Below are positions 1 through 64,000 of a stretch of 64,000 nt of DNA, piece by piece. The notes beneath the pieces are model-generated. The model was not told where the DNA came from, made no database searches, and saw only the letters and a list, made by a program, of their open reading frames with translations. A program made the position numbers and the translations under genes. Position 1 is the first letter of the stretch. Each line of letters begins with the position of its first letter. The stretch comes from Lysinibacillus sp. FSL W8-0992 (GTDB lineage: Bacteria > Bacillota > Bacilli > Bacillales_A > Planococcaceae). The stretch spans positions 3,534,001-3,598,000 of the forward strand of contig NZ_JBBOZQ010000001.1 in assembly GCF_038008685.1 (NCBI RefSeq), written 5' to 3'.

Positions 1-509
1 AGCTAACGTCATTAGAATCACAGCACCATCCATTTGAACCGAAGTACTATCGACTAGATAAACAGTTGCGTAATGTTGTTTTAGCTCTTGAGCCTAATTG
101 GTTAGAAAAGCAGATTGATATTGATATTCAATTACAACACATAACGATTAAGGCTGATGAGGACTTAATGAACCAAGTGTGGATGAATGTACTCAGTAAC
201 AGCATCAAATTTACTCATAATAATGGCCAAATCCGTATTTTGATGACCGCCCAAAATGACACAGTGATGGTGAGCATTCGTGATAACGGCATCGGCTTAA
301 CAGATGAGCAACAAAAGCATATTTTTGAACGTTTTTATAAAGCAGATCAATCAAGAATCGCTGCAAACGGAGGTAGCGGACTAGGATTATCCATTGTAAA
401 AAAAATTATTGATATGCACAAAGGTACTATTACTGTCCAAAGCAAACTTGCTGAACATACAAAATTTTTGATAACACTCCCTTTAGATAGTGTTGATACA
501 AATAATTAA
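1..509 (+). CDS. Sensor histidine kinase, C-terminal part (5' end outside window)
   Basis: The reading frame is open from base 3, so the gene begins before the window; only the ATP-binding (HATPase_c) half is visible. Seen in order are the N box (MNVLSNSIKFT), the G1 box (DNGIGL), the F region (FERFYKADQSR) and the G2 box (GGSGLGLSIVK), ending about 25 residues later. This catalytic domain phosphorylates the histidine of a two-component kinase, which passes the phosphate to a response regulator. No regulator lies downstream, so its partner is presumably upstream, outside the window. The signal sensed cannot be told. A U-tailed hairpin follows directly at the stop codon. Confidence 0.93.
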   Translation, partial: LTSLESQHHPFEPKYYRLDKQLRNVVLALEPNWLEKQIDIDIQLQHITIKADEDLMNQVWMNVLSNSIKFTHNNGQIRILMTAQNDTVMVSIRDNGIGLTDEQQKHIFERFYKADQSRIAANGGSGLGLSIVKKIIDMHKGTITVQSKLAEHTKFLITLPLDSVDTNN

Positions 510-550
510 GAGCATAGGATGTGAAAGTTGTTCACCCCTATGCTCTTTCG
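509..550 (+). terminator. Terminator after the sensor kinase
   Basis: A 10-bp stem (AGAGCATAGG with CCTATGCTCT, arms 509-518 and 537-546) has a further GTGAA/TTCAC pairing in the loop and is followed by a T-rich tail. It overlaps the kinase stop codon. It separates the kinase from the convergent flavodoxin-fold reductase and may work for both. Confidence 0.75.
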
Positions 551-556
551 CTTCTT

Positions 557-1144
557 CTAATACGCTACTTGTCTAAAATACTGATAAACTTTTGCTAACT
601 TTTTTTGTTGTCCTCCCTTTTTACTTTCCATATTCCCAAATTCAAAAAACTTCACTTTCTTAATTCCAACAAAATTAAACAATGCTTTTCGCATTAATAC
701 TTTGTGAGCATTATTCAACCATAAAAGCGGATATTTAGTAGGGCCTTTCATAGTCGAAACACAAACGACTGACTTCCCTTTTAAGAGACCATCAGGAAAC
801 AATCCCTTTTTATCTCTATAGGCAAAATTGGATGCAAATAATTGATCAATATAGCCTAAAAGCATTGCTGGCGGTCTTCCCCACCAAATTGGATAAACAA
901 AAACAATCTTATCTGCCCAAGTTATTTGTTCTCTATATTTCTCTAGTTTTGGATCAAGATACATATCACGACGTCGTCTATATTCATTAAAATGTAAAAT
1001 CGGATCAAATTTTTCTTCATATAAATCAACCACTTGTAATTCATTTATGTACGGATTTTCATTGCATCCTTTAACAACTTCCTGCAAAAAAGAATAATTC
1101 AAACTTTGATGATTTGGATACGTATAAATAATTAATGTTTTCAT
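557..1144 (-). CDS. NAD(P)H dehydrogenase (quinone), flavodoxin_2 family
   Basis: A protein of about 195 residues starting MKTLIIYTYPN, the flavin-phosphate loop at the N-terminus of flavodoxin-fold quinone reductases (MdaB/KefF/YwrO relatives). The motif PIWWGRPPAMLLGYIDQLF is the family's conserved FMN/substrate-site block. By family, it reduces quinones or other electrophiles by two electrons with NAD(P)H in the cytosol. An upstream ATG at 1156 overlaps the Shine-Dalgarno itself, so the ATG at 1144, four to five bases after GGAGGC, is the better start. It is divergent from a MarR regulator with palindromic operators between them, which suggests induction by an electrophile or quinone. The true substrate is unknown. 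Confidence 0.88.
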   Translation of the reverse strand: MKTLIIYTYPNHQSLNYSFLQEVVKGCNENPYINELQVVDLYEEKFDPILHFNEYRRRRDMYLDPKLEKYREQITWADKIVFVYPIWWGRPPAMLLGYIDQLFASNFAYRDKKGLFPDGLLKGKSVVCVSTMKGPTKYPLLWLNNAHKVLMRKALFNFVGIKKVKFFEFGNMESKKGGQQKKLAKVYQYFRQVAY

Positions 1145-1157
1145 AACTGCCTCCATT

Positions 1158-1175
1158 ACTTATCATTTGATAAGT
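1158..1175. promoter_or_regulatory. Palindromic operator between reductase and marR
   Basis: Perfect 8-bp arms ACTTATCA and TGATAAGT are separated by TT, immediately upstream of the reductase ribosome binding site. The size and symmetry fit a MarR dimer site. That the divergent MarR protein binds here is inference. Confidence 0.7.
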
Positions 1176-1220
1176 AAATAATACGCAATACTTATTTAGT
1201 TGTCAAATGATAATTGTTTT

Positions 1221-1242
1221 AAGATAAGTTATTTGTTATCTT
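1221..1242. promoter_or_regulatory. Second inverted repeat upstream of marR
   Basis: Arms AAGATAA and TTATCTT with an 8-base spacer, about 20 bases before the marR start. It shares the GATAA/TTATC core with the palindrome at 1158-1175 and may be a second, autoregulatory site of the same regulator. Confidence 0.45.
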
Positions 1243-1262
1243 GTCAGTAAGAGGTGAGATAT

Positions 1263-1706
1263 TTGGACAAGCATGCATTATTCAATCAATTTGTTACATT
1301 TACAGCAACCGTTCATCAAGTAACAAATGAGTTAACACAAAACGTTAAAACGGACGCCATAACTCCTGTTCAATATAAAATTCTTGAACATATAAAAGTA
1401 AGCCAGCCTGTTACGACTACTGAAATTAGTGATTGTCAGCAAATGTCGTTACCGAATACAAGTCGAGAGCTTAAGAAACTACAAGAGAAAAATTTAATTG
1501 AAAAAATTAGTGATACAGAGGATCGTAGAAAACATTATGTGCGCCTCACCGAAGATGGGGAACAAATGATGGATGAGGCTTTTCGATGTATTGAAGTCCG
1601 TTTTCAACACCTTATTCAAGATGTTTCAGAAGAAGATTTAGAAGAAATTAAGCACGCATTAGATATTTTGCAGCAGAAGGTTTTTAAACAACAAGGTAAG
1701 CTTTAA
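1263..1706 (+). CDS. MarR-family transcriptional regulator
   Basis: About 147 residues with the MarR winged helix: the recognition region around residues 60-80 (QMSLPNTSRELKKLQEKNLI) followed by the wing DTEDRRKHYVRLTEDG, and a C-terminal dimerisation helix. The start is probably the TTG at 1263, five bases after AGAGGTGAG; a GTG at 1254 lies within that Shine-Dalgarno. Divergent transcription from the quinone reductase, with two related inverted repeats between, points to a local ligand-relieved repressor. No cysteine pair typical of thiol-sensing MarR proteins is obvious, so the signal is open. Confidence 0.9.
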   Translation: MDKHALFNQFVTFTATVHQVTNELTQNVKTDAITPVQYKILEHIKVSQPVTTTEISDCQQMSLPNTSRELKKLQEKNLIEKISDTEDRRKHYVRLTEDGEQMMDEAFRCIEVRFQHLIQDVSEEDLEEIKHALDILQQKVFKQQGKL

Positions 1707-1750
1707 GACGCATGATTTACTTCCGTTAATTGTTAGGACAGACTATAAGT

Positions 1751-1788
1751 GTGACCTCAAATGCAATTTGATTTGAGGTCACCTTTTT
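1751..1788 (+). terminator. Terminator after marR
   Basis: A perfect 12-bp stem (GTGACCTCAAAT with ATTTGAGGTCAC, arms 1751-1762 and 1771-1782) is followed by CTTTTTT on the + strand. The stop codon of a small opposite-strand ORF lies inside its right arm. Confidence 0.9.
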
Positions 1789-1907
1789 TCGAGGTTTTTA
1801 ATTAGTTTAGCTATGTAGATTAATAAACCAATAATTGTTAGTGGAATTGAAATTGCGACTAATGTAGCAAAAAATGCAAATATATCTCCAACAAGTAATT
1901 TTGGCAT
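1779..1907 (-). CDS. Small single-pass membrane protein, 42 aa
   Basis: A short ORF starting MPKLLVGDIFAFF and ending KLIKNLEKR. One hydrophobic segment covers about residues 9-32, with a basic C-terminus that would stay in the cytosol. A convincing Shine-Dalgarno (AAAAAAGGAGAG) lies about 11 bases before the ATG. Size and layout resemble the short DUF4083-type proteins of Bacillus, but I cannot confirm membership. Its 3' end sits in the hairpin that terminates marR from the other strand. Confidence 0.5.
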   Translation of the reverse strand: MPKLLVGDIFAFFATLVAISIPLTIIGLLIYIAKLIKNLEKR

Positions 1908-2372
1908 TATTAAAATTCTCTCCTTTTTTAACTTTTGTATATCAAAGAATACCGAAATTTTATAGTACAGACCTCCCGTATATTTTTATGTTATATATTA
2001 CTTTTATCTTATCAAATCATTAAAATTAACAAAAGTTAAAAATATATAATAATTAAATAATTCAGAAATTGTTCGTATTATTTAAATATAGAATATCTGT
2101 TTATTTACAATGTAACTCAACAATTGGTTTACATACTTTAAATTTTATAAAAGATATCACCAATTTTCACCTGCCCATGCACTAAAGTTCATTGTTTCAC
2201 AACGTCTTATCGTTGTTCTGCTTGTACAGGAAAGAGTTTGCTTGGATTTATCACATTTATGTAAATGGCAAAATACCGTGCTAAGGAGACTAGTTAGAAA
2301 TAATCCCTAATAATTCGTCACCGATTAGCCCCTCCTTTAATAGTCTAATGATGTATAAAGGAGGTGACTAAT
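1908..2372. other. Intergenic, AT-rich, no gene seen
   Basis: Between the small membrane ORF and the YqcI-like gene I find no ORF with coding character, no RNA gene and no strong hairpin. It must hold the promoters of both flanking genes. The last 15 bases carry the strong ribosome binding site of the next gene. Confidence 0.6.
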
Positions 2373-3146
2373 GTGGGAGTAGTATTTGAAAAAAATTGGC
2401 TTGATCAACATTTACCATCCCTTCCTTTATGGCAACAGAACGCCTTTAAAGACTTTTCTTTAATGATTGCAGATGAAGCAAATACGTTCCCCTGTATTCC
2501 TGCTAGAACAGGTTTTTTATCGAATCAACTACGCTTCAGCTTTATCGGAGACCCCCGAGAGCTACAATCAGCGAAAGCGTTAGCAACTTGCTTAAAAGAA
2601 TATGGATACTGCGCACGATCTGCTGGAAAATATACTTCACATGCTATTTTTTTCGAAACGCCAAAGGATATGCTTGAAAATTATGAGGTAGAGGATTATA
2701 GAGCCCTATTTTGGACATTGCTAAACAACGTTACTGTATTTGATGAAAAAGAATGGCCTAGAGAAATTCCCTCCGACCCTTCTGTTCATACATGGGAATT
2801 TTGTTTTGATGGAGAGCCTTACTTTGTATTTTGTGCAACACCTGCCCACCAACTTCGAAAAAGTCGCCATTTTTCAACATTGCTTATGGCCTTTCAGCCA
2901 CGCTGGGTGTTTGAAGACATTAATGATACAACTGTGCTTGGCCAAAAATTAAAAAGGCTAATAAGAAAACGCATCGATTTGTATGACGCAATTCCAGGTC
3001 ATCCAGACTTAAAATGGTATGGGCAAAAGGACAATTATGAATGGAAACAATATTTTTTAAGCGACGATGAGGGGCATAGTCCCTCAACATGTCCATTTTT
3101 AAGGGGAAATCTTCAATTAACCTTTCCAAAAGAGAGAAATAATTAA
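2373..3146 (+). CDS. YqcI/YcgG family protein
   Basis: About 257 residues resembling the Bacillus YqcI/YcgG family: an N-terminal FPCIPARTGFLSNQLRF block, a central FIGDPRE block and an aromatic-rich C-terminal half. The family has no established biochemical role. The start is a GTG at 2373, eight bases after AAAGGAGG; an ATG two bases earlier is out of frame and hits a stop after three codons. No signal peptide or membrane segment is seen. Its TAA overlaps the stop codon of the convergent permease gene. Confidence 0.8.
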   Translation: MGVVFEKNWLDQHLPSLPLWQQNAFKDFSLMIADEANTFPCIPARTGFLSNQLRFSFIGDPRELQSAKALATCLKEYGYCARSAGKYTSHAIFFETPKDMLENYEVEDYRALFWTLLNNVTVFDEKEWPREIPSDPSVHTWEFCFDGEPYFVFCATPAHQLRKSRHFSTLLMAFQPRWVFEDINDTTVLGQKLKRLIRKRIDLYDAIPGHPDLKWYGQKDNYEWKQYFLSDDEGHSPSTCPFLRGNLQLTFPKERNN

Positions 3147-4468
3147 GCGGAGCTATTGTTGCTCCGCTTTTTCATAACAATAAATGTCGCAACAGCAATG
3201 ATGACTATGAAAAGCAGGCTTATGTAAAAACCGAGTCTGCTTGTTTTGTCACCTAATGTACCGGAAACGGTTACCGCTATTAAAAGCATCCCAACAACAT
3301 TTTTTACATGTTGCCACTTCGTTAATGTCATGAGCTTTGCATATGTCACTAATATAAAAAGCCAGTTATAAATTAACATTAACCCAGCTGCCGTTATTAA
3401 ATATTCAAAAATCTTTTCTGGAATAAGAAAGCCTATCACAATGGTGACGGTTAAACCAACTGTTAGAAAAAGAAATGCAGGTAACGGCACTTTCATTTTC
3501 CCTTTTTTCGCTAATATTGATGGCGCATCATGATCTTCTGCTAAAGCCGTTAAAATCGTTACCACTGCGTACAAGGAAGCAACCATCGTGGAAAATCCGG
3601 CAATAATTAAAATGCCTGTTATTATATCTGCTACATATGGTATGTGAAAATCTGTAAGGGCGGTAATGAACGGGCTTTCATTTATTGTAAATGTTTCCCA
3701 CCCTACTAATAGAAGCGCACATACGAGAGCACTTACGTAAATCGATGTCAGTATGATAATCATCACTTTTCCAGCTTTCGGTGCTTGCTTGGGGTCTTTT
3801 AAGTCAATTACTAGAAGTCCCATCACTTCTATGCCACCAAAAGCAAAAAAAGCATATAGTAGTCCAAGCCAAATGCCCTTTACACCTTCAGCAAAAAAAC
3901 CTTGAAAGTTAGTAACAAAAGCATTTATTTGCTTTGGCTCACTATTTATCCCCTTTATTAAAAGGATGACAGCAACTATGATGAACATCACGACAGCAGC
4001 TGCCTTCATCGCCCCGAATATATTTTGAAACTTTTCAAAGCCTTTCATTCCAGTAAGTATAATGAGCAAACCGAGTACTCCGAAACCAGATGCGGTCATC
4101 CATAGCGGTAAGGCAGGAAACCAAAACTGGATAAAAATCCCCAATGCCATTAATTGACTACCCATTATCAATATTTCCGAAATCAAATATACCCATCCAT
4201 TACTAAAGCCAGCCCAATTTCCAAATGCTTGTTTAGCATAAGTACGAAAAGATCCTTTATCTGGATTGGCAACAGACATTTTCACAAGTGCATCATAGAC
4301 AAGATACGTTCCAATGGCTGCTAATAAAAATGGAATTAAAACAGCAGGCCCGCTTTTGGCAATTGCCATGCTTGTACCTAGAAAAAAACCTGTCCCTAAT
4401 GTACAACCTACACCTAATAGAGACAACTGCCACCAAGACATTTGACCTTTGCTTGTTTTTGACTCCAT
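3143..4468 (-). CDS. APC-superfamily amino acid permease
   Basis: About 441 residues with some 12 hydrophobic segments. The first carries LLGVGCTLGTGFFLGTSMA, the APC substrate-binding loop (GTGFF in place of GTGIF), and EDHDAPSILAKKG lies in the usual internal loop before TM9. By family it is a proton- or antiport-coupled amino-acid transporter. It lies 14 bases after the DDAH-type gene on the same strand, so the two are probably one operon and the permease may carry arginine, a methylated arginine, citrulline or ornithine. Start ATG 4468 has GGGGTG six bases upstream; a GTG at 4477 overlaps that site. Confidence 0.88.
   Translation of the reverse strand: MESKTSKGQMSWWQLSLLGVGCTLGTGFFLGTSMAIAKSGPAVLIPFLLAAIGTYLVYDALVKMSVANPDKGSFRTYAKQAFGNWAGFSNGWVYLISEILIMGSQLMALGIFIQFWFPALPLWMTASGFGVLGLLIILTGMKGFEKFQNIFGAMKAAAVVMFIIVAVILLIKGINSEPKQINAFVTNFQGFFAEGVKGIWLGLLYAFFAFGGIEVMGLLVIDLKDPKQAPKAGKVMIIILTSIYVSALVCALLLVGWETFTINESPFITALTDFHIPYVADIITGILIIAGFSTMVASLYAVVTILTALAEDHDAPSILAKKGKMKVPLPAFLFLTVGLTVTIVIGFLIPEKIFEYLITAAGLMLIYNWLFILVTYAKLMTLTKWQHVKNVVGMLLIAVTVSGTLGDKTSRLGFYISLLFIVIIAVATFIVMKKRSNNSSA
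3145..3173 (+). terminator. Terminator of the YqcI-like gene, inside the permease 3' end
   Basis: Perfect 9-bp stem AAGCGGAGC/GCTCCGCTT (3145-3153 and 3161-3169) followed by a run of T on the + strand. It begins at the stop codon and lies within the last codons of the convergent permease. Confidence 0.85.
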
Positions 4469-4482
4469 TTCGATCACCCCAC

Positions 4483-5421
4483 TTACAATTTCCGCACCAA
4501 TGGTAACGTCATACAGCGAATACCACCACCGCCTTTTTCAAGTTCGGTCACTTCAATTTCTACTATATTTTTCTTTTGTAATTTTGGATGGTTTTTAAAT
4601 TGCTGTTTTGTTGCTTTTTTACTGACTAACAATGTCTCTGGATTTAAATTTAAAAAATTGATATCAGGAATCGTATTATATTTTTCTAGCCAATAGACAT
4701 CGAAACCATGTCGATTAAAAAATTGTTCCGTCATATTAAAGCGAGTTGTACTAGCAGTCAAAACATATATAGGAAAATACCGCATAAAGCTTTTCGCTAT
4801 TACAACATCTTCGTTCGCAACATTACAATTCATATCTAAATGGAGTGTGTCTGAGCTCCGAGGCAAGTCGATAATGCCAATTTCAGAAAATCCTGCTTCA
4901 AATATTTTTTGCTTCGCACGTTCCACACCCTGTCTAGTTGTCCGTACGCCAATATTGATCAGCACTGCATCCTTATTCAACACCATCACATCCCCAAACT
5001 CCAATACATCGCCAGTTTCCATAGATGCCTTAAAGTTTTGAGGAAACCACTTTTCAAGCAATGCATGGGCATGTCCATATTCAGGACGTCTAATTGAACT
5101 ACCTGCTTCACCTGGCAGCATTTGTTTGCCAAATACACATGCAAGATCACGCACAAAATAACGATTTAGAAGTTGTTCGCTTAGCTGCTGTGCTTCTGCT
5201 AATAGTTCCGTTGAGTAATCAATTACTTGCACACCTGCATGCTGTAAAGTGCCCTTCAGCTCCATAAAATTGTCCATTGCTCGTGCATGTAAAACAGGTG
5301 CGCTCCATTGCACATTTTCTGCTGTTTTTAAATCCGGCACATCTAAACTGGAAGGTGCACAAAGCATTACAGCCGTAAGCTCTCCATGTTCTGACCAACA
5401 ACTTGGTTGAAATGAATACAT
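4483..5421 (-). CDS. Dimethylarginine dimethylaminohydrolase-family (amidinohydrolase) protein
   Basis: 312 residues of the guanidino-group-modifying fold (DDAH / arginine deiminase / amidinotransferase). The expected catalytic set is visible: acidic block METGDVLEFGDV near residues 134-144, His194 in LHLDMNC and nucleophile Cys303 in GGGIRCMTLP. DDAH enzymes hydrolyse N-omega-methylated arginines to citrulline and an amine; bacterial relatives may act on arginine, ornithine or peptidyl substrates, so the exact substrate is not fixed. It is the first gene of a two-gene unit with the APC permease. The ATG at 5421 follows GGGGGAGAA at good distance. Confidence 0.85.
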   Translation of the reverse strand: MYSFQPSCWSEHGELTAVMLCAPSSLDVPDLKTAENVQWSAPVLHARAMDNFMELKGTLQHAGVQVIDYSTELLAEAQQLSEQLLNRYFVRDLACVFGKQMLPGEAGSSIRRPEYGHAHALLEKWFPQNFKASMETGDVLEFGDVMVLNKDAVLINIGVRTTRQGVERAKQKIFEAGFSEIGIIDLPRSSDTLHLDMNCNVANEDVVIAKSFMRYFPIYVLTASTTRFNMTEQFFNRHGFDVYWLEKYNTIPDINFLNLNPETLLVSKKATKQQFKNHPKLQKKNIVEIEVTELEKGGGGIRCMTLPLVRKL

Positions 5422-5505
5422 GGTGTTTTCTCCCCCTTTTCTTTGCTATCACTGTTAGCGTTACCATCAACATTAAGATTATACGAAGCAACATTAACTT
5501 AAAAA

Positions 5506-5528
5506 ACACACCAAAAACAATGGTGTGT
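5506..5528 (-). terminator. Terminator after splB
   Basis: 8-bp perfect stem ACACACCA/TGGTGTGT (5506-5513 and 5521-5528), with a T run on the minus strand directly after it (A run at 5501-5506 on +). It lies about 50 bases past the splB stop. Confidence 0.85.
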
Positions 5529-5575
5529 CGAGATTAGGCAAACTCATAGTATTAAACTACTGCTACAGTATGTCT

Positions 5576-6604
5576 TTACGTAAAATATTCTAATTTAGCA
5601 TTGGGGAAAAATTTCTTCATGTAACCGTAAAGATGTTCTTTAATATCTTCCTCTTCCTCTTTTTGATAAATATATTTGCCAATCCCATATTTGCCCCACT
5701 TGTACCTTCTAGCTGTTTCATCCAATTCTAATTTCGTCATTGGATAATTTTTTTCAATGACTCTTTTCGCTGGCTTTGTAAAGCGGTGCTGAATAAATTC
5801 AAAGGTAATATCATCCCGCACATCTTGTGGTAATTCAGCATCAAGACGCTCAAACATATGATAATAGCCTTCCTCCCAACCTTCATGAAGATAAATCGGT
5901 GCAACAATAAAGCCAAGTGGATATCCCGCCCTCGCCACTTTACCAGCCGCTTCAATGCGCAAGTCTAAAGGTGATGTACCGGGCTCAAAGTTTTTTATGA
6001 CATAATCCGCATTAACACTAAAACGAAACCTCGTCCTACCATTATGTTTGGCATCTAATAAATGATCGACATAATGGAATTTTGTTACGAATCGCAACAA
6101 CCCATGTTCACTTTGTCCAAAATGCTCAATAGCTTTCTTTAACGTATGTGTTAAATGATCAATTCCTACAATATCTGAAGTACAAGATGCTTCAAATCGG
6201 GTTATTTCAGGAGCTCTTTCTGCCATATAGTGATCTGCAGCCTCAAGAATTTCATCGACATTCACATACGTACGAATATACGGCTTGCTGCCCATCGTTG
6301 TTTGCAAATAACAATAATGACAATGCCCCATACATCCAGTTGCAAACGGAATGGCATATTCTGCTGACGGTTTCGATGTATCAAATTTCAACGTTTTTCG
6401 AATACCAACGACAAGCGTTGACTTTGCTATACGATACTTTTGCAAATCGTTATCACCTGGGAGATTCCGCACCTGATTATGAGATGTCGTATAACGGATT
6501 TCCACACCCAGCTTCTCAAATTTCTCTTTCAATTCCTGTCCTAGTGGATAATCGAGCGCATTAGGCTCAAAATAGACTAGCTGAGGTGTAAATGGTTTTC
6601 TCAT
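5576..6604 (-). CDS. splB: Spore photoproduct lyase
   Basis: 342 residues, the usual SplB length. The radical-SAM cluster motif is C91-X3-C95-X2-C98 (CMGHCHYC) and Cys141 in FEASCTSD is at the same number as the H-atom-donor cysteine of B. subtilis SplB. The enzyme repairs 5-thyminyl-5,6-dihydrothymine in germinating spores using SAM and a [4Fe-4S] cluster. It follows splA by 10 bases with AGGAGGTAGAGG before the ATG, and ends in a strong terminator. In Bacillus the operon is expressed in the forespore from SigG; I did not identify a SigG promoter with confidence. Confidence 0.97.
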   Translation of the reverse strand: MRKPFTPQLVYFEPNALDYPLGQELKEKFEKLGVEIRYTTSHNQVRNLPGDNDLQKYRIAKSTLVVGIRKTLKFDTSKPSAEYAIPFATGCMGHCHYCYLQTTMGSKPYIRTYVNVDEILEAADHYMAERAPEITRFEASCTSDIVGIDHLTHTLKKAIEHFGQSEHGLLRFVTKFHYVDHLLDAKHNGRTRFRFSVNADYVIKNFEPGTSPLDLRIEAAGKVARAGYPLGFIVAPIYLHEGWEEGYYHMFERLDAELPQDVRDDITFEFIQHRFTKPAKRVIEKNYPMTKLELDETARRYKWGKYGIGKYIYQKEEEEDIKEHLYGYMKKFFPNAKLEYFT

Positions 6605-6614
6605 CCTCTACCTC

Positions 6615-6836
6615 CTAATGAAAATACTGATTATACGCTTGCTCAGCATCCATTTCACTTCTAAAAATAACAAAGTCATTTGTTAACGGATAGTACGTTT
6701 CATATAGAAAGAGCGCTAATTCATTTGGATTTTCTGGATTATTTACGACTGCCGCCTCCTGTATATTCGCTACATCTTGAATATGCGGATTGCGATAAAA
6801 AATATAAACAATATCCCCTGCATTATAAGTTTGCAT
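6615..6836 (-). CDS. splA: SplA, regulator of the spl operon
   Basis: 73 residues starting MQTYNAGDIVYIFYRNPHI, recognisable as the SplA domain. It lies immediately upstream of splB on the same strand, the arrangement known in Bacillus, where SplA is a negative regulator of splB expression. AGGAGGGTAAC precedes the ATG. An inverted repeat at 6897-6924 lies just upstream and is a candidate target. Confidence 0.92.
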   Translation of the reverse strand: MQTYNAGDIVYIFYRNPHIQDVANIQEAAVVNNPENPNELALFLYETYYPLTNDFVIFRSEMDAEQAYNQYFH

Positions 6837-6896
6837 TTACGTTACCCTCCTAAAGCATTTCAATTAGTTTGGCTTAAGAAGGAGGAAATTATGTTA

Positions 6897-6924
6897 GAGG
6901 TTTGTTAGATTGTGTTCTAACCTC
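6897..6924. promoter_or_regulatory. Inverted repeat in the spl leader region
   Basis: Arms GAGG...TTAGA and TCTAA...CCTC form a 9-bp interrupted hairpin/dyad around 60-90 bases before the splA start. It could be an operator or an RNA structure in the leader. Its involvement in SplA control is only suggested by position. Confidence 0.4.
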
Positions 6925-7026
6925 ACCACAAAACGAAGAGAATTTTTATCTAATTTGTTAACAATCCTTCTATAATAGCTACTAGATGAAGTGCAATAAA
7001 TTCCATAATTAGTAATTGAAGTATTC

Positions 7027-7085
7027 ACTCTTTGTACCGAATCCATATTGTTAAGAGAATACTAGTGGATAATATGACAAAGAGT
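7027..7085. repeat. Long-range inverted repeat downstream of the 28-codon ORF
   Basis: Perfect 9-base arms ACTCTTTGT (7027-7035) and ACAAAGAGT (7077-7085), with a nested ATCCA/TGGAT pair. It lies past the stop of the small minus-strand ORF and before the spl region. There is no T run, so it is not a clean intrinsic terminator. Confidence 0.4.
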
Positions 7086-7099
7086 AATGATCTCAGTTG

Positions 7100-7186
7100 C
7101 TATCCTTTCTCTTTCCACTGCAGCAATCCTGCAAGTTCTGATAATAGTGCATATGCCCCGATTAATCCATACGTAATAATAATCAT
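7100..7186 (-). CDS. Very small hydrophobic ORF, 28 aa
   Basis: ATG at 7186, preceded six bases upstream by GGAG; the product starts MIIITYGLIGAYALL and ends LLQWKEKG, i.e. one short membrane-inserting helix with a charged tail. It is the first ORF downstream of the MerR-type promoter at 7215-7245 on the same strand, which is the main argument that it is expressed. I recognise no family. The transcript could instead be a regulatory RNA. Confidence 0.4.
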   Translation of the reverse strand: MIIITYGLIGAYALLSELAGLLQWKEKG

Positions 7187-7214
7187 TGGATCACTCCATT
7201 CTTTTTGTCCTTTC

Positions 7215-7245
7215 ACTTTAAAAGATGGAGTTTACTCCATGTCAA
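7215..7245 (-). promoter_or_regulatory. MerR-type promoter with 19-bp spacer and palindrome
   Basis: On the minus strand: TTGACA (7245-7240), a 19-base spacer, then TAAAGT (7220-7215). The spacer holds most of the perfect palindrome ATGGAGT-AA-ACTCCAT (7225-7240). A 19-bp spacer with a dyad between the -35 and -10 boxes is the hallmark of promoters activated by MerR-family regulators. No merR gene is in the window. Confidence 0.7.
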
Positions 7246-7259
7246 CAATTATTATTTGA

Positions 7260-7422
7260 ATTTCCATAAAAACTGACCACTATTTTTTTTGCAAAATTGA
7301 TACTTTTAAATAGGCCAAGCCTTTGCTAAGGTTATCCTAGCATGCAACATTGATTTACAAAGTAAGGTTTTGCGCAACTATGCTTTGATATCTATAAAGC
7401 AAAATAAGGAAGGTTTTCAACT
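7260..7422 (+). other. Leader/promoter region of the ECF S component
   Basis: About 160 bases before the S-component start. It contains a hairpin with GCTA-A-GG and CCTAGC (near 7332-7350) and TGC/GCA pairings further on, ending in AAGGAAGG before the ATG. S-component genes are often controlled by vitamin riboswitches, but I cannot match this leader to the TPP, FMN, THF or preQ1 consensus. Confidence 0.35.
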
Positions 7423-7956
7423 ATGCAAAAAACAATAAGCTATTCACATTCAAGAACTTTTGATCTTATTCTATCGGCAATGTTAATTGCACTTGTCTTC
7501 GTGGCAACACTCACATTAAATATTAAACTACCGATTAAAGCCAATGGTGGATTAGTACATCTTGGAACAGGCATGCTTTTTACAGCATCTATTCTTTTTG
7601 GTTCTAAAAAAGGAGCCATTGCAGGTGCAATTGGCATGGGTTTATTCGACGTCGTTTCCGGTTGGATGTTGTGGGCCCCTATTACATTTGTTGCTCGTGG
7701 CTTACAAGGCTATATCGTAGGAAAAATCGCTTGGTCGAACGGACGTAAAGGAAACAGCATTCCCTTCAATCTTTTCGCAATGATTATTTCTGTTCCATTT
7801 ATGATAGCTGTTTATTACGTTGGTGAAGCTATTTTATATGCTAACTGGATTGCACCATTGGCATCTATTCCTGGAGATTTAGTTCAAAATATTCTCGGGA
7901 TGATTGTAGCCATACCAGTTTGTGTTTTATTGAAAAAAACACCTATATTTAAATAA
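7423..7956 (+). CDS. ECF transporter S component
   Basis: 177 residues with about six hydrophobic helices, of the small ECF substrate-binding membrane protein type (DUF1393/PF07155-like). The first helix carries LILSAMLIALVFVATL, and LVHLGTGMLFTASILFGSKKGAIAGAIGMGLFD is typical of the second and third helices. S components bind a vitamin or precursor and work with a shared EcfA-EcfA'-EcfT energy module, which is not in the window, so this is a group II (stand-alone) S component. The substrate cannot be read from the sequence. Confidence 0.8.
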   Translation: MQKTISYSHSRTFDLILSAMLIALVFVATLTLNIKLPIKANGGLVHLGTGMLFTASILFGSKKGAIAGAIGMGLFDVVSGWMLWAPITFVARGLQGYIVGKIAWSNGRKGNSIPFNLFAMIISVPFMIAVYYVGEAILYANWIAPLASIPGDLVQNILGMIVAIPVCVLLKKTPIFK

Positions 7957-7970
7957 TTCTTGATCTTAAT

Positions 7971-8096
7971 CTATCGGCGGATTGCATCGTTTTACCGGCG
8001 ATTCGTGAGCTTCTATCGGCGATTTGCAGGCTTCTATCGGCGATTACAACATTTCTATCGGCGATTCGCAGGCTTCTATCGGCGGTTAACTATCGC
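7971..8096. repeat. Six tandem 21-bp repeats
   Basis: Units begin at 7971, 7992, 8013, 8034, 8055 and 8076, each exactly 21 bases with the core CTATCGGCGATTYGCAGGCTT. Two units are near-identical and the first, second and last are diverged. The array lies between two convergent S-component genes and before their shared terminator. Read on the + strand it encodes a 7-residue repeat (FYRRFAG-like), but no Shine-Dalgarno-preceded start was found, so I treat it as DNA repeat rather than a gene. Confidence 0.9.
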
Positions 8097-8102
8097 ATTA
8101 CG

Positions 8103-8138
8103 AAAAAAACACAGTCGCTTTCGCGACTGTGTTTTTTT
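8103..8138. terminator. Bidirectional terminator between ECF S gene and queT
   Basis: Perfect 10-bp stem ACACAGTCGC/GCGACTGTGT with loop TTTC, flanked by seven A on the left and seven T on the right. It serves convergent genes from both sides. Confidence 0.93.
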
Positions 8139-8646
8139 ATTTTGATAAATCTATTTTTTTATTTAATAAGTGAATCGTCACTCCACCGACAGTCATTGAT
8201 AATAACTCTCCGACGCCAACCGTAAACCAAGTCGCCCAAAACGGCAAATCATATAGAATGGTTAACTGGCCTGCAACAGTGAACATCGATAGTGCAAAAA
8301 TCAATGCTGTGATGACCATTTTCCGACTATCACTCTTAATATTTTTCGTTACTGATCGACAAAGAATTAATACTAGAAATGTTGCTATACCACCGATAGG
8401 GACATCGAGAATCCAAGTCGGTGACATAAAATTCGCTAATACTACGCCTAGTGTTACTGCTACAACATACCGTTTATTGTACAGTGCCAAATAGTTGAAC
8501 ATCTCTGATAGACGTAATTGGACAGCTCCAAAACTAATAACTGACAATACTACAGTTACAGCCACATACAAGGCTGCGACCAGTGCTACCTTTGTAAGTT
8601 CCCTTACAGAAGTTCGCGATGAATCTTTAACAATAGATGTATTCAA
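8137..8646 (-). CDS. queT: QueT-family queuosine precursor ECF S component
   Basis: About 169 residues, five to six membrane helices, with the QueT (DUF988) blocks AVQLRLSEMFNYLALYN and SPTWILDVPIGGIATF. The family takes up a queuosine precursor such as preQ1 with an ECF energising module encoded elsewhere. The start is inferred as the TTG at 8646, eight bases after AAAGGAG; a longer reading from 8673 would start inside an RNA hairpin. The upstream leader can fold so that its loop pairs with this Shine-Dalgarno, which suggests ligand-controlled translation. Confidence 0.85.
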   Translation of the reverse strand: MNTSIVKDSSRTSVRELTKVALVAALYVAVTVVLSVISFGAVQLRLSEMFNYLALYNKRYVVAVTLGVVLANFMSPTWILDVPIGGIATFLVLILCRSVTKNIKSDSRKMVITALIFALSMFTVAGQLTILYDLPFWATWFTVGVGELLSMTVGGVTIHLLNKKIDLSK

Positions 8647-8654
8647 TTTGCATT

Positions 8655-8760
8655 CTCCTTTGTAAAATAGCAATCTGCTATTTTAGTACTAACTACGACC
8701 AAAGGAAGAGAGCGTGATGCCCTAACTGAAGTGCCGTAGTGTAAGCTGTTTTTTGCTTAC
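8655..8760 (-). promoter_or_regulatory. Structured queT leader, candidate preQ1-type riboswitch
   Basis: On the minus strand, 5' to 3': hairpin GTAAGC/GCTTAC (8760-8741); outer stem ACTACG/CGTAGT (8740-8735 with 8697-8692) enclosing a small hairpin AGGGC/GCTCT; then a perfect 9-bp hairpin (8684-8664), then CAAAGGAG (8662-8655), the queT Shine-Dalgarno. The loop sequence TTCCTTTG (8707-8700) can pair with that CAAAGGAG, giving an H-type pseudoknot. This is the layout of preQ1-II (and preQ1-III) riboswitches, including the hairpin just before CAAAGGAG. It does not match the short preQ1-I consensus. Assignment is inference from layout and the downstream gene. Confidence 0.5.
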
Positions 8761-8766
8761 TTGCGT

Positions 8767-8796
8767 ATTATAGCAGAAGAATGATACATTGAACAA
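8767..8796 (-). promoter_or_regulatory. Putative queT promoter
   Basis: TATAAT (8772-8767, minus strand) lies 18 bases downstream of TTGTTC (8796-8791), a partial -35 match. Transcription from it would begin just before the structured queT leader. Confidence 0.5.
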
Positions 8797-8798
8797 CA

Positions 8799-9554
8799 CT
8801 ATTTCGCTATCCATCCACCATCAATCGGGATAACAGCTCCGTGCATATAATCAGCTGAATGACTTGCCAAAAAAAGCGTTAAATTCGCAACTTCACTTGG
8901 TTGTGCCCAACGACCTGCAGGTGTTTCGTCGGCAACCCATTTTGCCATTGCACCATCGCCTTCAAAATCAGCTTTGGTCATCGGAGTTTGAATAGCACCT
9001 GGCGCAATGGCATTGGCACGTATCCCCTCACGGCAATAGTCTAAATCTAATTGTTTCGTATAGCCTACAATTGCATGTTTAGATGCGGTATATGCCGCAC
9101 CACCGCCACCTGCAATTAGCCCTGCAATAGACGCCATATTAACAATGATACCAGCTTTGCGTTTTAACATATGGGGTAATATCGTATTCGTGACAAAAAA
9201 AGTGCCCTTTACATTCGTGTTCATGATCTTGTCCCAAAGCGCCTCATCAGTATCAAGCGTTTTTGCAAAGCCATCTAAAACGCCAGCAGTATTTAGTAAA
9301 ATATCCACTTCCTTAAACATCGCCAGTACTTTTTCAAATGATTGCTCTACATCACTTTTCCGATCTACACTACCTACCATAAAACCAAAGCGTTCTGGGT
9401 ATTGCTCTTGTAAATTCAATAACCCCTGCTCATCTATATCGAAACCGAAAACATTGGCCCCATTTTCTAAAAATGCAACGGCTTGAGCTTGCCCAATACC
9501 TGAGGCAGCACCCGTTATAAAAACTGTCTTGCCAATATACTCTTCAAACTTCAT
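8799..9554 (-). CDS. SDR-family oxidoreductase
   Basis: 251 residues with the classical short-chain dehydrogenase pattern: TGAASGIG at residues 14-21 (dinucleotide binding), LLNTAGVL, the catalytic serine in NMASIAG and the YTASKHAIVGYTKQ active-site Tyr/Lys block, ending IPIDGGWIAK. By family it is an NAD(P)-dependent alcohol/ketone oxidoreductase, FabG-like in sequence, but not placed in a fatty-acid context. ATG 9554 has GAGGAGAG seven bases upstream. It stands alone; substrate unknown. Confidence 0.9.
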   Translation of the reverse strand: MKFEEYIGKTVFITGAASGIGQAQAVAFLENGANVFGFDIDEQGLLNLQEQYPERFGFMVGSVDRKSDVEQSFEKVLAMFKEVDILLNTAGVLDGFAKTLDTDEALWDKIMNTNVKGTFFVTNTILPHMLKRKAGIIVNMASIAGLIAGGGGAAYTASKHAIVGYTKQLDLDYCREGIRANAIAPGAIQTPMTKADFEGDGAMAKWVADETPAGRWAQPSEVANLTLFLASHSADYMHGAVIPIDGGWIAK

Positions 9555-9706
9555 AACATCTCTCCTCAATAAAAAGCAATCTACTAATAGTAAAAAATCC
9601 AGTTGCTATGATTACCCTTTGTTCTATTAGAAGGTTACTTTGACATCAAAAAAATAGCATACTAAGTAACACCTAGCATACTATTTTCATCTTAAATCAC
9701 GGTCAT

Positions 9707-9928
9707 TTAGTTTACGATTTTCCAATCTTCCGCTAATAAATCACAGACAGTTGGTGTGAACATCGTATAGCCCTCACCGCGTACATTGATTAAAAAATAG
9801 GGATTTAAATTTACTCCGTCATGCTCGCTTTGTCCAACAAGCTTCACATATAATTCAGCACCGCCCCATCCTTCACGGATTACTTTCTCGCCTGCTTTTA
9901 AACGCGGTAATACTTCTTCAAATGTCAT
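9707..9928 (-). CDS. DUF2829 domain protein (Tad2-like)
   Basis: 73 residues starting MTFEEVLPRLKAGEKVIREGW and ending DLLAEDWKIVN, the start and end signatures of DUF2829. Phage members of this family include Tad2, which sequesters the cyclic-ADP-ribose-type signal of Thoeris defence; many others are uncharacterised. This copy has no phage genes around it: neighbours are an SDR gene and mqo. GGGATGAG precedes the ATG. Whether it binds a nucleotide signal is unknown; only domain membership is supported. Confidence 0.75.
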   Translation of the reverse strand: MTFEEVLPRLKAGEKVIREGWGGAELYVKLVGQSEHDGVNLNPYFLINVRGEGYTMFTPTVCDLLAEDWKIVN

Positions 9929-10136
9929 TTATACTCATCCCTTTTCACAATCTTTTCATACTTTCCTTCCAAAAAAGTATACTGGATAATTATTTTGTTT
10001 ACAACTATAGCTAGTTCATTTATACTTTTCATTCTAACTACTTTTTTTGCCTTTAATGTGAGTCTCTTGCTATATAAAACGAAAACCAAGGGTGTGCTAA
10101 CCCCATTTTAGGTCACAATGCTAGACCTTTCCAACG

Positions 10137-10173
10137 AAAAAAGAACCTTCAATCCAAAATGGATCAAAGGTTC
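10137..10173 (-). terminator. Terminator after mqo
   Basis: Stem GAACCTT/AAGGTTC plus inner GATCC/GGATT with one mismatch (10143-10173), followed on the minus strand by TTTTTT. It lies 15 bases past the mqo stop. Confidence 0.9.
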
Positions 10174-10187
10174 ATATTTTTTAATGA

Positions 10188-11675
10188 TTAGTTTTTGTTT
10201 AGACGAAGTGCCTGCGCTGTTGAAGCATGGACTTCCTCAAGAAGCTCAGGGTTTTGTAGTAATGAGATACCGTATGAAGGGATCATTTCTTTTAATTTTG
10301 ACTCCCACTCGTTTGCTTGTTGTGGGAAGCATTTTTTGATAACTTCTAGCATAACGTGAACGGCAGTAGAAGCACCTGGTGATGCACCTAATAATGCAGC
10401 GATTGAACCGTCAGCAGCACTTACTACTTCAGTACCAAATTGCAGTGTTCCTTTACCGCCTGCTTCAGTATCTTTAATAACTTGTACACGTTGACCAGCA
10501 ACTACAATATCCCAATCCTCACTCTTAGCAGTTGGGATAAACTCACGTAACTCTTCCATACGTTGATCTTTTGATAATAGAAGTTGTTGGATTAGGTATT
10601 TTGTTAATGACATTTCTTTAACTCCTGCCGCTAATAAAGTAGTAATATTATGCGGTTTTACAGAAGCAAATAAATCCATGTTTGAACCTGTTTTCAAGAA
10701 CTTTGGTGAGAAACCAGCGAATGGTCCAAATAATAATGATTTTTTGTTATCGATAAAGCGAGTGTCTAAATGTGGAACAGACATTGGTGGCGCACCAACC
10801 GCAGCTTTACCGTATACTTTAGCATGGTGTTGTTCAACAATTTCTTGATTTTTACATACCATAAATAATCCACTGATAGGGAATCCACCAATGTGTTTTC
10901 CTTCAGGAATGCCTGTTTTTTGTAGTAACTCTAAGCTTCCTCCGCCAGCACCAAGGAAGACGAATTTTGCTGTATGGTACTCCATTTTACAACCATCTTT
11001 GTCATGCACTTTTAATTCCCATAAACCGTCTTTCGTACGTTTAATACTTTCGACACTATGGTTGTAGTTGATATCTACATCTTTTTGTTTTAGGTGGTCA
11101 AATAAAATACGTGTTAGAGCACCGAAGTTTACGTCTGTACCAGTGTCAATTTTTGTTGCAGCAATGGCCTCATTTGCTGGACGGTCTTGCATAATAAGAG
11201 GAATCCATTCCATTAGTTTTTCTGGGTCATCAGAAAATTCCATACCTTTGAAAAGAGGATTATTTGACATTGTTTCATAACGTTTTTTCAAATACTCAAC
11301 ATTTTTTTCGCCTCTTACCATACTCATATGTGGTAATGGCATAATAAAGTCTTGCGGATTTTGGATAAGCTTGTTTTTTACAAGATAAGACCAAAACTGC
11401 ATCGAAACCTGGAACTGTTCATTAACATTAATTGCTTTGCTAATATCGATAGTACCGTCTGGTTTTTCAGAAGTGTAGTTAAGCTCGCACAGTGCTGCGT
11501 GCCCTGTTCCTGCATTATTCCATTCATTAGAGCTTTCCTCACCGGCGTTTGAAAGTTTTTCAAACACAGTAATATTCCAGTCCGGTGCTAATTCTTTGAG
11601 CATCGTCCCCAAAGTCGCACTCATAATTCCGGCACCAATTAAGATGACGTCTGATTTAGTTACTCTGTTACTCAT
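10188..11675 (-). CDS. mqo: Malate:quinone oxidoreductase
   Basis: About 495 residues, the normal Mqo length. The FAD-binding [10 protein letters not shown] is near the N-terminus, followed by [18 protein letters not shown], and the C-terminal half has [22 protein letters not shown] and [10 protein letters not shown], all diagnostic of Mqo. It oxidises malate to oxaloacetate and passes electrons to the quinone pool at the inner membrane face, a citric-acid-cycle step alternative to NAD malate dehydrogenase. ATG 11675 has AAGGATGG upstream; an ATG at 11684 overlaps it. An inverted repeat sits at 11718-11734. Confidence 0.96.
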
Positions 11676-11717
11676 TTTTACCATCCTTATATTTTAAGAT
11701 TTGCAGAAATGATGTCG

Positions 11718-11734
11718 GTGTAAACTAGTTACAC
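11718..11734. promoter_or_regulatory. Inverted repeat upstream of mqo
   Basis: GTGTAA-ACTAG-TTACAC, 6-base perfect arms, about 45 bases before the mqo start. It is a plausible operator; I do not recognise the regulator. Confidence 0.4.
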
Positions 11735-12629
11735 ACCTTTTCTGTATCAACTATAAACTTACAATAGTCTATCACAACTAATTAAAGAATAAAATATCTA
11801 CTACAATATTATAGTAATAAACTAATCAAAAAGTAGTAAAAAATGCGAAGTCAGTCCATAAAGTCATTTGTCTATACTAAAACCAAGACCTTGCCCCCAT
11901 TGCCAGGGTATTGCAGTGGTTTTCCATTACATATACCAACTCTGCTAAAAGCATTGCGTTTAAAATAAAATCAACTGAATAAATTTTAGTATGCTACTAC
12001 TAAAATAATTTATCCATCGCTTATTTAAAATAATGGACACTTCATAAACTTCGCTTATTTAAAAAGCCCTAGAACTTTTAGTCTAATAGCCCGCAATCGA
12101 CTCTATTTTACATGATTCACTAACATTCACAAGGTACCTTTAAACTAATTTTCACTTTTTCGACAGAATGTTTCATACGCTAAAGTATGTATAGTACGCA
12201 AAGGCACATAATTTTAACCAAAACAATTACGTTTAATTAATTCATAGCAAAATAGCAAAAACTATGACTTCTATAGTTTTGCTAACTAGCCTATGTTTTA
12301 CAAATCAAAAGGTTTTCAGTCACCTTCCTCCTTAGCTACTGTATACGCTTTCATCAAATCTATCAAGAGTTAAAGCTTCGATTTAATATTTTCCCTCCTT
12401 TTTTATAAGCGATTTTTTGTACATTAAAACTATTTGATTTATCTTCATGTTGTTATATAACACCATCTGTACCAAATAAATTTTACCATACAACAATTGA
12501 AATTATTAGAATATTTTATTTTTCAGAAAATAAGAGCAGTTTTTATTGCACACGTATATTACCCAATAAATTCTACTTAAATCAATCTATCATCTTTTTT
12601 GTTACCAGATGTGCTTATAATTACAAAAA
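11735..12629. other. Gene-poor AT-rich region
   Basis: Nearly 900 bases with stop codons frequent in all frames. I see no ORF with coding character, RNA gene or insertion-sequence end. Together with the coding remnants at 12780-13117 it looks like a decaying stretch. Confidence 0.55.
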
Positions 12630-12666
12630 GGTAGCTCACCAAGATATTAGGTGACCTACCCTTTTA
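12624..12666. terminator. Terminator hairpin left of the coding remnants
   Basis: GGTAG-C-TCACC pairs with GGTGA-C-CTACC (12630-12660); five A on the left give a T tail on the minus strand, and CTTTTAATTT follows on the + strand. It would close the minus-strand unit that held the remnants. Confidence 0.75.
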
Positions 12667-12779
12667 ATTTTAGAAATAATGTTTTTAAGCGAATTTTTCA
12701 AGCCTATATAATTTAGTTAACGCAATATAATACAGATACAAAATCTATAGCAAAAATGCAACATCTTGTTTTACTAATT

Positions 12780-12932
12780 TTATTTCATTGAAATAGTAGC
12801 TAATTCCATCATTTTTTTCTCAATTGCTTTTTGCTCTGTCGCTTTCATTACTTTTTCAGGCAAATTGTTAGAAATTCGAATAGTATAACGACCATCTAAA
12901 ATAACCTTCTTTAAGCACTTATTGTGTAGCAT
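12780..12932 (-). pseudogene. Short ORF, probably the 3' remnant of a gene
   Basis: A 50-codon ORF from ATG 12932 to a TAA, ending LATISMK. The stretch VILDGRYTIRISNNLPEKV reads like real protein, but the first nine codons are poor, there is no Shine-Dalgarno at the start, and another open segment lies just upstream in a different frame. A properly placed terminator follows. I read it as the tail of a decayed gene; it could also be a small live gene. Confidence 0.35.
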
Positions 12933-12949
12933 TCTACGATTGTAACATC

Positions 12950-13117
12950 CTACTTATTTCGCGAATGATAGCTCGGTCCGCCATCATTCCCATGGGAAAT
13001 CTTCACATTGTCTACTAAGTAATAATTATTTGTGTAACGATAGACTTCATCATGTGTGTTATAGACATCAAAGAAATTGTGTGTATCCTTAGCGTAAAAT
13101 TGAGCTATTAGAAAGCA
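12950..13117 (-). pseudogene. Open coding-like segment without start codon
   Basis: About 55 codons open on the minus strand, including YAKDTHNFFDVYNTHDEVYR and ending PSYHSRNK before a stop. Composition is protein-like, but a stop lies directly upstream and no start or ribosome binding site is present. It lies 18 bases before the ORF ending at 12780, so the two may be parts of one broken gene. No family recognised. Confidence 0.35.
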
Positions 13118-13140
13118 CTATTGATTACACTTCTTCCTAT

Positions 13141-13386
13141 TTAGTCTGATAGGATTTCAACATTTTCCGCAACTTGCTTTTGATCAGTAGAATGTGGCTG
13201 CTCAATTAAATCAAAGGACACTTTTTGACCTTGTTTAAGAAATCTATAGCCATCCGGAAATTTTTCATTATTCGGTAAAACTGAGCTAAAATGGACAAAA
13301 ACGTGATTTTTATCCTCACCATTCAGCATAATACGGCCATAGCCCTTTTCTTCTTTATACCATTTAACAATTCCCTCTCGTTTCAT
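13141..13386 (-). CDS. Cold-shock-domain protein
   Basis: About 81 residues starting MKREGIVKWYKEEKGYGRI, the first strands of the cold-shock fold. KGYGRI and VFVHFSSV correspond to RNP1 and RNP2 of CspA-type single-strand nucleic-acid-binding proteins. It is longer than a standard 66-residue Csp and its sequence is divergent, so it is a relative rather than a canonical Csp. ATG 13386 is eight bases after AGGTGG; an upstream GTG overlaps that site. Confidence 0.85.
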   Translation of the reverse strand: MKREGIVKWYKEEKGYGRIMLNGEDKNHVFVHFSSVLPNNEKFPDGYRFLKQGQKVSFDLIEQPHSTDQKQVAENVEILSD

Positions 13387-13524
13387 ATTATTAACCACCT
13401 ATTCATAGATTCTTATTTTACAATAAATAATAAGCATGTAAAAACATTATTCCAAAAATCAGAACACTCATAAGAGGGTTAGAAATAAAAGCTTATTAGG
13501 TTGAATACATTGAACTTTCACTAC

Positions 13525-14082
13525 CTATTTATAAAGAGGATTCCCTAAAGTCGCTAAATCAGTTAATGGTAGCTGTTTTATAATTTCATAACCGTTACCT
13601 TCACCTTTAGGCTTTACAATGACCGTTCCCATATTAGGAATTTTACCTAACCCTATTCCATTTGGAAAACTATGCGCTATAATTACTTGATTTGTCCCAA
13701 AGGGAGGTGTCTTTTCTAATTGAGATTGAACATTTTTCAAAATATGCTGTTGTTCTATAGCTGATATGTCCCCTCCTAGTTTATTAATTTCAAACCAAAA
13801 AGGGTCGATTTGAATATACATTGTGGGGAATGCTAGCTGCGCTGTCTCAATTGTTCTACACAACGGGCTTGCAATAATAGGTGAATTAATCGGGATTTGC
13901 CAATAACGAAGCATTTGTCCATAGTAAGCGGCCTCTCTTCGACCGTAGTCAGACAAATTACGTTGTGTATAGCAATATTGAAAATTAAAATATGGCTGAT
14001 CCTTTCCAACTGTTGCCTCCCCATGTCTAACATATAAAATGAAGCCACCAGCTCGCAGTAAATCAAGAATTGACTGTTCCAA
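13525..14082 (-). CDS. Histidine phosphatase superfamily protein
   Basis: 185 residues with the catalytic RHGE motif (YVRHGEATV, near residue 19), SPLCRTIETAQ for the second phosphate-binding arginine, and IIAHSFPNG for the second catalytic histidine. The family includes phosphoglycerate mutases and many broad phosphatases; nothing here fixes the substrate. The start appears to be a TTG with GGGGGC eleven bases upstream. No signal peptide is seen. Confidence 0.85.
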   Translation of the reverse strand: MEQSILDLLRAGGFILYVRHGEATVGKDQPYFNFQYCYTQRNLSDYGRREAAYYGQMLRYWQIPINSPIIASPLCRTIETAQLAFPTMYIQIDPFWFEINKLGGDISAIEQQHILKNVQSQLEKTPPFGTNQVIIAHSFPNGIGLGKIPNMGTVIVKPKGEGNGYEIIKQLPLTDLATLGNPLYK

Positions 14083-14185
14083 ATCTTTCTTTGCCCCCTA
14101 ACCTACCTTAAATATTTACTGTTAATATATGACTTACTTTGTACATAAAATGATGCGCATCACACGTGAATTTACTCCAAAACCA

Positions 14186-14214
14186 AAAGCTCCCTACAAA
14201 ATATAGGGAGCTTT
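14186..14214. terminator. Terminator after the orphan sensor kinase
   Basis: Perfect 11-bp stem AAAGCTCCCTA/TAGGGAGCTTT (14186-14196 and 14204-14214). T-rich sequence follows in both directions. It lies between two minus-strand genes, so it most likely ends the kinase transcript. Confidence 0.8.
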
Positions 14215-14347
14215 CTGCTTATTTTTATAGAAACCTTATCACAATTTTAAATCCTGTAAACACAAATCGAGTCGCTAAATCTAACAAATTGGATTTAGCC
14301 TATAATGTTATGGCAATACATACATGCACTTATCGCCCTGCACTATT

Positions 14348-15655
14348 TCACTTTAGAGGAATGATTACAGTCGCTGTCGTTTCTAATTCGGCTGTCGTTT
14401 GAATAGAGATATTTCCATTATATTTTTTGACAACCTCTTTTACGATAAATAATCCTTGCCCTCTTATTTTACCGAATTCAGGTTTTTTTGTTGTAAACCC
14501 TTGTTTAAATATTTGTTCCGGCTCAGATATTGTCGGTCCTGTATTAATAATTTCAAAGACGTACTTCGTTTCATCCGCATGACAACAAATTGTCATTTTA
14601 CGTTCGCTCTCCGGCAATTCAGTTGTGGCATCAATAGCGTTATCAATTAAATTTGATAATAACTTAATTAAATCTGTTGTTTTAATATTAATAAAAGCAT
14701 CCTGTGAAACAGATATATCCATCTCAATATTATGGTTTTGGGCTGCAAGTTTTTTCGTTTGCAACAAGATTGAAAGCCCAGGGTGATTTATATTTAATTT
14801 TAGTGATTTAATTGCCTGCACATCTTTAGATAATGAAGATAAATATTGTTTTGCTTGTTCTTGCTCCCCTAGTTGCAGTAGCCCATGCAATACTTGTATA
14901 TGATTGGTGAAATCATGTCTTAATGAAGATACAGAAGTAATTAACGCTTTAATTTCAGCTTGATATGTATCTTCAGTTACCCCCACTTCTTTCGTCACTT
15001 CTTTTTGATACCATCTCTGTAAAAAGAAGAAAGAAGCAATAACGATTAAAATAAATAGTCCATTATAAATAAACATGAGTAAATTATTTTCTAGAACTTT
15101 TCCTTTAATGCCATTAACTTTGTCGGCACCAATATCAATACCAAGGTAGCCAATAATTTGTCCATTTTCATTCTTAATAGGTGCTCCTACAGAAAGATAA
15201 TCGCCATGGTCTGGATCCTCAATTACATTCGTAACATAAGTTAACCCTCGATAAGCTAGTTTGATTTGCTTCTCAGGCACAGTACAAATTTGTCCTATTT
15301 CAAACCCTTCTGTGTAGCTATTAGGTACACCAGCAATCAACGCTTTTGATACTTGAGGATTATCAATTTCTAATGTATACACAAATAAGGCACCCAGTTT
15401 TTCTCTTGCATCATTTAAATAGCTTCTTAATTCCCAATAATCTTCACTTTCCACAGGATTATTTAAAAATTGCTGATACTGTTTGACATCAAGTGATGAT
15501 GCAATGGATATAGCCGCTTCCAGACTTTGGTTAGCGATTGACTCTTCCACCGTTTTTTTCATCTTCACATAAGAAGTGACAACATTTAAACTTGTGAACA
15601 ATGACAATAATACTGTCGCTAATACTAATATTAGTTTAATTTTACGTTTTTTCAT
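14348..15655 (-). CDS. Membrane sensor histidine kinase with GHKL ATPase (orphan)
   Basis: 435 residues. A first membrane helix at about 8-29 and a second at about 197-217 bracket an extracellular sensor region of the PAS/dCache type (YLSVGAPIKNENGQIIGYLG). Then comes a phospho-acceptor block LRHDFTNHIQVLHGLL and an ATPase domain with NLIDNAIDAT (N box) and GQGLFIVKEV (G2 box). The HDFxNHIQ box is the Spo0B/CitA/NatK type rather than the classical HisKA. No response regulator is adjacent, so the partner is unknown. A terminator follows 130 bases downstream. Confidence 0.9.
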   Translation of the reverse strand: MKKRKIKLILVLATVLLSLFTSLNVVTSYVKMKKTVEESIANQSLEAAISIASSLDVKQYQQFLNNPVESEDYWELRSYLNDAREKLGALFVYTLEIDNPQVSKALIAGVPNSYTEGFEIGQICTVPEKQIKLAYRGLTYVTNVIEDPDHGDYLSVGAPIKNENGQIIGYLGIDIGADKVNGIKGKVLENNLLMFIYNGLFILIVIASFFFLQRWYQKEVTKEVGVTEDTYQAEIKALITSVSSLRHDFTNHIQVLHGLLQLGEQEQAKQYLSSLSKDVQAIKSLKLNINHPGLSILLQTKKLAAQNHNIEMDISVSQDAFINIKTTDLIKLLSNLIDNAIDATTELPESERKMTICCHADETKYVFEIINTGPTISEPEQIFKQGFTTKKPEFGKIRGQGLFIVKEVVKKYNGNISIQTTAELETTATVIIPLK

Positions 15656-15976
15656 ACAAACTGGTACTTCCTCATCTATTGTATTAAATATTTAATTATG
15701 TGTATTTACTACTGTAACATTTAATATTTATGATAACTGCAATAATATTATACTATAGTAATTTTCATTTTTTCATGTTTGTTTTAAAAAAATCCCTTTG
15801 AAATATAACTTATATCCAAGTTTATCTTTTATAAAAATTTTAAATTGTTATACTATATAAAATAATTTCATTTTCTTTCGAAAAGCGAAATAGCAACAAA
15901 AGGAAAGGAGAACAGCCCAACAAAAGTTATGCCATTCCCCCTAGTATCTATTAAATTATAAACTATGCATGACGAA
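15656..15976. other. Intergenic region, no gene seen
   Basis: 320 very AT-rich bases between the C45 gene and the kinase, both on the minus strand. It must carry the kinase promoter. I find no coding ORF longer than about ten codons and no strong terminator. Confidence 0.5.
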
Positions 15977-17011
15977 TTAGATAGCCTGAAGTATTTTTCC
16001 TTTTATGGTTGTCGGAAGAATAAGGTCACCCCTTAAAAATTGATGCAGGGAAAACGTAAGTGGCTCACTATTCTCCCCTATTCCCACAATGACTTCTAAT
16101 TGATTTGGTGAGTATAGCACTGTGTGAAATGTACCAAAGTATTCTTTATATTGCTTAAAAAATAGTGGTGAATCTCCATCATTAAAATATTGAAAAGCAG
16201 ACATAGCAGTCGTACATGCGTTTGCAACAAAATGATTTATATAGCGCTTGCGTTGTATTGAATTATCAATAGATGCTTTATTTTTCTCTTTCAATTCTTG
16301 TGATTCAAAATGATTAGTACACATAAATGAGTGTTGTTCAAAAACAATTTGCTCCATTGGTGTAGCCTCTACCACGACCACTTTCCCACTTCGATCAATC
16401 ATCGAGTAGTTGTAGCAATAACGATGTGGGATTTTTTTTAATAGCAAAATGGCTTCTTCAATATTTTTACATTTATCCAGTAATATTCGAACAATTGTTG
16501 ACGCAAGAAAGCCATCTCCTTCCCATTCATTATTAACGAAATGAAGTCCTACAACTAATCCTTTTTCATTCATTCCATCTAGCCTACCAATGATTTGCTG
16601 GCTAAATCCAACACTTGCATACCCTTCTGACGGATTAGAAAAAACAAGCCTTGCATCATATAAAGTAGGGCTAAAATCGTAATTTCTCACATAATGCCCA
16701 TTATGCACAAACGACGTACATCCCATATCTGGAAATGTCATATTATAACCACTATACATTTTTATAAGGGATTCATATGACTGTTCTAAACCAGAAGCTA
16801 ACCCTTTTATCTCTTGTAAAAGATTCGGTGAAATATTCTGTAATGCCTCTTGAGCCTTTTGAGCATTACAAGTAGCTGATAAGGCAAGAAACAGTTCATC
16901 TTGTATTAAATGAGCAGATGATTGTATTTCCTTACTTTGTTGAAAACCCATGTCATAAGCATCTCCCATTATCGAAACTACGCTTACTACTAAATCTTCG
17001 TATTTTTCCAT
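15977..17011 (-). CDS. C45-family autoproteolytic acyltransferase/hydrolase
   Basis: 344 residues of the Ntn-hydrolase fold related to acyl-CoA:6-aminopenicillanic-acid acyltransferase (peptidase C45). Cys98 in MGCTSFV is the expected self-cleavage and nucleophile residue; GHYVRNYDFSP, RLDGMNEKGLVVGLHFV and CTNHF match the family. Members cleave or transfer acyl groups on amides, but the substrate is rarely known, and here there is no antibiotic gene context. Start ATG 17011 has GGAGG seven bases upstream; ATG 17017 is too close to it. Confidence 0.85.
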   Translation of the reverse strand: MEKYEDLVVSVVSIMGDAYDMGFQQSKEIQSSAHLIQDELFLALSATCNAQKAQEALQNISPNLLQEIKGLASGLEQSYESLIKMYSGYNMTFPDMGCTSFVHNGHYVRNYDFSPTLYDARLVFSNPSEGYASVGFSQQIIGRLDGMNEKGLVVGLHFVNNEWEGDGFLASTIVRILLDKCKNIEEAILLLKKIPHRYCYNYSMIDRSGKVVVVEATPMEQIVFEQHSFMCTNHFESQELKEKNKASIDNSIQRKRYINHFVANACTTAMSAFQYFNDGDSPLFFKQYKEYFGTFHTVLYSPNQLEVIVGIGENSEPLTFSLHQFLRGDLILPTTIKGKILQAI

Positions 17012-17102
17012 TTCCATACCTCCTATACTCCAATCGGATGATAATATTATCGTATTCCTTCAAGTAACTGGAAGGTCAAGAGGCACTATAAAAAATGCTA
17101 AA

Positions 17103-17136
17103 AAAAGAAGTCATCTTCCATATAGGAAGACGACTT
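17103..17136 (-). terminator. Terminator after the DUF1540 gene
   Basis: Stem AAGTC-A-TCTTCC/GGAAGA-C-GACTT (17108-17119 and 17125-17136), T run following on the minus strand. Confidence 0.85.
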
Positions 17137-17236
17137 TCAAAGTGACCAAATCATTAATTATAAGGTAAAGATAAATTATTTAAATATTGCCCTTAATTCT
17201 CTATTTGCAATTATTTAAACAACCTATACCTATCAT

Positions 17237-17464
17237 CTAAAGTTTTTCTTTTTCTTTAGATCTGAATGTTTTACAACACGTATCTGATGATTGACTTGCC
17301 GCCTCTTTGGACATATGCATTTCAAAATCAGAAGCAAACTCTGCATCATGTTTCTTATCGATACGTTTATCCATATCGATTGCTATCTTTTCAGCACCAC
17401 AAAAATTACCTTTGGCATGGAAAACACAATTTGATACAGCACAGCTTACTTGAACATTCGGCAT
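17237..17464 (-). CDS. DUF1540 domain protein
   Basis: 75 residues starting MPNVQVSCAVSNCVFHAKG. The spaced cysteines (SCAVSNC, NFCGAEKI and TCCKTF near the end) are the DUF1540 metal-binding-like pattern. Members are small proteins common in spore formers with no established function. A terminator follows 100 bases downstream; it stands as a single-gene unit. Confidence 0.8.
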   Translation of the reverse strand: MPNVQVSCAVSNCVFHAKGNFCGAEKIAIDMDKRIDKKHDAEFASDFEMHMSKEAASQSSDTCCKTFRSKEKEKL

Positions 17465-17604
17465 AACTATCCACCCCTTGTGATTGGTCTAGAAAAATAT
17501 AGATAAGTCTAATCCATACTCTTCATTAAGTATTTTGTCCAATCCAAGCGTTTTTACAAGCAAAGCATGAAAATAACTTTATTATTTATTTAAAATGGCT
17601 ATCA

Positions 17605-19065
17605 TTAATTTTTACTGGAAGACCGAGTTTTATCTTGAGGCTGTAAAAATTTTGGGCGTTTATTATATCCACTTGGAGCTGCACGTATTAAAGATTTTTT
17701 GATATCAGACCAATTCAAATCTGCACCAAGACTTACGTACGGTACACCTAGCACGCGTATATTCGCAACATAAATAAGAATAAAGAATAGGGACAAAAAG
17801 AAACCAAATAAGCCAAAAAAAGAAGCCATTAAGACGACAAATAGACGGAAAATACTCATGGCCGTTACAAACGATTGATTTACAAGTGTATATGCCGCAA
17901 TACTTGAAATAGCAATTACTACTATCATTGAAGGACTCGTTATGCCTGCCTTAATCGCCGCATCTCCGACAATTAAACCTCCCACAACACTCATGGTTCC
18001 GCTCAAAAGAGATGGTAAGCGGAGACTTGCCTCTCGAAATAATTCAAACATAAATAACATGAGCAATATTTCCAGTAAGGTAGGAAAAGGCAAGCCAGTT
18101 CTTGATTGTACAACTGTTGCTAAAAGTAGAATTGGCATTTGTTCTTGATGATAGGTCGATAAGGCAAGCCAAAAACCTGGTGCAAGCATACTTATTAATA
18201 TGCCTACGATTCGTAGCAGTCGTTCTATAGAACCTACAATAGCTGGATAATCATTGTCTTCACCTGATTTAAAGAGTAAAAAGATATTAGGTGGTGTAAT
18301 GATGACATAGGACACTCCATCAACTAAAATAAGAATGCGTCCTCTACTTAACGTTTGTACTGCAAAATCTGGGCGACCTGTATAATCATGTAGGGGAAGA
18401 ATTTTAGATGTTTTGCCCACCCCATCCATCAATATATCGCCATTAATCACGACATCTGTATCAACTTTACGTAATTGCGTTTTCACTTCATCCACCATCG
18501 TTTTATTGGCAATATCCTCCATATAAAGAACGGCTACAGTTGTTTTAGAACGCCTACCAATTTCCATTGTTTCTACACTCAATGAATTAGTTGGTAGTCG
18601 CTTGCGAATTAGAGCAATGTTAATAAAGACATCTTCTATAAAATCATCTCTCGGTCCTTTAATTACCAGTTCATTTTTTGTTTCTTCAGGATTTCGATTC
18701 GGCTTATTTGAAATTTTACTTGAGAATAAAATTTTCTCCTTTTCAAAGTACAGCAAAGCATATCCTGTATATACACGTGTAGTAGCCTCTTCTAAATTCG
18801 TTATTTTTTGAAGATTTGGAATGTGTAATTCATTTATTATTTGCTCTGCTAATAATGGTGTTGAAACATTTTCGCACAAAGATTGGACTCGATTTATAAT
18901 GACCTTATTCAATAATAACTGATCGAACATTGATTCACATGTAATAAAATGAACATTATGCTGTTGAAAGGTATAAGATTGAAATATTACGTCAGCAGAG
19001 CGTTGAAATAGTTCTTTCAACGTTTTCAATTCGATATTTTGATTCATTGATTGAATATTCCTCAT
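17605..19065 (-). CDS. GerAA-type spore germination protein (orphan subunit)
   Basis: 486 residues with the GerA A-subunit layout: a soluble N-terminal domain up to about 270, then five or more membrane helices, and a charged C-terminal tail. Conserved blocks visible are RGRILILVDGVSYVIITP, PAIVGSIERLLRIVGI and the SRTGLPFPTLLEILLMLFMFEL region. A subunits form the oligomeric nutrient-gated ion channel of the germinant receptor in the spore inner membrane. No B or C subunit gene is adjacent, unlike the complete operon at 43.7-47.4 kb. The first ATG directly abuts GGAG, so ATG 19047 is an alternative start. Confidence 0.9.
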   Translation of the reverse strand: MRNIQSMNQNIELKTLKELFQRSADVIFQSYTFQQHNVHFITCESMFDQLLLNKVIINRVQSLCENVSTPLLAEQIINELHIPNLQKITNLEEATTRVYTGYALLYFEKEKILFSSKISNKPNRNPEETKNELVIKGPRDDFIEDVFINIALIRKRLPTNSLSVETMEIGRRSKTTVAVLYMEDIANKTMVDEVKTQLRKVDTDVVINGDILMDGVGKTSKILPLHDYTGRPDFAVQTLSRGRILILVDGVSYVIITPPNIFLLFKSGEDNDYPAIVGSIERLLRIVGILISMLAPGFWLALSTYHQEQMPILLLATVVQSRTGLPFPTLLEILLMLFMFELFREASLRLPSLLSGTMSVVGGLIVGDAAIKAGITSPSMIVVIAISSIAAYTLVNQSFVTAMSIFRLFVVLMASFFGLFGFFLSLFFILIYVANIRVLGVPYVSLGADLNWSDIKKSLIRAAPSGYNKRPKFLQPQDKTRSSSKN

Positions 19066-19182
19066 CTCCTACTGAACTCGATTCAAATAAATTATTGTAT
19101 TAAAATACACATACAATATTTTTCCCAATGTCCAGCAAATTATGCAGTTATCCTTTTCACCTATACATTATGTCATTGAAAT

Positions 19183-19650
19183 TTAGCCAATCATTTTCTG
19201 TAAATTCGCCATTTCAATAGCTGATATTGCTGCGTCATAACCTTTATTACCAGATTTTGTCCCAGCGCGTTCAATTGCCTGCTCAATATTTTCAGTTGTG
19301 ACAACACCAAAAATAACTGGTATGTTAGTTGTAAGAGAAACGTTAGCTATGCCTTTTGCTGATTCGTTACAAACATAATCATAATGTGTTGTAGAGCCAC
19401 GAATAACTGTGCCAAGACCAATAATGGCATCATATTTTTTTGTTTCCGCTAGCTGTTTTGCAATAAATGGAATTTCAAATGCACCTGGTACCCACGCAAC
19501 ATCAATTAAATCCTCGTCTACACCATGACGTTTTAGCCCATCCATTGCACCGCTTAATAATTTACTAGTAATAAATTCATTAAATCGACCAACTACTACC
19601 GCTATTTTTAAATCATTGCCAATTAATTGTGCTTCAAATGTTTTTCCCAT
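19183..19650 (-). CDS. ribH: 6,7-dimethyl-8-ribityllumazine synthase
   Basis: 155 residues, normal length. [10 protein letters not shown], the [16 protein letters not shown] substrate site, the loop [11 protein letters not shown] with the catalytic histidine, and [12 protein letters not shown] are all present. It condenses the RibB product with 5-amino-6-ribitylaminouracil to form lumazine, the substrate of RibE. It is the last gene of the ribE-ribB-ribH unit, 17 bases after ribB. Confidence 0.97.
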
Positions 19651-19667
19651 AAATTGATTCTCCTCTT

Positions 19668-20297
19668 TTACACTGTAAGTGAATTTTTTCCTTGTATTTG
19701 TTGACGACGATAGGCTGCTAATGCATCAATCGAAATCATTTTTAATTTGTGTTTTTCCGCATATTTGACTAAGTCATCAAAGCGAAGCATTTCACCATCA
19801 TCCCCCATGATTTCACAAATAACACCAGCTTGTATGCTTCGGCAAAGCCTTGCTAAATCGATAGTTGCCTCCGTATGCCCTCTACGTTCTAAAACACCAT
19901 TTTCCTTTGCTATAAGGGGAAATACATGCCCAGGTCTACGAAAATCAGTTGCTTGCGCTTGTGACTCTAGCATTTTTCGAATTGTCAACGCACGTTCAAA
20001 GGCGCTAATGCCTGTTTTTGTATCTTTGTAATCAATACTTACAGTAAATGCCGTTTGGTGATGATCTGTATTATTTATGACCATTGGATGCAACGCTAAT
20101 TGTTGTGCAAGCTCCTGTGAAATCGGCGTACAAATAAGCCCTCTTCCATATGTGGCCATAAAGTTTATCGTTTCTGGTGACATGAACTCTGCAAGGGCAA
20201 GTAAATCCCCTTCATTTTCACGATCTTCATCATCCACGACAACAATCATTTTGCCTTGTTTTAAATCTGCAATTGCTTCTTCAATTGAATGTAGCAA
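19668..20297 (-). CDS. ribB: 3,4-dihydroxy-2-butanone 4-phosphate synthase (RibB only)
   Basis: 209 residues covering just the RibB domain: [14 protein letters not shown] (metal/substrate acidic loop), [47 protein letters not shown]. It makes the four-carbon unit of riboflavin from ribulose 5-phosphate. In Bacillus the protein is usually a RibB-RibA fusion; here the reading frame stops right after ALAAYRRQQ, where the GTP cyclohydrolase II domain would begin, with the tail IQGKNSLTV. So RibA must be elsewhere. Confidence 0.95.
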
Positions 20298-20354
20298 ATT
20301 GCCACCTCCTAATAAACTTTAATTTACTGTACGTTCTTTACTTTCAAAGACAGG

Positions 20355-20993
20355 TTAAAACCCATGCTTCGCTAAGTAATCTTTTGTAATGGTCGGTGAT
20401 TGCTGACCACGCTGTAGCTGGTGCATAATGTATTTACCAACTAAATCGGTCTCAATATTGACTGGTGATCCAACATTTTTTGTCCCTAATACGGTTTCCT
20501 TATATGTGTGTGGAATAAGCGATACGGTGACGCTGTTTTTTGCCACATGGAAGAGCGTTAAACTCGTTCCATCAATTGTGATTGAACCTTTAGGAATACA
20601 ATAGCAAGTTAACTCCTCTGAAAGTTCTATATCGATGTATACTGCATTGGCCATTGGACGTTTGCGTAATATTTTTCCCACTCCATCAACATGCCCTGAA
20701 ACAAAATGACCACCAAAACGTCCATTCGCAGGCATTGCACGCTCTAAATTTACTGCATTACCAACCGTGAGTTGCTGCAAATTTGTCGCTTTCACTGTTT
20801 CAGGCATTACGTCCATTGTCAGTTCCTGCTCATTATATTGTGTTACTGTCAAACACACGCCATTGACAGCTATACTATCTCCTAGCTGCACGTCCGATAC
20901 TATCTTTGGCGAAATAACAGTTATTTTCATACTTTGTCTATCGTTTTGCAAGGTTTTTACTGTACCAACATCCTCAATAATACCTGTAAACAC
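20355..20993 (-). CDS. ribE: Riboflavin synthase alpha subunit
   Basis: 212 residues beginning MFTGIIEDVGTVK, with two repeated lumazine-binding barrels (GDSIAVNGVCLTV in the first, KGSITIDGTSLTLFHV in the second). It dismutates two lumazines to riboflavin and the pyrimidine precursor. It is the first gene of the operon, with two FMN riboswitches and terminators upstream. ribD, which normally precedes it in Bacillus, is absent. Confidence 0.97.
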   Translation of the reverse strand: MFTGIIEDVGTVKTLQNDRQSMKITVISPKIVSDVQLGDSIAVNGVCLTVTQYNEQELTMDVMPETVKATNLQQLTVGNAVNLERAMPANGRFGGHFVSGHVDGVGKILRKRPMANAVYIDIELSEELTCYCIPKGSITIDGTSLTLFHVAKNSVTVSLIPHTYKETVLGTKNVGSPVNIETDLVGKYIMHQLQRGQQSPTITKDYLAKHGF

Positions 20994-21051
20994 ATTTTTC
21001 CACCTACTTTCTACTTTTTAAATTTTGACCTGTAATTGCTTAAACGAGACA

Positions 21052-21080
21052 AACAAAAAACCCCATATAAAAATGAGGTT
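21052..21080 (-). terminator. Terminator of the gene-proximal FMN riboswitch
   Basis: On the minus strand AACCTCAT/ATGGGGTT (21080-21073 with 21066-21059) followed by TTTTTT, between the proximal riboswitch and ribE. This is the expected expression platform for FMN-induced termination. Confidence 0.85.
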
Positions 21081-21154
21081 TGGGAGTTCTAATTCATAAG
21101 ACGTCACTAAATAAACCTAATGGAAATAAATTTTCCAAAGGCTACCATCTCATC

Positions 21155-21274
21155 GTTCTTCTCCCATCCAGACTATAACTGTCGGTTTTGGATTTGCACC
21201 AAATCAGCTTGCGCTCACGGACTTTGAATTGCTTCATCACCGCCGATTGGGAATTTCACCCTACCCCGAAGAAC
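21155..21274 (-). ncRNA. FMN riboswitch, gene-proximal copy
   Basis: On the minus strand the RFN consensus is clear: closing stem (TTCTTCGGGG...GGGAGAAGAA), AGGGTGAAATTCCC, ATCGGCGGTGATG, AAGTCCGTGAGC, TTTGGTGCAAATCC, CCGACAGT and GTCTGGATGGGAGAAG. It binds FMN and would switch the downstream terminator to lower rib expression. It is almost identical to the copy at 21404-21520. Confidence 0.97.
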
Positions 21275-21300
21275 AGATACCTATTAAATTTTTAACTTAA

Positions 21301-21333
21301 TAAAAAAACTCCCCAACGAAGGCGATGGGAAGT
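21301..21333 (-). terminator. Terminator of the distal FMN riboswitch
   Basis: On the minus strand ACTTCCCA/TGGGGAGT (21333-21326 with 21315-21308), 8 pairs including one G-U, followed by TTTTTTT. It lies between the two aptamers, so the distal aptamer has its own expression platform. Its sequence differs from the proximal terminator. Confidence 0.85.
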
Positions 21334-21403
21334 AGTTTTGAATATAAGCGTAGCCAAATAGACCTTTTAAAGTCATATGAATTTAAAAAGCTTACACATC
21401 TAC

Positions 21404-21520
21404 CCTTCTCCCATCCAGACTGTAACTGTCGGTTTTGGATTTGCACCAAATCAGCTTGCGCTCACGGACTTTGAATTACTTCATCACCGCCGATTGGGAA
21501 TTTCACCCTACCCTGAAGGA
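21404..21520 (-). ncRNA. FMN riboswitch, distal copy
   Basis: A second full RFN element about 130 bases upstream of the first. It has the same conserved blocks (AGGGTGAAATTCCC, ATCGGCGGTGATG, AAGTCCGTGAGC, CCGACAGT, GTCTGGATGGGAGAAG), with only a few base changes, mainly in the closing stem and one loop. Both are on the same strand and feed the same rib operon. Confidence 0.97.
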
Positions 21521-21740
21521 TATGTTTATTTAGTTACTTCATACGATAACATTATTTTAATACATTATCCACTTAAAATTTTTTAATGGCTATTTTGTGC
21601 AGTTTAATTGCCTTGGCACAATCCACATGTGCAAATTAAAGCAACCAGCTAATAATTGAGCGTATGAATAAGGAGCAAGTGACTTTGGGGATAATTTAAA
21701 ATAGAAACGTTTGCATGAACTTTTGAAGGGTTCATAAATA

Positions 21741-21800
21741 AATACGCTCTTTTAGTAGAAAGATGTACAGTAACCTTCATCTTAACTAAAAGAGCGTATT
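21741..21800. terminator. Long hairpin terminator between rib leader and uvrA-like gene
   Basis: A perfect 16-bp stem (arms 21741-21756 and 21785-21800) with a further AAGATG/CATCTT pairing inside. CTTTTTAATTTT follows on the + strand and TTATTTAT on the minus strand. It lies about 55 bases past the UvrA-like stop and most likely ends that transcript. Confidence 0.8.
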
Positions 21801-21855
21801 CTTTTTAATTTTCTATTTTTTGGTATTTCCCTAAAGTACCGTTTGTTAAATGTAA

Positions 21856-24360
21856 TTAGAACGCTTCGGCGAGTACTTCTTTCAGAAACATCCCCGTATA
21901 GGAATCCGATACTTTTGCCACTTGCTCTGGCGTTCCTTCAGCTACAAGCTTACCACCTGCGGCTCCTCCTTCAGGTCCAATATCGATAACCCAGTCAGAT
22001 TCACGGATTAATTCCAGACTATGTTCGACGACGATAATGGTATTTCCGGCACAGACAAGTCTGTTTAATAAAGCATGTAACAATTTAATATCAGATGGAT
22101 GAAGACCTGTCGTAGGTTCGTCCAATAAATAAAGCGTGTGGTTTTTGGATGCTTTACTTAATTCGTTTGCCAGCCTAATACGCTGTCCTTCACCGCCAGA
22201 TAAAGTTTTGACCGATTGCCCCCATTGAAGATAACCCAACCCAACCTCACATAGCATTTCAATCATGCGAGAAATCTTTGTTTCCGATTTCAAAATTGGT
22301 AAGCTCTCCTCCACAGACATATTTAGCAAATCTGAAATGGAGTATCCTTCATATTTAACTTGCAACACTTCGTCAGTAAATCTTTTCCCTTTGCAGTTTG
22401 TACATGTCACTTCTATATCTGCTAGGAAATCCATATCTACTGATAATACCCCTAAACCTTGGCATGTTTCACATCGTCCACCCGCAGAGTTAAATGAGAA
22501 ATGCTTTGAAGTTAATTCTCTTTCTTTTGCTTCTGGCAATCCTGCAAACAATTTGCGGAGGTGAGTAAAGACATCCGTATAAGTAGCGACATTAGAACGC
22601 TGTACTCTTCCCATTGGCGATTGGTCAAAGATAACGATATTTTCGATATGCTCTAACCCACTAATTTCCTTACATCCTATTTGGGCAAGGTTTTTCGATT
22701 TTCCTTGTGCAAGAATGTCAAAAACAAGCGTAGATTTCCCTGAACCTGAAACGCCTGTTACTGACACAAGACACCCCAATGGAATAAAAGCAGTAGGGAT
22801 GTCGACATTTCGAAGTTTTGCTTGTTGAATCGTGATATGCTGTCCATTTCCCTCCCTACGAACTCGAACAGGAGAAGGGGAGCATTCTTCTACCAAATAA
22901 GCTCCAGTCACTGATTGCTCATTTGACATTAAATCATCCAGACTGCCTTCACCTACAACAGTACCACCATGTATTCCCGCACCAGGACCGATATCAATGA
23001 TATGATCTGCCGCTCGCATCATCTCAACATCATGCTCGATAACTAGTACAGTATTACCTAAATCACGTAATTCCTGAAGCACTCGAATGAGACCTGCTGT
23101 ATCCTTTGCATGAAGACCGGTTGTCGGTTCATCCAAAATATACAGAACGCCAGTTAAAGCTGAACCTAATATGGTAGCAAGTCGTAGACGTTGTGTTTCC
23201 CCACCAGACAATGATACCGTCTGACGGTTCAATGAAAGGTAACCAAGTCCAACATCGATAAGCCGCTGAAGTGTTGTTAACATATCCTCGATAATAGGCA
23301 CCAATAAATGATGACTTGCTTCAGGTAACGCCGTCTGCAAGCTATTCGTCCATTTGAATACATCTTCAAGCGACCACTCAGATACGTCCGAAATTGTTGC
23401 ATCCGCTACCTTAACTTGACGAACTTCTTTCTTTAAGCGTGCACCAAGGCAATCTGGGCAAAGTTGTTCATGAAAGAAACTTCCTTCTTTTTCTTTAGCC
23501 CCTGATTCTCCCTCTTTCTCCTTATATCGTCTCCATAAGCTCGGTATGACTCCTTCAAACTTTGTTCCTGAGACCGGTTTACTATTTGGATAGTGAAGTT
23601 TAAATTCCTCGCTCTCGACGCCATAATATAATAAATCTCGCTGAACATCATCGTAATCTTTTAATGGTAGATCAAGATCAAATTCAAATCCATAATGCTT
23701 TCCTGCTGCCACTAAAATACGCATTTGAATGTCACGATGGACCCCCTTTAGTGAAGCTACGCCACCGTCTCGTAAGCTGAGCTCAGGATTAAACACCATC
23801 GCCTCATTTATACTCGCCACATGACCAAGGCCACTACAAGTTTCACAAGCACCTTCAGGCTTGTTAAAAGAAAAATGTAGCATGCCTAATTTCGCTTGCT
23901 GTTCATGACAATTAGGACAACTAATTATTTGATTGTCTATTTCTTCATCTTCTTCTACGAACGCTTCTGTTGGTTCAAAAGAAGCAGGAATACTCATATT
24001 ACATGAAGTACAAACTTGTTCCCCAAGTCTGGCAAAGATAAATCGGATATACTTATAAATTTCTGTTACTGTTCCTACCGTTGAACGTGGATTTCGATTT
24101 GTCACATGCTGCCCGACGCTAATTGACGGTGACAGCCCACGAATAAACTCAACCTTTGGCTTGCTAATCGTATTAGCCATCATTCCCATAGAATCTAAAT
24201 ACTGTCTCTGGCATTCCCGCTGAAGTGTATCCATAGCTAACGTTGATTTCCCTGAGCCAGAAGGTCCAGTCAGTACTACTAGCTTATATTTCGGTATGGA
24301 AAGCGACACTTTCTTCAAATTATTTTCCCAAGCACCTTTAATAAAAATGGTCTCTTTCAT
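21856..24360 (-). CDS. UvrA-like excinuclease ATPase (UvrA2/DrrC type)
   Basis: About 834 residues, over 100 shorter than housekeeping UvrA. Two ABC cassettes are complete: Walker A GPSGSGKST (32-40) with signature LSGGETQRLRLA, and GVSGSGKSTLVFD with LSGGEGQRIRLA. Zinc modules are seen (CTSCNMS...CPNCHEQ, CETCSGLG, CPDCLGARL, CETCQGLG, CTNCKGKRF). The missing length fits absence of the UvrB-binding insertion, as in UvrA2 and the DrrC daunorubicin-resistance protein. It follows the DHA2 exporter gene by about 70 bases, suggesting a shared drug/DNA-damage role. ATG 24360 is six bases after AGGAGG. Confidence 0.9.
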   Translation of the reverse strand: MKETIFIKGAWENNLKKVSLSIPKYKLVVLTGPSGSGKSTLAMDTLQRECQRQYLDSMGMMANTISKPKVEFIRGLSPSISVGQHVTNRNPRSTVGTVTEIYKYIRFIFARLGEQVCTSCNMSIPASFEPTEAFVEEDEEIDNQIISCPNCHEQQAKLGMLHFSFNKPEGACETCSGLGHVASINEAMVFNPELSLRDGGVASLKGVHRDIQMRILVAAGKHYGFEFDLDLPLKDYDDVQRDLLYYGVESEEFKLHYPNSKPVSGTKFEGVIPSLWRRYKEKEGESGAKEKEGSFFHEQLCPDCLGARLKKEVRQVKVADATISDVSEWSLEDVFKWTNSLQTALPEASHHLLVPIIEDMLTTLQRLIDVGLGYLSLNRQTVSLSGGETQRLRLATILGSALTGVLYILDEPTTGLHAKDTAGLIRVLQELRDLGNTVLVIEHDVEMMRAADHIIDIGPGAGIHGGTVVGEGSLDDLMSNEQSVTGAYLVEECSPSPVRVRREGNGQHITIQQAKLRNVDIPTAFIPLGCLVSVTGVSGSGKSTLVFDILAQGKSKNLAQIGCKEISGLEHIENIVIFDQSPMGRVQRSNVATYTDVFTHLRKLFAGLPEAKERELTSKHFSFNSAGGRCETCQGLGVLSVDMDFLADIEVTCTNCKGKRFTDEVLQVKYEGYSISDLLNMSVEESLPILKSETKISRMIEMLCEVGLGYLQWGQSVKTLSGGEGQRIRLANELSKASKNHTLYLLDEPTTGLHPSDIKLLHALLNRLVCAGNTIIVVEHSLELIRESDWVIDIGPEGGAAGGKLVAEGTPEQVAKVSDSYTGMFLKEVLAEAF

Positions 24361-24428
24361 CATTATCCTCCTGAACATAGTACGACTTACTAGTATCATC
24401 AATAGCTTAAATTCTTACGATATTTTAT

Positions 24429-25961
24429 TTAATTTTCCTTGTTGTCTTTTTCAGCTGTAACAATCACTCGAGAGTTCCCCATCATGAAAACGAAAATGGC
24501 TGCAATAACAATAGGAATGAGTGCAAGAAGAAACACATGTGTCACAGAGTTAGACATAGCATTCACAATAATATCAAGAATGTTTGCAGGGATATTTTCG
24601 CGTACACTAGGTTCAAAAATTTCTCTCATATCGCCAACATCAAACATTGCAGAATTTGATCCTTGCCCCATATTTTTGAAACCTTCTGTTAGCTTACTAG
24701 TAAATACATTGTTTTGAATTGTGCCAAAGATTGTAATGCCCATCGTCATACCTAGCGTACGAAGAAACGAATTTGTTGAATTTGCAGTACCGCGATAACG
24801 AGCATCTAAATTATGCTGTGAAGCTGTCGGTAATAATGAGAAAGAGAAGCCCATGCCAAAGCCTACGAGAATCATATACAGCGTAAGAAGTATTCGAGCC
24901 GTATCTGGCGTAAGTGTGCTTAGTAAAAACATACCTGCAAAATAAGATATTACTGAAATAACCATTAAGTTTCGATAGCTCATTTTCGTTAAGAAAATAC
25001 CGCCAAAAGCACTTCCTGCAACAGACCCCAACATCATTGGCATCAAAATTAGCCCTGCATTCGTAGCGGAAGCACCATATACAGCTTGCACATAAATTGG
25101 TATATATACTGTTAAAATAATAAAAGTACCACCATATAAGAACGCTAACATTTGCGAAGAGGCAAATAATCGACGTTTAAATAAGAAGAAAGGAAGTATT
25201 GGTTCTTCTGCTTTCAGCTCTACAAAAAAGAACACGATAAAGAACACAGCGAAACTGATAAATAATGAAATTATCGGCGCAGAACTCCAATCGAACTGTT
25301 TACCACCTAGCTCCAATGCGAACATAAGACTTATAACAGCGAATACAAGTGTAGCCGCTCCCCACCAATCGATTTTCTGTTTAGTAAGAACCGGGGATTC
25401 TTTATAATTTTTTATAATAAGCATTAATGAAACGATACCGATTGGCAAGTTAATATAAAAAACCCATTCCCAACCAAAATGATCTGTAATATAAGCTCCT
25501 AAAAGTGGACCTACAACACTTGCGATACCGAATACAGCACCAAGTAGCCCTACCATTTTCCCTCGTTTTTCTGGTGGAAAGATGTCAAATACAATTGTAA
25601 ATGCGATTGGCATTAGCGCACCTGCACCAATCCCTTGAATCGCGCGGAAAATGCTAAGTTGCTCAATTGTATGAGCGAAACCGCAAAGAGCCGAACCAAG
25701 TAAAAAAACACCTAAACCAAAAATAAAAAATCTTTTTCTTCCATACATATCGGATAACTTACCGAAAATAGGCATACCAGCCATTGTTGTTACCATATAA
25801 GCAGAAGTAACCCAAACAAATTTGTCCATGCCTCCAAGTTGCGATACGATTGTTCCCATTGCAGTCGCAACAATTGTATTGTCAATTGCTGACATAAAAA
25901 TGGCAAGAAGTAAACCTGCCACTACTAATTTTGTATTACTATTACTTTTCGATGCTTCCAT
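24429..25961 (-). CDS. DHA2-family MFS multidrug exporter
   Basis: 510 residues, about 14 membrane helices. AIDNTIVATAMGTI is the DHA2 motif D1 in the first helix, GKLSDMYGRKRFF is MFS motif A, IFRAIQGIGAGALMPIAF is motif B and GLLGAVFGIASVVGPLLGAYI is motif C of exporters. It is an EmrB/QacA-like drug:proton antiporter of the cytoplasmic membrane. It is divergent from a MarR gene with an operator-like repeat between them and is followed by the UvrA-like gene in the same orientation. Confidence 0.94.
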   Translation of the reverse strand: MEASKSNSNTKLVVAGLLLAIFMSAIDNTIVATAMGTIVSQLGGMDKFVWVTSAYMVTTMAGMPIFGKLSDMYGRKRFFIFGLGVFLLGSALCGFAHTIEQLSIFRAIQGIGAGALMPIAFTIVFDIFPPEKRGKMVGLLGAVFGIASVVGPLLGAYITDHFGWEWVFYINLPIGIVSLMLIIKNYKESPVLTKQKIDWWGAATLVFAVISLMFALELGGKQFDWSSAPIISLFISFAVFFIVFFFVELKAEEPILPFFLFKRRLFASSQMLAFLYGGTFIILTVYIPIYVQAVYGASATNAGLILMPMMLGSVAGSAFGGIFLTKMSYRNLMVISVISYFAGMFLLSTLTPDTARILLTLYMILVGFGMGFSFSLLPTASQHNLDARYRGTANSTNSFLRTLGMTMGITIFGTIQNNVFTSKLTEGFKNMGQGSNSAMFDVGDMREIFEPSVRENIPANILDIIVNAMSNSVTHVFLLALIPIVIAAIFVFMMGNSRVIVTAEKDNKEN

Positions 25962-26031
25962 TTAGAAACCCCTTTACAAATTATTAATACCTTCGCTAGA
26001 ATGAACACGTAAACAATTACACACTCATCAA

Positions 26032-26068
26032 ATATCTTGACCATCTAATATCTCGACCATCAAGATAT
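26032..26068. promoter_or_regulatory. Operator cluster between exporter and marR
   Basis: ATATCTTGACCATC (26032) recurs as ATATCTCGACCATC 16 bases later (26048), and TCAAGATAT (26060-26068) is their inverted partner. This gives one perfect 9-base dyad and one with a single mismatch. It overlaps the divergent promoter region and fits a MarR-type site. Confidence 0.65.
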
Positions 26069-26094
26069 TAATAGTCTAAAAGGAGGCTTATCTT

Positions 26095-26601
26095 TTGTCA
26101 AGCAATCAAGAAAATCAAATGACTGATCCACGTGAACATTTCACTTCACTTATGCGCGGGCTAGGAACTCGCACAATATTACACCAGCAAAATGTGGCCG
26201 CATCTCTTGGGCTATACAATAATGATTTTATTTCTTTGGATATTTTGCGTGAAACTGGTCCAATTACTGCCGGAGAGCTTTCAAAAAAAACGGGCCTTGC
26301 TACAGGTAGTATTACAGCATTAGTTGATCGCCTTGAAAAAATCGGTTATGTGCGTAGAGAAAATGACCCTAATGATCGTCGCAGGGTCATTATAGTCCCA
26401 GAATATGAATCGAAAGAAGAAATCCGTCATACGTATGAGTCGCTTCACCAAGCCATGCTTCAACTAGCTTCATCCTACAAGCAAGAAGAGCTTGCTCTCA
26501 TTTCACAGTTTTTACAAAACGCAAGTACAGTACTAGAAGAGCAAATACAACTTCTCAGTTCTTCTACACAAAGCAAATCTTCAACAAAAACGATACGTTA
26601 A
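26095..26601 (+). CDS. MarR-family transcriptional regulator
   Basis: 168 residues with a MarR winged helix: LDILRETGPITAGELSKKTG, then recognition segment GSITALVDRLEKIGYV and wing RENDPNDRRRVIIV. It probably represses the divergent DHA2-uvrA-like operon until a drug binds. The start is a TTG at 26095, eight bases after GGAGG. A terminator follows. Confidence 0.92.
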   Translation: MSSNQENQMTDPREHFTSLMRGLGTRTILHQQNVAASLGLYNNDFISLDILRETGPITAGELSKKTGLATGSITALVDRLEKIGYVRRENDPNDRRRVIIVPEYESKEEIRHTYESLHQAMLQLASSYKQEELALISQFLQNASTVLEEQIQLLSSSTQSKSSTKTIR

Positions 26602-26610
26602 AACTAAAAC

Positions 26611-26658
26611 AGGACGATATGCCGATTGTGAAATAATTGTGGTTATCGTCCTTTTTTC
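26611..26658 (+). terminator. Terminator after marR
   Basis: AGGACGATA (26611-26619) pairs with TATCGTCCT (26644-26652), then TTTTTC. The loop is 24 bases with some internal pairing. Confidence 0.75.
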
Positions 26659-27135
26659 TTTACTAAACCCTCCTTCGGCAACCTCACTCCTTTTAAAAGG
26701 AACAGTGGAAGAACAATTCCATGTTATTAGTATCCGCATTATGATGAATGTATAATGTACGCCATCCCTATAACACGGTCACATTTTTTGTATAGCTTGT
26801 CACTCCCCTCCCAGTTTCATGACAGACATTCAATGTAATTTTATCTGAATGTTTTTACATATTCAGTGGAATGACTAAAAATGATACGTGCAAGTCAATA
26901 TAACTAAATATTCAACGGATGCCACCGTCAAACCATCATAGACGGCATGCTCCTTTATCTTAAAAGGGAAACCTTAAATGGTTAAGAGCGTTCCTTCCTA
27001 CGTGACTACTTTTGACCAGCCTTGACATAGAAAAATAGGAATGTTAATGTGAGTCATTGTTCAACGCAGCTTCAGTACAACGGACACTTCACTTGCTACG
27101 AACATAGTCAAATTCCCCTCATTGGAGGTTTTTTA
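26659..27135. other. Intergenic region upstream of the yibE/F pair
   Basis: About 480 bases. It contains a hairpin ATGCC-ACC-GTC/GACGGCAT near 26919-26949 but no coding ORF, RNA gene or recognisable riboswitch. The ORF that seems to extend the YibE-like protein into this region lacks a ribosome binding site. Confidence 0.45.
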
Positions 27136-28257
27136 TTGTTTACTACTATTTCTCATAAAAAACGGATTTTATTCTATATCCTATTAGCGTTGTGCTTTGT
27201 GGCTTCCGTTTTATTTGTTTCTCACAATGAATCCTTTTATGAGCGGCCAATTGCGGAAGTGATAAAAACAGAGTTGGAAGATTCAACACCTATATCAGAT
27301 ATGTATAGTAATGATGATCAATTATTTACGCAGCAAATAACTGCATTAGTGAAAAATGGAGAAGCCAAAGGTCAACTTATTCATTTAACAAATGAGTATT
27401 CTTCCTCTGGCGCTTTTGATCACGAATACAAGGTCGGAAACAAACTTTTTGTTTCTATAAAGGCAGACAACGCTCAAAAAGGGCAATTATCAGGTTTGAT
27501 TTTAGACGCAAAGCGCGATCAATACGTATTAATCGTTGCGTGGATTTTTATTTTCGCCTTATTAATTGTTGGCAAAAGACAGGGGCTATTTTCAATAATC
27601 AGTTTGATCGTTAATGCACTTTTATTATCATTTGCATTGGATTTATATGTAAAGCACGCTAACGTCAGCTTGTTATTCGTTAGCGGTGTATGTGTTCTGC
27701 TATTTACCGGTGTTTCATTGATACTCATAAATGGATTAAATGAAAAAACCTATGCGGCAATGCTGGCAACACTTTTAGGAACGTTCATTTCATTACTTAT
27801 TAGCTTTTTCGTATTGTGGATTACATCTGAAAATGGCCTTCGATACGAGGAAATGCAATTTCTAACGCGTCCTTATCGCATGGTTTTTATGGCTGGTTTA
27901 TTTATCGGGGCATTAGGGGCTGTAATGGATGTTTCAATTACTATGGCTTCTTCCATGTTTGCTTTGTATGAACAAGATCCATCCATTTCTGACAAAGCTT
28001 TAAAAGTTTCAGGGCTTGATATTGGGAAAGATGTGATGGGCACAATTACGAGTATTTTGTTTTTTGTGTATATATGCGGTTCCATTCCTATGCTTATTTT
28101 ATATTTAAAAAATTCGTCTACGCTAGGGCTAACACTTTCCATGAATCTTTCATTAGAATTAGCTCGTGCTCTAGCAGGTGGTATTGGCGTTGTCTTAACA
28201 ATCCCTATCAGTCTTTATACTTCTATTTTTTTCATTAAACGAAAGAGGGTAAATTGA
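27136..28257 (+). CDS. YibE/F-family membrane protein, first of pair
   Basis: About 373 residues: one N-terminal helix (FYILLALCFVASVLFV), an extracytoplasmic domain of about 110 residues, then seven or so membrane helices with GALGAVMDVSITMASSMFAL and SGLDIGKDVMGTITSILFF, the YibE/F signature. The family's transport substrate is unknown. The start is a TTG at 27136, seven bases after GGAGG; the longer ORF upstream is not supported. The next gene starts after one base, so the two are co-translated. Confidence 0.88.
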   Translation: MFTTISHKKRILFYILLALCFVASVLFVSHNESFYERPIAEVIKTELEDSTPISDMYSNDDQLFTQQITALVKNGEAKGQLIHLTNEYSSSGAFDHEYKVGNKLFVSIKADNAQKGQLSGLILDAKRDQYVLIVAWIFIFALLIVGKRQGLFSIISLIVNALLLSFALDLYVKHANVSLLFVSGVCVLLFTGVSLILINGLNEKTYAAMLATLLGTFISLLISFFVLWITSENGLRYEEMQFLTRPYRMVFMAGLFIGALGAVMDVSITMASSMFALYEQDPSISDKALKVSGLDIGKDVMGTITSILFFVYICGSIPMLILYLKNSSTLGLTLSMNLSLELARALAGGIGVVLTIPISLYTSIFFIKRKRVN

Positions 28258-28258
28258 T

Positions 28259-29053
28259 ATGAATGTATTAGTGTGGCTAGCAGCTATTTTATTTATATTA
28301 ATGATTGTTATTGGTGGAAAAAAAGGGGTACGCTCTTTTCTTTCTCTATTTTTAAATTTTGGGGTGCTCTTTGTAACGATTTTTTTAATGACTAATCCTA
28401 AAAACAGCCCCATCGTATTAACATTTATTGCCTGCACAATCATTAGTTGGATTAGCCTATTTTATATTAATGAAAAGAATAGCAAAACAATCACCGCATT
28501 TATTTCGACGATGATTACCATTGTCATACTTCTCTTTTTTATTGTGGTTGTCACAGGGAAGTCTATGATTCAAGGGTTTGGAGAAGAATCTACAGAGGAA
28601 ATTAGTATCTTTTCACTTTATATTGGTGTTAACTTTGTTCAAATTGGCGCTTCTGTAATTATTATGAGTACAATTGGAGCCATTTTAGACGTCGCCATTT
28701 CCATCGCTTCGTCCATGCATGAAATTTTTCACCACAACCCTCTCATTAGCAGAAAAAAATTGTTCACATCAGGCTTAAGCATTGGGAAAGATATTTTAGG
28801 AACGGATACAAATACGCTATTTTTCGCTTTTTTCGGTGGCTATTTAGGACTTTTAATATGGTTTAAAGATTTAAACTACTCGATTGGCGAAATCATCAAC
28901 TCTAAAGTGTTCAGCACTGAGCTCATCACAATTTTTTGTGCGGGAATCGGCATAGCTGCCATTATCCCCATCGCATCTTCTGTTAATGCCTATTATTTAG
29001 TCAAAACTCGGGAAAAAGTACGTGCACAAGAAAGTGCCAGTCACTCAAAGTGA
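28259..29053 (+). CDS. YibE/F-family membrane protein, second of pair
   Basis: 264 residues, about seven membrane helices, with STIGAILDVAISIASSMHEI and SGLSIGKDILGTDTNTLFFA, the same signature as the first protein but without the extracytoplasmic domain. The repeated core suggests gene duplication and a hetero-oligomeric membrane complex. Its last codons and stop lie in the terminator. Confidence 0.88.
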   Translation: MNVLVWLAAILFILMIVIGGKKGVRSFLSLFLNFGVLFVTIFLMTNPKNSPIVLTFIACTIISWISLFYINEKNSKTITAFISTMITIVILLFFIVVVTGKSMIQGFGEESTEEISIFSLYIGVNFVQIGASVIIMSTIGAILDVAISIASSMHEIFHHNPLISRKKLFTSGLSIGKDILGTDTNTLFFAFFGGYLGLLIWFKDLNYSIGEIINSKVFSTELITIFCAGIGIAAIIPIASSVNAYYLVKTREKVRAQESASHSK

Positions 29054-29069
29054 CTGGCACTATTTTTTC
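29033..29069 (+). terminator. Terminator overlapping the YibE/F stop
   Basis: Perfect 13-bp stem AGTGCCAGTCACT/AGTGACTGGCACT (29033-29045 and 29049-29061), then ATTTTTT. The stop codon is inside the stem. The arms resemble the AGTGCCTGACACT core of the 22-bp repeats found at 37.8-38.4 kb and 50.8-51.0 kb. Confidence 0.93.
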
Positions 29070-29160
29070 TGAAATTTTCATGTCGTTGTTTTATGATACT
29101 AAGAGCAAACTAACTAATGCTTTTGGATTATTGGACTCGTAGTTTCCCTCTCCTTGTATA

Positions 29161-29949
29161 TTAATCTTTATGATATTTCTTTTCTGAAATCCAATAGTGC
29201 GAAATCGTTACGGTTAAAGAAATCCATATGAAAGTAATTAACATATTGCCGTATAAATGCGAATCGACTGAACCCGTTATTAATACCATCATTGCATGTT
29301 GACTCATTCCTGCAGGATTTAATAAATCAATTATTGGATGTACGCCACTAATTATTTTAAAAATAAACAAGCAAACGATACTAATTAAAGCGATAACGCC
29401 CTGTCCATTAAAAATAGTGCTCACCATCGAAGTAAAAGAAATCATAAAAAGAACCCATAATTGATAAAAAACAATGGCTAGTATCATATCAAGAAATGAA
29501 ATATTATTAAACAAAAAATTTACATAAACGTAAGATACAACATATCCAAATGTCACACTAATAGCTACAACTGAGAAATTAGAAAAAAGCTTTCCACCGA
29601 TGTATGAACCTACTTTTACAGGTCTTGTTAGAATAAAATCAAGCATCCCATTTGCTTTATCTGACTGAATGATGCCCATCATAGAAATGACAACAATCAT
29701 AATGCCCAACTGATCGAATTGCGAACCAAGAGTTGCGGCCATTACCTGCGCTCCATCCTGCTGAATCATTAAAGGGTCAATCGTAATGCCTTGATTTCCT
29801 CCAAGCGAGGCTAAAATTGATGGTAAATAGTATGTAACAACCGGTTGCGTTGCGCCTAAAAACATAAAAGCAAGAGGTAACCAAATAACTTTAAAGTCAC
29901 GAAACATTTGTACATATTCTTTTTTAGTTAAAATAGAAAAAGGCGTCAT
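29161..29949 (-). CDS. ABC-2 type transporter permease (YxlG-like)
   Basis: 262 residues with six hydrophobic segments typical of ABC-2 permeases, e.g. GMLDFILTRPVKVGSYIGGKL in the coupling region. It overlaps the ATP-binding gene by an ATGA. With the PLDc_N protein and the ATPase upstream this has the same three-gene order as yxlE-yxlF-yxlG of B. subtilis. Substrate unknown; probably an exporter responding to cell-envelope stress. Confidence 0.87.
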   Translation of the reverse strand: MTPFSILTKKEYVQMFRDFKVIWLPLAFMFLGATQPVVTYYLPSILASLGGNQGITIDPLMIQQDGAQVMAATLGSQFDQLGIMIVVISMMGIIQSDKANGMLDFILTRPVKVGSYIGGKLFSNFSVVAISVTFGYVVSYVYVNFLFNNISFLDMILAIVFYQLWVLFMISFTSMVSTIFNGQGVIALISIVCLFIFKIISGVHPIIDLLNPAGMSQHAMMVLITGSVDSHLYGNMLITFIWISLTVTISHYWISEKKYHKD

Positions 29950-30854
29950 ACACTCACCACCAGTTTTAAAAAGATTTCTTCTAACGTCTCACTGCTTCCA
30001 ACTTCAAATCGAACAATATCAATCTTGTTTTCCAGCGCATCACGGAGTAACATATCTTTATTTTTCTGAACATTTTCAAGGGTAACTTTCATTCTTTTTC
30101 CGATTACTTCTACATTTTTCACATATGGAAGCTTTTCAACTAATTGCACCCAAAGCATGTTTTCAGATGCTATTTCAAGATGAACAACCGATTCATTGTT
30201 GTGCGTTAATAATTTATCTAATGTCGTATCTTCAATTTTCTTTCCTTGTTTCATGATAACAAATCGTTCACAGATTTCTTCTGCATCACCTAAAATGTGA
30301 GTTGATAATAAAATAGTCGTTTCATGTTTAATTTCTTGAATTAAATTTAAAACCTCTCTCCTACCTATTGGATCTAATGCCGAAACAGGCTCATCCATGA
30401 CAATAAAAGATGGCTTATGTAAAAGCGTTTGGGCAATGCCTAATCTCTGCTTCATTCCCCCAGAAAATGTTTGGACTTTCTCATTTTGTTCGTTATATAA
30501 TCCAACTTTTTTTAATATTGCTGGTACTTCCTCAATAAGTTTTTCTTTTGCTATACCTGATAACTGTCCCATAAAGAAGAGTGTTTCTTTGGCTGTCATC
30601 CAATGGAAAAAGTCAGGGTATTGTGGAAGATAACCTATTTCTTTTTTCATATTTGAAATTTTTTTCCCATTTAGAAGTACTTCGCCTTTATCTGCATATA
30701 AGATGTCTGCAATGATTTTAATTAACGTAGACTTTCCAGCGCCGTTTGGCCCTATGAGTCCCACACACTGACCAGTTTCAACTTCCATAGTAAAGTTATT
30801 GACTGCTGTCTTTGTTTTAAAGTTTTTTGTGACATCTTTAATTTCTAACTTCAT
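29946..30854 (-). CDS. ABC transporter ATP-binding protein (YxlF-like)
   Basis: About 302 residues: Walker A GPNGAGKST (35-43), signature FSGGMKQRLGIA, Walker B FIVMDEPVSALDP, switch LLSTHILGD, and a C-terminal extension of about 90 residues as in DrrA/YxlF-type exporters. ATG 30854 follows GGAGAAAAAACTT and overlaps the end of the PLDc_N gene, so translation is coupled. Energises the ABC-2 permease downstream. Confidence 0.95.
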   Translation of the reverse strand: MKLEIKDVTKNFKTKTAVNNFTMEVETGQCVGLIGPNGAGKSTLIKIIADILYADKGEVLLNGKKISNMKKEIGYLPQYPDFFHWMTAKETLFFMGQLSGIAKEKLIEEVPAILKKVGLYNEQNEKVQTFSGGMKQRLGIAQTLLHKPSFIVMDEPVSALDPIGRREVLNLIQEIKHETTILLSTHILGDAEEICERFVIMKQGKKIEDTTLDKLLTHNNESVVHLEIASENMLWVQLVEKLPYVKNVEVIGKRMKVTLENVQKNKDMLLRDALENKIDIVRFEVGSSETLEEIFLKLVVSV

Positions 30855-31089
30855 AAGTTTTTTCTCCTTTTCGTCCAATAGTGAAATATAAAATGGGTCC
30901 AATGGTATTAAAAAATAAGATAACTATTGTCCATAAAAGAACATTTGCCCTTGTCTTACGGTGCCGATACAAATCAAACAGTGCAATTAGAATAAGAATG
31001 AGTCCAACCACCATAAACGGTAATGCAATCTGTAGTACTGCCAACCAATCGATATCCTTCAATTCATTTAACCCATAGTGAAGTTTCAT
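30838..31089 (-). CDS. PLDc_N-domain membrane protein (YxlE-like)
   Basis: 83 residues, two membrane helices, the second carrying WTIVILFFNTIGPILYFTIG followed by RKG, the phospholipase-D N-terminal-like membrane domain. In B. subtilis the similar YxlE is linked to SigY control and sits before YxlF and YxlG. No sigY gene is seen here; the local regulator is the divergent GntR-type gene. Confidence 0.85.
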   Translation of the reverse strand: MKLHYGLNELKDIDWLAVLQIALPFMVVGLILILIALFDLYRHRKTRANVLLWTIVILFFNTIGPILYFTIGRKGEKTYEVRN

Positions 31090-31113
31090 TAAAAATTCTC
31101 CTTTTCATTTACA

Positions 31114-31135
31114 TTATCATTACTGATAATGATAA
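31114..31135. promoter_or_regulatory. Palindromic operator upstream of the ABC genes
   Basis: Perfect 9-base arms TTATCATTA and TAATGATAA around CTGA, just upstream of the PLDc_N ribosome binding site. A related ATTATC/GATAAT site lies at about 31197-31214, nearer the gntR gene. Probably bound by the divergent GntR regulator. Confidence 0.65.
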
Positions 31136-31323
31136 CAATAACACACATTTTTTGGAATTGCATCTTTTTATTGCATTCATTTTATGTTACCATTCATTAT
31201 TATCTATAATGATAATATTATCAAAAAGAATAATTTATTTACCCTAACACATGTTTAACTACATTTTTCTTCAAAAAAAAAACGAAATCCAAGCAAGGGA
31301 TATTATTTTTATAGGGGGTTACG

Positions 31324-31704
31324 ATGTTACAAATGAAGATAGATACGAATAGCCAATTGCAAATTTATAAACAAGTCGTAAATCAAATTATTGAACTCAT
31401 TGCAAAAGGCCAAATTCAACACAATGATAGTCTTCCTTCTGTTCGAAATATGGCGAAAGATATAGGAATAAACATACATACAGTTTCAAAAAGCTATCAT
31501 GAACTTGAGAAAAAAGGGATTATAAAGATGGAGAATCGAGTAAAAGCAAAAGTTATCGCTAGCTCAAATCAGGTAATAGAAGAATCTAAACTACACAATT
31601 TTGAACTTTCTATAAAAAACGTTATGATGGAAGCTTATGTAATGGGATTTAATAAGAAAAAAATTAGTCAATCTATCACAAAAATTTTAGATGAATTGGA
31701 TTAA
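31324..31704 (+). CDS. GntR-family regulator, YtrA type
   Basis: 126 residues: N-terminal winged helix (LQIYKQVVNQIIELIAKGQI, SVRNMAKDIGINIHTVSKSYHELEKKGII) followed by only a short helical tail, the YtrA subfamily pattern that usually controls ABC-transporter operons. It is divergent from the YxlEFG-like genes with palindromes between them. TAGGGGGTTACG precedes the start. Confidence 0.9.
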   Translation: MLQMKIDTNSQLQIYKQVVNQIIELIAKGQIQHNDSLPSVRNMAKDIGINIHTVSKSYHELEKKGIIKMENRVKAKVIASSNQVIEESKLHNFELSIKNVMMEAYVMGFNKKKISQSITKILDELD

Positions 31705-31903
31705 ATAATTGTATTGCATTTCTTCTCTTACAAGTTTTTTAATATTTGCAAATATGTATGCACAAGGTCCTCTACACGAAAACTCAATATCTGTTTCTTT
31801 TTTTCTGCATTCATGTCATTATGAACGAATGATTATATGTATTTAAAACATACATCTAAATAATAATGATAAATCCAACTACAACTTAAAGGAGAAAAAT
31901 ACA

Positions 31904-32521
31904 ATGAAACATATAATATTTGATTTTGATGGAACACTTGCAGATTCCACAGCAGTTCTCGCCTCTGTATGGAACATAATCGCCAAAAAATATGAATTTA
32001 AGGAAGTACAGTTAGAGGATATTGATTCGCTAAAAAAAATATCAATTACTGAACGAAGTAAATTATTTAACTTCCCCCTACACAAGCTACCTATTATACT
32101 TCCTCAATTTTACCGATTATATCAACAGTCATTAAAAGAAGTTCATCTATTTCATGGTATGAAAGATGTTTTAAAGGAAATTGAAAGCAACGGTTATACA
32201 ATCGCGATTATCTCCTCTAATTCAAAAGACAATATTTTGGAATTTTTAAACATGAATGGCATTGACCAAGTCTCCGAAGTACTGTGCTCTAGCCGTATTT
32301 TTGGAAAGGATAAAGTAATTAAAAAATATTTAAAAGAATCGAACATCAAAAGATCAGACGTGTTATATGTTGGTGATGAGCAACGTGATATCATCGCATG
32401 CAAAAAAGTTGGTATTCCAATTATTTGGGTTAATTGGGGATATGACGCAATAGAGGTTATTCAATCCGAAGAGCCTGATTACAAAGTATTTTCTCCAGCA
32501 GAAATATTAAATATCATTTGA
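31904..32521 (+). CDS. HAD-family hydrolase (phosphoglycolate phosphatase-like)
   Basis: 205 residues with HAD motif I FDFDGTLADS (6-15), motif II IISSNS, the motif III lysine in FGKDKVIKKY and motif IV YVGDEQRDI. The helical cap is of the small C1 type. It is a soluble phosphatase of unknown substrate. AAAGGAG precedes the ATG. It is separated from gntR by 200 bases and appears to be a single-gene unit. Confidence 0.9.
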   Translation: MKHIIFDFDGTLADSTAVLASVWNIIAKKYEFKEVQLEDIDSLKKISITERSKLFNFPLHKLPIILPQFYRLYQQSLKEVHLFHGMKDVLKEIESNGYTIAIISSNSKDNILEFLNMNGIDQVSEVLCSSRIFGKDKVIKKYLKESNIKRSDVLYVGDEQRDIIACKKVGIPIIWVNWGYDAIEVIQSEEPDYKVFSPAEILNII

Positions 32522-32707
32522 AGCAAGTAACAAATTTCAGATATCCTTGCACTCGCAAAAAAGACACCTCTTCAAAAGTGTCTACATACTTTTTTCATTT
32601 AATTTTGTTATTTCCGCTACGGGCTAGCGTTTTCCGCTCAGCATATGGTACGTTGCAATTTGTTTGCGTAAAGGAGTCGCCGTCCTCTACTCCAATAACT
32701 AAATAAC

Positions 32708-32743
32708 AGGCAGCAAGATTAAATTTCTTGATGCCTGCTGTCG
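32708..32743. terminator. Hairpin after the VanW gene
   Basis: CAGGCAGCAAGA pairs with TCTTGATGCCTG with one mismatch around TTAAATT. It lies about 30 bases past the VanW stop on the minus strand. The T tail is weak, so confidence is moderate. Confidence 0.5.
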
Positions 32744-32769
32744 TCAAAGCTACCCACGTGATTAGCTTT

Positions 32770-33753
32770 CTATTGAGTTGTAAGCTTTTTTAAAACCGCT
32801 TGGTATTTTTCTGATGTTCGCACTTCTACTGTTAAAAAATCTTTTCCATAGGTCGCCTTTATCAAAAATGGTACATCACTCGTGTTTTGAAACCTAAAAT
32901 CTAATCCACCGTACGACACCGTTGCATCTCTACCCTTTGGGACGTAGCCAACATCTAATGAATGATGATGTCGCTCGACGAATTTTATAGGTAATTGATC
33001 GACTGCATTAAACAACGTTGAGGAAGTTTGGCATATCCCCCCACCGATGCCCATGACAAGTTTTTTATTAATAATTTCAGGTGCAGGCTGATAACCGTTT
33101 TCTTCATCTCTAGGTCCAACAACAGTATTAAAAGAAAAAGTATCCCCGCTCCCAACAATAACATTATTGATGGCCTTTGCTGAAAGTTCAATATTTTTGT
33201 TTCTTCCTGCATCTGATGAATTAAAGTATGTTGTATAAGAGGCCACAACAACATCCTCTAAATACGGTATGTCTTCAAGATAATAGCCACTTTCTGTAAT
33301 ATACAATGGCATTTCTACCTTGCCCCCCGTTGCAGATGCAGCTAGCACCCTTTCAACCAATTCACTTTCTTTTAAAATCATCAATGGACTGCCTTTAATA
33401 ATCCCACCATTATCATCCAATTTGTCGAGTACCATTCGCTTATCTAAACCAACTACTGTATCTGTTCCTCTTGCTAACTGCTGTGCAAATTGTTCAATTT
33501 TCTTTTTATACGATTCAGGGTCTGTTTCATAGCCTAGTTCCTGTGGTGATATGATGTGGATGATTTCCAAAGATTGCGGATCAACAATTTCAACCACGAC
33601 AGGTCCAGCTTCCCGCTCCTTGTCCTCCGTGTACGTCACTGGCTGCTTTACATCGTCAGTTTCAATTTGTTCGTTCTCTAATTTTTCTTGACAACCAGCC
33701 AAAGCAATAGTACATCCTAAACAAAGTACAGCCATCCATCTCTTCAAGTTCAA
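32770..33753 (-). CDS. VanW-family lipoprotein
   Basis: 327 residues with a lipoprotein signal peptide (lipobox LAGC, Cys21), a YoaR-like N-terminal half and a C-terminal VanW domain with FSFNTVVGPR, GIGGGICQTSSTLFNA and HHHSLDVGYV. VanW proteins occur near vancomycin-resistance and peptidoglycan genes but have no proven activity. The start is a TTG at 33753 after GAGGTAGG. It is divergent from the MalT/LuxR-type gene. Confidence 0.9.
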   Translation of the reverse strand: MNLKRWMAVLCLGCTIALAGCQEKLENEQIETDDVKQPVTYTEDKEREAGPVVVEIVDPQSLEIIHIISPQELGYETDPESYKKKIEQFAQQLARGTDTVVGLDKRMVLDKLDDNGGIIKGSPLMILKESELVERVLAASATGGKVEMPLYITESGYYLEDIPYLEDVVVASYTTYFNSSDAGRNKNIELSAKAINNVIVGSGDTFSFNTVVGPRDEENGYQPAPEIINKKLVMGIGGGICQTSSTLFNAVDQLPIKFVERHHHSLDVGYVPKGRDATVSYGGLDFRFQNTSDVPFLIKATYGKDFLTVEVRTSEKYQAVLKKLTTQ

Positions 33754-34166
33754 ACACCTACCTCTAACTTACTTACAGCAACATCTTATTCGACTAGTAA
33801 GGATAGTGTGTTTCTTTTCATGCATTTTTATTGGTAGTTGCTTAAATAATTGTATATAAACTATGGAGAACTAGGTAACTAACCAATCTATAGTGGTGTA
33901 ATTTTTATTCATTTTACATAATCTAACCGATTAGAAAACTTTCCATAAAAATTGAGTAGATGCTCGCTTTTGTAGAGTGATGAATTGTTCAAAATTAAAT
34001 GTTCGTCATTTTCTGTGTCGTAAAGTCGCATGTTTCTACTATATATATATAGAAAAAGTCAACGAACAAAGTTATGGTTAGGACTATTAACATTCGTAAT
34101 AATGCTGAAGCTTGTAGTAAAATTAATTACATCATTATCCTAAATTTTGAAAAGGAGGTAGAAAAG
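33754..34166. other. Divergent promoter region, VanW gene / LuxR regulator
   Basis: About 410 bases with a TA-rich run (ACTATATATATATAG near 34037). No coding ORF or RNA gene seen; the ORF extending the LuxR protein upstream to 34074 has no ribosome binding site. Confidence 0.45.
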
Positions 34167-36662
34167 ATGCCTACTACACTATTGTCTTCTAAATTAACGA
34201 TTCCTCTCAACGCACCTGATTTAATTGAGCGAAAACAATTATTTGATCTTTTACGACTTCATACTTATAAAAAAGTAACGATTTTACGTGCTCCAGCAGG
34301 CTATGGGAAAACAACTGTACTAAGCAGCTGGTTTGAAAATAGTAAGGAAGCTGTGGCTTGGGTTTCACTTGATGCAGCTGAAAATGATCCGATTCGTTAT
34401 TGGACTTATGCTGTGCATGCCGTTGCCAAAGCTTATCAATGCAATATAGATCAAATACTTGCTCCACTATTACATGCTCAAGACTTAGCAACACTTGAAT
34501 TTTTTATTAATTCATTTTTGGAAGAACTCAATGCTTTAGCAAAACCAATACATATTGTATTAGATGATTATCATGTAATTGATAATCCCGCAATTCATCA
34601 ACTTATGACTCAGTTCATAGAGTACTTACCTTCTGAGGCACATATATATATTGCGACTCGGACAGCACTTGCACTCCCTACTGCTAAGTGGCGTGTTAAA
34701 CAATGGCTACAAGAATTCAATGTGGATCATTTACGCTTTACGTTGCAAGAAACTAAGCAATTTTTTTCCTGCAAACATGCAGTTCCACTAAATCAACAAC
34801 ATTTACAAAATGTTTTAGACAAAACGGAAGGATGGGTAGCTGGATTATTGTTAACGCGCTTGGCGAATGAACAACAGGTGGACCCGTTCGATCATATCGC
34901 GCAGCCGTTTATTTCTGAGTTTCTATGGCAAGAAATTATTCAAAACCTTCCGTCAACAACACAAAAATTTCTCATACAGACATCTTTACTGCACGAGCTA
35001 GAACCTGCTATATGTGACCAGCTCACAAAGCAATCGAATAGCCTTGAATTGTTAGAAAATTTAGAAGCAAAAGGTCTATTTATCATTCGTCTGCAATCAA
35101 AAAAGCCTGTTTTCCGCTACCATCATTTATTTGCTGAAGCTTTACAATTAGAACTAAACAAACAATATTCAGTTCAGCAAGTACAATTGATTGTCCAAGA
35201 AGTTGCTCATTCTATTTACAAGCAGGGAAATTATAATTCTGCCATTGAGCTAGCACTTAAATATGAACAATATGAACAAGCAGCTTCATGGATAACAGAA
35301 CATCTTGTACAGCTCTACGCTTCCGGACAAACAACAACATACATGCGCTGGTTACATCAACTTCGGAGTGCTCACTATATCGTTCCATATGAAATGCTTG
35401 TTATCGGCTTCCTAACTTCTATTACAACAATGGATACAAAAATAGCTACTTCCCTTATGGAGGAGCTTGAAATGCGACAACATGTAGAACATTGGATGGA
35501 GCAAGAAGAGCATGCTGCGATGGCGTATATATATGAAAGTGCTAAAGCATATGCTATTGTCGCTTCTGGTGGGAATTTACAGTTAGTTGAAGAAATTATG
35601 CGCAATCTGCTTGCTAAAGGGCCTGCTCCTTCACGTTGGGATAACGTTCCGATTCCTTATAATATTTTCGAATACAAACTGTCTCGCACTAGTATCGGCT
35701 CAAAAGGGAAACTTCAAATAATGGAAGATGGCGAAGCTGTTGGAAAACTTTTTCGAGAAACATCGTTACAAACTGCAAATGTTACAGCATTTAGCTATGG
35801 GGTCGCTGCTGAATCTTTATACGAACGAAGTTTAATAGAATATGCTCAAAAGGAGCTTGAAATCGCCATTGGTTTAGGTCATCATCATCAAGATGCTGGT
35901 TTATTTATTCCTATGTATTTATTAAAAGCAAAAATTTACACACATCAACAACAAGCAAATACAGCCCGTGCGATGCTAGCCCAAGTATTAGAAGATGTTT
36001 CGGAAAAACATTGGCGAACTTCCATTCAAATTATGCAAGCTTATTGTTTTATAGTTGATGGAGATAGTCGAAATGCAGAGATGCTATTACAGGCAACAAA
36101 AACGAAGCAACCATTTTGGCAGCTAGTTTATGCTCGTTTACTGTTATTAAAGGGCGAGCTAAACGATGCATTATCTTTTGTCATTCAAGTTAAAACGAAG
36201 GCTCAGCAAGATGAGCAAATCGCAACGATTATAGAAGCGACAGTGCTAGAGGTTATTTGCCAGCATCGTTTAGGAAATACTTCTATCGCATTAGATATTT
36301 TACATGAAATGTTACAATTAGCAGCAAAATATTATTATATTCGGACATTATTAGATGAGAAGGAGCTACTCCCCCTTCTAGAGCAATATTTTCAATTAGA
36401 GTCGTATGCATTAAAATGGAATCCTTACCCAGATTATTATTTCAATTATCTTCAAAGTTGCACAACAAGTGTCGTTCGTAACGAAATATTGACACCACGT
36501 GAAATGGAATTGCTCGATCTTTTAGCCAATGGTGTCACCAATCGAGAAATTGCGAAGATGCTGAATTTATCAGATGGAACTGTTCGCGTTTATTTATCTA
36601 CTATTTATCAAAAACTAGGTGTCAAATCCCGCACACAGGCAATCCTCCACACAAAAAAGTAA
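34167..36662 (+). CDS. MalT/LuxR-type ATP-dependent transcriptional regulator (LAL/STAND)
   Basis: About 831 residues. Walker A RAPAGYGKTT (41-50) opens the STAND ATPase domain, LDDYHVI is its Walker B, helical tetratricopeptide-like repeats fill the middle, and the last 65 residues are a LuxR helix-turn-helix (LTPREMELLDLLANGVTNREIAKMLNL). Such MalT-like proteins are ligand- and ATP-gated activators. The real start is ATG 34167 after AAAGGAGG; the first 31 codons of the longer ORF are unsupported. No clear target operon is next to it; the divergent VanW gene is a possibility. Confidence 0.9.
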   Translation: MPTTLLSSKLTIPLNAPDLIERKQLFDLLRLHTYKKVTILRAPAGYGKTTVLSSWFENSKEAVAWVSLDAAENDPIRYWTYAVHAVAKAYQCNIDQILAPLLHAQDLATLEFFINSFLEELNALAKPIHIVLDDYHVIDNPAIHQLMTQFIEYLPSEAHIYIATRTALALPTAKWRVKQWLQEFNVDHLRFTLQETKQFFSCKHAVPLNQQHLQNVLDKTEGWVAGLLLTRLANEQQVDPFDHIAQPFISEFLWQEIIQNLPSTTQKFLIQTSLLHELEPAICDQLTKQSNSLELLENLEAKGLFIIRLQSKKPVFRYHHLFAEALQLELNKQYSVQQVQLIVQEVAHSIYKQGNYNSAIELALKYEQYEQAASWITEHLVQLYASGQTTTYMRWLHQLRSAHYIVPYEMLVIGFLTSITTMDTKIATSLMEELEMRQHVEHWMEQEEHAAMAYIYESAKAYAIVASGGNLQLVEEIMRNLLAKGPAPSRWDNVPIPYNIFEYKLSRTSIGSKGKLQIMEDGEAVGKLFRETSLQTANVTAFSYGVAAESLYERSLIEYAQKELEIAIGLGHHHQDAGLFIPMYLLKAKIYTHQQQANTARAMLAQVLEDVSEKHWRTSIQIMQAYCFIVDGDSRNAEMLLQATKTKQPFWQLVYARLLLLKGELNDALSFVIQVKTKAQQDEQIATIIEATVLEVICQHRLGNTSIALDILHEMLQLAAKYYYIRTLLDEKELLPLLEQYFQLESYALKWNPYPDYYFNYLQSCTTSVVRNEILTPREMELLDLLANGVTNREIAKMLNLSDGTVRVYLSTIYQKLGVKSRTQAILHTKK

Positions 36663-36671
36663 ATATGAAAA

Positions 36672-36722
36672 TGAGCATCTGACAGCTATTGATTGTTGTT
36701 AGTTGCTCTTTTTAGTTTTGTT
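36672..36722 (+). terminator. Terminator after the LuxR regulator
   Basis: GAGCA..CT.ACA pairs with TGT..AG.TGCTC (36672-36706) with mismatches, then TTTTTAGTTTTG. Confidence 0.55.
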
Positions 36723-36931
36723 TAAGGATCTTTGGAGAAATAATGAAAATTTCTGTTTAATTTCCTTAAAGGATGTACTTTTTTATAAAAAAGCTTCTCG
36801 CATTAATCAACTTTTTAAAAAGCGCGGACTCCATTTAACATTAGATGGAATTCATTTTATATAGTATGGGTGCTAAAATTGTAGAGATGAATATGTAACG
36901 AAGATTGAGCAACTAGTTAATGTACAAAAAA

Positions 36932-36962
36932 AGAACTGTTCCTATTACGTTGGAACAGTTCT
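36932..36962 (-). terminator. Terminator after the LysM-CAP gene
   Basis: Perfect 11-bp stem AGAACTGTTCC/GGAACAGTTCT with a T run following on the minus strand (A run 36926-36932 on +). It lies directly past the stop. Confidence 0.93.
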
Positions 36963-36968
36963 ATTATA

Positions 36969-37577
36969 TTATTTTTGAATAAACATTTGAGACCAGTAGT
37001 TACCATCTTTCACAAAGCCTACACCGATATGTGTATAGCTTTTGTTTAGAATATTTGCTCGGTGTCCTTCACTATTCATCCAAGCATTTACGACTTCAGT
37101 AGCTGATTTTTGACCTTTGGCAATATTTTCTCCAGCTGATTTATACGTAATACCGAAGTTTTTCATCATTGTAAAAGGTATGCCATATGTTGGGCTTGTA
37201 TGATCGAAGTAGTTTTTATCATGCATGTCTTGAGATTTATATTTTGCTACTCTTGAAAGCTCCCAATCTTCTTTTAATGCTGGAAGTCCTGCTTTTGCTC
37301 GTTCTGCATTGACAAGTTTAACTACTTCTTGTTCTACAGATGCTTGCTCATTTGTTGGAATATTAATTTTTTGTCCTACGTTAATTTGATCAGGATTTGC
37401 TAGTTGAGGATTTGCATCAATTAGCTCCTGTACGCCTGTTTGAGTGTTTACGGCAATTTTCCAAAGAGAATCACCTGCTACTACTGTATATGAATCAGCT
37501 GCCATTGCGCTGATTGGTACTAATAATGATACTGATAATACGGATGCCATTGCGGCTTTTTTTACTTTTTTAAACAT
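36969..37577 (-). CDS. Secreted LysM-CAP (SCP/YkwD) protein
   Basis: About 202 residues: signal peptide (KKVKKAAMASVLSVSLL, cleavage after AMA), one LysM repeat (YTVVAGDSLWKIAVNTQTG, with the NPDQINVGQKINIP end) and a C-terminal CAP domain (LVNAERAKAGLPAL, HTSPTYGIPF, AGENIAKGQ, NAWMNSEGHRANILN). LysM anchors to peptidoglycan; the CAP domain's role in bacteria is unclear. YkwD and SafA-like proteins in spore formers have this layout. ATG 37577 is nine bases after GGAAGGA. Confidence 0.93.
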   Translation of the reverse strand: MFKKVKKAAMASVLSVSLLVPISAMAADSYTVVAGDSLWKIAVNTQTGVQELIDANPQLANPDQINVGQKINIPTNEQASVEQEVVKLVNAERAKAGLPALKEDWELSRVAKYKSQDMHDKNYFDHTSPTYGIPFTMMKNFGITYKSAGENIAKGQKSATEVVNAWMNSEGHRANILNKSYTHIGVGFVKDGNYWSQMFIQK

Positions 37578-37852
37578 GTAATTCATTCCTTCCTGTTTTG
37601 CTCTATATTCATGGTAAATAGTTTTGCAACATTATTCATCACTAAATATTTGGAAGGATTTTTACAGTTGTATTACATCTGAAATAATTGACGAATAGAT
37701 TGCCAGAATAACGGTCTTTTCTCTCAACTTTTTAGTAATAAATTTGAAATATAGTTGTAACAGGAATATATTACTACAAGATTTTTAGTAGAATTAATAC
37801 CTTTTCATTCATTTAATAACCAATAAATAGAAAATAAATTGTTTGAATGCCT

Positions 37853-38067
37853 AATTGTTTGAGTGCCTGACACTCGCATAGGCATGCATCTAGCATCATA
37901 TCCGCTTCTTAAAACGTAAAAATCCACTTCGCTTTCCGCGGGCACATTATTGTAAGCCGCAACCCTCGCGTACGCGCGGTTTGTTGCGTCTTACATTTCG
38001 TGTGTTCCCACAGGAGTCTTCGTGGATTTTTACTTGGCTATTCAAAATTGTTTGAGTGCCTGACACT
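37853..38067. repeat. 193-bp repeat unit 1 plus closing 22-bp repeat
   Basis: Begins and ends with AATTGTTTGAGTGCCTGACA-CT (37853-37874 and 38046-38067). The interior contains nested inverted repeats: outer GTAAAAATCCAC/GTGGATTTTTAC, inner GTAAGCCGCAA/TTGCG.CTTAC, and CGCGTACGCG at the centre. A partial extra copy of the 22-mer precedes it at 37837-37852. No transposase; ORFs inside are by-products of the palindrome. Confidence 0.9.
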
Positions 38068-38087
38068 TTGCAAAGACACCATCTTCT

Positions 38088-38302
38088 AATTGTTTGGGTG
38101 CCTGACACTCGCATAGGCATGCACCTAGTATCATATCCGCTTCTTAAAACGTAAAAATCCACTTCGCTTACCGCGGGCACATTATTGTAAGCCGCAACCC
38201 TCGCGTATGCGCGGTTTGTTGCGGCTTACATTTCGTGCGTTCCCCCAGGAGTCTTCGTGGATTTTTACTTGGCTATTCAAAATTGTTTGAGTGCCTGACA
38301 CT
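38088..38302. repeat. 193-bp repeat unit 2 plus closing 22-bp repeat
   Basis: A second copy of the element, the same 193-base spacing between its 22-mers (38088-38109 and 38281-38302), over 90 percent identical by eye to unit 1, separated from it by 20 bases. Here the inner stem GTAAGCCGCAA/TTGCGGCTTAC is perfect. Confidence 0.9.
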
Positions 38303-38350
38303 TCATAGTCATGTTGGTAAACCCTACTGACTGTACCCATGAAAATTCAG

Positions 38351-38372
38351 AATTGTTTGAGTGACTGGCACT
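38351..38372. repeat. Extra single copy of the 22-bp repeat
   Basis: AATTGTTTGAGTGACTGGCA-CT, two changes from the flanking 22-mers, just before the DHHW gene stop. Confidence 0.8.
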
Positions 38373-38377
38373 TTTTC

Positions 38378-38400
38378 TTATTTATTTATTTATTTATTTT
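38378..38400. repeat. TTTA tetranucleotide run over a stop codon
   Basis: Five to six TTTA units cover the last codons and stop of the DHHW-family gene (product ends ISKINK). A change of one unit would shift the stop. Confidence 0.85.
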
Positions 38401-39528
38401 GGAAATGGCAGTATCTTCAACGAAGGTTGTTGTATTAAACAACAGCAGAACATCTTCAATACCATTTTCATTCATATACTGCGTTATATTACCGTTATAG
38501 TAGCGCAGGTCGATAACATGTATTTCAGGGATATGATTTGTCAAAAATGGAATGACGTTATGAGCATAAGAGTCTTTGATGACTAAAAGCTTCTGTTGTT
38601 CTATCTGCTGTGGGTCAAGCTTTGTCGTAAGCTTCATAAGCGCATGTACTCCTCCTAAGAAATAAGAATATTGATCCTTTTTCTTAAGAAAGCTTGTATC
38701 GTACATTGTAGTGAAGGTTTGATTAGAATCTGCGATATACATCTCTGTCTTTACTTGCTTTCGTGGAATATAAGCTTGAATTTGATCAGGCGTTACATTC
38801 GTGAATTGACTTCGAGTATGATAGCTTCCAAGAAATGAATTGCTAACGTTTTTAATTAAAAAATCGCTCTGTGAAAGAGGCTCCCACCCCATTTGCTTTG
38901 CATACGCAACATACGCTAAATAGGCTCCATATGTCGTCCAATGATGGTCCGTACGGTAGTAAATGGTTTCAGTTGCATGTGGCTCTAAAAAATCAAAACC
39001 ATTGATAAACGTTAAGTCATTGTGCAATTGCCCTTCTATTAATTGATTGACTTTCTTTTGAGGATACGTTGGAGCTAACCACGGTAAGCGCTCTGGATAA
39101 AGCCCAATTGATGTCGGTGCAAGCAAAAATGTCATGTTCACTTTTGGATGCTTATAGGCGAATTGCTTTACTGCATTTATATCTTGTTGCACTTTCGTAT
39201 TATCTGGTTCTGTAAACTTGTCGAATAAATAGCCGTCTTTCCCTTGGTAGATGTCATTATTCTCTTGTTGCAAGCGGCCTTTTTCTGTGGCTGATTTCAA
39301 CCATAACCATTTGTCCCGAAATGGGAAATGGTCTGTGACGAAACGCTCCACTTCCTCGGCATATTTTTTCGACAATACATCATCCCATGTTAAACGTGGT
39401 GCTGCTTGTAAATATCTATTTTCCAGTTCAGAGAAGCGCTGATGAGGCAAAATGAAAAATAGTAGAGCAAAGAACAGCATCGTACCGACAAAACCAAAAA
39501 CTAGTAATCGCTCTGCATTTTGCTTCAA
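38386..39528 (-). CDS. DHHW-family (AlgX/AlgJ-like) protein
   Basis: 380 residues: one N-terminal membrane anchor (about 8-27), then an SGNH-hydrolase-like domain with the TDHHW motif at 193-197 (YYRTDHHWTTYGAY) and a conserved KDSYAHNVIPF loop. AlgX/AlgJ relatives transfer acetyl groups to exopolysaccharide outside the membrane, taking them from an MBOAT partner. It is the last gene of DUF4358-MBOAT-DHHW, 14 bases after the MBOAT gene. The polysaccharide acted on is unknown. Confidence 0.9.
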   Translation of the reverse strand: MKQNAERLLVFGFVGTMLFFALLFFILPHQRFSELENRYLQAAPRLTWDDVLSKKYAEEVERFVTDHFPFRDKWLWLKSATEKGRLQQENNDIYQGKDGYLFDKFTEPDNTKVQQDINAVKQFAYKHPKVNMTFLLAPTSIGLYPERLPWLAPTYPQKKVNQLIEGQLHNDLTFINGFDFLEPHATETIYYRTDHHWTTYGAYLAYVAYAKQMGWEPLSQSDFLIKNVSNSFLGSYHTRSQFTNVTPDQIQAYIPRKQVKTEMYIADSNQTFTTMYDTSFLKKKDQYSYFLGGVHALMKLTTKLDPQQIEQQKLLVIKDSYAHNVIPFLTNHIPEIHVIDLRYYNGNITQYMNENGIEDVLLLFNTTTFVEDTAISKINK

Positions 39529-39542
39529 ATTTGGCTACCTCC

Positions 39543-40928
39543 TTAAAAACGAAAATATAAAAATGGATTAAACGTAGCGTCGACTAAATAAGCTACAGAA
39601 AGAAAATACAATAAGCCGTACCAAGCAATTTGGACTAATGATAACTCACTCGTTTTCTTCCATAATTTCATCGGTATTGAGGCAATGATTAACACGAGTA
39701 GTAACACTAAATTCGTATAAAAATAGTACCCAGTGTCATTATTCCAAAGTGATTGCCCATTGAATCCGAACATGGCAGCCAAATAGGCTCCTATTAAAGA
39801 TGGTTGATCGAAAGCGAACAATACCCATCCAATTAAAATTAGGAAAATAGCGTATAAATGTCTTGTCCAACGTGGTAGGCGAGAAAGTAATGATAGACCC
39901 CACCATTTTTCAACAATAAGGATGACGCCGAAATACAGCCCCCACCATATAAAATTCCAACTCGCTCCATGCCAAAAGCCTGTAAGTAGCCAAACGATTA
40001 AAATGTTGCGCATTTGTATAGCTAATCCTCTGCGATTGCCACCAAGTGGAATATATACATAATCTCGGAACCAGCTGCTCAGTGAAATATGCCACCTTCT
40101 CCAAAAGTCAGTAATGCTTTGGGCAATATAAGGCTTGTTAAAATTTTCATTAAATCGAAAACCAAACATCAAGCCAAGTCCAATCGCCATATCAGAATAC
40201 CCACTAAAATCAAAATAGATTTGGAAGGCAAAAGCAATAATTCCTAACCAAGCGGTCAACATTGGCATCGTTTCTACATTCGAGCTAGAAATCGTGTCCC
40301 AAAGTAAGCCTATATTATTTGCAAGTAGCACCTTTTTCGCTAAACCAATAACAAAGCGCTGCACACCTTCTGCAAACATACTTATACTTTCTGCACGATG
40401 CTGGAGTTGTTGGGCAATCGTATTATATGTCACGATTGGGCCAGCGACTAATTGTGGGAACAGTGCGACAAACGTACCGAAATCAATCCAGTTCCGCTGT
40501 GCTTTAGCTGTTCCCCTGTAGACGTCGATAATATAAGACATGGATTGGAACGTATAAAAGGATATGCCGATTGGCAAAGGTAGTTCAGTTAACGGAATAT
40601 CCGTGCCAAGTAACGCATTCACATTGTGAATAAGAAAATCTGCATATTTAAAATAAGATAACAGCATTAAATTGACGATAATAGAGCATACAACAATGCC
40701 CTTTCTTTTGACTAATGACATATTTGGCTTATCTAATAACAAACCGAAACTATAATCTGTCAGCGTAGACACTAGCATAATAACGATATAAACTGGTTCA
40801 CCCCATGCATAAAAAATTAAGCTCATTAAAAATAAAATTAAATTTCTAATTTTTCGAGGCGAGCAATAATAAAGCGTTAGCACTATTGGCAAAAATACGA
40901 ATAGAAAGAGCAGGCTACTAAATACCAT
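39543..40928 (-). CDS. MBOAT-family O-acyltransferase (AlgI/DltB-like)
   Basis: 461 residues with about ten membrane helices and the MBOAT active region: FQIYFDFSGYSDMAIGLG, DFWRRWHISLSSWFRDYVYIPLGGNRRG and His320 in LLTGFWHGASW. By family it moves an acetyl group across the membrane for O-acylation of a surface polymer. The gene starts 3 bases after the DUF4358 stop and is followed by the DHHW gene, the usual AlgI-AlgJ/X pairing. Confidence 0.95.
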   Translation of the reverse strand: MVFSSLLFLFVFLPIVLTLYYCSPRKIRNLILFLMSLIFYAWGEPVYIVIMLVSTLTDYSFGLLLDKPNMSLVKRKGIVVCSIIVNLMLLSYFKYADFLIHNVNALLGTDIPLTELPLPIGISFYTFQSMSYIIDVYRGTAKAQRNWIDFGTFVALFPQLVAGPIVTYNTIAQQLQHRAESISMFAEGVQRFVIGLAKKVLLANNIGLLWDTISSSNVETMPMLTAWLGIIAFAFQIYFDFSGYSDMAIGLGLMFGFRFNENFNKPYIAQSITDFWRRWHISLSSWFRDYVYIPLGGNRRGLAIQMRNILIVWLLTGFWHGASWNFIWWGLYFGVILIVEKWWGLSLLSRLPRWTRHLYAIFLILIGWVLFAFDQPSLIGAYLAAMFGFNGQSLWNNDTGYYFYTNLVLLLVLIIASIPMKLWKKTSELSLVQIAWYGLLYFLSVAYLVDATFNPFLYFRF

Positions 40929-40931
40929 GTG

Positions 40932-41414
40932 CTATTTTGTTTCGAAGAAGCTATCGTAAACTTTTATCAGCTCGTCGGCACTATCAGAAATCACTAGTAG
41001 TACATAATTTCCTTTTGTAATTAGTTTGTAGTTTTTAGCATTTTCGTATTGATCTGGTAAATATTGTTCAAATAGTTTTTGGACATTTTCTGCACGTTGT
41101 TTTACTGCCGCTTCGATGTCTGGGATATCCTTAGCGTCCTTTACTTTGAATATAGCAATTTCATTTGATTTAACATTCATCATTGGGATTCGTACTGAAT
41201 AATCCTCAAGCTTTGCCGCATCAATATTGTATAGATCCTTTAATTCTTCTGCAGATAATTCCATTAAAACAGGTTGCTCTACTTTTTCTAACATTTGGTC
41301 TGCCATTTCCTTTGCAGACTGTTTTACTTCAATTGTTGACCCTTTATCTCCAGAGCAAGCCGAAATTACTATGGCAAGCATAGCCGTTAATAGTATCATT
41401 ATTGTTTTTTTCAT
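40932..41414 (-). CDS. DUF4358 lipoprotein
   Basis: About 160 residues: lipoprotein signal peptide with lipobox ISAC (Cys20), then a DUF4358 domain (MNVKSNEIAIFKVKDAKDIP, LVISDSADELIKVYDSFF). Function unknown, but DUF4358 genes often sit with MBOAT/DHHW pairs, as here, so it is probably an accessory of surface O-acylation. ATG 41414 has AAAAGGAG upstream; the longer ORF is unsupported. Confidence 0.85.
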   Translation of the reverse strand: MKKTIMILLTAMLAIVISACSGDKGSTIEVKQSAKEMADQMLEKVEQPVLMELSAEELKDLYNIDAAKLEDYSVRIPMMNVKSNEIAIFKVKDAKDIPDIEAAVKQRAENVQKLFEQYLPDQYENAKNYKLITKGNYVLLVISDSADELIKVYDSFFETK

Positions 41415-41586
41415 GTTAAAAACTCCTTTTTTATTGTGATTCAATGGGAGTAGACGTGGATCATCTACTTACGTTACATAAAAAATTGTTTTCTTTTATA
41501 ATTTTTTGCGTTTTGCAAAATAATTATACTTTTTTTAACAGGAAATACTTATCTCTACCCAGTTATCTATGTAAAAATATCCATAA

Positions 41587-41625
41587 AAAAATGGTATATC
41601 GAGATGTTTCCGATGTACCATTTTC
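41587..41625 (-). terminator. Terminator after the Pyr4-like gene
   Basis: AAAATGGTA.ATCG pairs with CGAT.TACCATTTT (41588-41624) and a T run follows on the minus strand. Confidence 0.85.
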
Positions 41626-41635
41626 ATGTTTAAAT

Positions 41636-42250
41636 TCATTTTCTCGATAGCCGATAAACTAAAGCGATATACAGTAAATCGTACATTAAGGTTGCCATAG
41701 AGGTGATCGTAATGAATGGGGTTCTAAAATATATAAAGAAACCGACGGCAGCAAATAACGTCCCAATCATTTTACAAACCGCAATGGACATCGATTGCCC
41801 GGCTAAACTTCCCCTCCCTAGCAATAAACCGATAAATAGTCCAGACATCATTAAATTTTGCACAAACGCCGTGTATTTTCCTTCCATATCATGTAGTTCT
41901 TGCGAGAGTGAAATAATTATTAAAAAGCTTACGATAAGTGTAAATAGGAATGAAGTATAAAAAAGTTTTGATGAAATCTTTTTTTTATATTCATTGCGCC
42001 CGTATATTAAATATTGCCACATAATGACAAGATCGAGTACAAACCATATAAACGAAATGACACCTTGTAAATCATTTTGCGGATAAATAAATGTAAAGAT
42101 AAATTCCCATGAAATATTGGCACATATTGCAACCATTGGCATACCATATTTCTCATCTTGAAAGCTTCGTTTAATTATAAGTATGTATGTCAAAATCCAA
42201 AATAGTCCCATGCCTAATTGGCAAATAAATAGAAAATAATATTGACTCAT
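41636..42250 (-). CDS. Seven-helix membrane protein, Pyr4/PaxB-type terpene cyclase-like
   Basis: 204 residues with seven predicted membrane helices, about the size of the fungal Pyr4/PaxB membrane terpene cyclases. The block CANISWEFIFTFIYP (Glu49) resembles the family's conserved N-x-x-WE segment, and acidic residues occur at Asp73 (VLDLVIMWQY) and Asp191 (LMYDLLYIALVYR), where the family has a second catalytic acid. Bacterial relatives exist but are little studied. No prenyltransferase or epoxidase gene is nearby, so a terpene-cyclising role is only a suggestion. ATG 42250 is seven bases after GGAG. Confidence 0.55.
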   Translation of the reverse strand: MSQYYFLFICQLGMGLFWILTYILIIKRSFQDEKYGMPMVAICANISWEFIFTFIYPQNDLQGVISFIWFVLDLVIMWQYLIYGRNEYKKKISSKLFYTSFLFTLIVSFLIIISLSQELHDMEGKYTAFVQNLMMSGLFIGLLLGRGSLAGQSMSIAVCKMIGTLFAAVGFFIYFRTPFITITSMATLMYDLLYIALVYRLSRK

Positions 42251-42461
42251 AAACACGCTCCTTTTAAATTTACTTGATAGAATGCAACCTCTTCTTTGTT
42301 ACTGTATGACTAGTAATGAATCTATTATGTCAGTTGTAAGAGGTACAATTTTATACAAGTAAAAATACAGCGCGCCAGTCAATTAGCCTGTAAGTTAAGA
42401 TGCACGTTGCATAAGCTATACATTGGCAATTCAATTCGATATAGTTAAACGGGGTGATGAT

Positions 42462-43223
42462 ATGAAAACTAAAATTTATTACAACAATGAGCAGTTCATA
42501 GCAGGAACTACCTTAAAAGATAGTACGGAACTCGAACAAAACAATATGGCACTACACGTTTGCACAAGCCCAGATGATGTAGTAATCAATCGAAAAAATT
42601 TAGCGGCAACCTTACACTGTGATGTAAATGATTTTATTTGTACGCAACAAACACACAGTGCTAATTTTCATCGAGCGACGTTAGCCGATAAAGGGTTAGG
42701 GGCACTGCGACAAGATACAGCCATTGCGAACACTGATGCGCTCTATACTTTTGAAAAGGATTTAATGCTTTGTAGTTTTACGGCTGATTGTGTACCTGTC
42801 ATTTTTTATAATAATCGTCATGGTGTTATCGGTGTTATTCATTCAGGCTGGCAAGGGACAGTCAAAGAAGTGACAGTCAAACTCTTCCAGCATTTAATAG
42901 AGACAGAGCAATGTAGCCCTCAAGATTTCCACGTGCAAATTGGCATGGCTCTTAGCCAACAGAAATTTGAAGTAGATGCCGATGTCTACGAACAATTTAA
43001 TCGTCTAGGCTATGCGGATGATTTTATGTATTACAATGCTCAAACAAATAAGTATCACATCGATAACCAACAAACTGTGAAAAAGCAGTGTGAGCTTGCA
43101 GGCATTCCGTCACATCAAATTACAATTGATAATACGTGCACATTTCTTAGTGACGAAGGTTTCTCCTACCGTCAAGATAAAAAGTGTGGCAGACATTTGA
43201 GCTTTATTATGCAAAAATCATAA
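42462..43223 (+). CDS. Laccase-domain (PgeF/YfiH/YlmD-type) protein
   Basis: About 253 residues with the metal/catalytic triad positions of the family: His65 in TQQTHSANFH, Cys110 in FTADCVPVIF and His127 in IGVIHSGWQGTVKEV; RKCGRH-like ending KKCGRHLSFI. Proteins of this family were called polyphenol oxidases; E. coli YfiH is now thought to act on mis-incorporated peptidoglycan precursors and others have purine-nucleoside activity. ATG 42462 follows GGGGTGATGAT. A terminator follows. Confidence 0.88.
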   Translation: MKTKIYYNNEQFIAGTTLKDSTELEQNNMALHVCTSPDDVVINRKNLAATLHCDVNDFICTQQTHSANFHRATLADKGLGALRQDTAIANTDALYTFEKDLMLCSFTADCVPVIFYNNRHGVIGVIHSGWQGTVKEVTVKLFQHLIETEQCSPQDFHVQIGMALSQQKFEVDADVYEQFNRLGYADDFMYYNAQTNKYHIDNQQTVKKQCELAGIPSHQITIDNTCTFLSDEGFSYRQDKKCGRHLSFIMQKS

Positions 43224-43246
43224 GGACCTCATACCACTAACATGCA

Positions 43247-43291
43247 AAAGGCAATTTATCACAATTTTAATCATGATAAATTGCCTTTCCT
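43247..43291 (+). terminator. Terminator after the laccase-domain gene
   Basis: Perfect 15-bp stem from AAAGGCAATTTATCA (43247-43261) to its complement (43273-43287), then a pyrimidine-rich tail. Confidence 0.85.
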
Positions 43292-43401
43292 TCTATATGG
43301 TATTTTCACATATCCTCATTTTTTAAACTGCACAGAAAATGGCTATCCTATATAACATGTCCCTTGGTTTTCAAGTTCATTATTGTATAGGAGGAATAAT
43401 A

Positions 43402-43722
43402 ATTCATATTTCATATATTATTTTACTTAGCTTGGTCATTTCGTTTTTAAATATATTTGATGGTATTGCGACACACTTTGGGTTACTTCACAATAAAATT
43501 GAAGAGTTAAACCCGATTATGAACTTCTTATGGGTTTCAAGCCCTGCGTTGTTTTTAACAGTGAAAATGATGCTGTCATTATCCATTTCCTATCTATCCT
43601 ATTTAGTTTATAGACTGAGCGGCACTCGTTTTCAAAAACTATACACAATCTGTTTATCGGGGATTCTCATCCTTTACTTAGCTATTTTTAGCATTCATTT
43701 GTATTGGCTAATAGTGCTTTAA
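43402..43722 (+). CDS. DUF5658-family small membrane protein
   Basis: About 106 residues, three membrane helices, with the family's NIFDGIATHFGLLHNKIEELNPIMN block near the first loop. The strong Shine-Dalgarno ATAGGAGG (43390-43394 core) sits seven bases before an in-frame ATT at 43402, and the hydrophobic helix starts right there; the only ATGs (43339, 43357) have no ribosome binding site and would add a poor 21-residue extension. I therefore place the start at ATT 43402, tentatively. Function unknown. Confidence 0.7.
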   Translation: MHISYIILLSLVISFLNIFDGIATHFGLLHNKIEELNPIMNFLWVSSPALFLTVKMMLSLSISYLSYLVYRLSGTRFQKLYTICLSGILILYLAIFSIHLYWLIVL

Positions 43723-43752
43723 ACTTAATTTCCTTGCTTTTTGGAAAGAGGA

Positions 43753-44865
43753 TTACTTTAATGTTCCTGTACTAATGATTGATGTTTTCACATGAACATC
43801 GATTGCTACTTTACTAACGATTTCCCTCTTCTTTTCAGTTGTCCATTTTCCGTAATAGTACATTCGGAAATATTCACTTATACCACTTGGATCTACTTGC
43901 CATTCATTAAGTTTATCTAAAAACTTTTTAATATCTTGCTCTAGCTCCTTATTTACATCTTTTTCTAATTCCGCTAAACTTTCCGTTGTAAATAAATCAT
44001 TTTCTCTTTCGCCTTTGTACTCACTTAATGTTCCTTTTATCTCGATTGATATAGTGAGCTTGGGTAAAGTCATACTTTTATTGCTCTTTATGTGCACATC
44101 ATTTTCAACTAAGTCAATTAATAGTTTTTCTTTGCCATGTCCCTGTTCCATAGTAATATCCAATGGGGCAAGGTTTTTTCTTCCTTGTATTGCTTGAATA
44201 ATAAGTGCCTCTTTTGGATTTATTAATTCAAACATTTGGTTACCTTTAAAGACGGCAATTCCTTTTATTTCAATTTTATCGCTGTTTTTATCAACAAACG
44301 GAATAATAGGATCATACACAGGATTAGTAATCGTATACATAAAATCGTGAATGTTTGTGTTAGGATTAAATGCTGTATTAATGCTTGGTTGCAATAAATC
44401 ATTTAAATAAAAATTAATATTCGGTTTATCCGGATAATTATATTTCAGCATTTCTTCTCCCTTTTCCTTCACAATCGCAATAAGTACTTTATTACCGACT
44501 TCGGCATTTCGGTATAAATGTTGAATTACTTTTCGCACATTACCCTGACGTGCAAACTCCTCATTAAACAACACTACACGTAATTGATTAAAAACAATTT
44601 TTTTGTCTGAAAGCTTTTCTATTTCGACAATACCATTTGAGACGAGGTCCGTGACGACCGTAAAAGTCTGTGTACTCCGTTGTGCTTCAGGTGAATATTG
44701 AGGAATTGCGACGGTTAGTTTCATACTGTCCTTATCTATATAATCAAAGGCGATAATACCAACCATACCGACATCTTCAAGTGGTACTTTTTTTTCTCGT
44801 TCTGAACAAGCAACCAAAAATAAAAGCTGTAAAAAAAGCATAAGACAAAGAAGTTTTTTGCTCAT
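43753..44865 (-). CDS. GerAC-type germinant receptor lipoprotein
   Basis: About 370 residues: lipoprotein signal (lipobox LVAC, Cys20) followed by the Ger(x)C domains, with VVTDLVSNGIVEIEKLSDK, FVDKNSDKIEIKGIAVFKGNQM and KEALIIQAIQGRKN. C subunits anchor to the outer face of the spore inner membrane and complete the nutrient receptor. ATG 44865 overlaps the B-subunit stop by four bases. Third gene of the gerA-type operon. Confidence 0.94.
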   Translation of the reverse strand: MSKKLLCLMLFLQLLFLVACSEREKKVPLEDVGMVGIIAFDYIDKDSMKLTVAIPQYSPEAQRSTQTFTVVTDLVSNGIVEIEKLSDKKIVFNQLRVVLFNEEFARQGNVRKVIQHLYRNAEVGNKVLIAIVKEKGEEMLKYNYPDKPNINFYLNDLLQPSINTAFNPNTNIHDFMYTITNPVYDPIIPFVDKNSDKIEIKGIAVFKGNQMFELINPKEALIIQAIQGRKNLAPLDITMEQGHGKEKLLIDLVENDVHIKSNKSMTLPKLTISIEIKGTLSEYKGERENDLFTTESLAELEKDVNKELEQDIKKFLDKLNEWQVDPSGISEYFRMYYYGKWTTEKKREIVSKVAIDVHVKTSIISTGTLK

Positions 44866-45953
44866 AATTGCACCTGCTTCTTTTTTCGAAGTGCATAAAC
44901 CATAATTAATAAAATGGGCCATAAAATTAACATATAGGCAACATAGTTTGCACCATAAAATAATTTTTCTTGAAAATCTCTTGAAAAAGGCATTTTAACA
45001 ACAAAGAAAATAATTATTGCTAAAATATATAAATAAGCATTACTTTTTTTAGATAGTAAAGAATCCACACCTTTTTTCGCACACCATAAATAAGCAGCCA
45101 CCGTAGATAATATTAAAAATACCCATAATGTAATGCCGAAAATATCAATCCTTTCAATAAAAGAAAACTCTCCAGCTTTAAATAAATTTAATACTGAGAA
45201 TTCAACATTTTCCAACTGCCATTCAGAATAGTACATCACACTAATCGCTGTTGTGATAAAACAAATTAGGATACTTATCCAAATGCCTATTAACGTATGC
45301 CGGTATGCTTTTTTTTGATCGACAATGTAAGGAAAATAAAACATGATTAACTCGTAGCCTAAAATCGATAAATAACCTCTTTTTATCGCTTCATAAAAGT
45401 CGTGCACACTAAAAAAATTATATAAAGGTAGAAAATGACTAAAATCGCCCTTTTCAAATGCCCAATGTGTAAAATATACCATTCCAATCGTTAGAAAAAA
45501 GGTCAATATACAAAATCTCGCAATAGATTTAATGCCTCCACTAACAATGTAAACAAGCAATAATAAAAAACACAAAACAGGTCCAGTAATTGTTTGCTCT
45601 TGAAGCGCAGTACTTTGAATGAGATGCATATAATTACTAATAATCCCAGCAATAAAAATAATAAATTGAATAACGAAAAAAAGGTTGATAAATTTCCCTA
45701 ACCATTTACCTAGTAGAATTTCATTTATACGGAAAAGGTTTTCGTTTGGATATTTTGAATTAATCCAAATCATTGGGTAAAGTGTAACACTCGCAATAAC
45801 GCCAAAAAGCAGTGGCATAAATGCCTGGCTATATCCTAAAGAACTAAGTTGCTGAGGTAGTGAGAGAATGCCAGTACCGATCATTACGCTTTGTGCCAAA
45901 AAAACTACATGATATGGATTTAATAGCTTCCTCTTGCTCTTATCTGTACTCAA
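44862..45953 (-). CDS. GerAB-type germinant receptor subunit
   Basis: About 363 residues with ten membrane helices of the APC-like spore-germination permease family: NPYHVVFLAQSVMIGTGILSLP, YPNENLFRINEILLGKWLGK and GYELIMFYFPYIVDQKKAYRH. The B subunit holds the germinant-binding pocket. The start is probably TTG 45953, six bases after GAGGTGG; the longer form starts inside that site. Middle gene of the operon. Confidence 0.94.
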   Translation of the reverse strand: MSTDKSKRKLLNPYHVVFLAQSVMIGTGILSLPQQLSSLGYSQAFMPLLFGVIASVTLYPMIWINSKYPNENLFRINEILLGKWLGKFINLFFVIQFIIFIAGIISNYMHLIQSTALQEQTITGPVLCFLLLLVYIVSGGIKSIARFCILTFFLTIGMVYFTHWAFEKGDFSHFLPLYNFFSVHDFYEAIKRGYLSILGYELIMFYFPYIVDQKKAYRHTLIGIWISILICFITTAISVMYYSEWQLENVEFSVLNLFKAGEFSFIERIDIFGITLWVFLILSTVAAYLWCAKKGVDSLLSKKSNAYLYILAIIIFFVVKMPFSRDFQEKLFYGANYVAYMLILWPILLIMVYALRKKKQVQL

Positions 45954-45983
45954 CTTAAACCACCTCAAATTCTGTAACAGCTT

Positions 45984-47378
45984 TTATTTTTTTTGCGCTC
46001 TAGAAATACCTTTCTTTTCGTTTAAATATTTTATTGGAAAGCGAATAATACCATCGAATAAATCTCTCGCTTTACGAGGAACAACTGGAGTCATATATGG
46101 TGTACCTAAAGAATTTAATCGTAATAAATGGGCAAATAGCCATGCAAACGCGAGCATTAACCCGTATAATCCAAAAAGCCCTGCTGATAAAATAAAAATA
46201 TAACGAATAAATCTACTTGTATTACTCAATAAAAAGATCGGTGGGAGAAATGACAGTAAGGCAGATGTTGCAACTAATACAATTAAAATATTACTAAGCA
46301 ATCCAGCTTCAACCGCCGCCGTACCAATAACGATACCTCCTACGATACCAATCGTTTGCCCGACTTTAGCAGGCATTCGTGACCCAGCTTCGCGGAGCAC
46401 TTCAATAATTAGCTCTATAAACAAAACTTCTACTAGTGGTGGAAATGGTACTTTACTTCTAGATTCCTGCAAGTTTAACAATAGCTCGTATGGTAAAATC
46501 TCAGGATGGAATGTCAAAGCAGATATATACATCGGTGTAATCATAATGGTCATAAAAAAACCAAAAAATCGAAGCATCCGTAGCAACGATGCCGTTGTCC
46601 AACGGTTATAATAATCTTCGACAGAAACAAACAGTTCGAAAAAGGATGTCGGACAAACAATAGCTGCTTGGCTATTATCCATAAAAATAACGATTCTTCC
46701 ATCAACAAGATACTGACTGACACTGTCAGGTCGTACGCTCATATAATGCTGTGGGAAAGGAGATAACGGATTATCTTCAATCAGCTGCTTGAGCTCTGAT
46801 ATATCTGTAAAAAAAGGATATTGTAAATTATCAATTCGCCCTCGTAGCCTGTCTAAATTTTCTTTATTTACGATATTGTCCATGTACAAAATTGAAATTT
46901 TAATATTTGTTTCGGTTCCTACAGTGCGGGTTTCATTTTTTAACATCGGATTTTGGATTCGTCTTTTTACTAATGAAATATTGGTCTCTAATGATTCTGT
47001 AAAAGCATCTTGAGGCCCTATAACTGTTGACTCCGTTTCCGTATTCGTTATCGAACGTGTAGGGGCACTATACGTATCAATTACCTGTAATAAAGCAGGT
47101 TTGTGGAAAAATAATAAAGTTTGACCAGCATTTAATTTTTGTATAATTACATCTATATCTTCTAAGTCAACTGATTCTGATACTTGAAATATTTGATTAA
47201 CATGATTCACAAGCGGAATGAAAACCATCGATTGTAATGTCATTTTCTCGATAAGAGAGGAGAAATAAAAAATCGTGACAATCCCTGCATCTGTAACCAT
47301 CTCTTTAATAACAACATCATCAATTTCTTGTATCTTTTCCTTTATTTTTTCAATTGCTTGCTGTTTTTTTTCTTCCAT
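45984..47378 (-). CDS. GerAA-type germinant receptor subunit
   Basis: 464 residues with the same layout as the orphan at 17605: soluble N-terminal domain, then membrane helices. Visible blocks are DGRIVIFMDNSQAAIVCPTS, LLRMLRFFGFFMTIMITPMY and SRSKVPFPPLVEVLFIELII. First gene of a complete A-B-C receptor operon (B starts 30 bases later). In Bacillus such operons are SigG-dependent; no SigG promoter could be assigned safely. GGGGAG precedes the ATG. Confidence 0.95.
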   Translation of the reverse strand: MEEKKQQAIEKIKEKIQEIDDVVIKEMVTDAGIVTIFYFSSLIEKMTLQSMVFIPLVNHVNQIFQVSESVDLEDIDVIIQKLNAGQTLLFFHKPALLQVIDTYSAPTRSITNTETESTVIGPQDAFTESLETNISLVKRRIQNPMLKNETRTVGTETNIKISILYMDNIVNKENLDRLRGRIDNLQYPFFTDISELKQLIEDNPLSPFPQHYMSVRPDSVSQYLVDGRIVIFMDNSQAAIVCPTSFFELFVSVEDYYNRWTTASLLRMLRFFGFFMTIMITPMYISALTFHPEILPYELLLNLQESRSKVPFPPLVEVLFIELIIEVLREAGSRMPAKVGQTIGIVGGIVIGTAAVEAGLLSNILIVLVATSALLSFLPPIFLLSNTSRFIRYIFILSAGLFGLYGLMLAFAWLFAHLLRLNSLGTPYMTPVVPRKARDLFDGIIRFPIKYLNEKKGISRAQKK

Positions 47379-47526
47379 GTCATTTCTCCCCTCTTATAAG
47401 ACTTATTAAAATTGGCACACCCTATTTAACGCTTTATATGTACCTCGCATAAACCATCACCATATTATTCATGTAGTTTGTCCTTTTTCTGAATAAATAT
47501 GTATTAATTGTTTCTTTAGTAATGAC

Positions 47527-47564
47527 AAAAAAGGATATATCTCGAGTAAGAGATATATCCTTTT
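47527..47564 (-). terminator. Terminator after the amino-acid permease
   Basis: AAAAGGATATATCTC/GAGATATATCCTTTT stem with T run on the minus strand, starting four bases past the permease stop. Confidence 0.92.
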
Positions 47565-47567
47565 CTA

Positions 47568-48941
47568 TTATTTTGTATGCTTATTTTCAGATCGACTTTT
47601 CCCAATACCGAACACATAATAGCTAAATGTAATAAGAATAAGGAAAATAATCCCTACAATTAATGAAACTCGTGTATCCTCATTAAACCACATACCGATG
47701 AGTACCATTATTAAAAACGCAATTGTAGCATAATTTGTTACAGGAGCAAAAGGCGTTTTAAATGGGTGATTTTCCAATTGCGACCTTTTAATTTTTCTAA
47801 AACGAATCTGACTAATCAAAATGACAAACCACGGAATCATCCCTGGCAGTACACTAGCACTATAAACATAGACAAATAGGTTTTTTGGAGCAATGTAGCT
47901 TAAAATAACACCAACCACTAAACCAACTAGCACACCAGCTGTACCTAGAATTGGTACACCATTATTTGAAAGCTTTGCAAAAAACTTAGGTGCCTGACCA
48001 TTCATAGCAAGAGTGTAAAGCATGCGTCCAGCGCTATAAATTCCACTATTACAGCCACTCATAGCTGCTGTAATCACGACAAAGTTAATGATACCTGCCG
48101 CTGCAGTAATACCCACTTTTGCGAAAGTGGCAACAAACGGACTGCCGATAGTCCCTAACTCATCCCACGGATAAACCGTTACAATAATGAAAATTGCACC
48201 GATATAGAAAATTAAAATACGCCAAATAATACTTTGTATCGCATTCGTAATTGTTGTTTGAGGATTTTTTGCTTCTCCCGCTGTAATCCCAATAAGCTCT
48301 ACTCCTTGGTAAGCAGCAACAACTAAAGATAATGCAAAGAAGAAACCTGTCCAACCTCCAGTAAAGAAGCCTCCGTGGGCCCAAAGATTTGATAGACCAA
48401 TTGCAATGCCTCCATTGCCAATACCAAAGAAGATTAGGCCAAAGCCCGCCACAATCATAAGTACAATCGTGACAATTTTTATCATCGCAAACCAAAACTC
48501 AAATTCCCCAAATGATTTAACAGAAACAAAGTTGGCAACACCTAGTATTACCATGGCAATCAATCCAGGAATCCACGCAGGCAAATCAGGGAACCAATAC
48601 TGCATGTACGTTCCGACTGCGATAATTTCGGACATCCCAACGATAACCCACTGAAACCAGTTACTCCATGCCGTTAAATAACCTGCTAATGGATGAATAT
48701 ATTTATAACCGAATGTTGCAAATGATCCCGTACTTGGCTCAACATAAAGCATCTCACCCATTGCACGCATGATAAAAAATATAAAAATGCCTGATATAGC
48801 ATATGCAAGGAGCACGGATGGCCCAGTCCATTGAATAGCACTGGCAGAACCCATAAATAGGCCTACACCTATGGTACCACCAAGAGCAATCATTTGAATA
48901 TGTCGTGCCTCCAAGCCTCTATTTAATTCTTTTTTTGCCAC
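47568..48941 (-). CDS. AAT-family amino acid permease
   Basis: About 457 residues, twelve membrane helices, with the AAT-family start [38 protein letters not shown] and [18 protein letters not shown]. These are proton-coupled amino-acid importers of the cytoplasmic membrane. The start is inferred as GTG 48941 with AAAGGGGC upstream; the extra 53 codons of the longer ORF have no family similarity. Single-gene unit, divergent from the next permease. Confidence 0.92.
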
Positions 48942-49443
48942 TTGTATACGCCCCTTTCTACTAATATTGCTTCGATAATTTACTTTATAAATAATAATAA
49001 ATTCTTCCGATAAATACAAATGTATTTTTAGGAAAAACATATTTTTTGCTAATAGTAGAATTAAAACAGCAAGCGTATTATCTTGTAACTTTGTTGTCAT
49101 GTGCTTTAATACAAAACAATTGAAGGCGCTTAAAGTCCACTTATAGCAAGGAATAAGCGAAAATACTCCATGTGAGATTTATCATTCATTGTTAAAATAA
49201 AGAGACGTACTACATTACAAATATAAAATTTAAAATAAATAATAAAAATTGTTTTATGTATACAAATAATTATTTCAGAATATTCTTAATTATTATTCCA
49301 CATAAATAATTCCATTATTTTTCATTTAATTTTAATATTTCTTAAAATTCCACCAACTTAACGGAAAATTAGCAAAAACAATTGACCTGAAAGTCAAAAA
49401 AGTATAATATTTTTACATATTTCTATGAAAAAGAGGCTTACAT
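48942..49443. other. Divergent promoter region between two permeases
   Basis: 500 very AT-rich bases. I see no coding ORF, riboswitch consensus or strong hairpin. It must carry both permease promoters. Confidence 0.5.
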
Positions 49444-50829
49444 GTGAGAAATTTATTATTTAGAAGAAAAAATATAGCGGATTTATTAAAAAAAGATGGA
49501 ACAATTCAGCTCAAACAATCGTTAGGCGCTTTTGACCTTATATTGCTTGGCGTTGGCGCTATTGTTGGAACAGGGATTTTCATCTTGCCTGGCACAGTTG
49601 CTGCCACTCACGCAGGACCTGGAATTGTTTTTTCATTTATCATAGCTGCTATCGTTTGCGCATTAGCTGGCATGTGCTATTCTGAGTTTTCATCGAGTGT
49701 ACCTGTCACTGGGAGTGCCTACACATATGGGTATATTGTATTTGGGGAAATTGTTGCTTGGTTAGTTGGCTGGGCGCTGCTTTTAGAGTATGGCTTAGCC
49801 GTTGCAGCCGTTGCAACAGGGTGGTCATCTTATTTAAGTGCTTTACTTGCTGGCTTCCAAATTTCGATGCCAACTGCAATCTCGGGTTCATTCAATCCCT
49901 CCGCTGGTACGTATATTAACTTACCCGCAATTGTCATAATTTTCGCTACTGCATTTTTCTTAACACTTGGCATAAAAGAATCAACAAGATTAAATTCCAT
50001 TATGGTGTTCTTGAAAGTTGCAGTGATTTTACTATTTATTGGCGTTGGTATATTTTACGTCGAGCCAACAAACTGGCAGCCATTTCTACCATTTGGCGTA
50101 AGCGGCGTATTGGGTGGCGCAGCACTTGTATTCTTCGCTTACCTAGGATTTGATGCTGTTTCATCAGCAGCTGAAGAAGTAAAAAATCCTCAGCGGAATA
50201 TGCCCATTGGAATAATTGGTTCACTATTAATATGTACGGTTCTTTATGTCGTTGTTTCACTAGTGCTAACAGGCATGGTGCCGTACTCACAGCTAAACGT
50301 CAGTGATCCTGTAAGCTATGTCATGCAGCTCGTTCATCAAGATTGGATTGCTGGTATCATTTCATTAGGTGCAGTTGTAGGAATGATGACAGTTATTCTT
50401 GTTATGTCCTATGGAGGGACACGCTTACTATATGCACTAGGTCGTGATGGTTTACTGCCAAAAAGCATGGCAGAGCTAAGTCCAAAATTCAAAACACCCG
50501 TGAAAAATACTTGGGTATTCGCAGTGCTCGTTGCTTTCTGTGCTGGTTTCGTTCCTTTGTCAAAGCTTACTGAGCTTGTTAATATGGGAACACTCGTAGC
50601 TTTCACAATCGTCTCAATTGGTGTCATTTATTTAAGAAAAAATAAAAACATTCCTTCAGGTGGTTTTAAAGTACCATTCTTCCCTGTGTTACCTATTTTG
50701 TCATTCTTCATGTGTTTATTTTTAATTTCACAGCTATCCGTACATACTTGGATTGCTTGCGGACTGTGGTTTATATTAGGCTTAATTATATACTTTGTAT
50801 ACGGGCTGAAGCATAGCACGATGAATTAG
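49444..50829 (+). CDS. APC-family (CAT/YfnA-type) amino acid permease
   Basis: 461 residues, twelve membrane helices. LILLGVGAIVGTGIFILPG is the substrate-binding first helix, AYTYGYIVFGEIVAWLVGW and FFAYLGFDAVSSAAEEVKNP are typical of the cationic-amino-acid-transporter branch. The start is a GTG at 49444 with AAGAGG upstream. The stop codon runs directly into a 22-bp repeat of the dispersed family. Confidence 0.92.
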   Translation: MRNLLFRRKNIADLLKKDGTIQLKQSLGAFDLILLGVGAIVGTGIFILPGTVAATHAGPGIVFSFIIAAIVCALAGMCYSEFSSSVPVTGSAYTYGYIVFGEIVAWLVGWALLLEYGLAVAAVATGWSSYLSALLAGFQISMPTAISGSFNPSAGTYINLPAIVIIFATAFFLTLGIKESTRLNSIMVFLKVAVILLFIGVGIFYVEPTNWQPFLPFGVSGVLGGAALVFFAYLGFDAVSSAAEEVKNPQRNMPIGIIGSLLICTVLYVVVSLVLTGMVPYSQLNVSDPVSYVMQLVHQDWIAGIISLGAVVGMMTVILVMSYGGTRLLYALGRDGLLPKSMAELSPKFKTPVKNTWVFAVLVAFCAGFVPLSKLTELVNMGTLVAFTIVSIGVIYLRKNKNIPSGGFKVPFFPVLPILSFFMCLFLISQLSVHTWIACGLWFILGLIIYFVYGLKHSTMN

Positions 50830-50974
50830 AGTGACAGGCACTCAAACAATTCTGAATTTTGTCTACTCATGTAGATTTCAGTGGGAACGCACGAAATGTA
50901 AGATGCAACAAGATCGCAAAAGCGTGAGTTGCCGGATAAGAATGCCCACGGAAGTGACAGGCACTCAAACAATT
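50830..50974. repeat. Degenerate third copy of the dispersed repeat, inverted
   Basis: Two 22-mers AGTGACAGGCACTCAAACA-ATT (50830-50851 and 50953-50974) are the reverse complement of the 37.8-kb 22-mers with one change. Between them GGGAACGCACGAAATGTAAG matches the reverse complement of part of the 193-bp core, but about 90 bases of the core are missing. Confidence 0.85.
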
Positions 50975-50995
50975 TTTTGTCCGATTACAACAAAT

Positions 50996-51025
50996 AAAAT
51001 CCGCTGAAAGTTCAGCGGATTTTTT
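50996..51025. terminator. Bidirectional terminator
   Basis: Perfect 13-bp stem AAAATCCGCTGAA/TTCAGCGGATTTT (50996-51008 and 51011-51023) with T run on + and A run on the left. It closes the pyrimidine operon on the minus strand and possibly the permease on the + strand. Confidence 0.92.
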
Positions 51026-51046
51026 CAATTTATAAGTCTTATCGAA

Positions 51047-51256
51047 TTATTGCAACAATGTTTGTTCCTGTAGCTTTGCCGCAAAATATTTGCGCGCATC
51101 TGCGGTAAGAATTTGCAAATGCACTACCTCATCCTGCCGAGCAAACTCCACAAACATACCACTTAAGTTTTCATACACATATTTGATTTTAAAGCCATTA
51201 TCTAAAAAGTCGTCAACCTTTTTTATTTCTTCCGTACTTTGTAAGAAATCTGACAT
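51047..51256 (-). CDS. Small acidic protein at the end of the pyrimidine operon
   Basis: About 69 residues starting MSDFLQSTEEIKKVDDFL, with no membrane segment, cysteine pair or known motif; KIKYVYENLSGMFVEFAR and VVHLQILTADARKYFAAKL suggest a compact alpha/beta fold. It follows the NCS1 permease by 22 bases and is followed by the operon terminator, so it belongs to the unit. ATG 51256 has GAGGGG upstream. I do not recognise the family. Confidence 0.65.
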   Translation of the reverse strand: MSDFLQSTEEIKKVDDFLDNGFKIKYVYENLSGMFVEFARQDEVVHLQILTADARKYFAAKLQEQTLLQ

Positions 51257-51278
51257 ACCCACACCCCTCTTTTGCTTT

Positions 51279-52799
51279 CTACTCAGCACCTTTTATTTCA
51301 AGTATTGGATCAGCTTGATCTGCTGTCTCAACGTCATCTGAACTTGCTGCCGGCTGAGACACTAATTCTTTACCAAAAAGTTCATCCAAGTTGTGACCAG
51401 CAGTTATTCCTAAATACTTTTCATCACTTGGATCCTCTATTTCAGCTTGTGGATACTTTTTGAACCACCAATACTTCGCTAACACATAGTAAACGAGCGC
51501 TCCTACACCGAATCCAACTAATGATGAATACGCAGAAAAAACATTTGCCACTGCACCACCGATAATCCAAGCGATTAAACCTGCTAAATTAAAGCCATTC
51601 AAATATTTGAATTGGCCATTTAACTCATACAAATCTTTTACGTTCACACGTCGTTTACGAATCAAATAATAATCTGCGAATAAAATACCGACTATTGCTG
51701 TTAATATACCGCCTATAATTAATAGCGCGTTCACTAAAACATCAAACAAGCTCCACGGCTGTGCAAGGATTCCGATAACCCCTGCAATGACAACGCCTAC
51801 CCAGAACGGAACTTTTGGCCCGCCAATATTTGAAAATATAGTAGCTGCCGGTATTACATTTGCAGATGTATTCGTTGACCATTGTGCTAAAACGATCATT
51901 AATAAAAGTATCCCTAAAATAACGCCACTCGCGCTCTGTTGTAATGCGTTAATTGGATCAGCAGATGCGACAGCCATATAACAAACCGCTCCAATTGTAA
52001 CGATAAACGTATTCGTAATAGGCATAACAATTAACGAACCGACTAGCTGCGTTTTGTTACGCTTAAACCAATTACGCTCATTTTTTGGTGCTTTAAAGAA
52101 GCGAGAAAGGGATGGCATATCGGCTGCTAATGTAGCCCAGAAGCCCATATTCGCCATAATAACAATCATAAATGCTGTAAAAGCCGCTACACCTGTAGTT
52201 GGCGTTTCAACCCAAGACCAAATATCTTTTCCTTGAGTCGTGGCAGCATCAGCTAATGTTATATACATCCAACAGGAAATCAATATTATAATCGGCGCCG
52301 CTAAATCTGCAAACCGCTCAATTGATTTAATACCTAATGAAGTATTAAATAACTGAAGGGCTGCAAAGACAAGAAAGCATAAAAACCAATTATTAAAATC
52401 AAATAGTAAATTTAAAATACCGTTAATAGCCATTGCTCCGAAATATGTGTTTATACCAAACCAACAGGCTGCTGTCACGCCTCGAACTAACGACGGTATA
52501 TGTGTTCCAAACGTACCGAAAGGAGCACGCATATATACAGGAAAAGACAAGCCATGCTCTATCCCGATATCACCAATTAACGTCATAAAGACACCGATTA
52601 AACAAGAACCGATTAACGTAGCCAAAATTACCATAGGTAAAGGTAAACTAATAATAGCAGCACCGCCAATGGCAAAAGCCGCTAATACTATAGCCATTCC
52701 TATCCAAATAACTGCAAAACCGAATGTTCCAATATTTCTTTGTTGATGTGTCACTGGAAGTAAATCAGGGGATTTCAAATAATTCCCGTCATGTTCCAT
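51279..52799 (-). CDS. NCS1-family nucleobase/hydantoin/allantoin permease
   Basis: 506 residues, twelve membrane helices. SPDLLPVTHQQRNIGTFGF leads into the first helix, and SFPVYMRAPFGTFGTHIPSL and WFGINTYFGAMAING are NCS1 signatures (PucI/Mhp1/PyD-like). It imports a cyclic ureide or pyrimidine with a cation. Lying in the same strand run as preA, preT and dihydropyrimidinase, uracil, thymine or a hydantoin is the most likely substrate. AAGGAG precedes the ATG. Confidence 0.92.
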   Translation of the reverse strand: MEHDGNYLKSPDLLPVTHQQRNIGTFGFAVIWIGMAIVLAAFAIGGAAIISLPLPMVILATLIGSCLIGVFMTLIGDIGIEHGLSFPVYMRAPFGTFGTHIPSLVRGVTAACWFGINTYFGAMAINGILNLLFDFNNWFLCFLVFAALQLFNTSLGIKSIERFADLAAPIIILISCWMYITLADAATTQGKDIWSWVETPTTGVAAFTAFMIVIMANMGFWATLAADMPSLSRFFKAPKNERNWFKRNKTQLVGSLIVMPITNTFIVTIGAVCYMAVASADPINALQQSASGVILGILLLMIVLAQWSTNTSANVIPAATIFSNIGGPKVPFWVGVVIAGVIGILAQPWSLFDVLVNALLIIGGILTAIVGILFADYYLIRKRRVNVKDLYELNGQFKYLNGFNLAGLIAWIIGGAVANVFSAYSSLVGFGVGALVYYVLAKYWWFKKYPQAEIEDPSDEKYLGITAGHNLDELFGKELVSQPAASSDDVETADQADPILEIKGAE

Positions 52800-52987
52800 A
52801 CATTTCGCTCCTTTTTATTAGATTATGCATCGGCATCCGTTAATCCCAATGATGGGTACAGTCGATATCGCTCATCATTTGTGACATGAGCCGCTAGCAT
52901 GATTTTTCATTCAAGTAGTGAATCATTACCTGGCAAAGGATGACTGCCCTACTAAATGAAATTTTCCGTGACATCTACTTGAGGTTT

Positions 52988-53010
52988 CCTCCCTTTACAG
53001 GAAAGGGAGG
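52988..53010. repeat. Perfect inverted repeat between preA and the NCS1 gene
   Basis: CCTCCCTTT/AAAGGGAGG with loop ACAGG. It has no T tail on either strand, so it is not a clean terminator; it could be an RNA stability or processing element within the operon. Confidence 0.6.
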
Positions 53011-53044
53011 TGGAATAACAGTTACTACTTAACAGTCGAACGTT

Positions 53045-54307
53045 TTATTTAGATAGACTACTCATAATTAATTGACGTTCATTCCAAGTCATTGGTGCAA
53101 TAGCAGATTTTCTTTCAACCATTGTAATTGCGCCATCAACTGGACACACAATGGAGCATAAATTACAACCGACGCAATCCTCCTCACGAACCTTTAACAT
53201 CGGCACTCCATTTTCTGTATATAAATCGATACATTGATGAGACGTATCTTCGCATGCAATATGGCACTTATTACAGTTAATACATACATCATTATTAATT
53301 TCAGCGACTATTTTATAATTTAAATCTAAATTGCCCCAGTCTGAATAGCGAGAAACAGAGCGGCCGACTAGGTCCATCACAGATGCAATTCCTTTATCAT
53401 CTAAATAATTATTTAATCCATCAATCATATCTTCGACAATACTAAATCCGTGGTGCATCGCTGCTGTACATACTTGCACACCTGTTGCACCCATTAAAAT
53501 AAACTCGGCGGCATCTTGCCAATTAGAAATACCACCTATACCCGATATCGGAACATTAATGTGAGGATTACGGGCGCACTCTGCTACCATATTTAATGCA
53601 ATTGGCTTAACAGCTGGACCACAATAGCCGCCATGTGCTCCTTTACCAGCAACATGAGGCACAGTGTTCCATGTATCTAAATCGACACCTGCCAAGCTAT
53701 TAATTGTATTAATCATACTAATAGCATCTGCCCCGCCTCTTGTCGCCGCTTCAGCCGTTACAGTTATATCCGTTATGTTAGGCGTTAACTTCACAATGAC
53801 TGGTGTACGTGCTGCTTCTTTCACCCAATACGTTTGCTTTTCCACCAATTCAGGTACTTGACCAGAGGCGGAGCCCATTCCTCGTTCTGCCATCCCATGT
53901 GGACAACCAAAATTAAGCTCAAGTCCATCTACCCCCACATCTTCTACTCGTTTTACAATTTCATGCCACTTTTCCTGCTTCGGTTCTACCATAAGGGAAG
54001 CAATAATGGCATGGTCAGGGAACCTTTTTTTCGTTTCATAGATTTCTTTTAAGTTTACTTCTAATGGTCGATCTGTAATTAATTCAATATTATTGAAGCC
54101 AGCCACTCGTTGTCCGTTATAACTGACCGCTGCAAATCGTGAAGAAACATTTAAAATCGGTTCACCTAATGTTTTCCATACAGCACCACCCCACCCCGCT
54201 TCAAATGCACGTTGCACTTGATAGCCTGAGTTCGTTGGCGGTGCTGATGCAAGCCAAAATGGATTTGGTGATTTGATCCCCGCTAAATCAATTCGTAAAT
54301 CTGCCAT
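53045..54307 (-). CDS. preA: NAD-dependent dihydropyrimidine dehydrogenase, catalytic subunit
   Basis: About 420 residues: an FMN-binding dihydroorotate-dehydrogenase-like barrel (NPFWLASAPPTNSGYQ, ELNFGCPHGMAERGMG, TPVIVKLTPNITD) and a C-terminal 2[4Fe-4S] ferredoxin domain (CINCNKCHIAC, CVGCNLCSIVC). It reduces uracil and thymine to dihydro forms with electrons from PreT. It lies 13 bases after preT. ATG 54307 is preceded by AAGGGGGGAAG. Confidence 0.95.
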   Translation of the reverse strand: MADLRIDLAGIKSPNPFWLASAPPTNSGYQVQRAFEAGWGGAVWKTLGEPILNVSSRFAAVSYNGQRVAGFNNIELITDRPLEVNLKEIYETKKRFPDHAIIASLMVEPKQEKWHEIVKRVEDVGVDGLELNFGCPHGMAERGMGSASGQVPELVEKQTYWVKEAARTPVIVKLTPNITDITVTAEAATRGGADAISMINTINSLAGVDLDTWNTVPHVAGKGAHGGYCGPAVKPIALNMVAECARNPHINVPISGIGGISNWQDAAEFILMGATGVQVCTAAMHHGFSIVEDMIDGLNNYLDDKGIASVMDLVGRSVSRYSDWGNLDLNYKIVAEINNDVCINCNKCHIACEDTSHQCIDLYTENGVPMLKVREEDCVGCNLCSIVCPVDGAITMVERKSAIAPMTWNERQLIMSSLSK

Positions 54308-54320
54308 GTCACTTCCCCCC

Positions 54321-55688
54321 TTATGCAATCTCGCTTGGTTTTCTTAAACGCTCATGAATCTTATAAGCTGCATCTTTACCTTGCTGAACTGCTGTTACAA
54401 CCATTGCCTCACCTTGTCCGTTTCCAAACACAACATCACCACATGCAAACACTTTTTTATTGGATGTTTGCATCGTCGTTTCATCAATATCGACAACCCC
54501 ATGTGTATGCTGCAATCCAAAAGATTCAATTAATGATACGAAACGTGTTTGACCAATCGCTTTAATGACTGCATCGACGCTTATTATAAAGTTGGACCCA
54601 GCTATTTCTTCTGGTCTTTGTCGGCCATCTGCTCCTGGTGCACCTAGCTTCATTTTCGTGCATTCAATGCCAACAACTTCACCAGCTTCATTGCCGATAA
54701 TTTTTTTCGGCGCAGTTAACCAGTTAAACTCCACACCATCTTGCTTGGCAAATTCAAATTCAAATTTGTAGGCAGTCATTTCTTTTTGAGTTCTTCTATA
54801 AAGAATTTTCACATTGTCTGCACCTAATCGCACAGCACAAGTAGCCCCATCAATTGCTGTATTACCAGCACCAATAACAGCTACGCGTTTCCCTACCATC
54901 TCAGTTGGAAGCGCTCCCACTTTTGTTTGCTTTACAAACTCAATTGCATCGTGGACGCCGACAAGTTCTTCTCCCTCGATCCCAAGATTCGGCACTGCTC
55001 CCATACCAACTGCTAAAATAACACTGTCAAATTGTTCTAAAATTTCATCTGCGGAAATATCAATCCCAACCCTAGTATTTGTTTGAATGTTTACACCAAG
55101 CTTCACAATTTGTTCAACTTCCCAATCAGCTACCTCATTTGGTAATCGGAATGACACGATGCCATAGCTTCCTAGCCCACCTGCTTTCGATTCAGCTTCA
55201 TAGATTGTGACACTATAACCAAAACGACTAAGCTCACGTGCCGCAGAAAGACCCGCTGGACCAGCTCCAATAATAGCGACCTTTAGTCCATTACTTTCGC
55301 CTTTCTTAAATAGCTGTGCATTTGTCTCCATTGCCCAATCAGTAGCATAACGCTGTAGTTCACCAATTTTGATTGGCTTCGTTGAGGAATTTAATACACA
55401 TGCCCCCTCACAGAGCTCCTCTGTTGGACAAACTCTTGCACAACTTGCACCAATTGGGTTTGCTTCTAATATAGTAGTAGCAGAGCCCTTCATATTACCT
55501 GATGCAATTTTTTTTATGAAATTTGGTATTTGAATACTCGTTGGACAAGCTTTAATACAAGGTGCGTCATAACAATAGAGACAACGATTTGCTTCTTCAA
55601 TTGCTTCATTTTTTGTCATTCTGCTAGTTAACTCAACAAAATTACGTTTAAGTTGCTTCGTCATTTCATGTTCTTGAATCGGAACCAT
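54321..55688 (-). CDS. preT: Dihydropyrimidine dehydrogenase, NADH-binding FeS subunit
   Basis: About 455 residues: N-terminal double-cluster domain (RCLYCYDAPCIKACPTSIQ, SCARVCPTEELCEGAC), FAD motif GAGPAGLSAARELS and NAD(P) motif VIGAGNTAIDGATCAVRLGA, as in PreT and glutamate-synthase small subunits. It takes electrons from NADH and feeds PreA. ATG 55688 is eight bases after GAGGGGG; 35 more upstream codons in the open frame are unsupported. Second of the pyrimidine genes after hydA. Confidence 0.94.
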   Translation of the reverse strand: MVPIQEHEMTKQLKRNFVELTSRMTKNEAIEEANRCLYCYDAPCIKACPTSIQIPNFIKKIASGNMKGSATTILEANPIGASCARVCPTEELCEGACVLNSSTKPIKIGELQRYATDWAMETNAQLFKKGESNGLKVAIIGAGPAGLSAARELSRFGYSVTIYEAESKAGGLGSYGIVSFRLPNEVADWEVEQIVKLGVNIQTNTRVGIDISADEILEQFDSVILAVGMGAVPNLGIEGEELVGVHDAIEFVKQTKVGALPTEMVGKRVAVIGAGNTAIDGATCAVRLGADNVKILYRRTQKEMTAYKFEFEFAKQDGVEFNWLTAPKKIIGNEAGEVVGIECTKMKLGAPGADGRQRPEEIAGSNFIISVDAVIKAIGQTRFVSLIESFGLQHTHGVVDIDETTMQTSNKKVFACGDVVFGNGQGEAMVVTAVQQGKDAAYKIHERLRKPSEIA

Positions 55689-55894
55689 TTCCACATCCCC
55701 CTCATGTGTTCTTGATGTGACTCGCCATTGTTTAATAGCCGATTGTCTTGTTCTCCAGTCAAAACAATCGGCCATGCATTGCCTTTTATTCAATTATGTC
55801 TTATTTGATTTAGCCGGTGAGTGAACTTCACTAAATCGAAGAGCTATTTGCTATACTTTCCCCACTTATAAAATGGAAAATCTGCTGAAGCAAG

Positions 55895-57298
55895 TTATAT
55901 TTTTATCGTTTCTGCAGCAGATGTTTTCAACTCTCGTTTTATAAAACGCCCACTACCTAATACACCGACAAATTCTTTTTCTTTAATAACGTATTCACCA
56001 CGTACAAGGACAGAAATTGGTTCACCAGTAACTTCCCAGCCTTCATACGCGTTGTAATCGACATTCATATGATGTGTTTTAGCGGAAATTTCGCGTTTTA
56101 CATCCGGATCGAAAATAACAATATCAGCATCTGAGCCAATTGCTATTGTCCCTTTTTGAGGGAATAGACCGAAGATTTTTGCTGCACTCGTCGAAATCAT
56201 ATCGACAAATTCATTAATTGATATTTTGCCCTTTGCGACACCTTCTGAATATAAGATGCTAAAGCGGTCTTCAATAAACGGTCCACCATTCGGAATTTTT
56301 GAAAAATCATTTAATCCTAATTGTTTTTTACCGTTAAAGCTAAATGAGCATTGATCAGATCCAATTGTTTGTAATTGCTTTGCTTTTAGCGCATTCCATA
56401 GATGCTCCTGATGATATTTCGGACGAAGTGGTGGTGACCAAACGTATTTCGCCCCTTCAAAGCCTGGTTGTGCTAATGCAGACTGATCTAAAGTTAAATA
56501 AGGTGGACATGTTTCTCCATACACGTCGTAGCCTTTTTCACGCGCTGATATAATTTCGTCTACCGCCTCTTTACAAGTAACATGAACAACATACAATGTT
56601 GCGCCTGCTAAATGAGCTAGTTCAATCGCACGTTTTGTCGCTTCACCTTCTAACTCTGCTGGACGAGTAAGAGCGTGGTAAATAGGCTCTTTATGTCCCG
56701 CTTTTCTCGCCTCTTCAACAAGCTCGTCGATTACAGAGCCATTTTCACAATGCACCATAACGGTAGCGCCAACATCTTTTGCAATTTTAAAAGCTTTAAA
56801 AAGCGTGCGATCTGTCGCTTGGAATTCTTTTGCATAAGCCATAAAGACCTTTACAGATGTAATCCCTTCTTGCTCTAATAATACCGGTAACTCCGCCTCT
56901 GTCTCTGGCGTTAAATCACCAATCATTAAGTGGAATCCATAATCAATCGCTGATTTCCCTTTTGCCTTTTCATGCCACTTGTCAACAGCTGTAGAAAGCT
57001 TCTTTTCACCAGCCGTTAAGCAAAAGTCTAAAATGGTTGTTGTGCCACCAAACGCCGCCGCAATCGTACCAGATTTCCAGTCATCATCTGTCACTGTATT
57101 GTTAAAAGGCATATCTAAATGTGTATGCGGATCAATCCCTCCTGGCATAACATATTTGCCTGTAGCATCAATGATTTCTGCGCCTTCTACGGATAAATTT
57201 TTGCCAATTTGTACAATCTTTCCATTTTCTATAAGAATATCTGCCTCGTACACATCTGAAGCAGTTGCTACTCGTCCACCTTGAATGATTTTTTTCAT
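55895..57298 (-). CDS. hydA: Dihydropyrimidinase (D-hydantoinase)
   Basis: About 467 residues of the amidohydrolase fold: metal ligands in IDPHTHLDMPF, the carbamylated-lysine segment SVKVFMAY, VMVHCENG, VVHVTCKEA and GSDQCSFSF. It opens the dihydrouracil/dihydrothymine ring to N-carbamoyl-beta-amino acid, and D-hydantoins as a side or main activity. ATG 57298 follows AGGTGAGGG. It is 200 bases upstream of preT on the same strand. Confidence 0.94.
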   Translation of the reverse strand: MKKIIQGGRVATASDVYEADILIENGKIVQIGKNLSVEGAEIIDATGKYVMPGGIDPHTHLDMPFNNTVTDDDWKSGTIAAAFGGTTTILDFCLTAGEKKLSTAVDKWHEKAKGKSAIDYGFHLMIGDLTPETEAELPVLLEQEGITSVKVFMAYAKEFQATDRTLFKAFKIAKDVGATVMVHCENGSVIDELVEEARKAGHKEPIYHALTRPAELEGEATKRAIELAHLAGATLYVVHVTCKEAVDEIISAREKGYDVYGETCPPYLTLDQSALAQPGFEGAKYVWSPPLRPKYHQEHLWNALKAKQLQTIGSDQCSFSFNGKKQLGLNDFSKIPNGGPFIEDRFSILYSEGVAKGKISINEFVDMISTSAAKIFGLFPQKGTIAIGSDADIVIFDPDVKREISAKTHHMNVDYNAYEGWEVTGEPISVLVRGEYVIKEKEFVGVLGSGRFIKRELKTSAAETIKI

Positions 57299-57454
57299 GC
57301 TATCCCTCACCTTTCGTGTCAATTCAAGTAAATTATGTTGAATCTATTCTAGTAGCCTGATAGTTTGCAAAATCACCATAAAAATTTAACTTGCACTTAG
57401 CACAGCTGAGTCCGTCATGGTCAAATGTACTTATCTATTAATATTCTAGTAAAA

Positions 57455-58699
57455 TTAATTTAACGTATACGATGCCCCTATACTAAATTTCGTTTGCATT
57501 GTTAGTACCGTTTCAAGTAGTACATCTGCTCCTTTTGCGCAATCTTCAAACGATGTTTCCTCCTCCTCGCAATGACTCTTACCATGAATACTCGGTACAA
57601 AAATCATTGCTGAAGGAATCATATTAGCTATATATTGCGCATCATGTCCTGCACCACTAAACATTCGATGAGCGCTATAACCAAAGCGCTGGCATGACAT
57701 TTCGATTTCATCACAAATTTGTGTATCAAACATTACCGTATCTCTACCCCAAAGTTTAACTGGCTGTATGCGGCAACCCATATCCTCTGTCGGTAAGGCA
57801 TTCAAGATTTCTTCAACTCTTTGCATTACATCAGGCTTTTGATGACGCGAATCAATTGTAAATGTCACTTTATTTGGAATAACGGTATGAATATTAGGGA
57901 AAACATTCATTCGTCCAAACGTAAACACTAATTGTTCGTCAATTTCCCCAAGCTGTTCATATAAAGACAACATTGTTTTTGCTGCAACAATCATCGGATC
58001 TTTGCGCATTGACATAGGGGTCGTGCCAGCATGATTAGATTCACCTGTGATAGTAATTTCATAACATACCATTCCAAGTACACCTTGGACAACGCCAATT
58101 TCTAATTGCTTCGCTTCTAGTACTGGCCCTTGTTCAATATGGAGTTCGATATAAGCGAGTGCTTCTTTTAAACGATGCTGCGGGTAACCCTCATAACCAC
58201 TAGCTTTTAATGCCTCTTGAAAGGACATGCCATTTTTATCAACCGACTGTAGCATTTTGTCCTTCTCAAATTTTGAAGCAATTACGCCTGAGCTCATCAT
58301 CGCTGGATCAAAGCGAGCACCTTCTTCATTTGTAAAATTAACAATCATTAATGGTACATCTAGCTCTACATCGTTGTCCTTCAATGTTCTAATCGCTTCT
58401 AAAGCTGTTAAAACACCTAAAACACCATCAAACTTGCCACCCTTTTCAACAGAATCTAAATGTGATCCCATGACAATTGGAGGAACTTCTTTTTTTCCTG
58501 GTAGAAGGGCATAGATATTGGCCATATCATCCACCTTGATTTCCATACCTAATTCCTCGCAACACTTGCAAAAATAATCCCTAGCTAAAACATCCTCATT
58601 CGAAAGAGACAAACGTGTTACGCCACCGTTTATAGTAGCCCCAAACTGACTAAATTGTTCAATTGAATCTTGCAATCGTCTACTATTACATTTATACAT
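57455..58699 (-). CDS. M20-family N-carbamoyl-amino-acid hydrolase / beta-ureidopropionase
   Basis: About 414 residues with metal-site blocks GSHLDSVEKGGKFDGVLG, NEEGARFDPAMMSSG and HIEQGPVLE, GESNHAGTTPM in the dimerisation domain, and the late metal His in SGAGHDAQY. These define the AmaB/AllC/PydC group. With dihydropyrimidinase next to it, cleavage of N-carbamoyl-beta-alanine to beta-alanine, ammonia and CO2 is the likely reaction. ATG 58699 follows GAGAGG. First gene of the minus-strand run, divergent from pucR. Confidence 0.92.
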   Translation of the reverse strand: MYKCNSRRLQDSIEQFSQFGATINGGVTRLSLSNEDVLARDYFCKCCEELGMEIKVDDMANIYALLPGKKEVPPIVMGSHLDSVEKGGKFDGVLGVLTALEAIRTLKDNDVELDVPLMIVNFTNEEGARFDPAMMSSGVIASKFEKDKMLQSVDKNGMSFQEALKASGYEGYPQHRLKEALAYIELHIEQGPVLEAKQLEIGVVQGVLGMVCYEITITGESNHAGTTPMSMRKDPMIVAAKTMLSLYEQLGEIDEQLVFTFGRMNVFPNIHTVIPNKVTFTIDSRHQKPDVMQRVEEILNALPTEDMGCRIQPVKLWGRDTVMFDTQICDEIEMSCQRFGYSAHRMFSGAGHDAQYIANMIPSAMIFVPSIHGKSHCEEEETSFEDCAKGADVLLETVLTMQTKFSIGASYTLN

Positions 58700-58838
58700 A
58701 TGCAAGTCCTCTCTTTCACAGTAGTTAATAAACATTCTAAATTAGATAAAATTTACGAGATATGGATATAAAACTAAAAAAATATGTGCATCTGCACATG
58801 ATATATGGTAAGTTATGTTCATATTAAGGGGGGAAACT

Positions 58839-60008
58839 ATGGGAACGATTCGCAAAATTGTGGAGGGAGTTCAATTCCCTATGCTGACATTAGTAGCTGG
58901 ACAAAGTGGAGCACATCGCAGAGTTACCGGTATTAACGTAGTAGAAAGCATTGATTTAATTATGTTTTGCCGACCAAATGAACTAGTCGTCACTACAGGT
59001 ATTAACTTATCACAGCAAGAAGATTCCTTAGAACAACTCGTTAAGTTAGCTTACGCAAAAAAAGTAGCAGGCTTTATTATTAACATAGGCCCTTATATTT
59101 CTGCTATTCCACAGTCGATCATTACTTTTGCTAACGAGCATGATTTCCCTGTTTTTCAAATGCCTTGGCATTGTCGAATAGCTGATTTATTAAAAACTAC
59201 TTTTCAATTTATTGCGAACCATCATCAAGAGCATTCCATCGAAGAAAAGGTCCTTTATAATTTACTTTTTCACTATAAAAAACATATGGACACGACAAAA
59301 GAACAACTAGCGCAACTCGGATTCCCACAAGGTAGAGAGCTTGCCATCATCACTTGCTCAACGATAGGCTCCCAGTCTAGCATTGACAGATATGAGGTCA
59401 TGGTCCAATTTGCATTTCAACATCGCTATAAACGGTTTTTAAAACTAAAGTATAAAAATCACCTCATTTTTTTAATTGATAGGGCACAAATCAATACACC
59501 GAACATCCCCTTCTCGAAAATTGTTGAAGAAATCTATGATAAAATTAAACAAAAAAATGGCACCCTCGATATGATTATCGGTAAAGGAAACTATCAAAAA
59601 GAGCACGAAAATATACGTAAAAGCTATGAAGAATCATTAACTGTAATCCAATTAGCTCAGCTTCATAACAACCGATTCCTATACAAATATAAAGATATTG
59701 GCGCCTATCAAATTATTATGGCCGTTCAAAACCAACCATTAATGCAATCCTTTAGCCAAGATATATTAGGTCAATTACATCGCTACGATGAGCTACACAA
59801 CACGGATTATGTAGCATTTTTACGCATTTTTCTTGAGGAAAATGGCAGTACGAGTAAAATAAGCGAACGACAATTTATACATCGTAATACCGTCCTTTAC
59901 AAAATTAAAAAAATAGAAGTGCTTTTAGATATGGATTTAACAAATCCATTTACAAAAACAAATCTCTACTTAGCTTTTTTAATAGAAGATGTGTTAACAC
60001 ATCATTAA
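58839..60008 (+). CDS. PucR-family transcriptional regulator
   Basis: About 389 residues: N-terminal PucR domain (VVESIDLIMFCRPNELVVTTG), a central GGDEF-like region and a C-terminal helix-turn-helix (ISERQFIHRNTVLYKIKKIE). PucR activates purine/ureide catabolism genes in Bacillus; here its divergent position suggests it controls the pyrimidine-degradation run, and perhaps the dehydrogenase downstream. ATG 58839 follows AAGGGGGG. Confidence 0.92.
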   Translation: MGTIRKIVEGVQFPMLTLVAGQSGAHRRVTGINVVESIDLIMFCRPNELVVTTGINLSQQEDSLEQLVKLAYAKKVAGFIINIGPYISAIPQSIITFANEHDFPVFQMPWHCRIADLLKTTFQFIANHHQEHSIEEKVLYNLLFHYKKHMDTTKEQLAQLGFPQGRELAIITCSTIGSQSSIDRYEVMVQFAFQHRYKRFLKLKYKNHLIFLIDRAQINTPNIPFSKIVEEIYDKIKQKNGTLDMIIGKGNYQKEHENIRKSYEESLTVIQLAQLHNNRFLYKYKDIGAYQIIMAVQNQPLMQSFSQDILGQLHRYDELHNTDYVAFLRIFLEENGSTSKISERQFIHRNTVLYKIKKIEVLLDMDLTNPFTKTNLYLAFLIEDVLTHH

Positions 60009-60219
60009 TTGTAGTTTGTAGTATGGTACTCCTTTCAATATTTATATCTGAATTTTCAATCAATAGATTGTCCTTCTAAAACAATTAAGCTATTCATATA
60101 AAGTAATAATGGAGTAAACGCCATCTGTTGCAAATAAGCGCAGCTTTAATAACTGGTAATAGGTTTTAGTAGTATTGCTATAAATTGAATAGTTCATCAT
60201 TGCTAGAATTGAAGGAGGA

Positions 60220-61749
60220 ATGTTTAGGATGGTAACGAATACAGGCTTAAAAGAATTAGGGCATTTTATTAATGGGGAAATTGTCGTTGGCAAAAGTGGG
60301 AACTTTTCTAATGTATATAACCCTAGTACAGGAGCAGTAATTGCACGTGTCCCTCTTGCAACAAAAGAAGAAGTGCAAGCGGCAATCGTTAGTGCTAAAA
60401 ATGCATTTCCAGCTTGGCGCGGACTTTCCGTTGGGAAACGTGCTGAAATTGTGTTGAAGTTTCGGCAATTACTAACAGCACGCATGGATGAATTAATCGA
60501 CTTGATTTGTACAGAAAGCGGGAAAACGATTGAAGATGCCAAAGGTGAAATTACAAGAGGCTTAGAGTCAGTTGACTTGGCAATCAATGCCCCTCATTTA
60601 GTAAAAGGCGAATATTCAGTTAATGTAGGTGGGAATATTAATGCATATTCTGCAAAAGCACCACTTGGCGTTGTTGCAGCGATTTCCCCTTTTAATTTCC
60701 CCGTGATGGTTCCACTTGCTATTACAAGTATGGCAGTTGCTGTAGGGAATGCCGTTATTTTAAAACCGTCTGAGCGTGTTCCTTGCTCTGCACTCTTTTT
60801 ATCAGAGCTTTGGAAGGAAGCAGGTTTACCAGATGGGATTTGGACAGTCATTAATGGTGACAAGGATACAGTCAATGAGCTTTTAACGAATCCTTCCATT
60901 GAGGCTATTTCATTTGTCGGATCAACACCAGTTGCTGAATATATTTATGCAACAGGCTCTAAACATGGGAAACGTGTCACAGCATTAGGTGGTGGCAAAA
61001 ACAATATGGTTGTTATGCCTGATGCAGATTTAGAACAAGTTGCCAATGCCTTTTTAGGTGCAGCTTATGGTGCTGCATCACAACGATGTATGGCCATTTC
61101 TACAATCATTCCAGTTGGCGAAACTACAGCTGAAAAGCTTGTAAAAATATTAGCTGATAAAATTTCAGCTTTAAAAGTAGGACCTTATACTGACAAAGAA
61201 GTTGATTTTGGTCCTGTTATTACTCAACAATCGAAAGATGCTATCATAGGCTTTATTGAACGCAGTCTTAAAGAAGGTGCTACTATCGTATGCGATGGTC
61301 GTCAACCAGAAATTTCGAAAAAATCTAATGGTTTTTATTTAGGCCCAACATTATTGGATCACGTAAAACCAGGTATGGAAATTTATGAGCAAGAAGTATT
61401 CGGACCTGCTCGTAATGTCGTACGTGTGCAAACATTGGAGGAAGCTATTGATTTAATTAATAATCACGAGTTAGGAAACGGCGTAACTATCTTTACAAAT
61501 AATGGAGCAGCTGCTCGTAAATTCACTTCTGAAATTGAAGTGGGTATGGTTGGCGTAAACGTGCCTATCCCAATACCTGTCGGCTACCATAATTTTGGGG
61601 GCTGGAAACGTTCAAAATTTGGTGAAGGTCATATGTTTGGACCAGACCAAGTCCGCTTCTTTACGAAAGCTAAAACAATTTCCGAAAAGTGGTTTGAAGA
61701 TACTACAGAATCTGCATCATCCTTTGCTTTTCCTAGTAATAACGACTAG
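60220..61749 (+). CDS. mmsA: CoA-acylating (methyl)malonate-semialdehyde dehydrogenase
   Basis: About 509 residues of the aldehyde-dehydrogenase fold: ISPFNFPVMVPLAITSMA, SFVGSTPVAEYIY, and the catalytic cysteine in ASQRCMAIST rather than the GQ-C context of ordinary aldehyde dehydrogenases, which marks the MmsA/IolA group. It would convert malonate semialdehyde (from beta-alanine) to acetyl-CoA, or methylmalonate semialdehyde (from thymine) to propionyl-CoA, closing the pathway to its left. Two ATGs (60220, 60229) are both imperfectly spaced from GGAGG. A terminator follows. Confidence 0.93.
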   Translation: MFRMVTNTGLKELGHFINGEIVVGKSGNFSNVYNPSTGAVIARVPLATKEEVQAAIVSAKNAFPAWRGLSVGKRAEIVLKFRQLLTARMDELIDLICTESGKTIEDAKGEITRGLESVDLAINAPHLVKGEYSVNVGGNINAYSAKAPLGVVAAISPFNFPVMVPLAITSMAVAVGNAVILKPSERVPCSALFLSELWKEAGLPDGIWTVINGDKDTVNELLTNPSIEAISFVGSTPVAEYIYATGSKHGKRVTALGGGKNNMVVMPDADLEQVANAFLGAAYGAASQRCMAISTIIPVGETTAEKLVKILADKISALKVGPYTDKEVDFGPVITQQSKDAIIGFIERSLKEGATIVCDGRQPEISKKSNGFYLGPTLLDHVKPGMEIYEQEVFGPARNVVRVQTLEEAIDLINNHELGNGVTIFTNNGAAARKFTSEIEVGMVGVNVPIPIPVGYHNFGGWKRSKFGEGHMFGPDQVRFFTKAKTISEKWFEDTTESASSFAFPSNND

Positions 61750-61756
61750 AAATACA

Positions 61757-61790
61757 AGCCGTCTCACTGTGCATATGAGACGGCTATTTG
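61757..61790 (+). terminator. Terminator after mmsA
   Basis: Perfect 10-bp stem AGCCGTCTCA/TGAGACGGCT (61757-61766 and 61776-61785) with ATTTGTT after it. Confidence 0.85.
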
Positions 61791-61795
61791 TTACT

Positions 61796-61831
61796 AAAAA
61801 ACTGATGTACCAACTTGGCCATCAGTTTTTT
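61796..61831. terminator. Terminator after the DUF378 gene
   Basis: Stem AAAAACTGATG/CATCAGTTTTT with T runs on both strands, between mmsA and the convergent DUF378 gene; it can act on both. Confidence 0.88.
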
Positions 61832-61836
61832 AGTGC

Positions 61837-62163
61837 TTACTTTTTCTTGTTATTTATATCTTTTTTGTTCGTTTTTGGAACATCTGTGAAATCTGCTTCT
61901 TCCCCAGCCTCCATACCATAACTCGGATTGCTATTAATACGAGTATGTGGATCGAAGTCCGCATCCTCATCCAAACGCTTCATGAGAATTGGAATTGATA
62001 CAAGTCCAGCTAGTCCGACAAGCGCATATACCCATCTAGACAATACCGCTGTTTGTCCACCAAATAAATAGGCGACTAAATCAAATCTAAAAAATCCTAT
62101 TAGTCCCCAGTTAATTGCACCAATAATTACGAGAACTAAGGCAATCCTATATAATACACCCAT
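61837..62163 (-). CDS. DUF378 membrane protein (YuzA-like)
   Basis: 108 residues: two membrane helices (IALVLVIIGAINWGLIGFF, and VYALVGLAGLVSIPIL) matching DUF378, then a hydrophilic tail rich in Asp, Asn and Lys that is longer than the usual domain. Function unknown. AAGGAGG precedes the ATG with good spacing. Confidence 0.88.
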   Translation of the reverse strand: MGVLYRIALVLVIIGAINWGLIGFFRFDLVAYLFGGQTAVLSRWVYALVGLAGLVSIPILMKRLDEDADFDPHTRINSNPSYGMEAGEEADFTDVPKTNKKDINNKKK

Positions 62164-62440
62164 TCGTAGTACCTCCTTTCTTCTATAGTGTGGCGAAGCA
62201 AATCACATGTCTGGCAAAGATAAACCTTCACCATTGTAAAATGCAACACTTTGCTATGACTAATGGCAAACTGACCATTGGCCAATGTGTCATGTAAGTT
62301 ATTTACAACACTCATAATGACGGTCTTATTTTTCGCAATAACTGTTTTTTTATACAAAGGTACGCTTTGCTAGTCCATAACTGCAAAAGAGCATACAAAA
62401 AGCACTAATAAATCTATTAGCGCTTAATATTTAGTACTCG

Positions 62441-62923
62441 TTATTTACCTTTATGAAATGACTTTTCATGCTGAAGTAACCATTCTTTCCGCCATAAACC
62501 GCCAGCATAACCAGTTAAAGTACCATTTGAGCCAATAATACGATGACAAGGAATAACAATGCTTAATTTATTTTTGCCATTTGCATTGCCAACAGCTCTT
62601 ATCGCTTTTTCATTGCCAATTGACATGGCAATCGTTTTATAAGTCCCTATTTCAGCGTATCCTATATTAGTCAATGCTTGCCATACTCGGTTTTGAAAGT
62701 TGGTGCCTTCAACGCTATATGGAAAAGTAAAAGTAAAACGTTGTCCTTGAAAATATTCATCCAATTGCTTTAGGCAATCAAGTAAAATTTTCGGTGTTGA
62801 ATCATTTTGGATATTTATTATTTGTTGTCGCTCGGAAAACATAATTGAACAAACAGCTTTATCACTTCCTATAATTTCTATAATACCGATAGGAGAATTG
62901 TAATCCACTTTATACTTTGTCAT
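62441..62923 (-). CDS. ogt: Methylated-DNA--protein-cysteine methyltransferase
   Basis: About 160 residues with the active-site Cys126 in IVIPCHRIIG and the helix FQNRVWQALTNIGY for DNA binding. It removes O6-alkyl groups from guanine by irreversible transfer to Cys126. Last gene of the adaA-alkA-ogt unit, overlapping alkA by 14 bases. ATG 62923 is seven bases after GGAGG. In Bacillus the equivalent role is AdaB. Confidence 0.94.
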   Translation of the reverse strand: MTKYKVDYNSPIGIIEIIGSDKAVCSIMFSERQQIINIQNDSTPKILLDCLKQLDEYFQGQRFTFTFPYSVEGTNFQNRVWQALTNIGYAEIGTYKTIAMSIGNEKAIRAVGNANGKNKLSIVIPCHRIIGSNGTLTGYAGGLWRKEWLLQHEKSFHKGK

Positions 62924-63824
62924 ATAATGACCTCCATAAATAAAAGGTTGCATATGCTTGCCACCCTTGCCATTGTGCTTCAAACTCTTTTAATTCATCT
63001 ATTGTCGGTTTTCGATCTAATGCTAGTTGCATTTTCAAGGCATTATGAAGCCCTACATCTGCAATAGGAAACGAGGTTGGATCATGAAAACATTTCATTA
63101 GGACATAATCCGCAGTCCATGCTCCGACTCCTCTTATTGCCATAAGAAATTTCTTCATGCTCGTACGATTTTGTTCCTTCAACAATTTTTCTTTATTTAA
63201 TTCACCACTTGCCATCGCTTGTGCAATTGTAATTATATATTCGGCTTTTCGAACAGTAAATTGTAATGCTTTTACATCTTCTACTTCTAAAGACGCGATT
63301 TTTTCACATGTTGGAAATACTAAATAGGTTTCCCCTTTATACGTCACACTTTCACCAAAATGTTCAACAAATCGTTTTTTTAGTGTATAGGCGAATGTTA
63401 AATTTATTTGTTGTCCGATAATCGCCCATACAAGTGCTTCAAATAAATCAGGAATACCTATTATCCGTAATCCATAATATTTTTTTACAGGTTGTTGCAA
63501 AATAGCATCTTGTTGTGCCATGTTATAAAAAGGCGCCAAGTTTCGATCTAAGTCGAACCATTCCCTTATATAAGCTATCACTTGTTCAACAGCAGCTTTA
63601 GAAGGCGTTTTGAGTGGAAAGTGAACCTGAATCTTTTGTGCGCTATAGCCAATTTTACATAGGATGAATTCATTATTAATTTTTAGTAATTTGTATAAAA
63701 TTTTATCTTTTATCGTATGCAGTACTTCTTGATCGGATCTAGCTAAAAATAATAAGCATTCATCATAGTTAAATAGCATTGGCGTACTTAGCTCGATGTG
63801 GCATTTTTCATCTGACTGTTTCAT
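62910..63824 (-). CDS. alkA: DNA-3-methyladenine glycosylase II (AlkA-type)
   Basis: About 304 residues with the HhH-GPD fold: LVWAIIGQQINLTFAYTLKK, hairpin MAIRGVGAWTADYVLMKCF and the catalytic aspartate in PIADVGLHNALK. It excises N3-alkylated purines. It overlaps adaA upstream and ogt downstream, so the three are co-translated. The second ATG (63824), eight bases after GGAG, is preferred over ATG 63830. Confidence 0.93.
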   Translation of the reverse strand: MKQSDEKCHIELSTPMLFNYDECLLFLARSDQEVLHTIKDKILYKLLKINNEFILCKIGYSAQKIQVHFPLKTPSKAAVEQVIAYIREWFDLDRNLAPFYNMAQQDAILQQPVKKYYGLRIIGIPDLFEALVWAIIGQQINLTFAYTLKKRFVEHFGESVTYKGETYLVFPTCEKIASLEVEDVKALQFTVRKAEYIITIAQAMASGELNKEKLLKEQNRTSMKKFLMAIRGVGAWTADYVLMKCFHDPTSFPIADVGLHNALKMQLALDRKPTIDELKEFEAQWQGWQAYATFYLWRSLYDKV

Positions 63825-63826
63825 AT

Positions 63827-64000
63827 TCATAGCTCCTTATATTGAAGGCTTCGATATTCAGTAGGAGAGCAATCTTTTTGGCGACGAAAAACTTTGTAAA
63901 AATTAGAAGAACTGCGAAATCCAGTTTCAAAGCAAATTTCTAAAATGGTTAAATTTGTACTCTTTAGTAAATGTGCTGCTTTATCAATTCTTATTTTTTC
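63827..64000 (-). CDS. adaA: AraC-type regulator, C-terminal end (AdaA-like; 5' part outside window)
   Basis: 58 codons of the second AraC helix-turn-helix are visible: RIDKAAHLLKSTNLTILEIC, then FRSSSNFYKVFRRQKDCSPTEYR and the stop, which overlaps the alkA start. Position before alkA and ogt makes it the methylphosphotriester-sensing activator AdaA of the adaptive response. The metal-binding N-terminal domain that would prove this lies beyond the window edge. Confidence 0.85.
   Translation of the reverse strand, partial: EKIRIDKAAHLLKSTNLTILEICFETGFRSSSNFYKVFRRQKDCSPTEYRSLQYKEL

Follow-up and report, generated by a model that had tools for sequence, protein, structure and literature searches.

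The FMN riboswitch of ribD in Bacillus subtilis is a single-copy element of the same aptamer family and the same termination logic as the units described here, and tandem TPP riboswitches are known as independent aptamer-plus-platform units in series, with a more digital output. In the accessible portions of the literature, tandem TPP riboswitches are cited in PMC9481103 and PMC2258182; the former (RNA Biol 2022) also tallies tandem FMN switches (31 doublets and 4 triplets), defines a "pseudo-cooperative" class of independent units that bind the same ligand, and mentions quadruplets of glycine aptamers. A second survey (PMC12452182, Microb Genom 2025), likewise in its accessible text, reports that FMN doublets (87%) and triplets (13%) are enriched at ribE, ribB and ribH of the Bacillota. 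An FMN doublet ahead of ribE-ribB-ribH is an already documented arrangement, and the view of an earlier note on this DNA, that FMN switches in series are rarely noted, fails against these counts and against the singling out of this very operon. FMN arrays of more than three units do not appear in the accessible portions of the two surveys, and the name Lysinibacillus has 0 occurrences in the main text of PMC12452182.

Scanning of the window, i.e. the whole 64 kb stretch of DNA that was analyzed, with cmscan returned exactly two matches to RF00050 at the gathering threshold and nothing else. The features of the locus, all on the minus strand, are as follows, from the promoter side to the last gene.

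21543..21571, minus strand: promoter-like block, TGGATA, 17-base spacer and extended -10 TGTTATCGT (TATCGT), with a predicted start near 21536
21524-21399, minus strand: FMN aptamer 1 (promoter side), RF00050, 114.6 bits, E 5.7e-26, model 1-138
21408..21415, minus strand: GAUGGGAG of aptamer 1, predicted to pair as antiterminator with 21324-21331, duplex -13.2 kcal/mol
21340..21398, minus strand: linker 1 with a conserved hairpin (alignment of 28 genomes)
21302..21339, minus strand: intrinsic terminator T1 and U-run, -12.8 kcal/mol, 5' arm UUCCCAUC at 21331-21324
21277-21152, minus strand: FMN aptamer 2 (gene side), RF00050, 115.4 bits, E 3.4e-26, model 1-138
21095..21157, minus strand: linker 2 with a conserved stem and inner hairpin (alignment of 28 genomes)
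21077..21086, minus strand: CUCCC and the first bases of T2, predicted to pair as antiterminator with 21169-21161
21053..21081, minus strand: intrinsic terminator T2 and U-run, hairpin 21081-21058, -9.1 kcal/mol
20355..20993, minus strand: ribE, riboflavin synthase, ORF with GTG start, beginning MFTGIIED
19668..20297, minus strand: ribB, DHBP synthase, ORF of 209 aa with no fused GTP cyclohydrolase II domain
19183..19650, minus strand: ribH, lumazine synthase, ORF of 155 aa

We consider it highly likely that ribE-ribB-ribH has a single leader RNA on which two complete, transcription-terminating FMN riboswitches act in series. The pair precedes riboflavin synthesis genes, the location that goes with RF00050, and is widespread in the genus: a search of 32 genomes, the window's own included, with the covariance model revealed a same-strand FMN pair with starts 241-369 bases apart in 28 of them, with ribE downstream in every one (21 by the first motif, the other 7 reading MFTGLVED). 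Of the remaining four, two carry longer arrays (G008 and G030) and two a single match, namely G010, which is 86% complete, and G013, which has no GTP cyclohydrolase II match, so that the riboflavin pathway may be lost there.

The two aptamers of the window lie 121 bases apart, with no ORF of at least 80 aa between them among the window ORFs, and both cover the whole model with scores well above the RF00050 gathering score of 66.2. The earlier note had described two nearly identical RFN aptamers on the same strand before ribE, with coordinates that prove accurate within a few bases; degeneracy of one copy, which would have spoken against its reading, is not seen by the covariance model, with two full-length matches of about 115 bits each. 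Of the 126 aptamer positions, 13 differ between the two copies, and 10 of these fall in the outer ends of P1. When each unit was folded whole, the minimum-energy fold of unit 2 was the aptamer fold; for unit 1, the aptamer fold was not returned. Among the 56 aptamers of the 28 doublet genomes, P1 comprises 7-9 contiguous pairs in 56/56, and its letters are unit-specific and compensated (AUCCUUC/GAAGGGU vs. GUUCUUC/GAAGAAC in the window's genome), which argues for selection acting on closure of both aptamers.

Each aptamer is followed by a hairpin with a U-run in all 28 doublet genomes, the T1 stem being mostly ACUUCCC/GGGAAGU and the T2 stem mostly AAACCCC/GGGGUUU; the weakest of these terminators is T2 of G029, at -5.1 kcal/mol. 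Since a simple consensus scan for terminators detected T2 alone (1 found vs. 0.5 expected in shuffles), the T1 and T2 calls rest mainly on this conservation. Candidate antiterminators could be assigned to both units: the 5' arm of T1 is complementary to the 3' strand of its aptamer (GAUGGGAG with UUCCCAUC in the window), and in unit 2 the CUCCC directly before T2, invariant in 28/28 genomes, is able to pair with GGGAG. When these segments were shuffled with dinucleotide content preserved, the shuffle fraction of the pairing in the window's genome was 0.07 for unit 1 (≤0.05 in 15/28 genomes) and 0.125 for unit 2 (≤0.05 in 5/28); conservation thus gives the predicted antiterminator good support, and energy only moderate support. 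Changes on both sides of a consensus pair were seen in 2 of 25 pairs for linker 1 and T1 and in 3 of 18 for linker 2 and T2. By eye, the alignment gives both linkers a similar outline, comprising an outer stem, an inner hairpin and a stretch near AGGUUUAUUUG; from this common outline, the duplication seems to have taken in the whole unit, beyond the aptamer alone, and we surmise that the pair arose by duplicating such a unit without its promoter. The claims that a distinct U-tailed hairpin stands behind each aptamer, and that the locus comprises two complete switches arranged serially, with a separate platform for each, are thereby borne out by the terminators of all 28 genomes and by the unit-specific antiterminator strands. 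With P1 helices, terminators and linkers kept in all 28, the locus is best read as two OFF switches, both working, placed in series; the doublet is very probably functional.

In the mechanism that we infer from these sequences, which takes in FMN binding, the switching pairings, a single transcript and a multiplicative output, RNA polymerase would start just upstream of aptamer 1. With FMN bound, P1 of the aptamer would hold the GGAUGGGAGAAG strand, the antiterminator would not form, and T1 would stop transcription. In the absence of FMN, the GGAUGGGAGAAG strand would pair with the 5' side of T1 and polymerase would continue; a transcript past unit 1 would then face the same test at unit 2, where, without FMN, the corresponding strand would pair with the CUCCC just before T2 to allow read-through. 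Expression would thus approximate the product of two read-through probabilities, so that the half-point would fall, the curve would steepen modestly and the leakage would be squared. In a series model in which both switches have the same affinity K and terminate fully, the step from one unit to two shifts the half-point from K to 0.41 K, squares the leakage and narrows the 90-to-10% range from 81-fold to 40-fold, with an effective Hill coefficient of 1.19; from one to five units, the ranges are 81-, 40-, 32-, 29- and 27.5-fold, with a limit of about 22-fold. The main gain of doubling should therefore, under this model, be repression depth together with an earlier threshold. Of the expectation that tandem units steepen or widen the response and lower leakage, the lower leakage emerges as the larger predicted effect and the steepening holds in modest degree; a widened response would depend on unequal affinities, and the aptamer sequences show no sign of these.

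A widened response, or a two-input gate, would be expected if the two units differed in set point or in ligand, with FMN read by one and another flavin by the other. The platforms and P1 helices do differ in a conserved, unit-specific manner, and the stabilities of T1 and T2 are unequal, as differing set points would have it. However, within a genome the two aptamer cores are on average 2.5 differences apart in about 109 bases (28 genomes), the 56 aptamers all agree at 95 of 114 aligned columns, and these sequences gave no sign of an altered ligand pocket; we regard such a division of labor as unlikely. Rather less probable still is a second unit that is a redundant duplicate of little effect, kept by chance. 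The modest steepening predicted by the series model would fit with redundancy, but near-identical direct repeats are expected to be lost by recombination, and none of the 28 doublet genomes has lost a unit, a terminator or the closure of P1 despite this expectation, which argues against it. Two working switches in series remain our preferred reading.

That reading calls for both aptamers on one RNA. The promoter-like block is found in the form TRGATA-N14-TGTTATNGT before aptamer 1 in 28/28 doublet loci of the genus and between the aptamers in 0/28, where the best partial match reaches 7-10 of 13 positions; from this placement, both units are probably on one transcript. The block itself scores below the threshold of a simple consensus scan, which was uninformative here (2 sites found vs. 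3.2 expected in shuffles). The end of T1 and the core of aptamer 2 are separated by 35-48 bases in 18 of the 28 genomes, by 65-70 in 3 and by 106-169 in 7; the shortest gaps appear to leave little room for a separate inner promoter, and the longest may have space for one of another sequence. Transcripts that also start between the copies, so that the switches serve alternative promoters and do not simply act in series, would be favored by a weak 9-of-12 promoter-like site at 21370-21341 and by the seven long gaps, but we give this little credence, given promoter-like sites no commoner than in shuffles, the conserved block missing from the interval and the short gaps of most genomes, which together speak against two separately started elements; at the sequence level, no sign was found of the inner start that would have undone the earlier proposal. 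In five genomes (G003, G007, G015, G025 and G029), a related extra stretch of about 80-130 bases, with CCTCCGGAC and TTACGCCAA, lies between T1 and aptamer 2. Upstream of the promoter-like block, an inverted repeat AATACGCTCTTTTAGT at 21741-21800 is the probable terminator of the preceding gene, which we take to be UvrA-like.

Elsewhere in the window's genome, one further FMN element was found about 314 kb away, before a 195-aa membrane protein that presumably resembles the riboflavin transporter RibU. The sole GTP cyclohydrolase II match of this genome lies away from the ribE operon. Here ribA and ribD sit apart from that operon, beside an FAD-monooxygenase-like gene (L040 2183-4050; C1, about 3817-3819 kb), with no FMN match found within the L040 region, and in G001, G002 and G005 the closest FMN match is >15 kb from ribA. 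As judged by gene position, the first committed step apparently falls outside FMN riboswitch control.

The two aptamers of a genome are also, on average, closer to each other than aptamers from different genomes. The mean distance within a genome is 2.46 vs. 3.39 across genomes, and none of 5000 random pairings was as low, with relatedness ignored in this comparison. Of 14 disjoint pairs of genomes, selected in part with a ribE guide tree (21/28 genomes) and in part by eye, 6 favored concerted evolution, 1 went against it and 7 were ties (sign test 0.0625); concerted evolution of the two aptamers is thus suggestive only. At columns 5, 14, 41, 61 and 77 of an alignment of the genus aptamers, lineage-specific bases are common to both aptamers of one genome, for instance in G011, which suggests gene conversion between the copies.

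Outside the genus, 42 genomes had at least 3 FMN matches, of which 40 were examined (39 of the same family and 1 of another; G106 and G119 were left out). In 38 of these 40, two or more matches fell within about 420 bases, as doublets in 25 and as longer arrays in 13. An array in G008, a genome of the genus itself, has five FMN units at spacings of 201, 202, 202 and 202 bases (L042 1221-2145), and G048 (L077; contig of 4.0 Mb) and G092 (L084) have four units each with a period of 200-202 bases; no runs of N were found in the stretches read of these three arrays. Units 2-4 of G008, compared across the aptamer and a further 90 bases, show 1-3 differences from one another, pointing to a recent change in copy number, and unit 5 has another platform. 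The operon behind this array is ribD-ribE-ribBA-ribH, and a RibD-like protein is also encoded downstream of the arrays in G030, G048, G092 and G101. In all five genomes, TGCTGTATAAT occurs once per locus, just before the first unit. A terminator search over 53 units of 17 genomes returned: 1) a fitting hairpin for 41; 2) no hairpin for 4 (units 1 and 2 of G081, unit 2 of G087 and unit 1 of G141); 3) a poor or misplaced hairpin for 4 (unit 3 of G072, unit 3 of G053, unit 2 of G055 and unit 1 of G114); and 4) another hairpin taken by the search for 4 (unit 5 of G008, unit 4 of G092 and units 1 and 2 of G101), whose terminators, folded separately, gave -12.2, -10.6, -8.6 and -7.4 kcal/mol, respectively.

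With regard to frequency, the top counts among 261 genomes of the family, with eleven candidates scored per genome, were 7 FMN matches in G030 (partly an artefact), 6 in G008 and 5 each in G048 and G092; in a phylum sample of 398 genomes, with seven candidates scored, 3 had four matches per genome and none had more. A pattern scan of named genomes for one spacing class picked up six stretches, in Kurthia zopfii, K. sibirica, L. macroides, Bacillus ndiopicus, L. alkalisoli and Metalysinibacillus jejuensis. Several candidates were rejected. The seven matches of G030 resemble a duplicated operon, but the second set stands behind a run of N (L043 3951-6554) with ribD-ribE DNA identical to the first, and is read as a scaffolding artefact; the odd 418-base spacing in G101 reflects a unit cut by 100 N (L085 1791-1891). 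With N cutting a unit in G101 and a run of N ending at a partial unit in G030, the array counts in these two genomes are lower bounds. A seeming variant pair in G056 (39.8 and 35.1 bits) is a single FMN aptamer of 95.3 bits with an insertion of >150 bases in one stem (L089 1439-1731).

We speculate, with less than even confidence, that the FMN switch in this family is a copy-number-variable repeat whose units, from two to at least five, would be gained and lost by recombination, with array length, not affinity, setting leakage and threshold and with cores homogenized within each genome. As these repeats may break assemblies, arrays can be cut by assembly gaps, as with the N runs of G030 and G101, and hence be undercounted. 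Related bacteria, with 2, 3, 4 or 5 units on their riboflavin operons, amount to a natural experiment on riboswitch stacking: with steepness saturating in the model and leakage falling geometrically, measurements on these leaders would show which property selection acts on. The four- and five-unit arrays are newer than the doublet and are the part deserving specialist attention; the doublet itself is a well-conserved example with both platforms resolved.

Set against known systems, the doublet has a different layout from the cooperative dual aptamer of the glycine type, in which two aptamers share one platform, an arrangement ruled out here by the terminator behind each aptamer. With tandem TPP riboswitches, it has the layout of units in series in common, with another ligand and other genes. 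It has two features of the pseudo-cooperative class: same-ligand aptamers on the same strand with no ORF between them, and an expression platform for each (T1 and T2 in 28/28). Like the tandems of PMC9481103, it comprises complete same-ligand riboswitches in series before one ORF; in the accessible part of that survey the tandems are given as counts without loci, unlike the locus resolved here. Like the contiguous FMN riboswitches of PMC12452182, it shows the doublet layout on the same ribE-ribB-ribH operon; unlike that survey, as far as its accessible text goes, the present analysis adds the platforms of both units and FMN arrays of four and five units.
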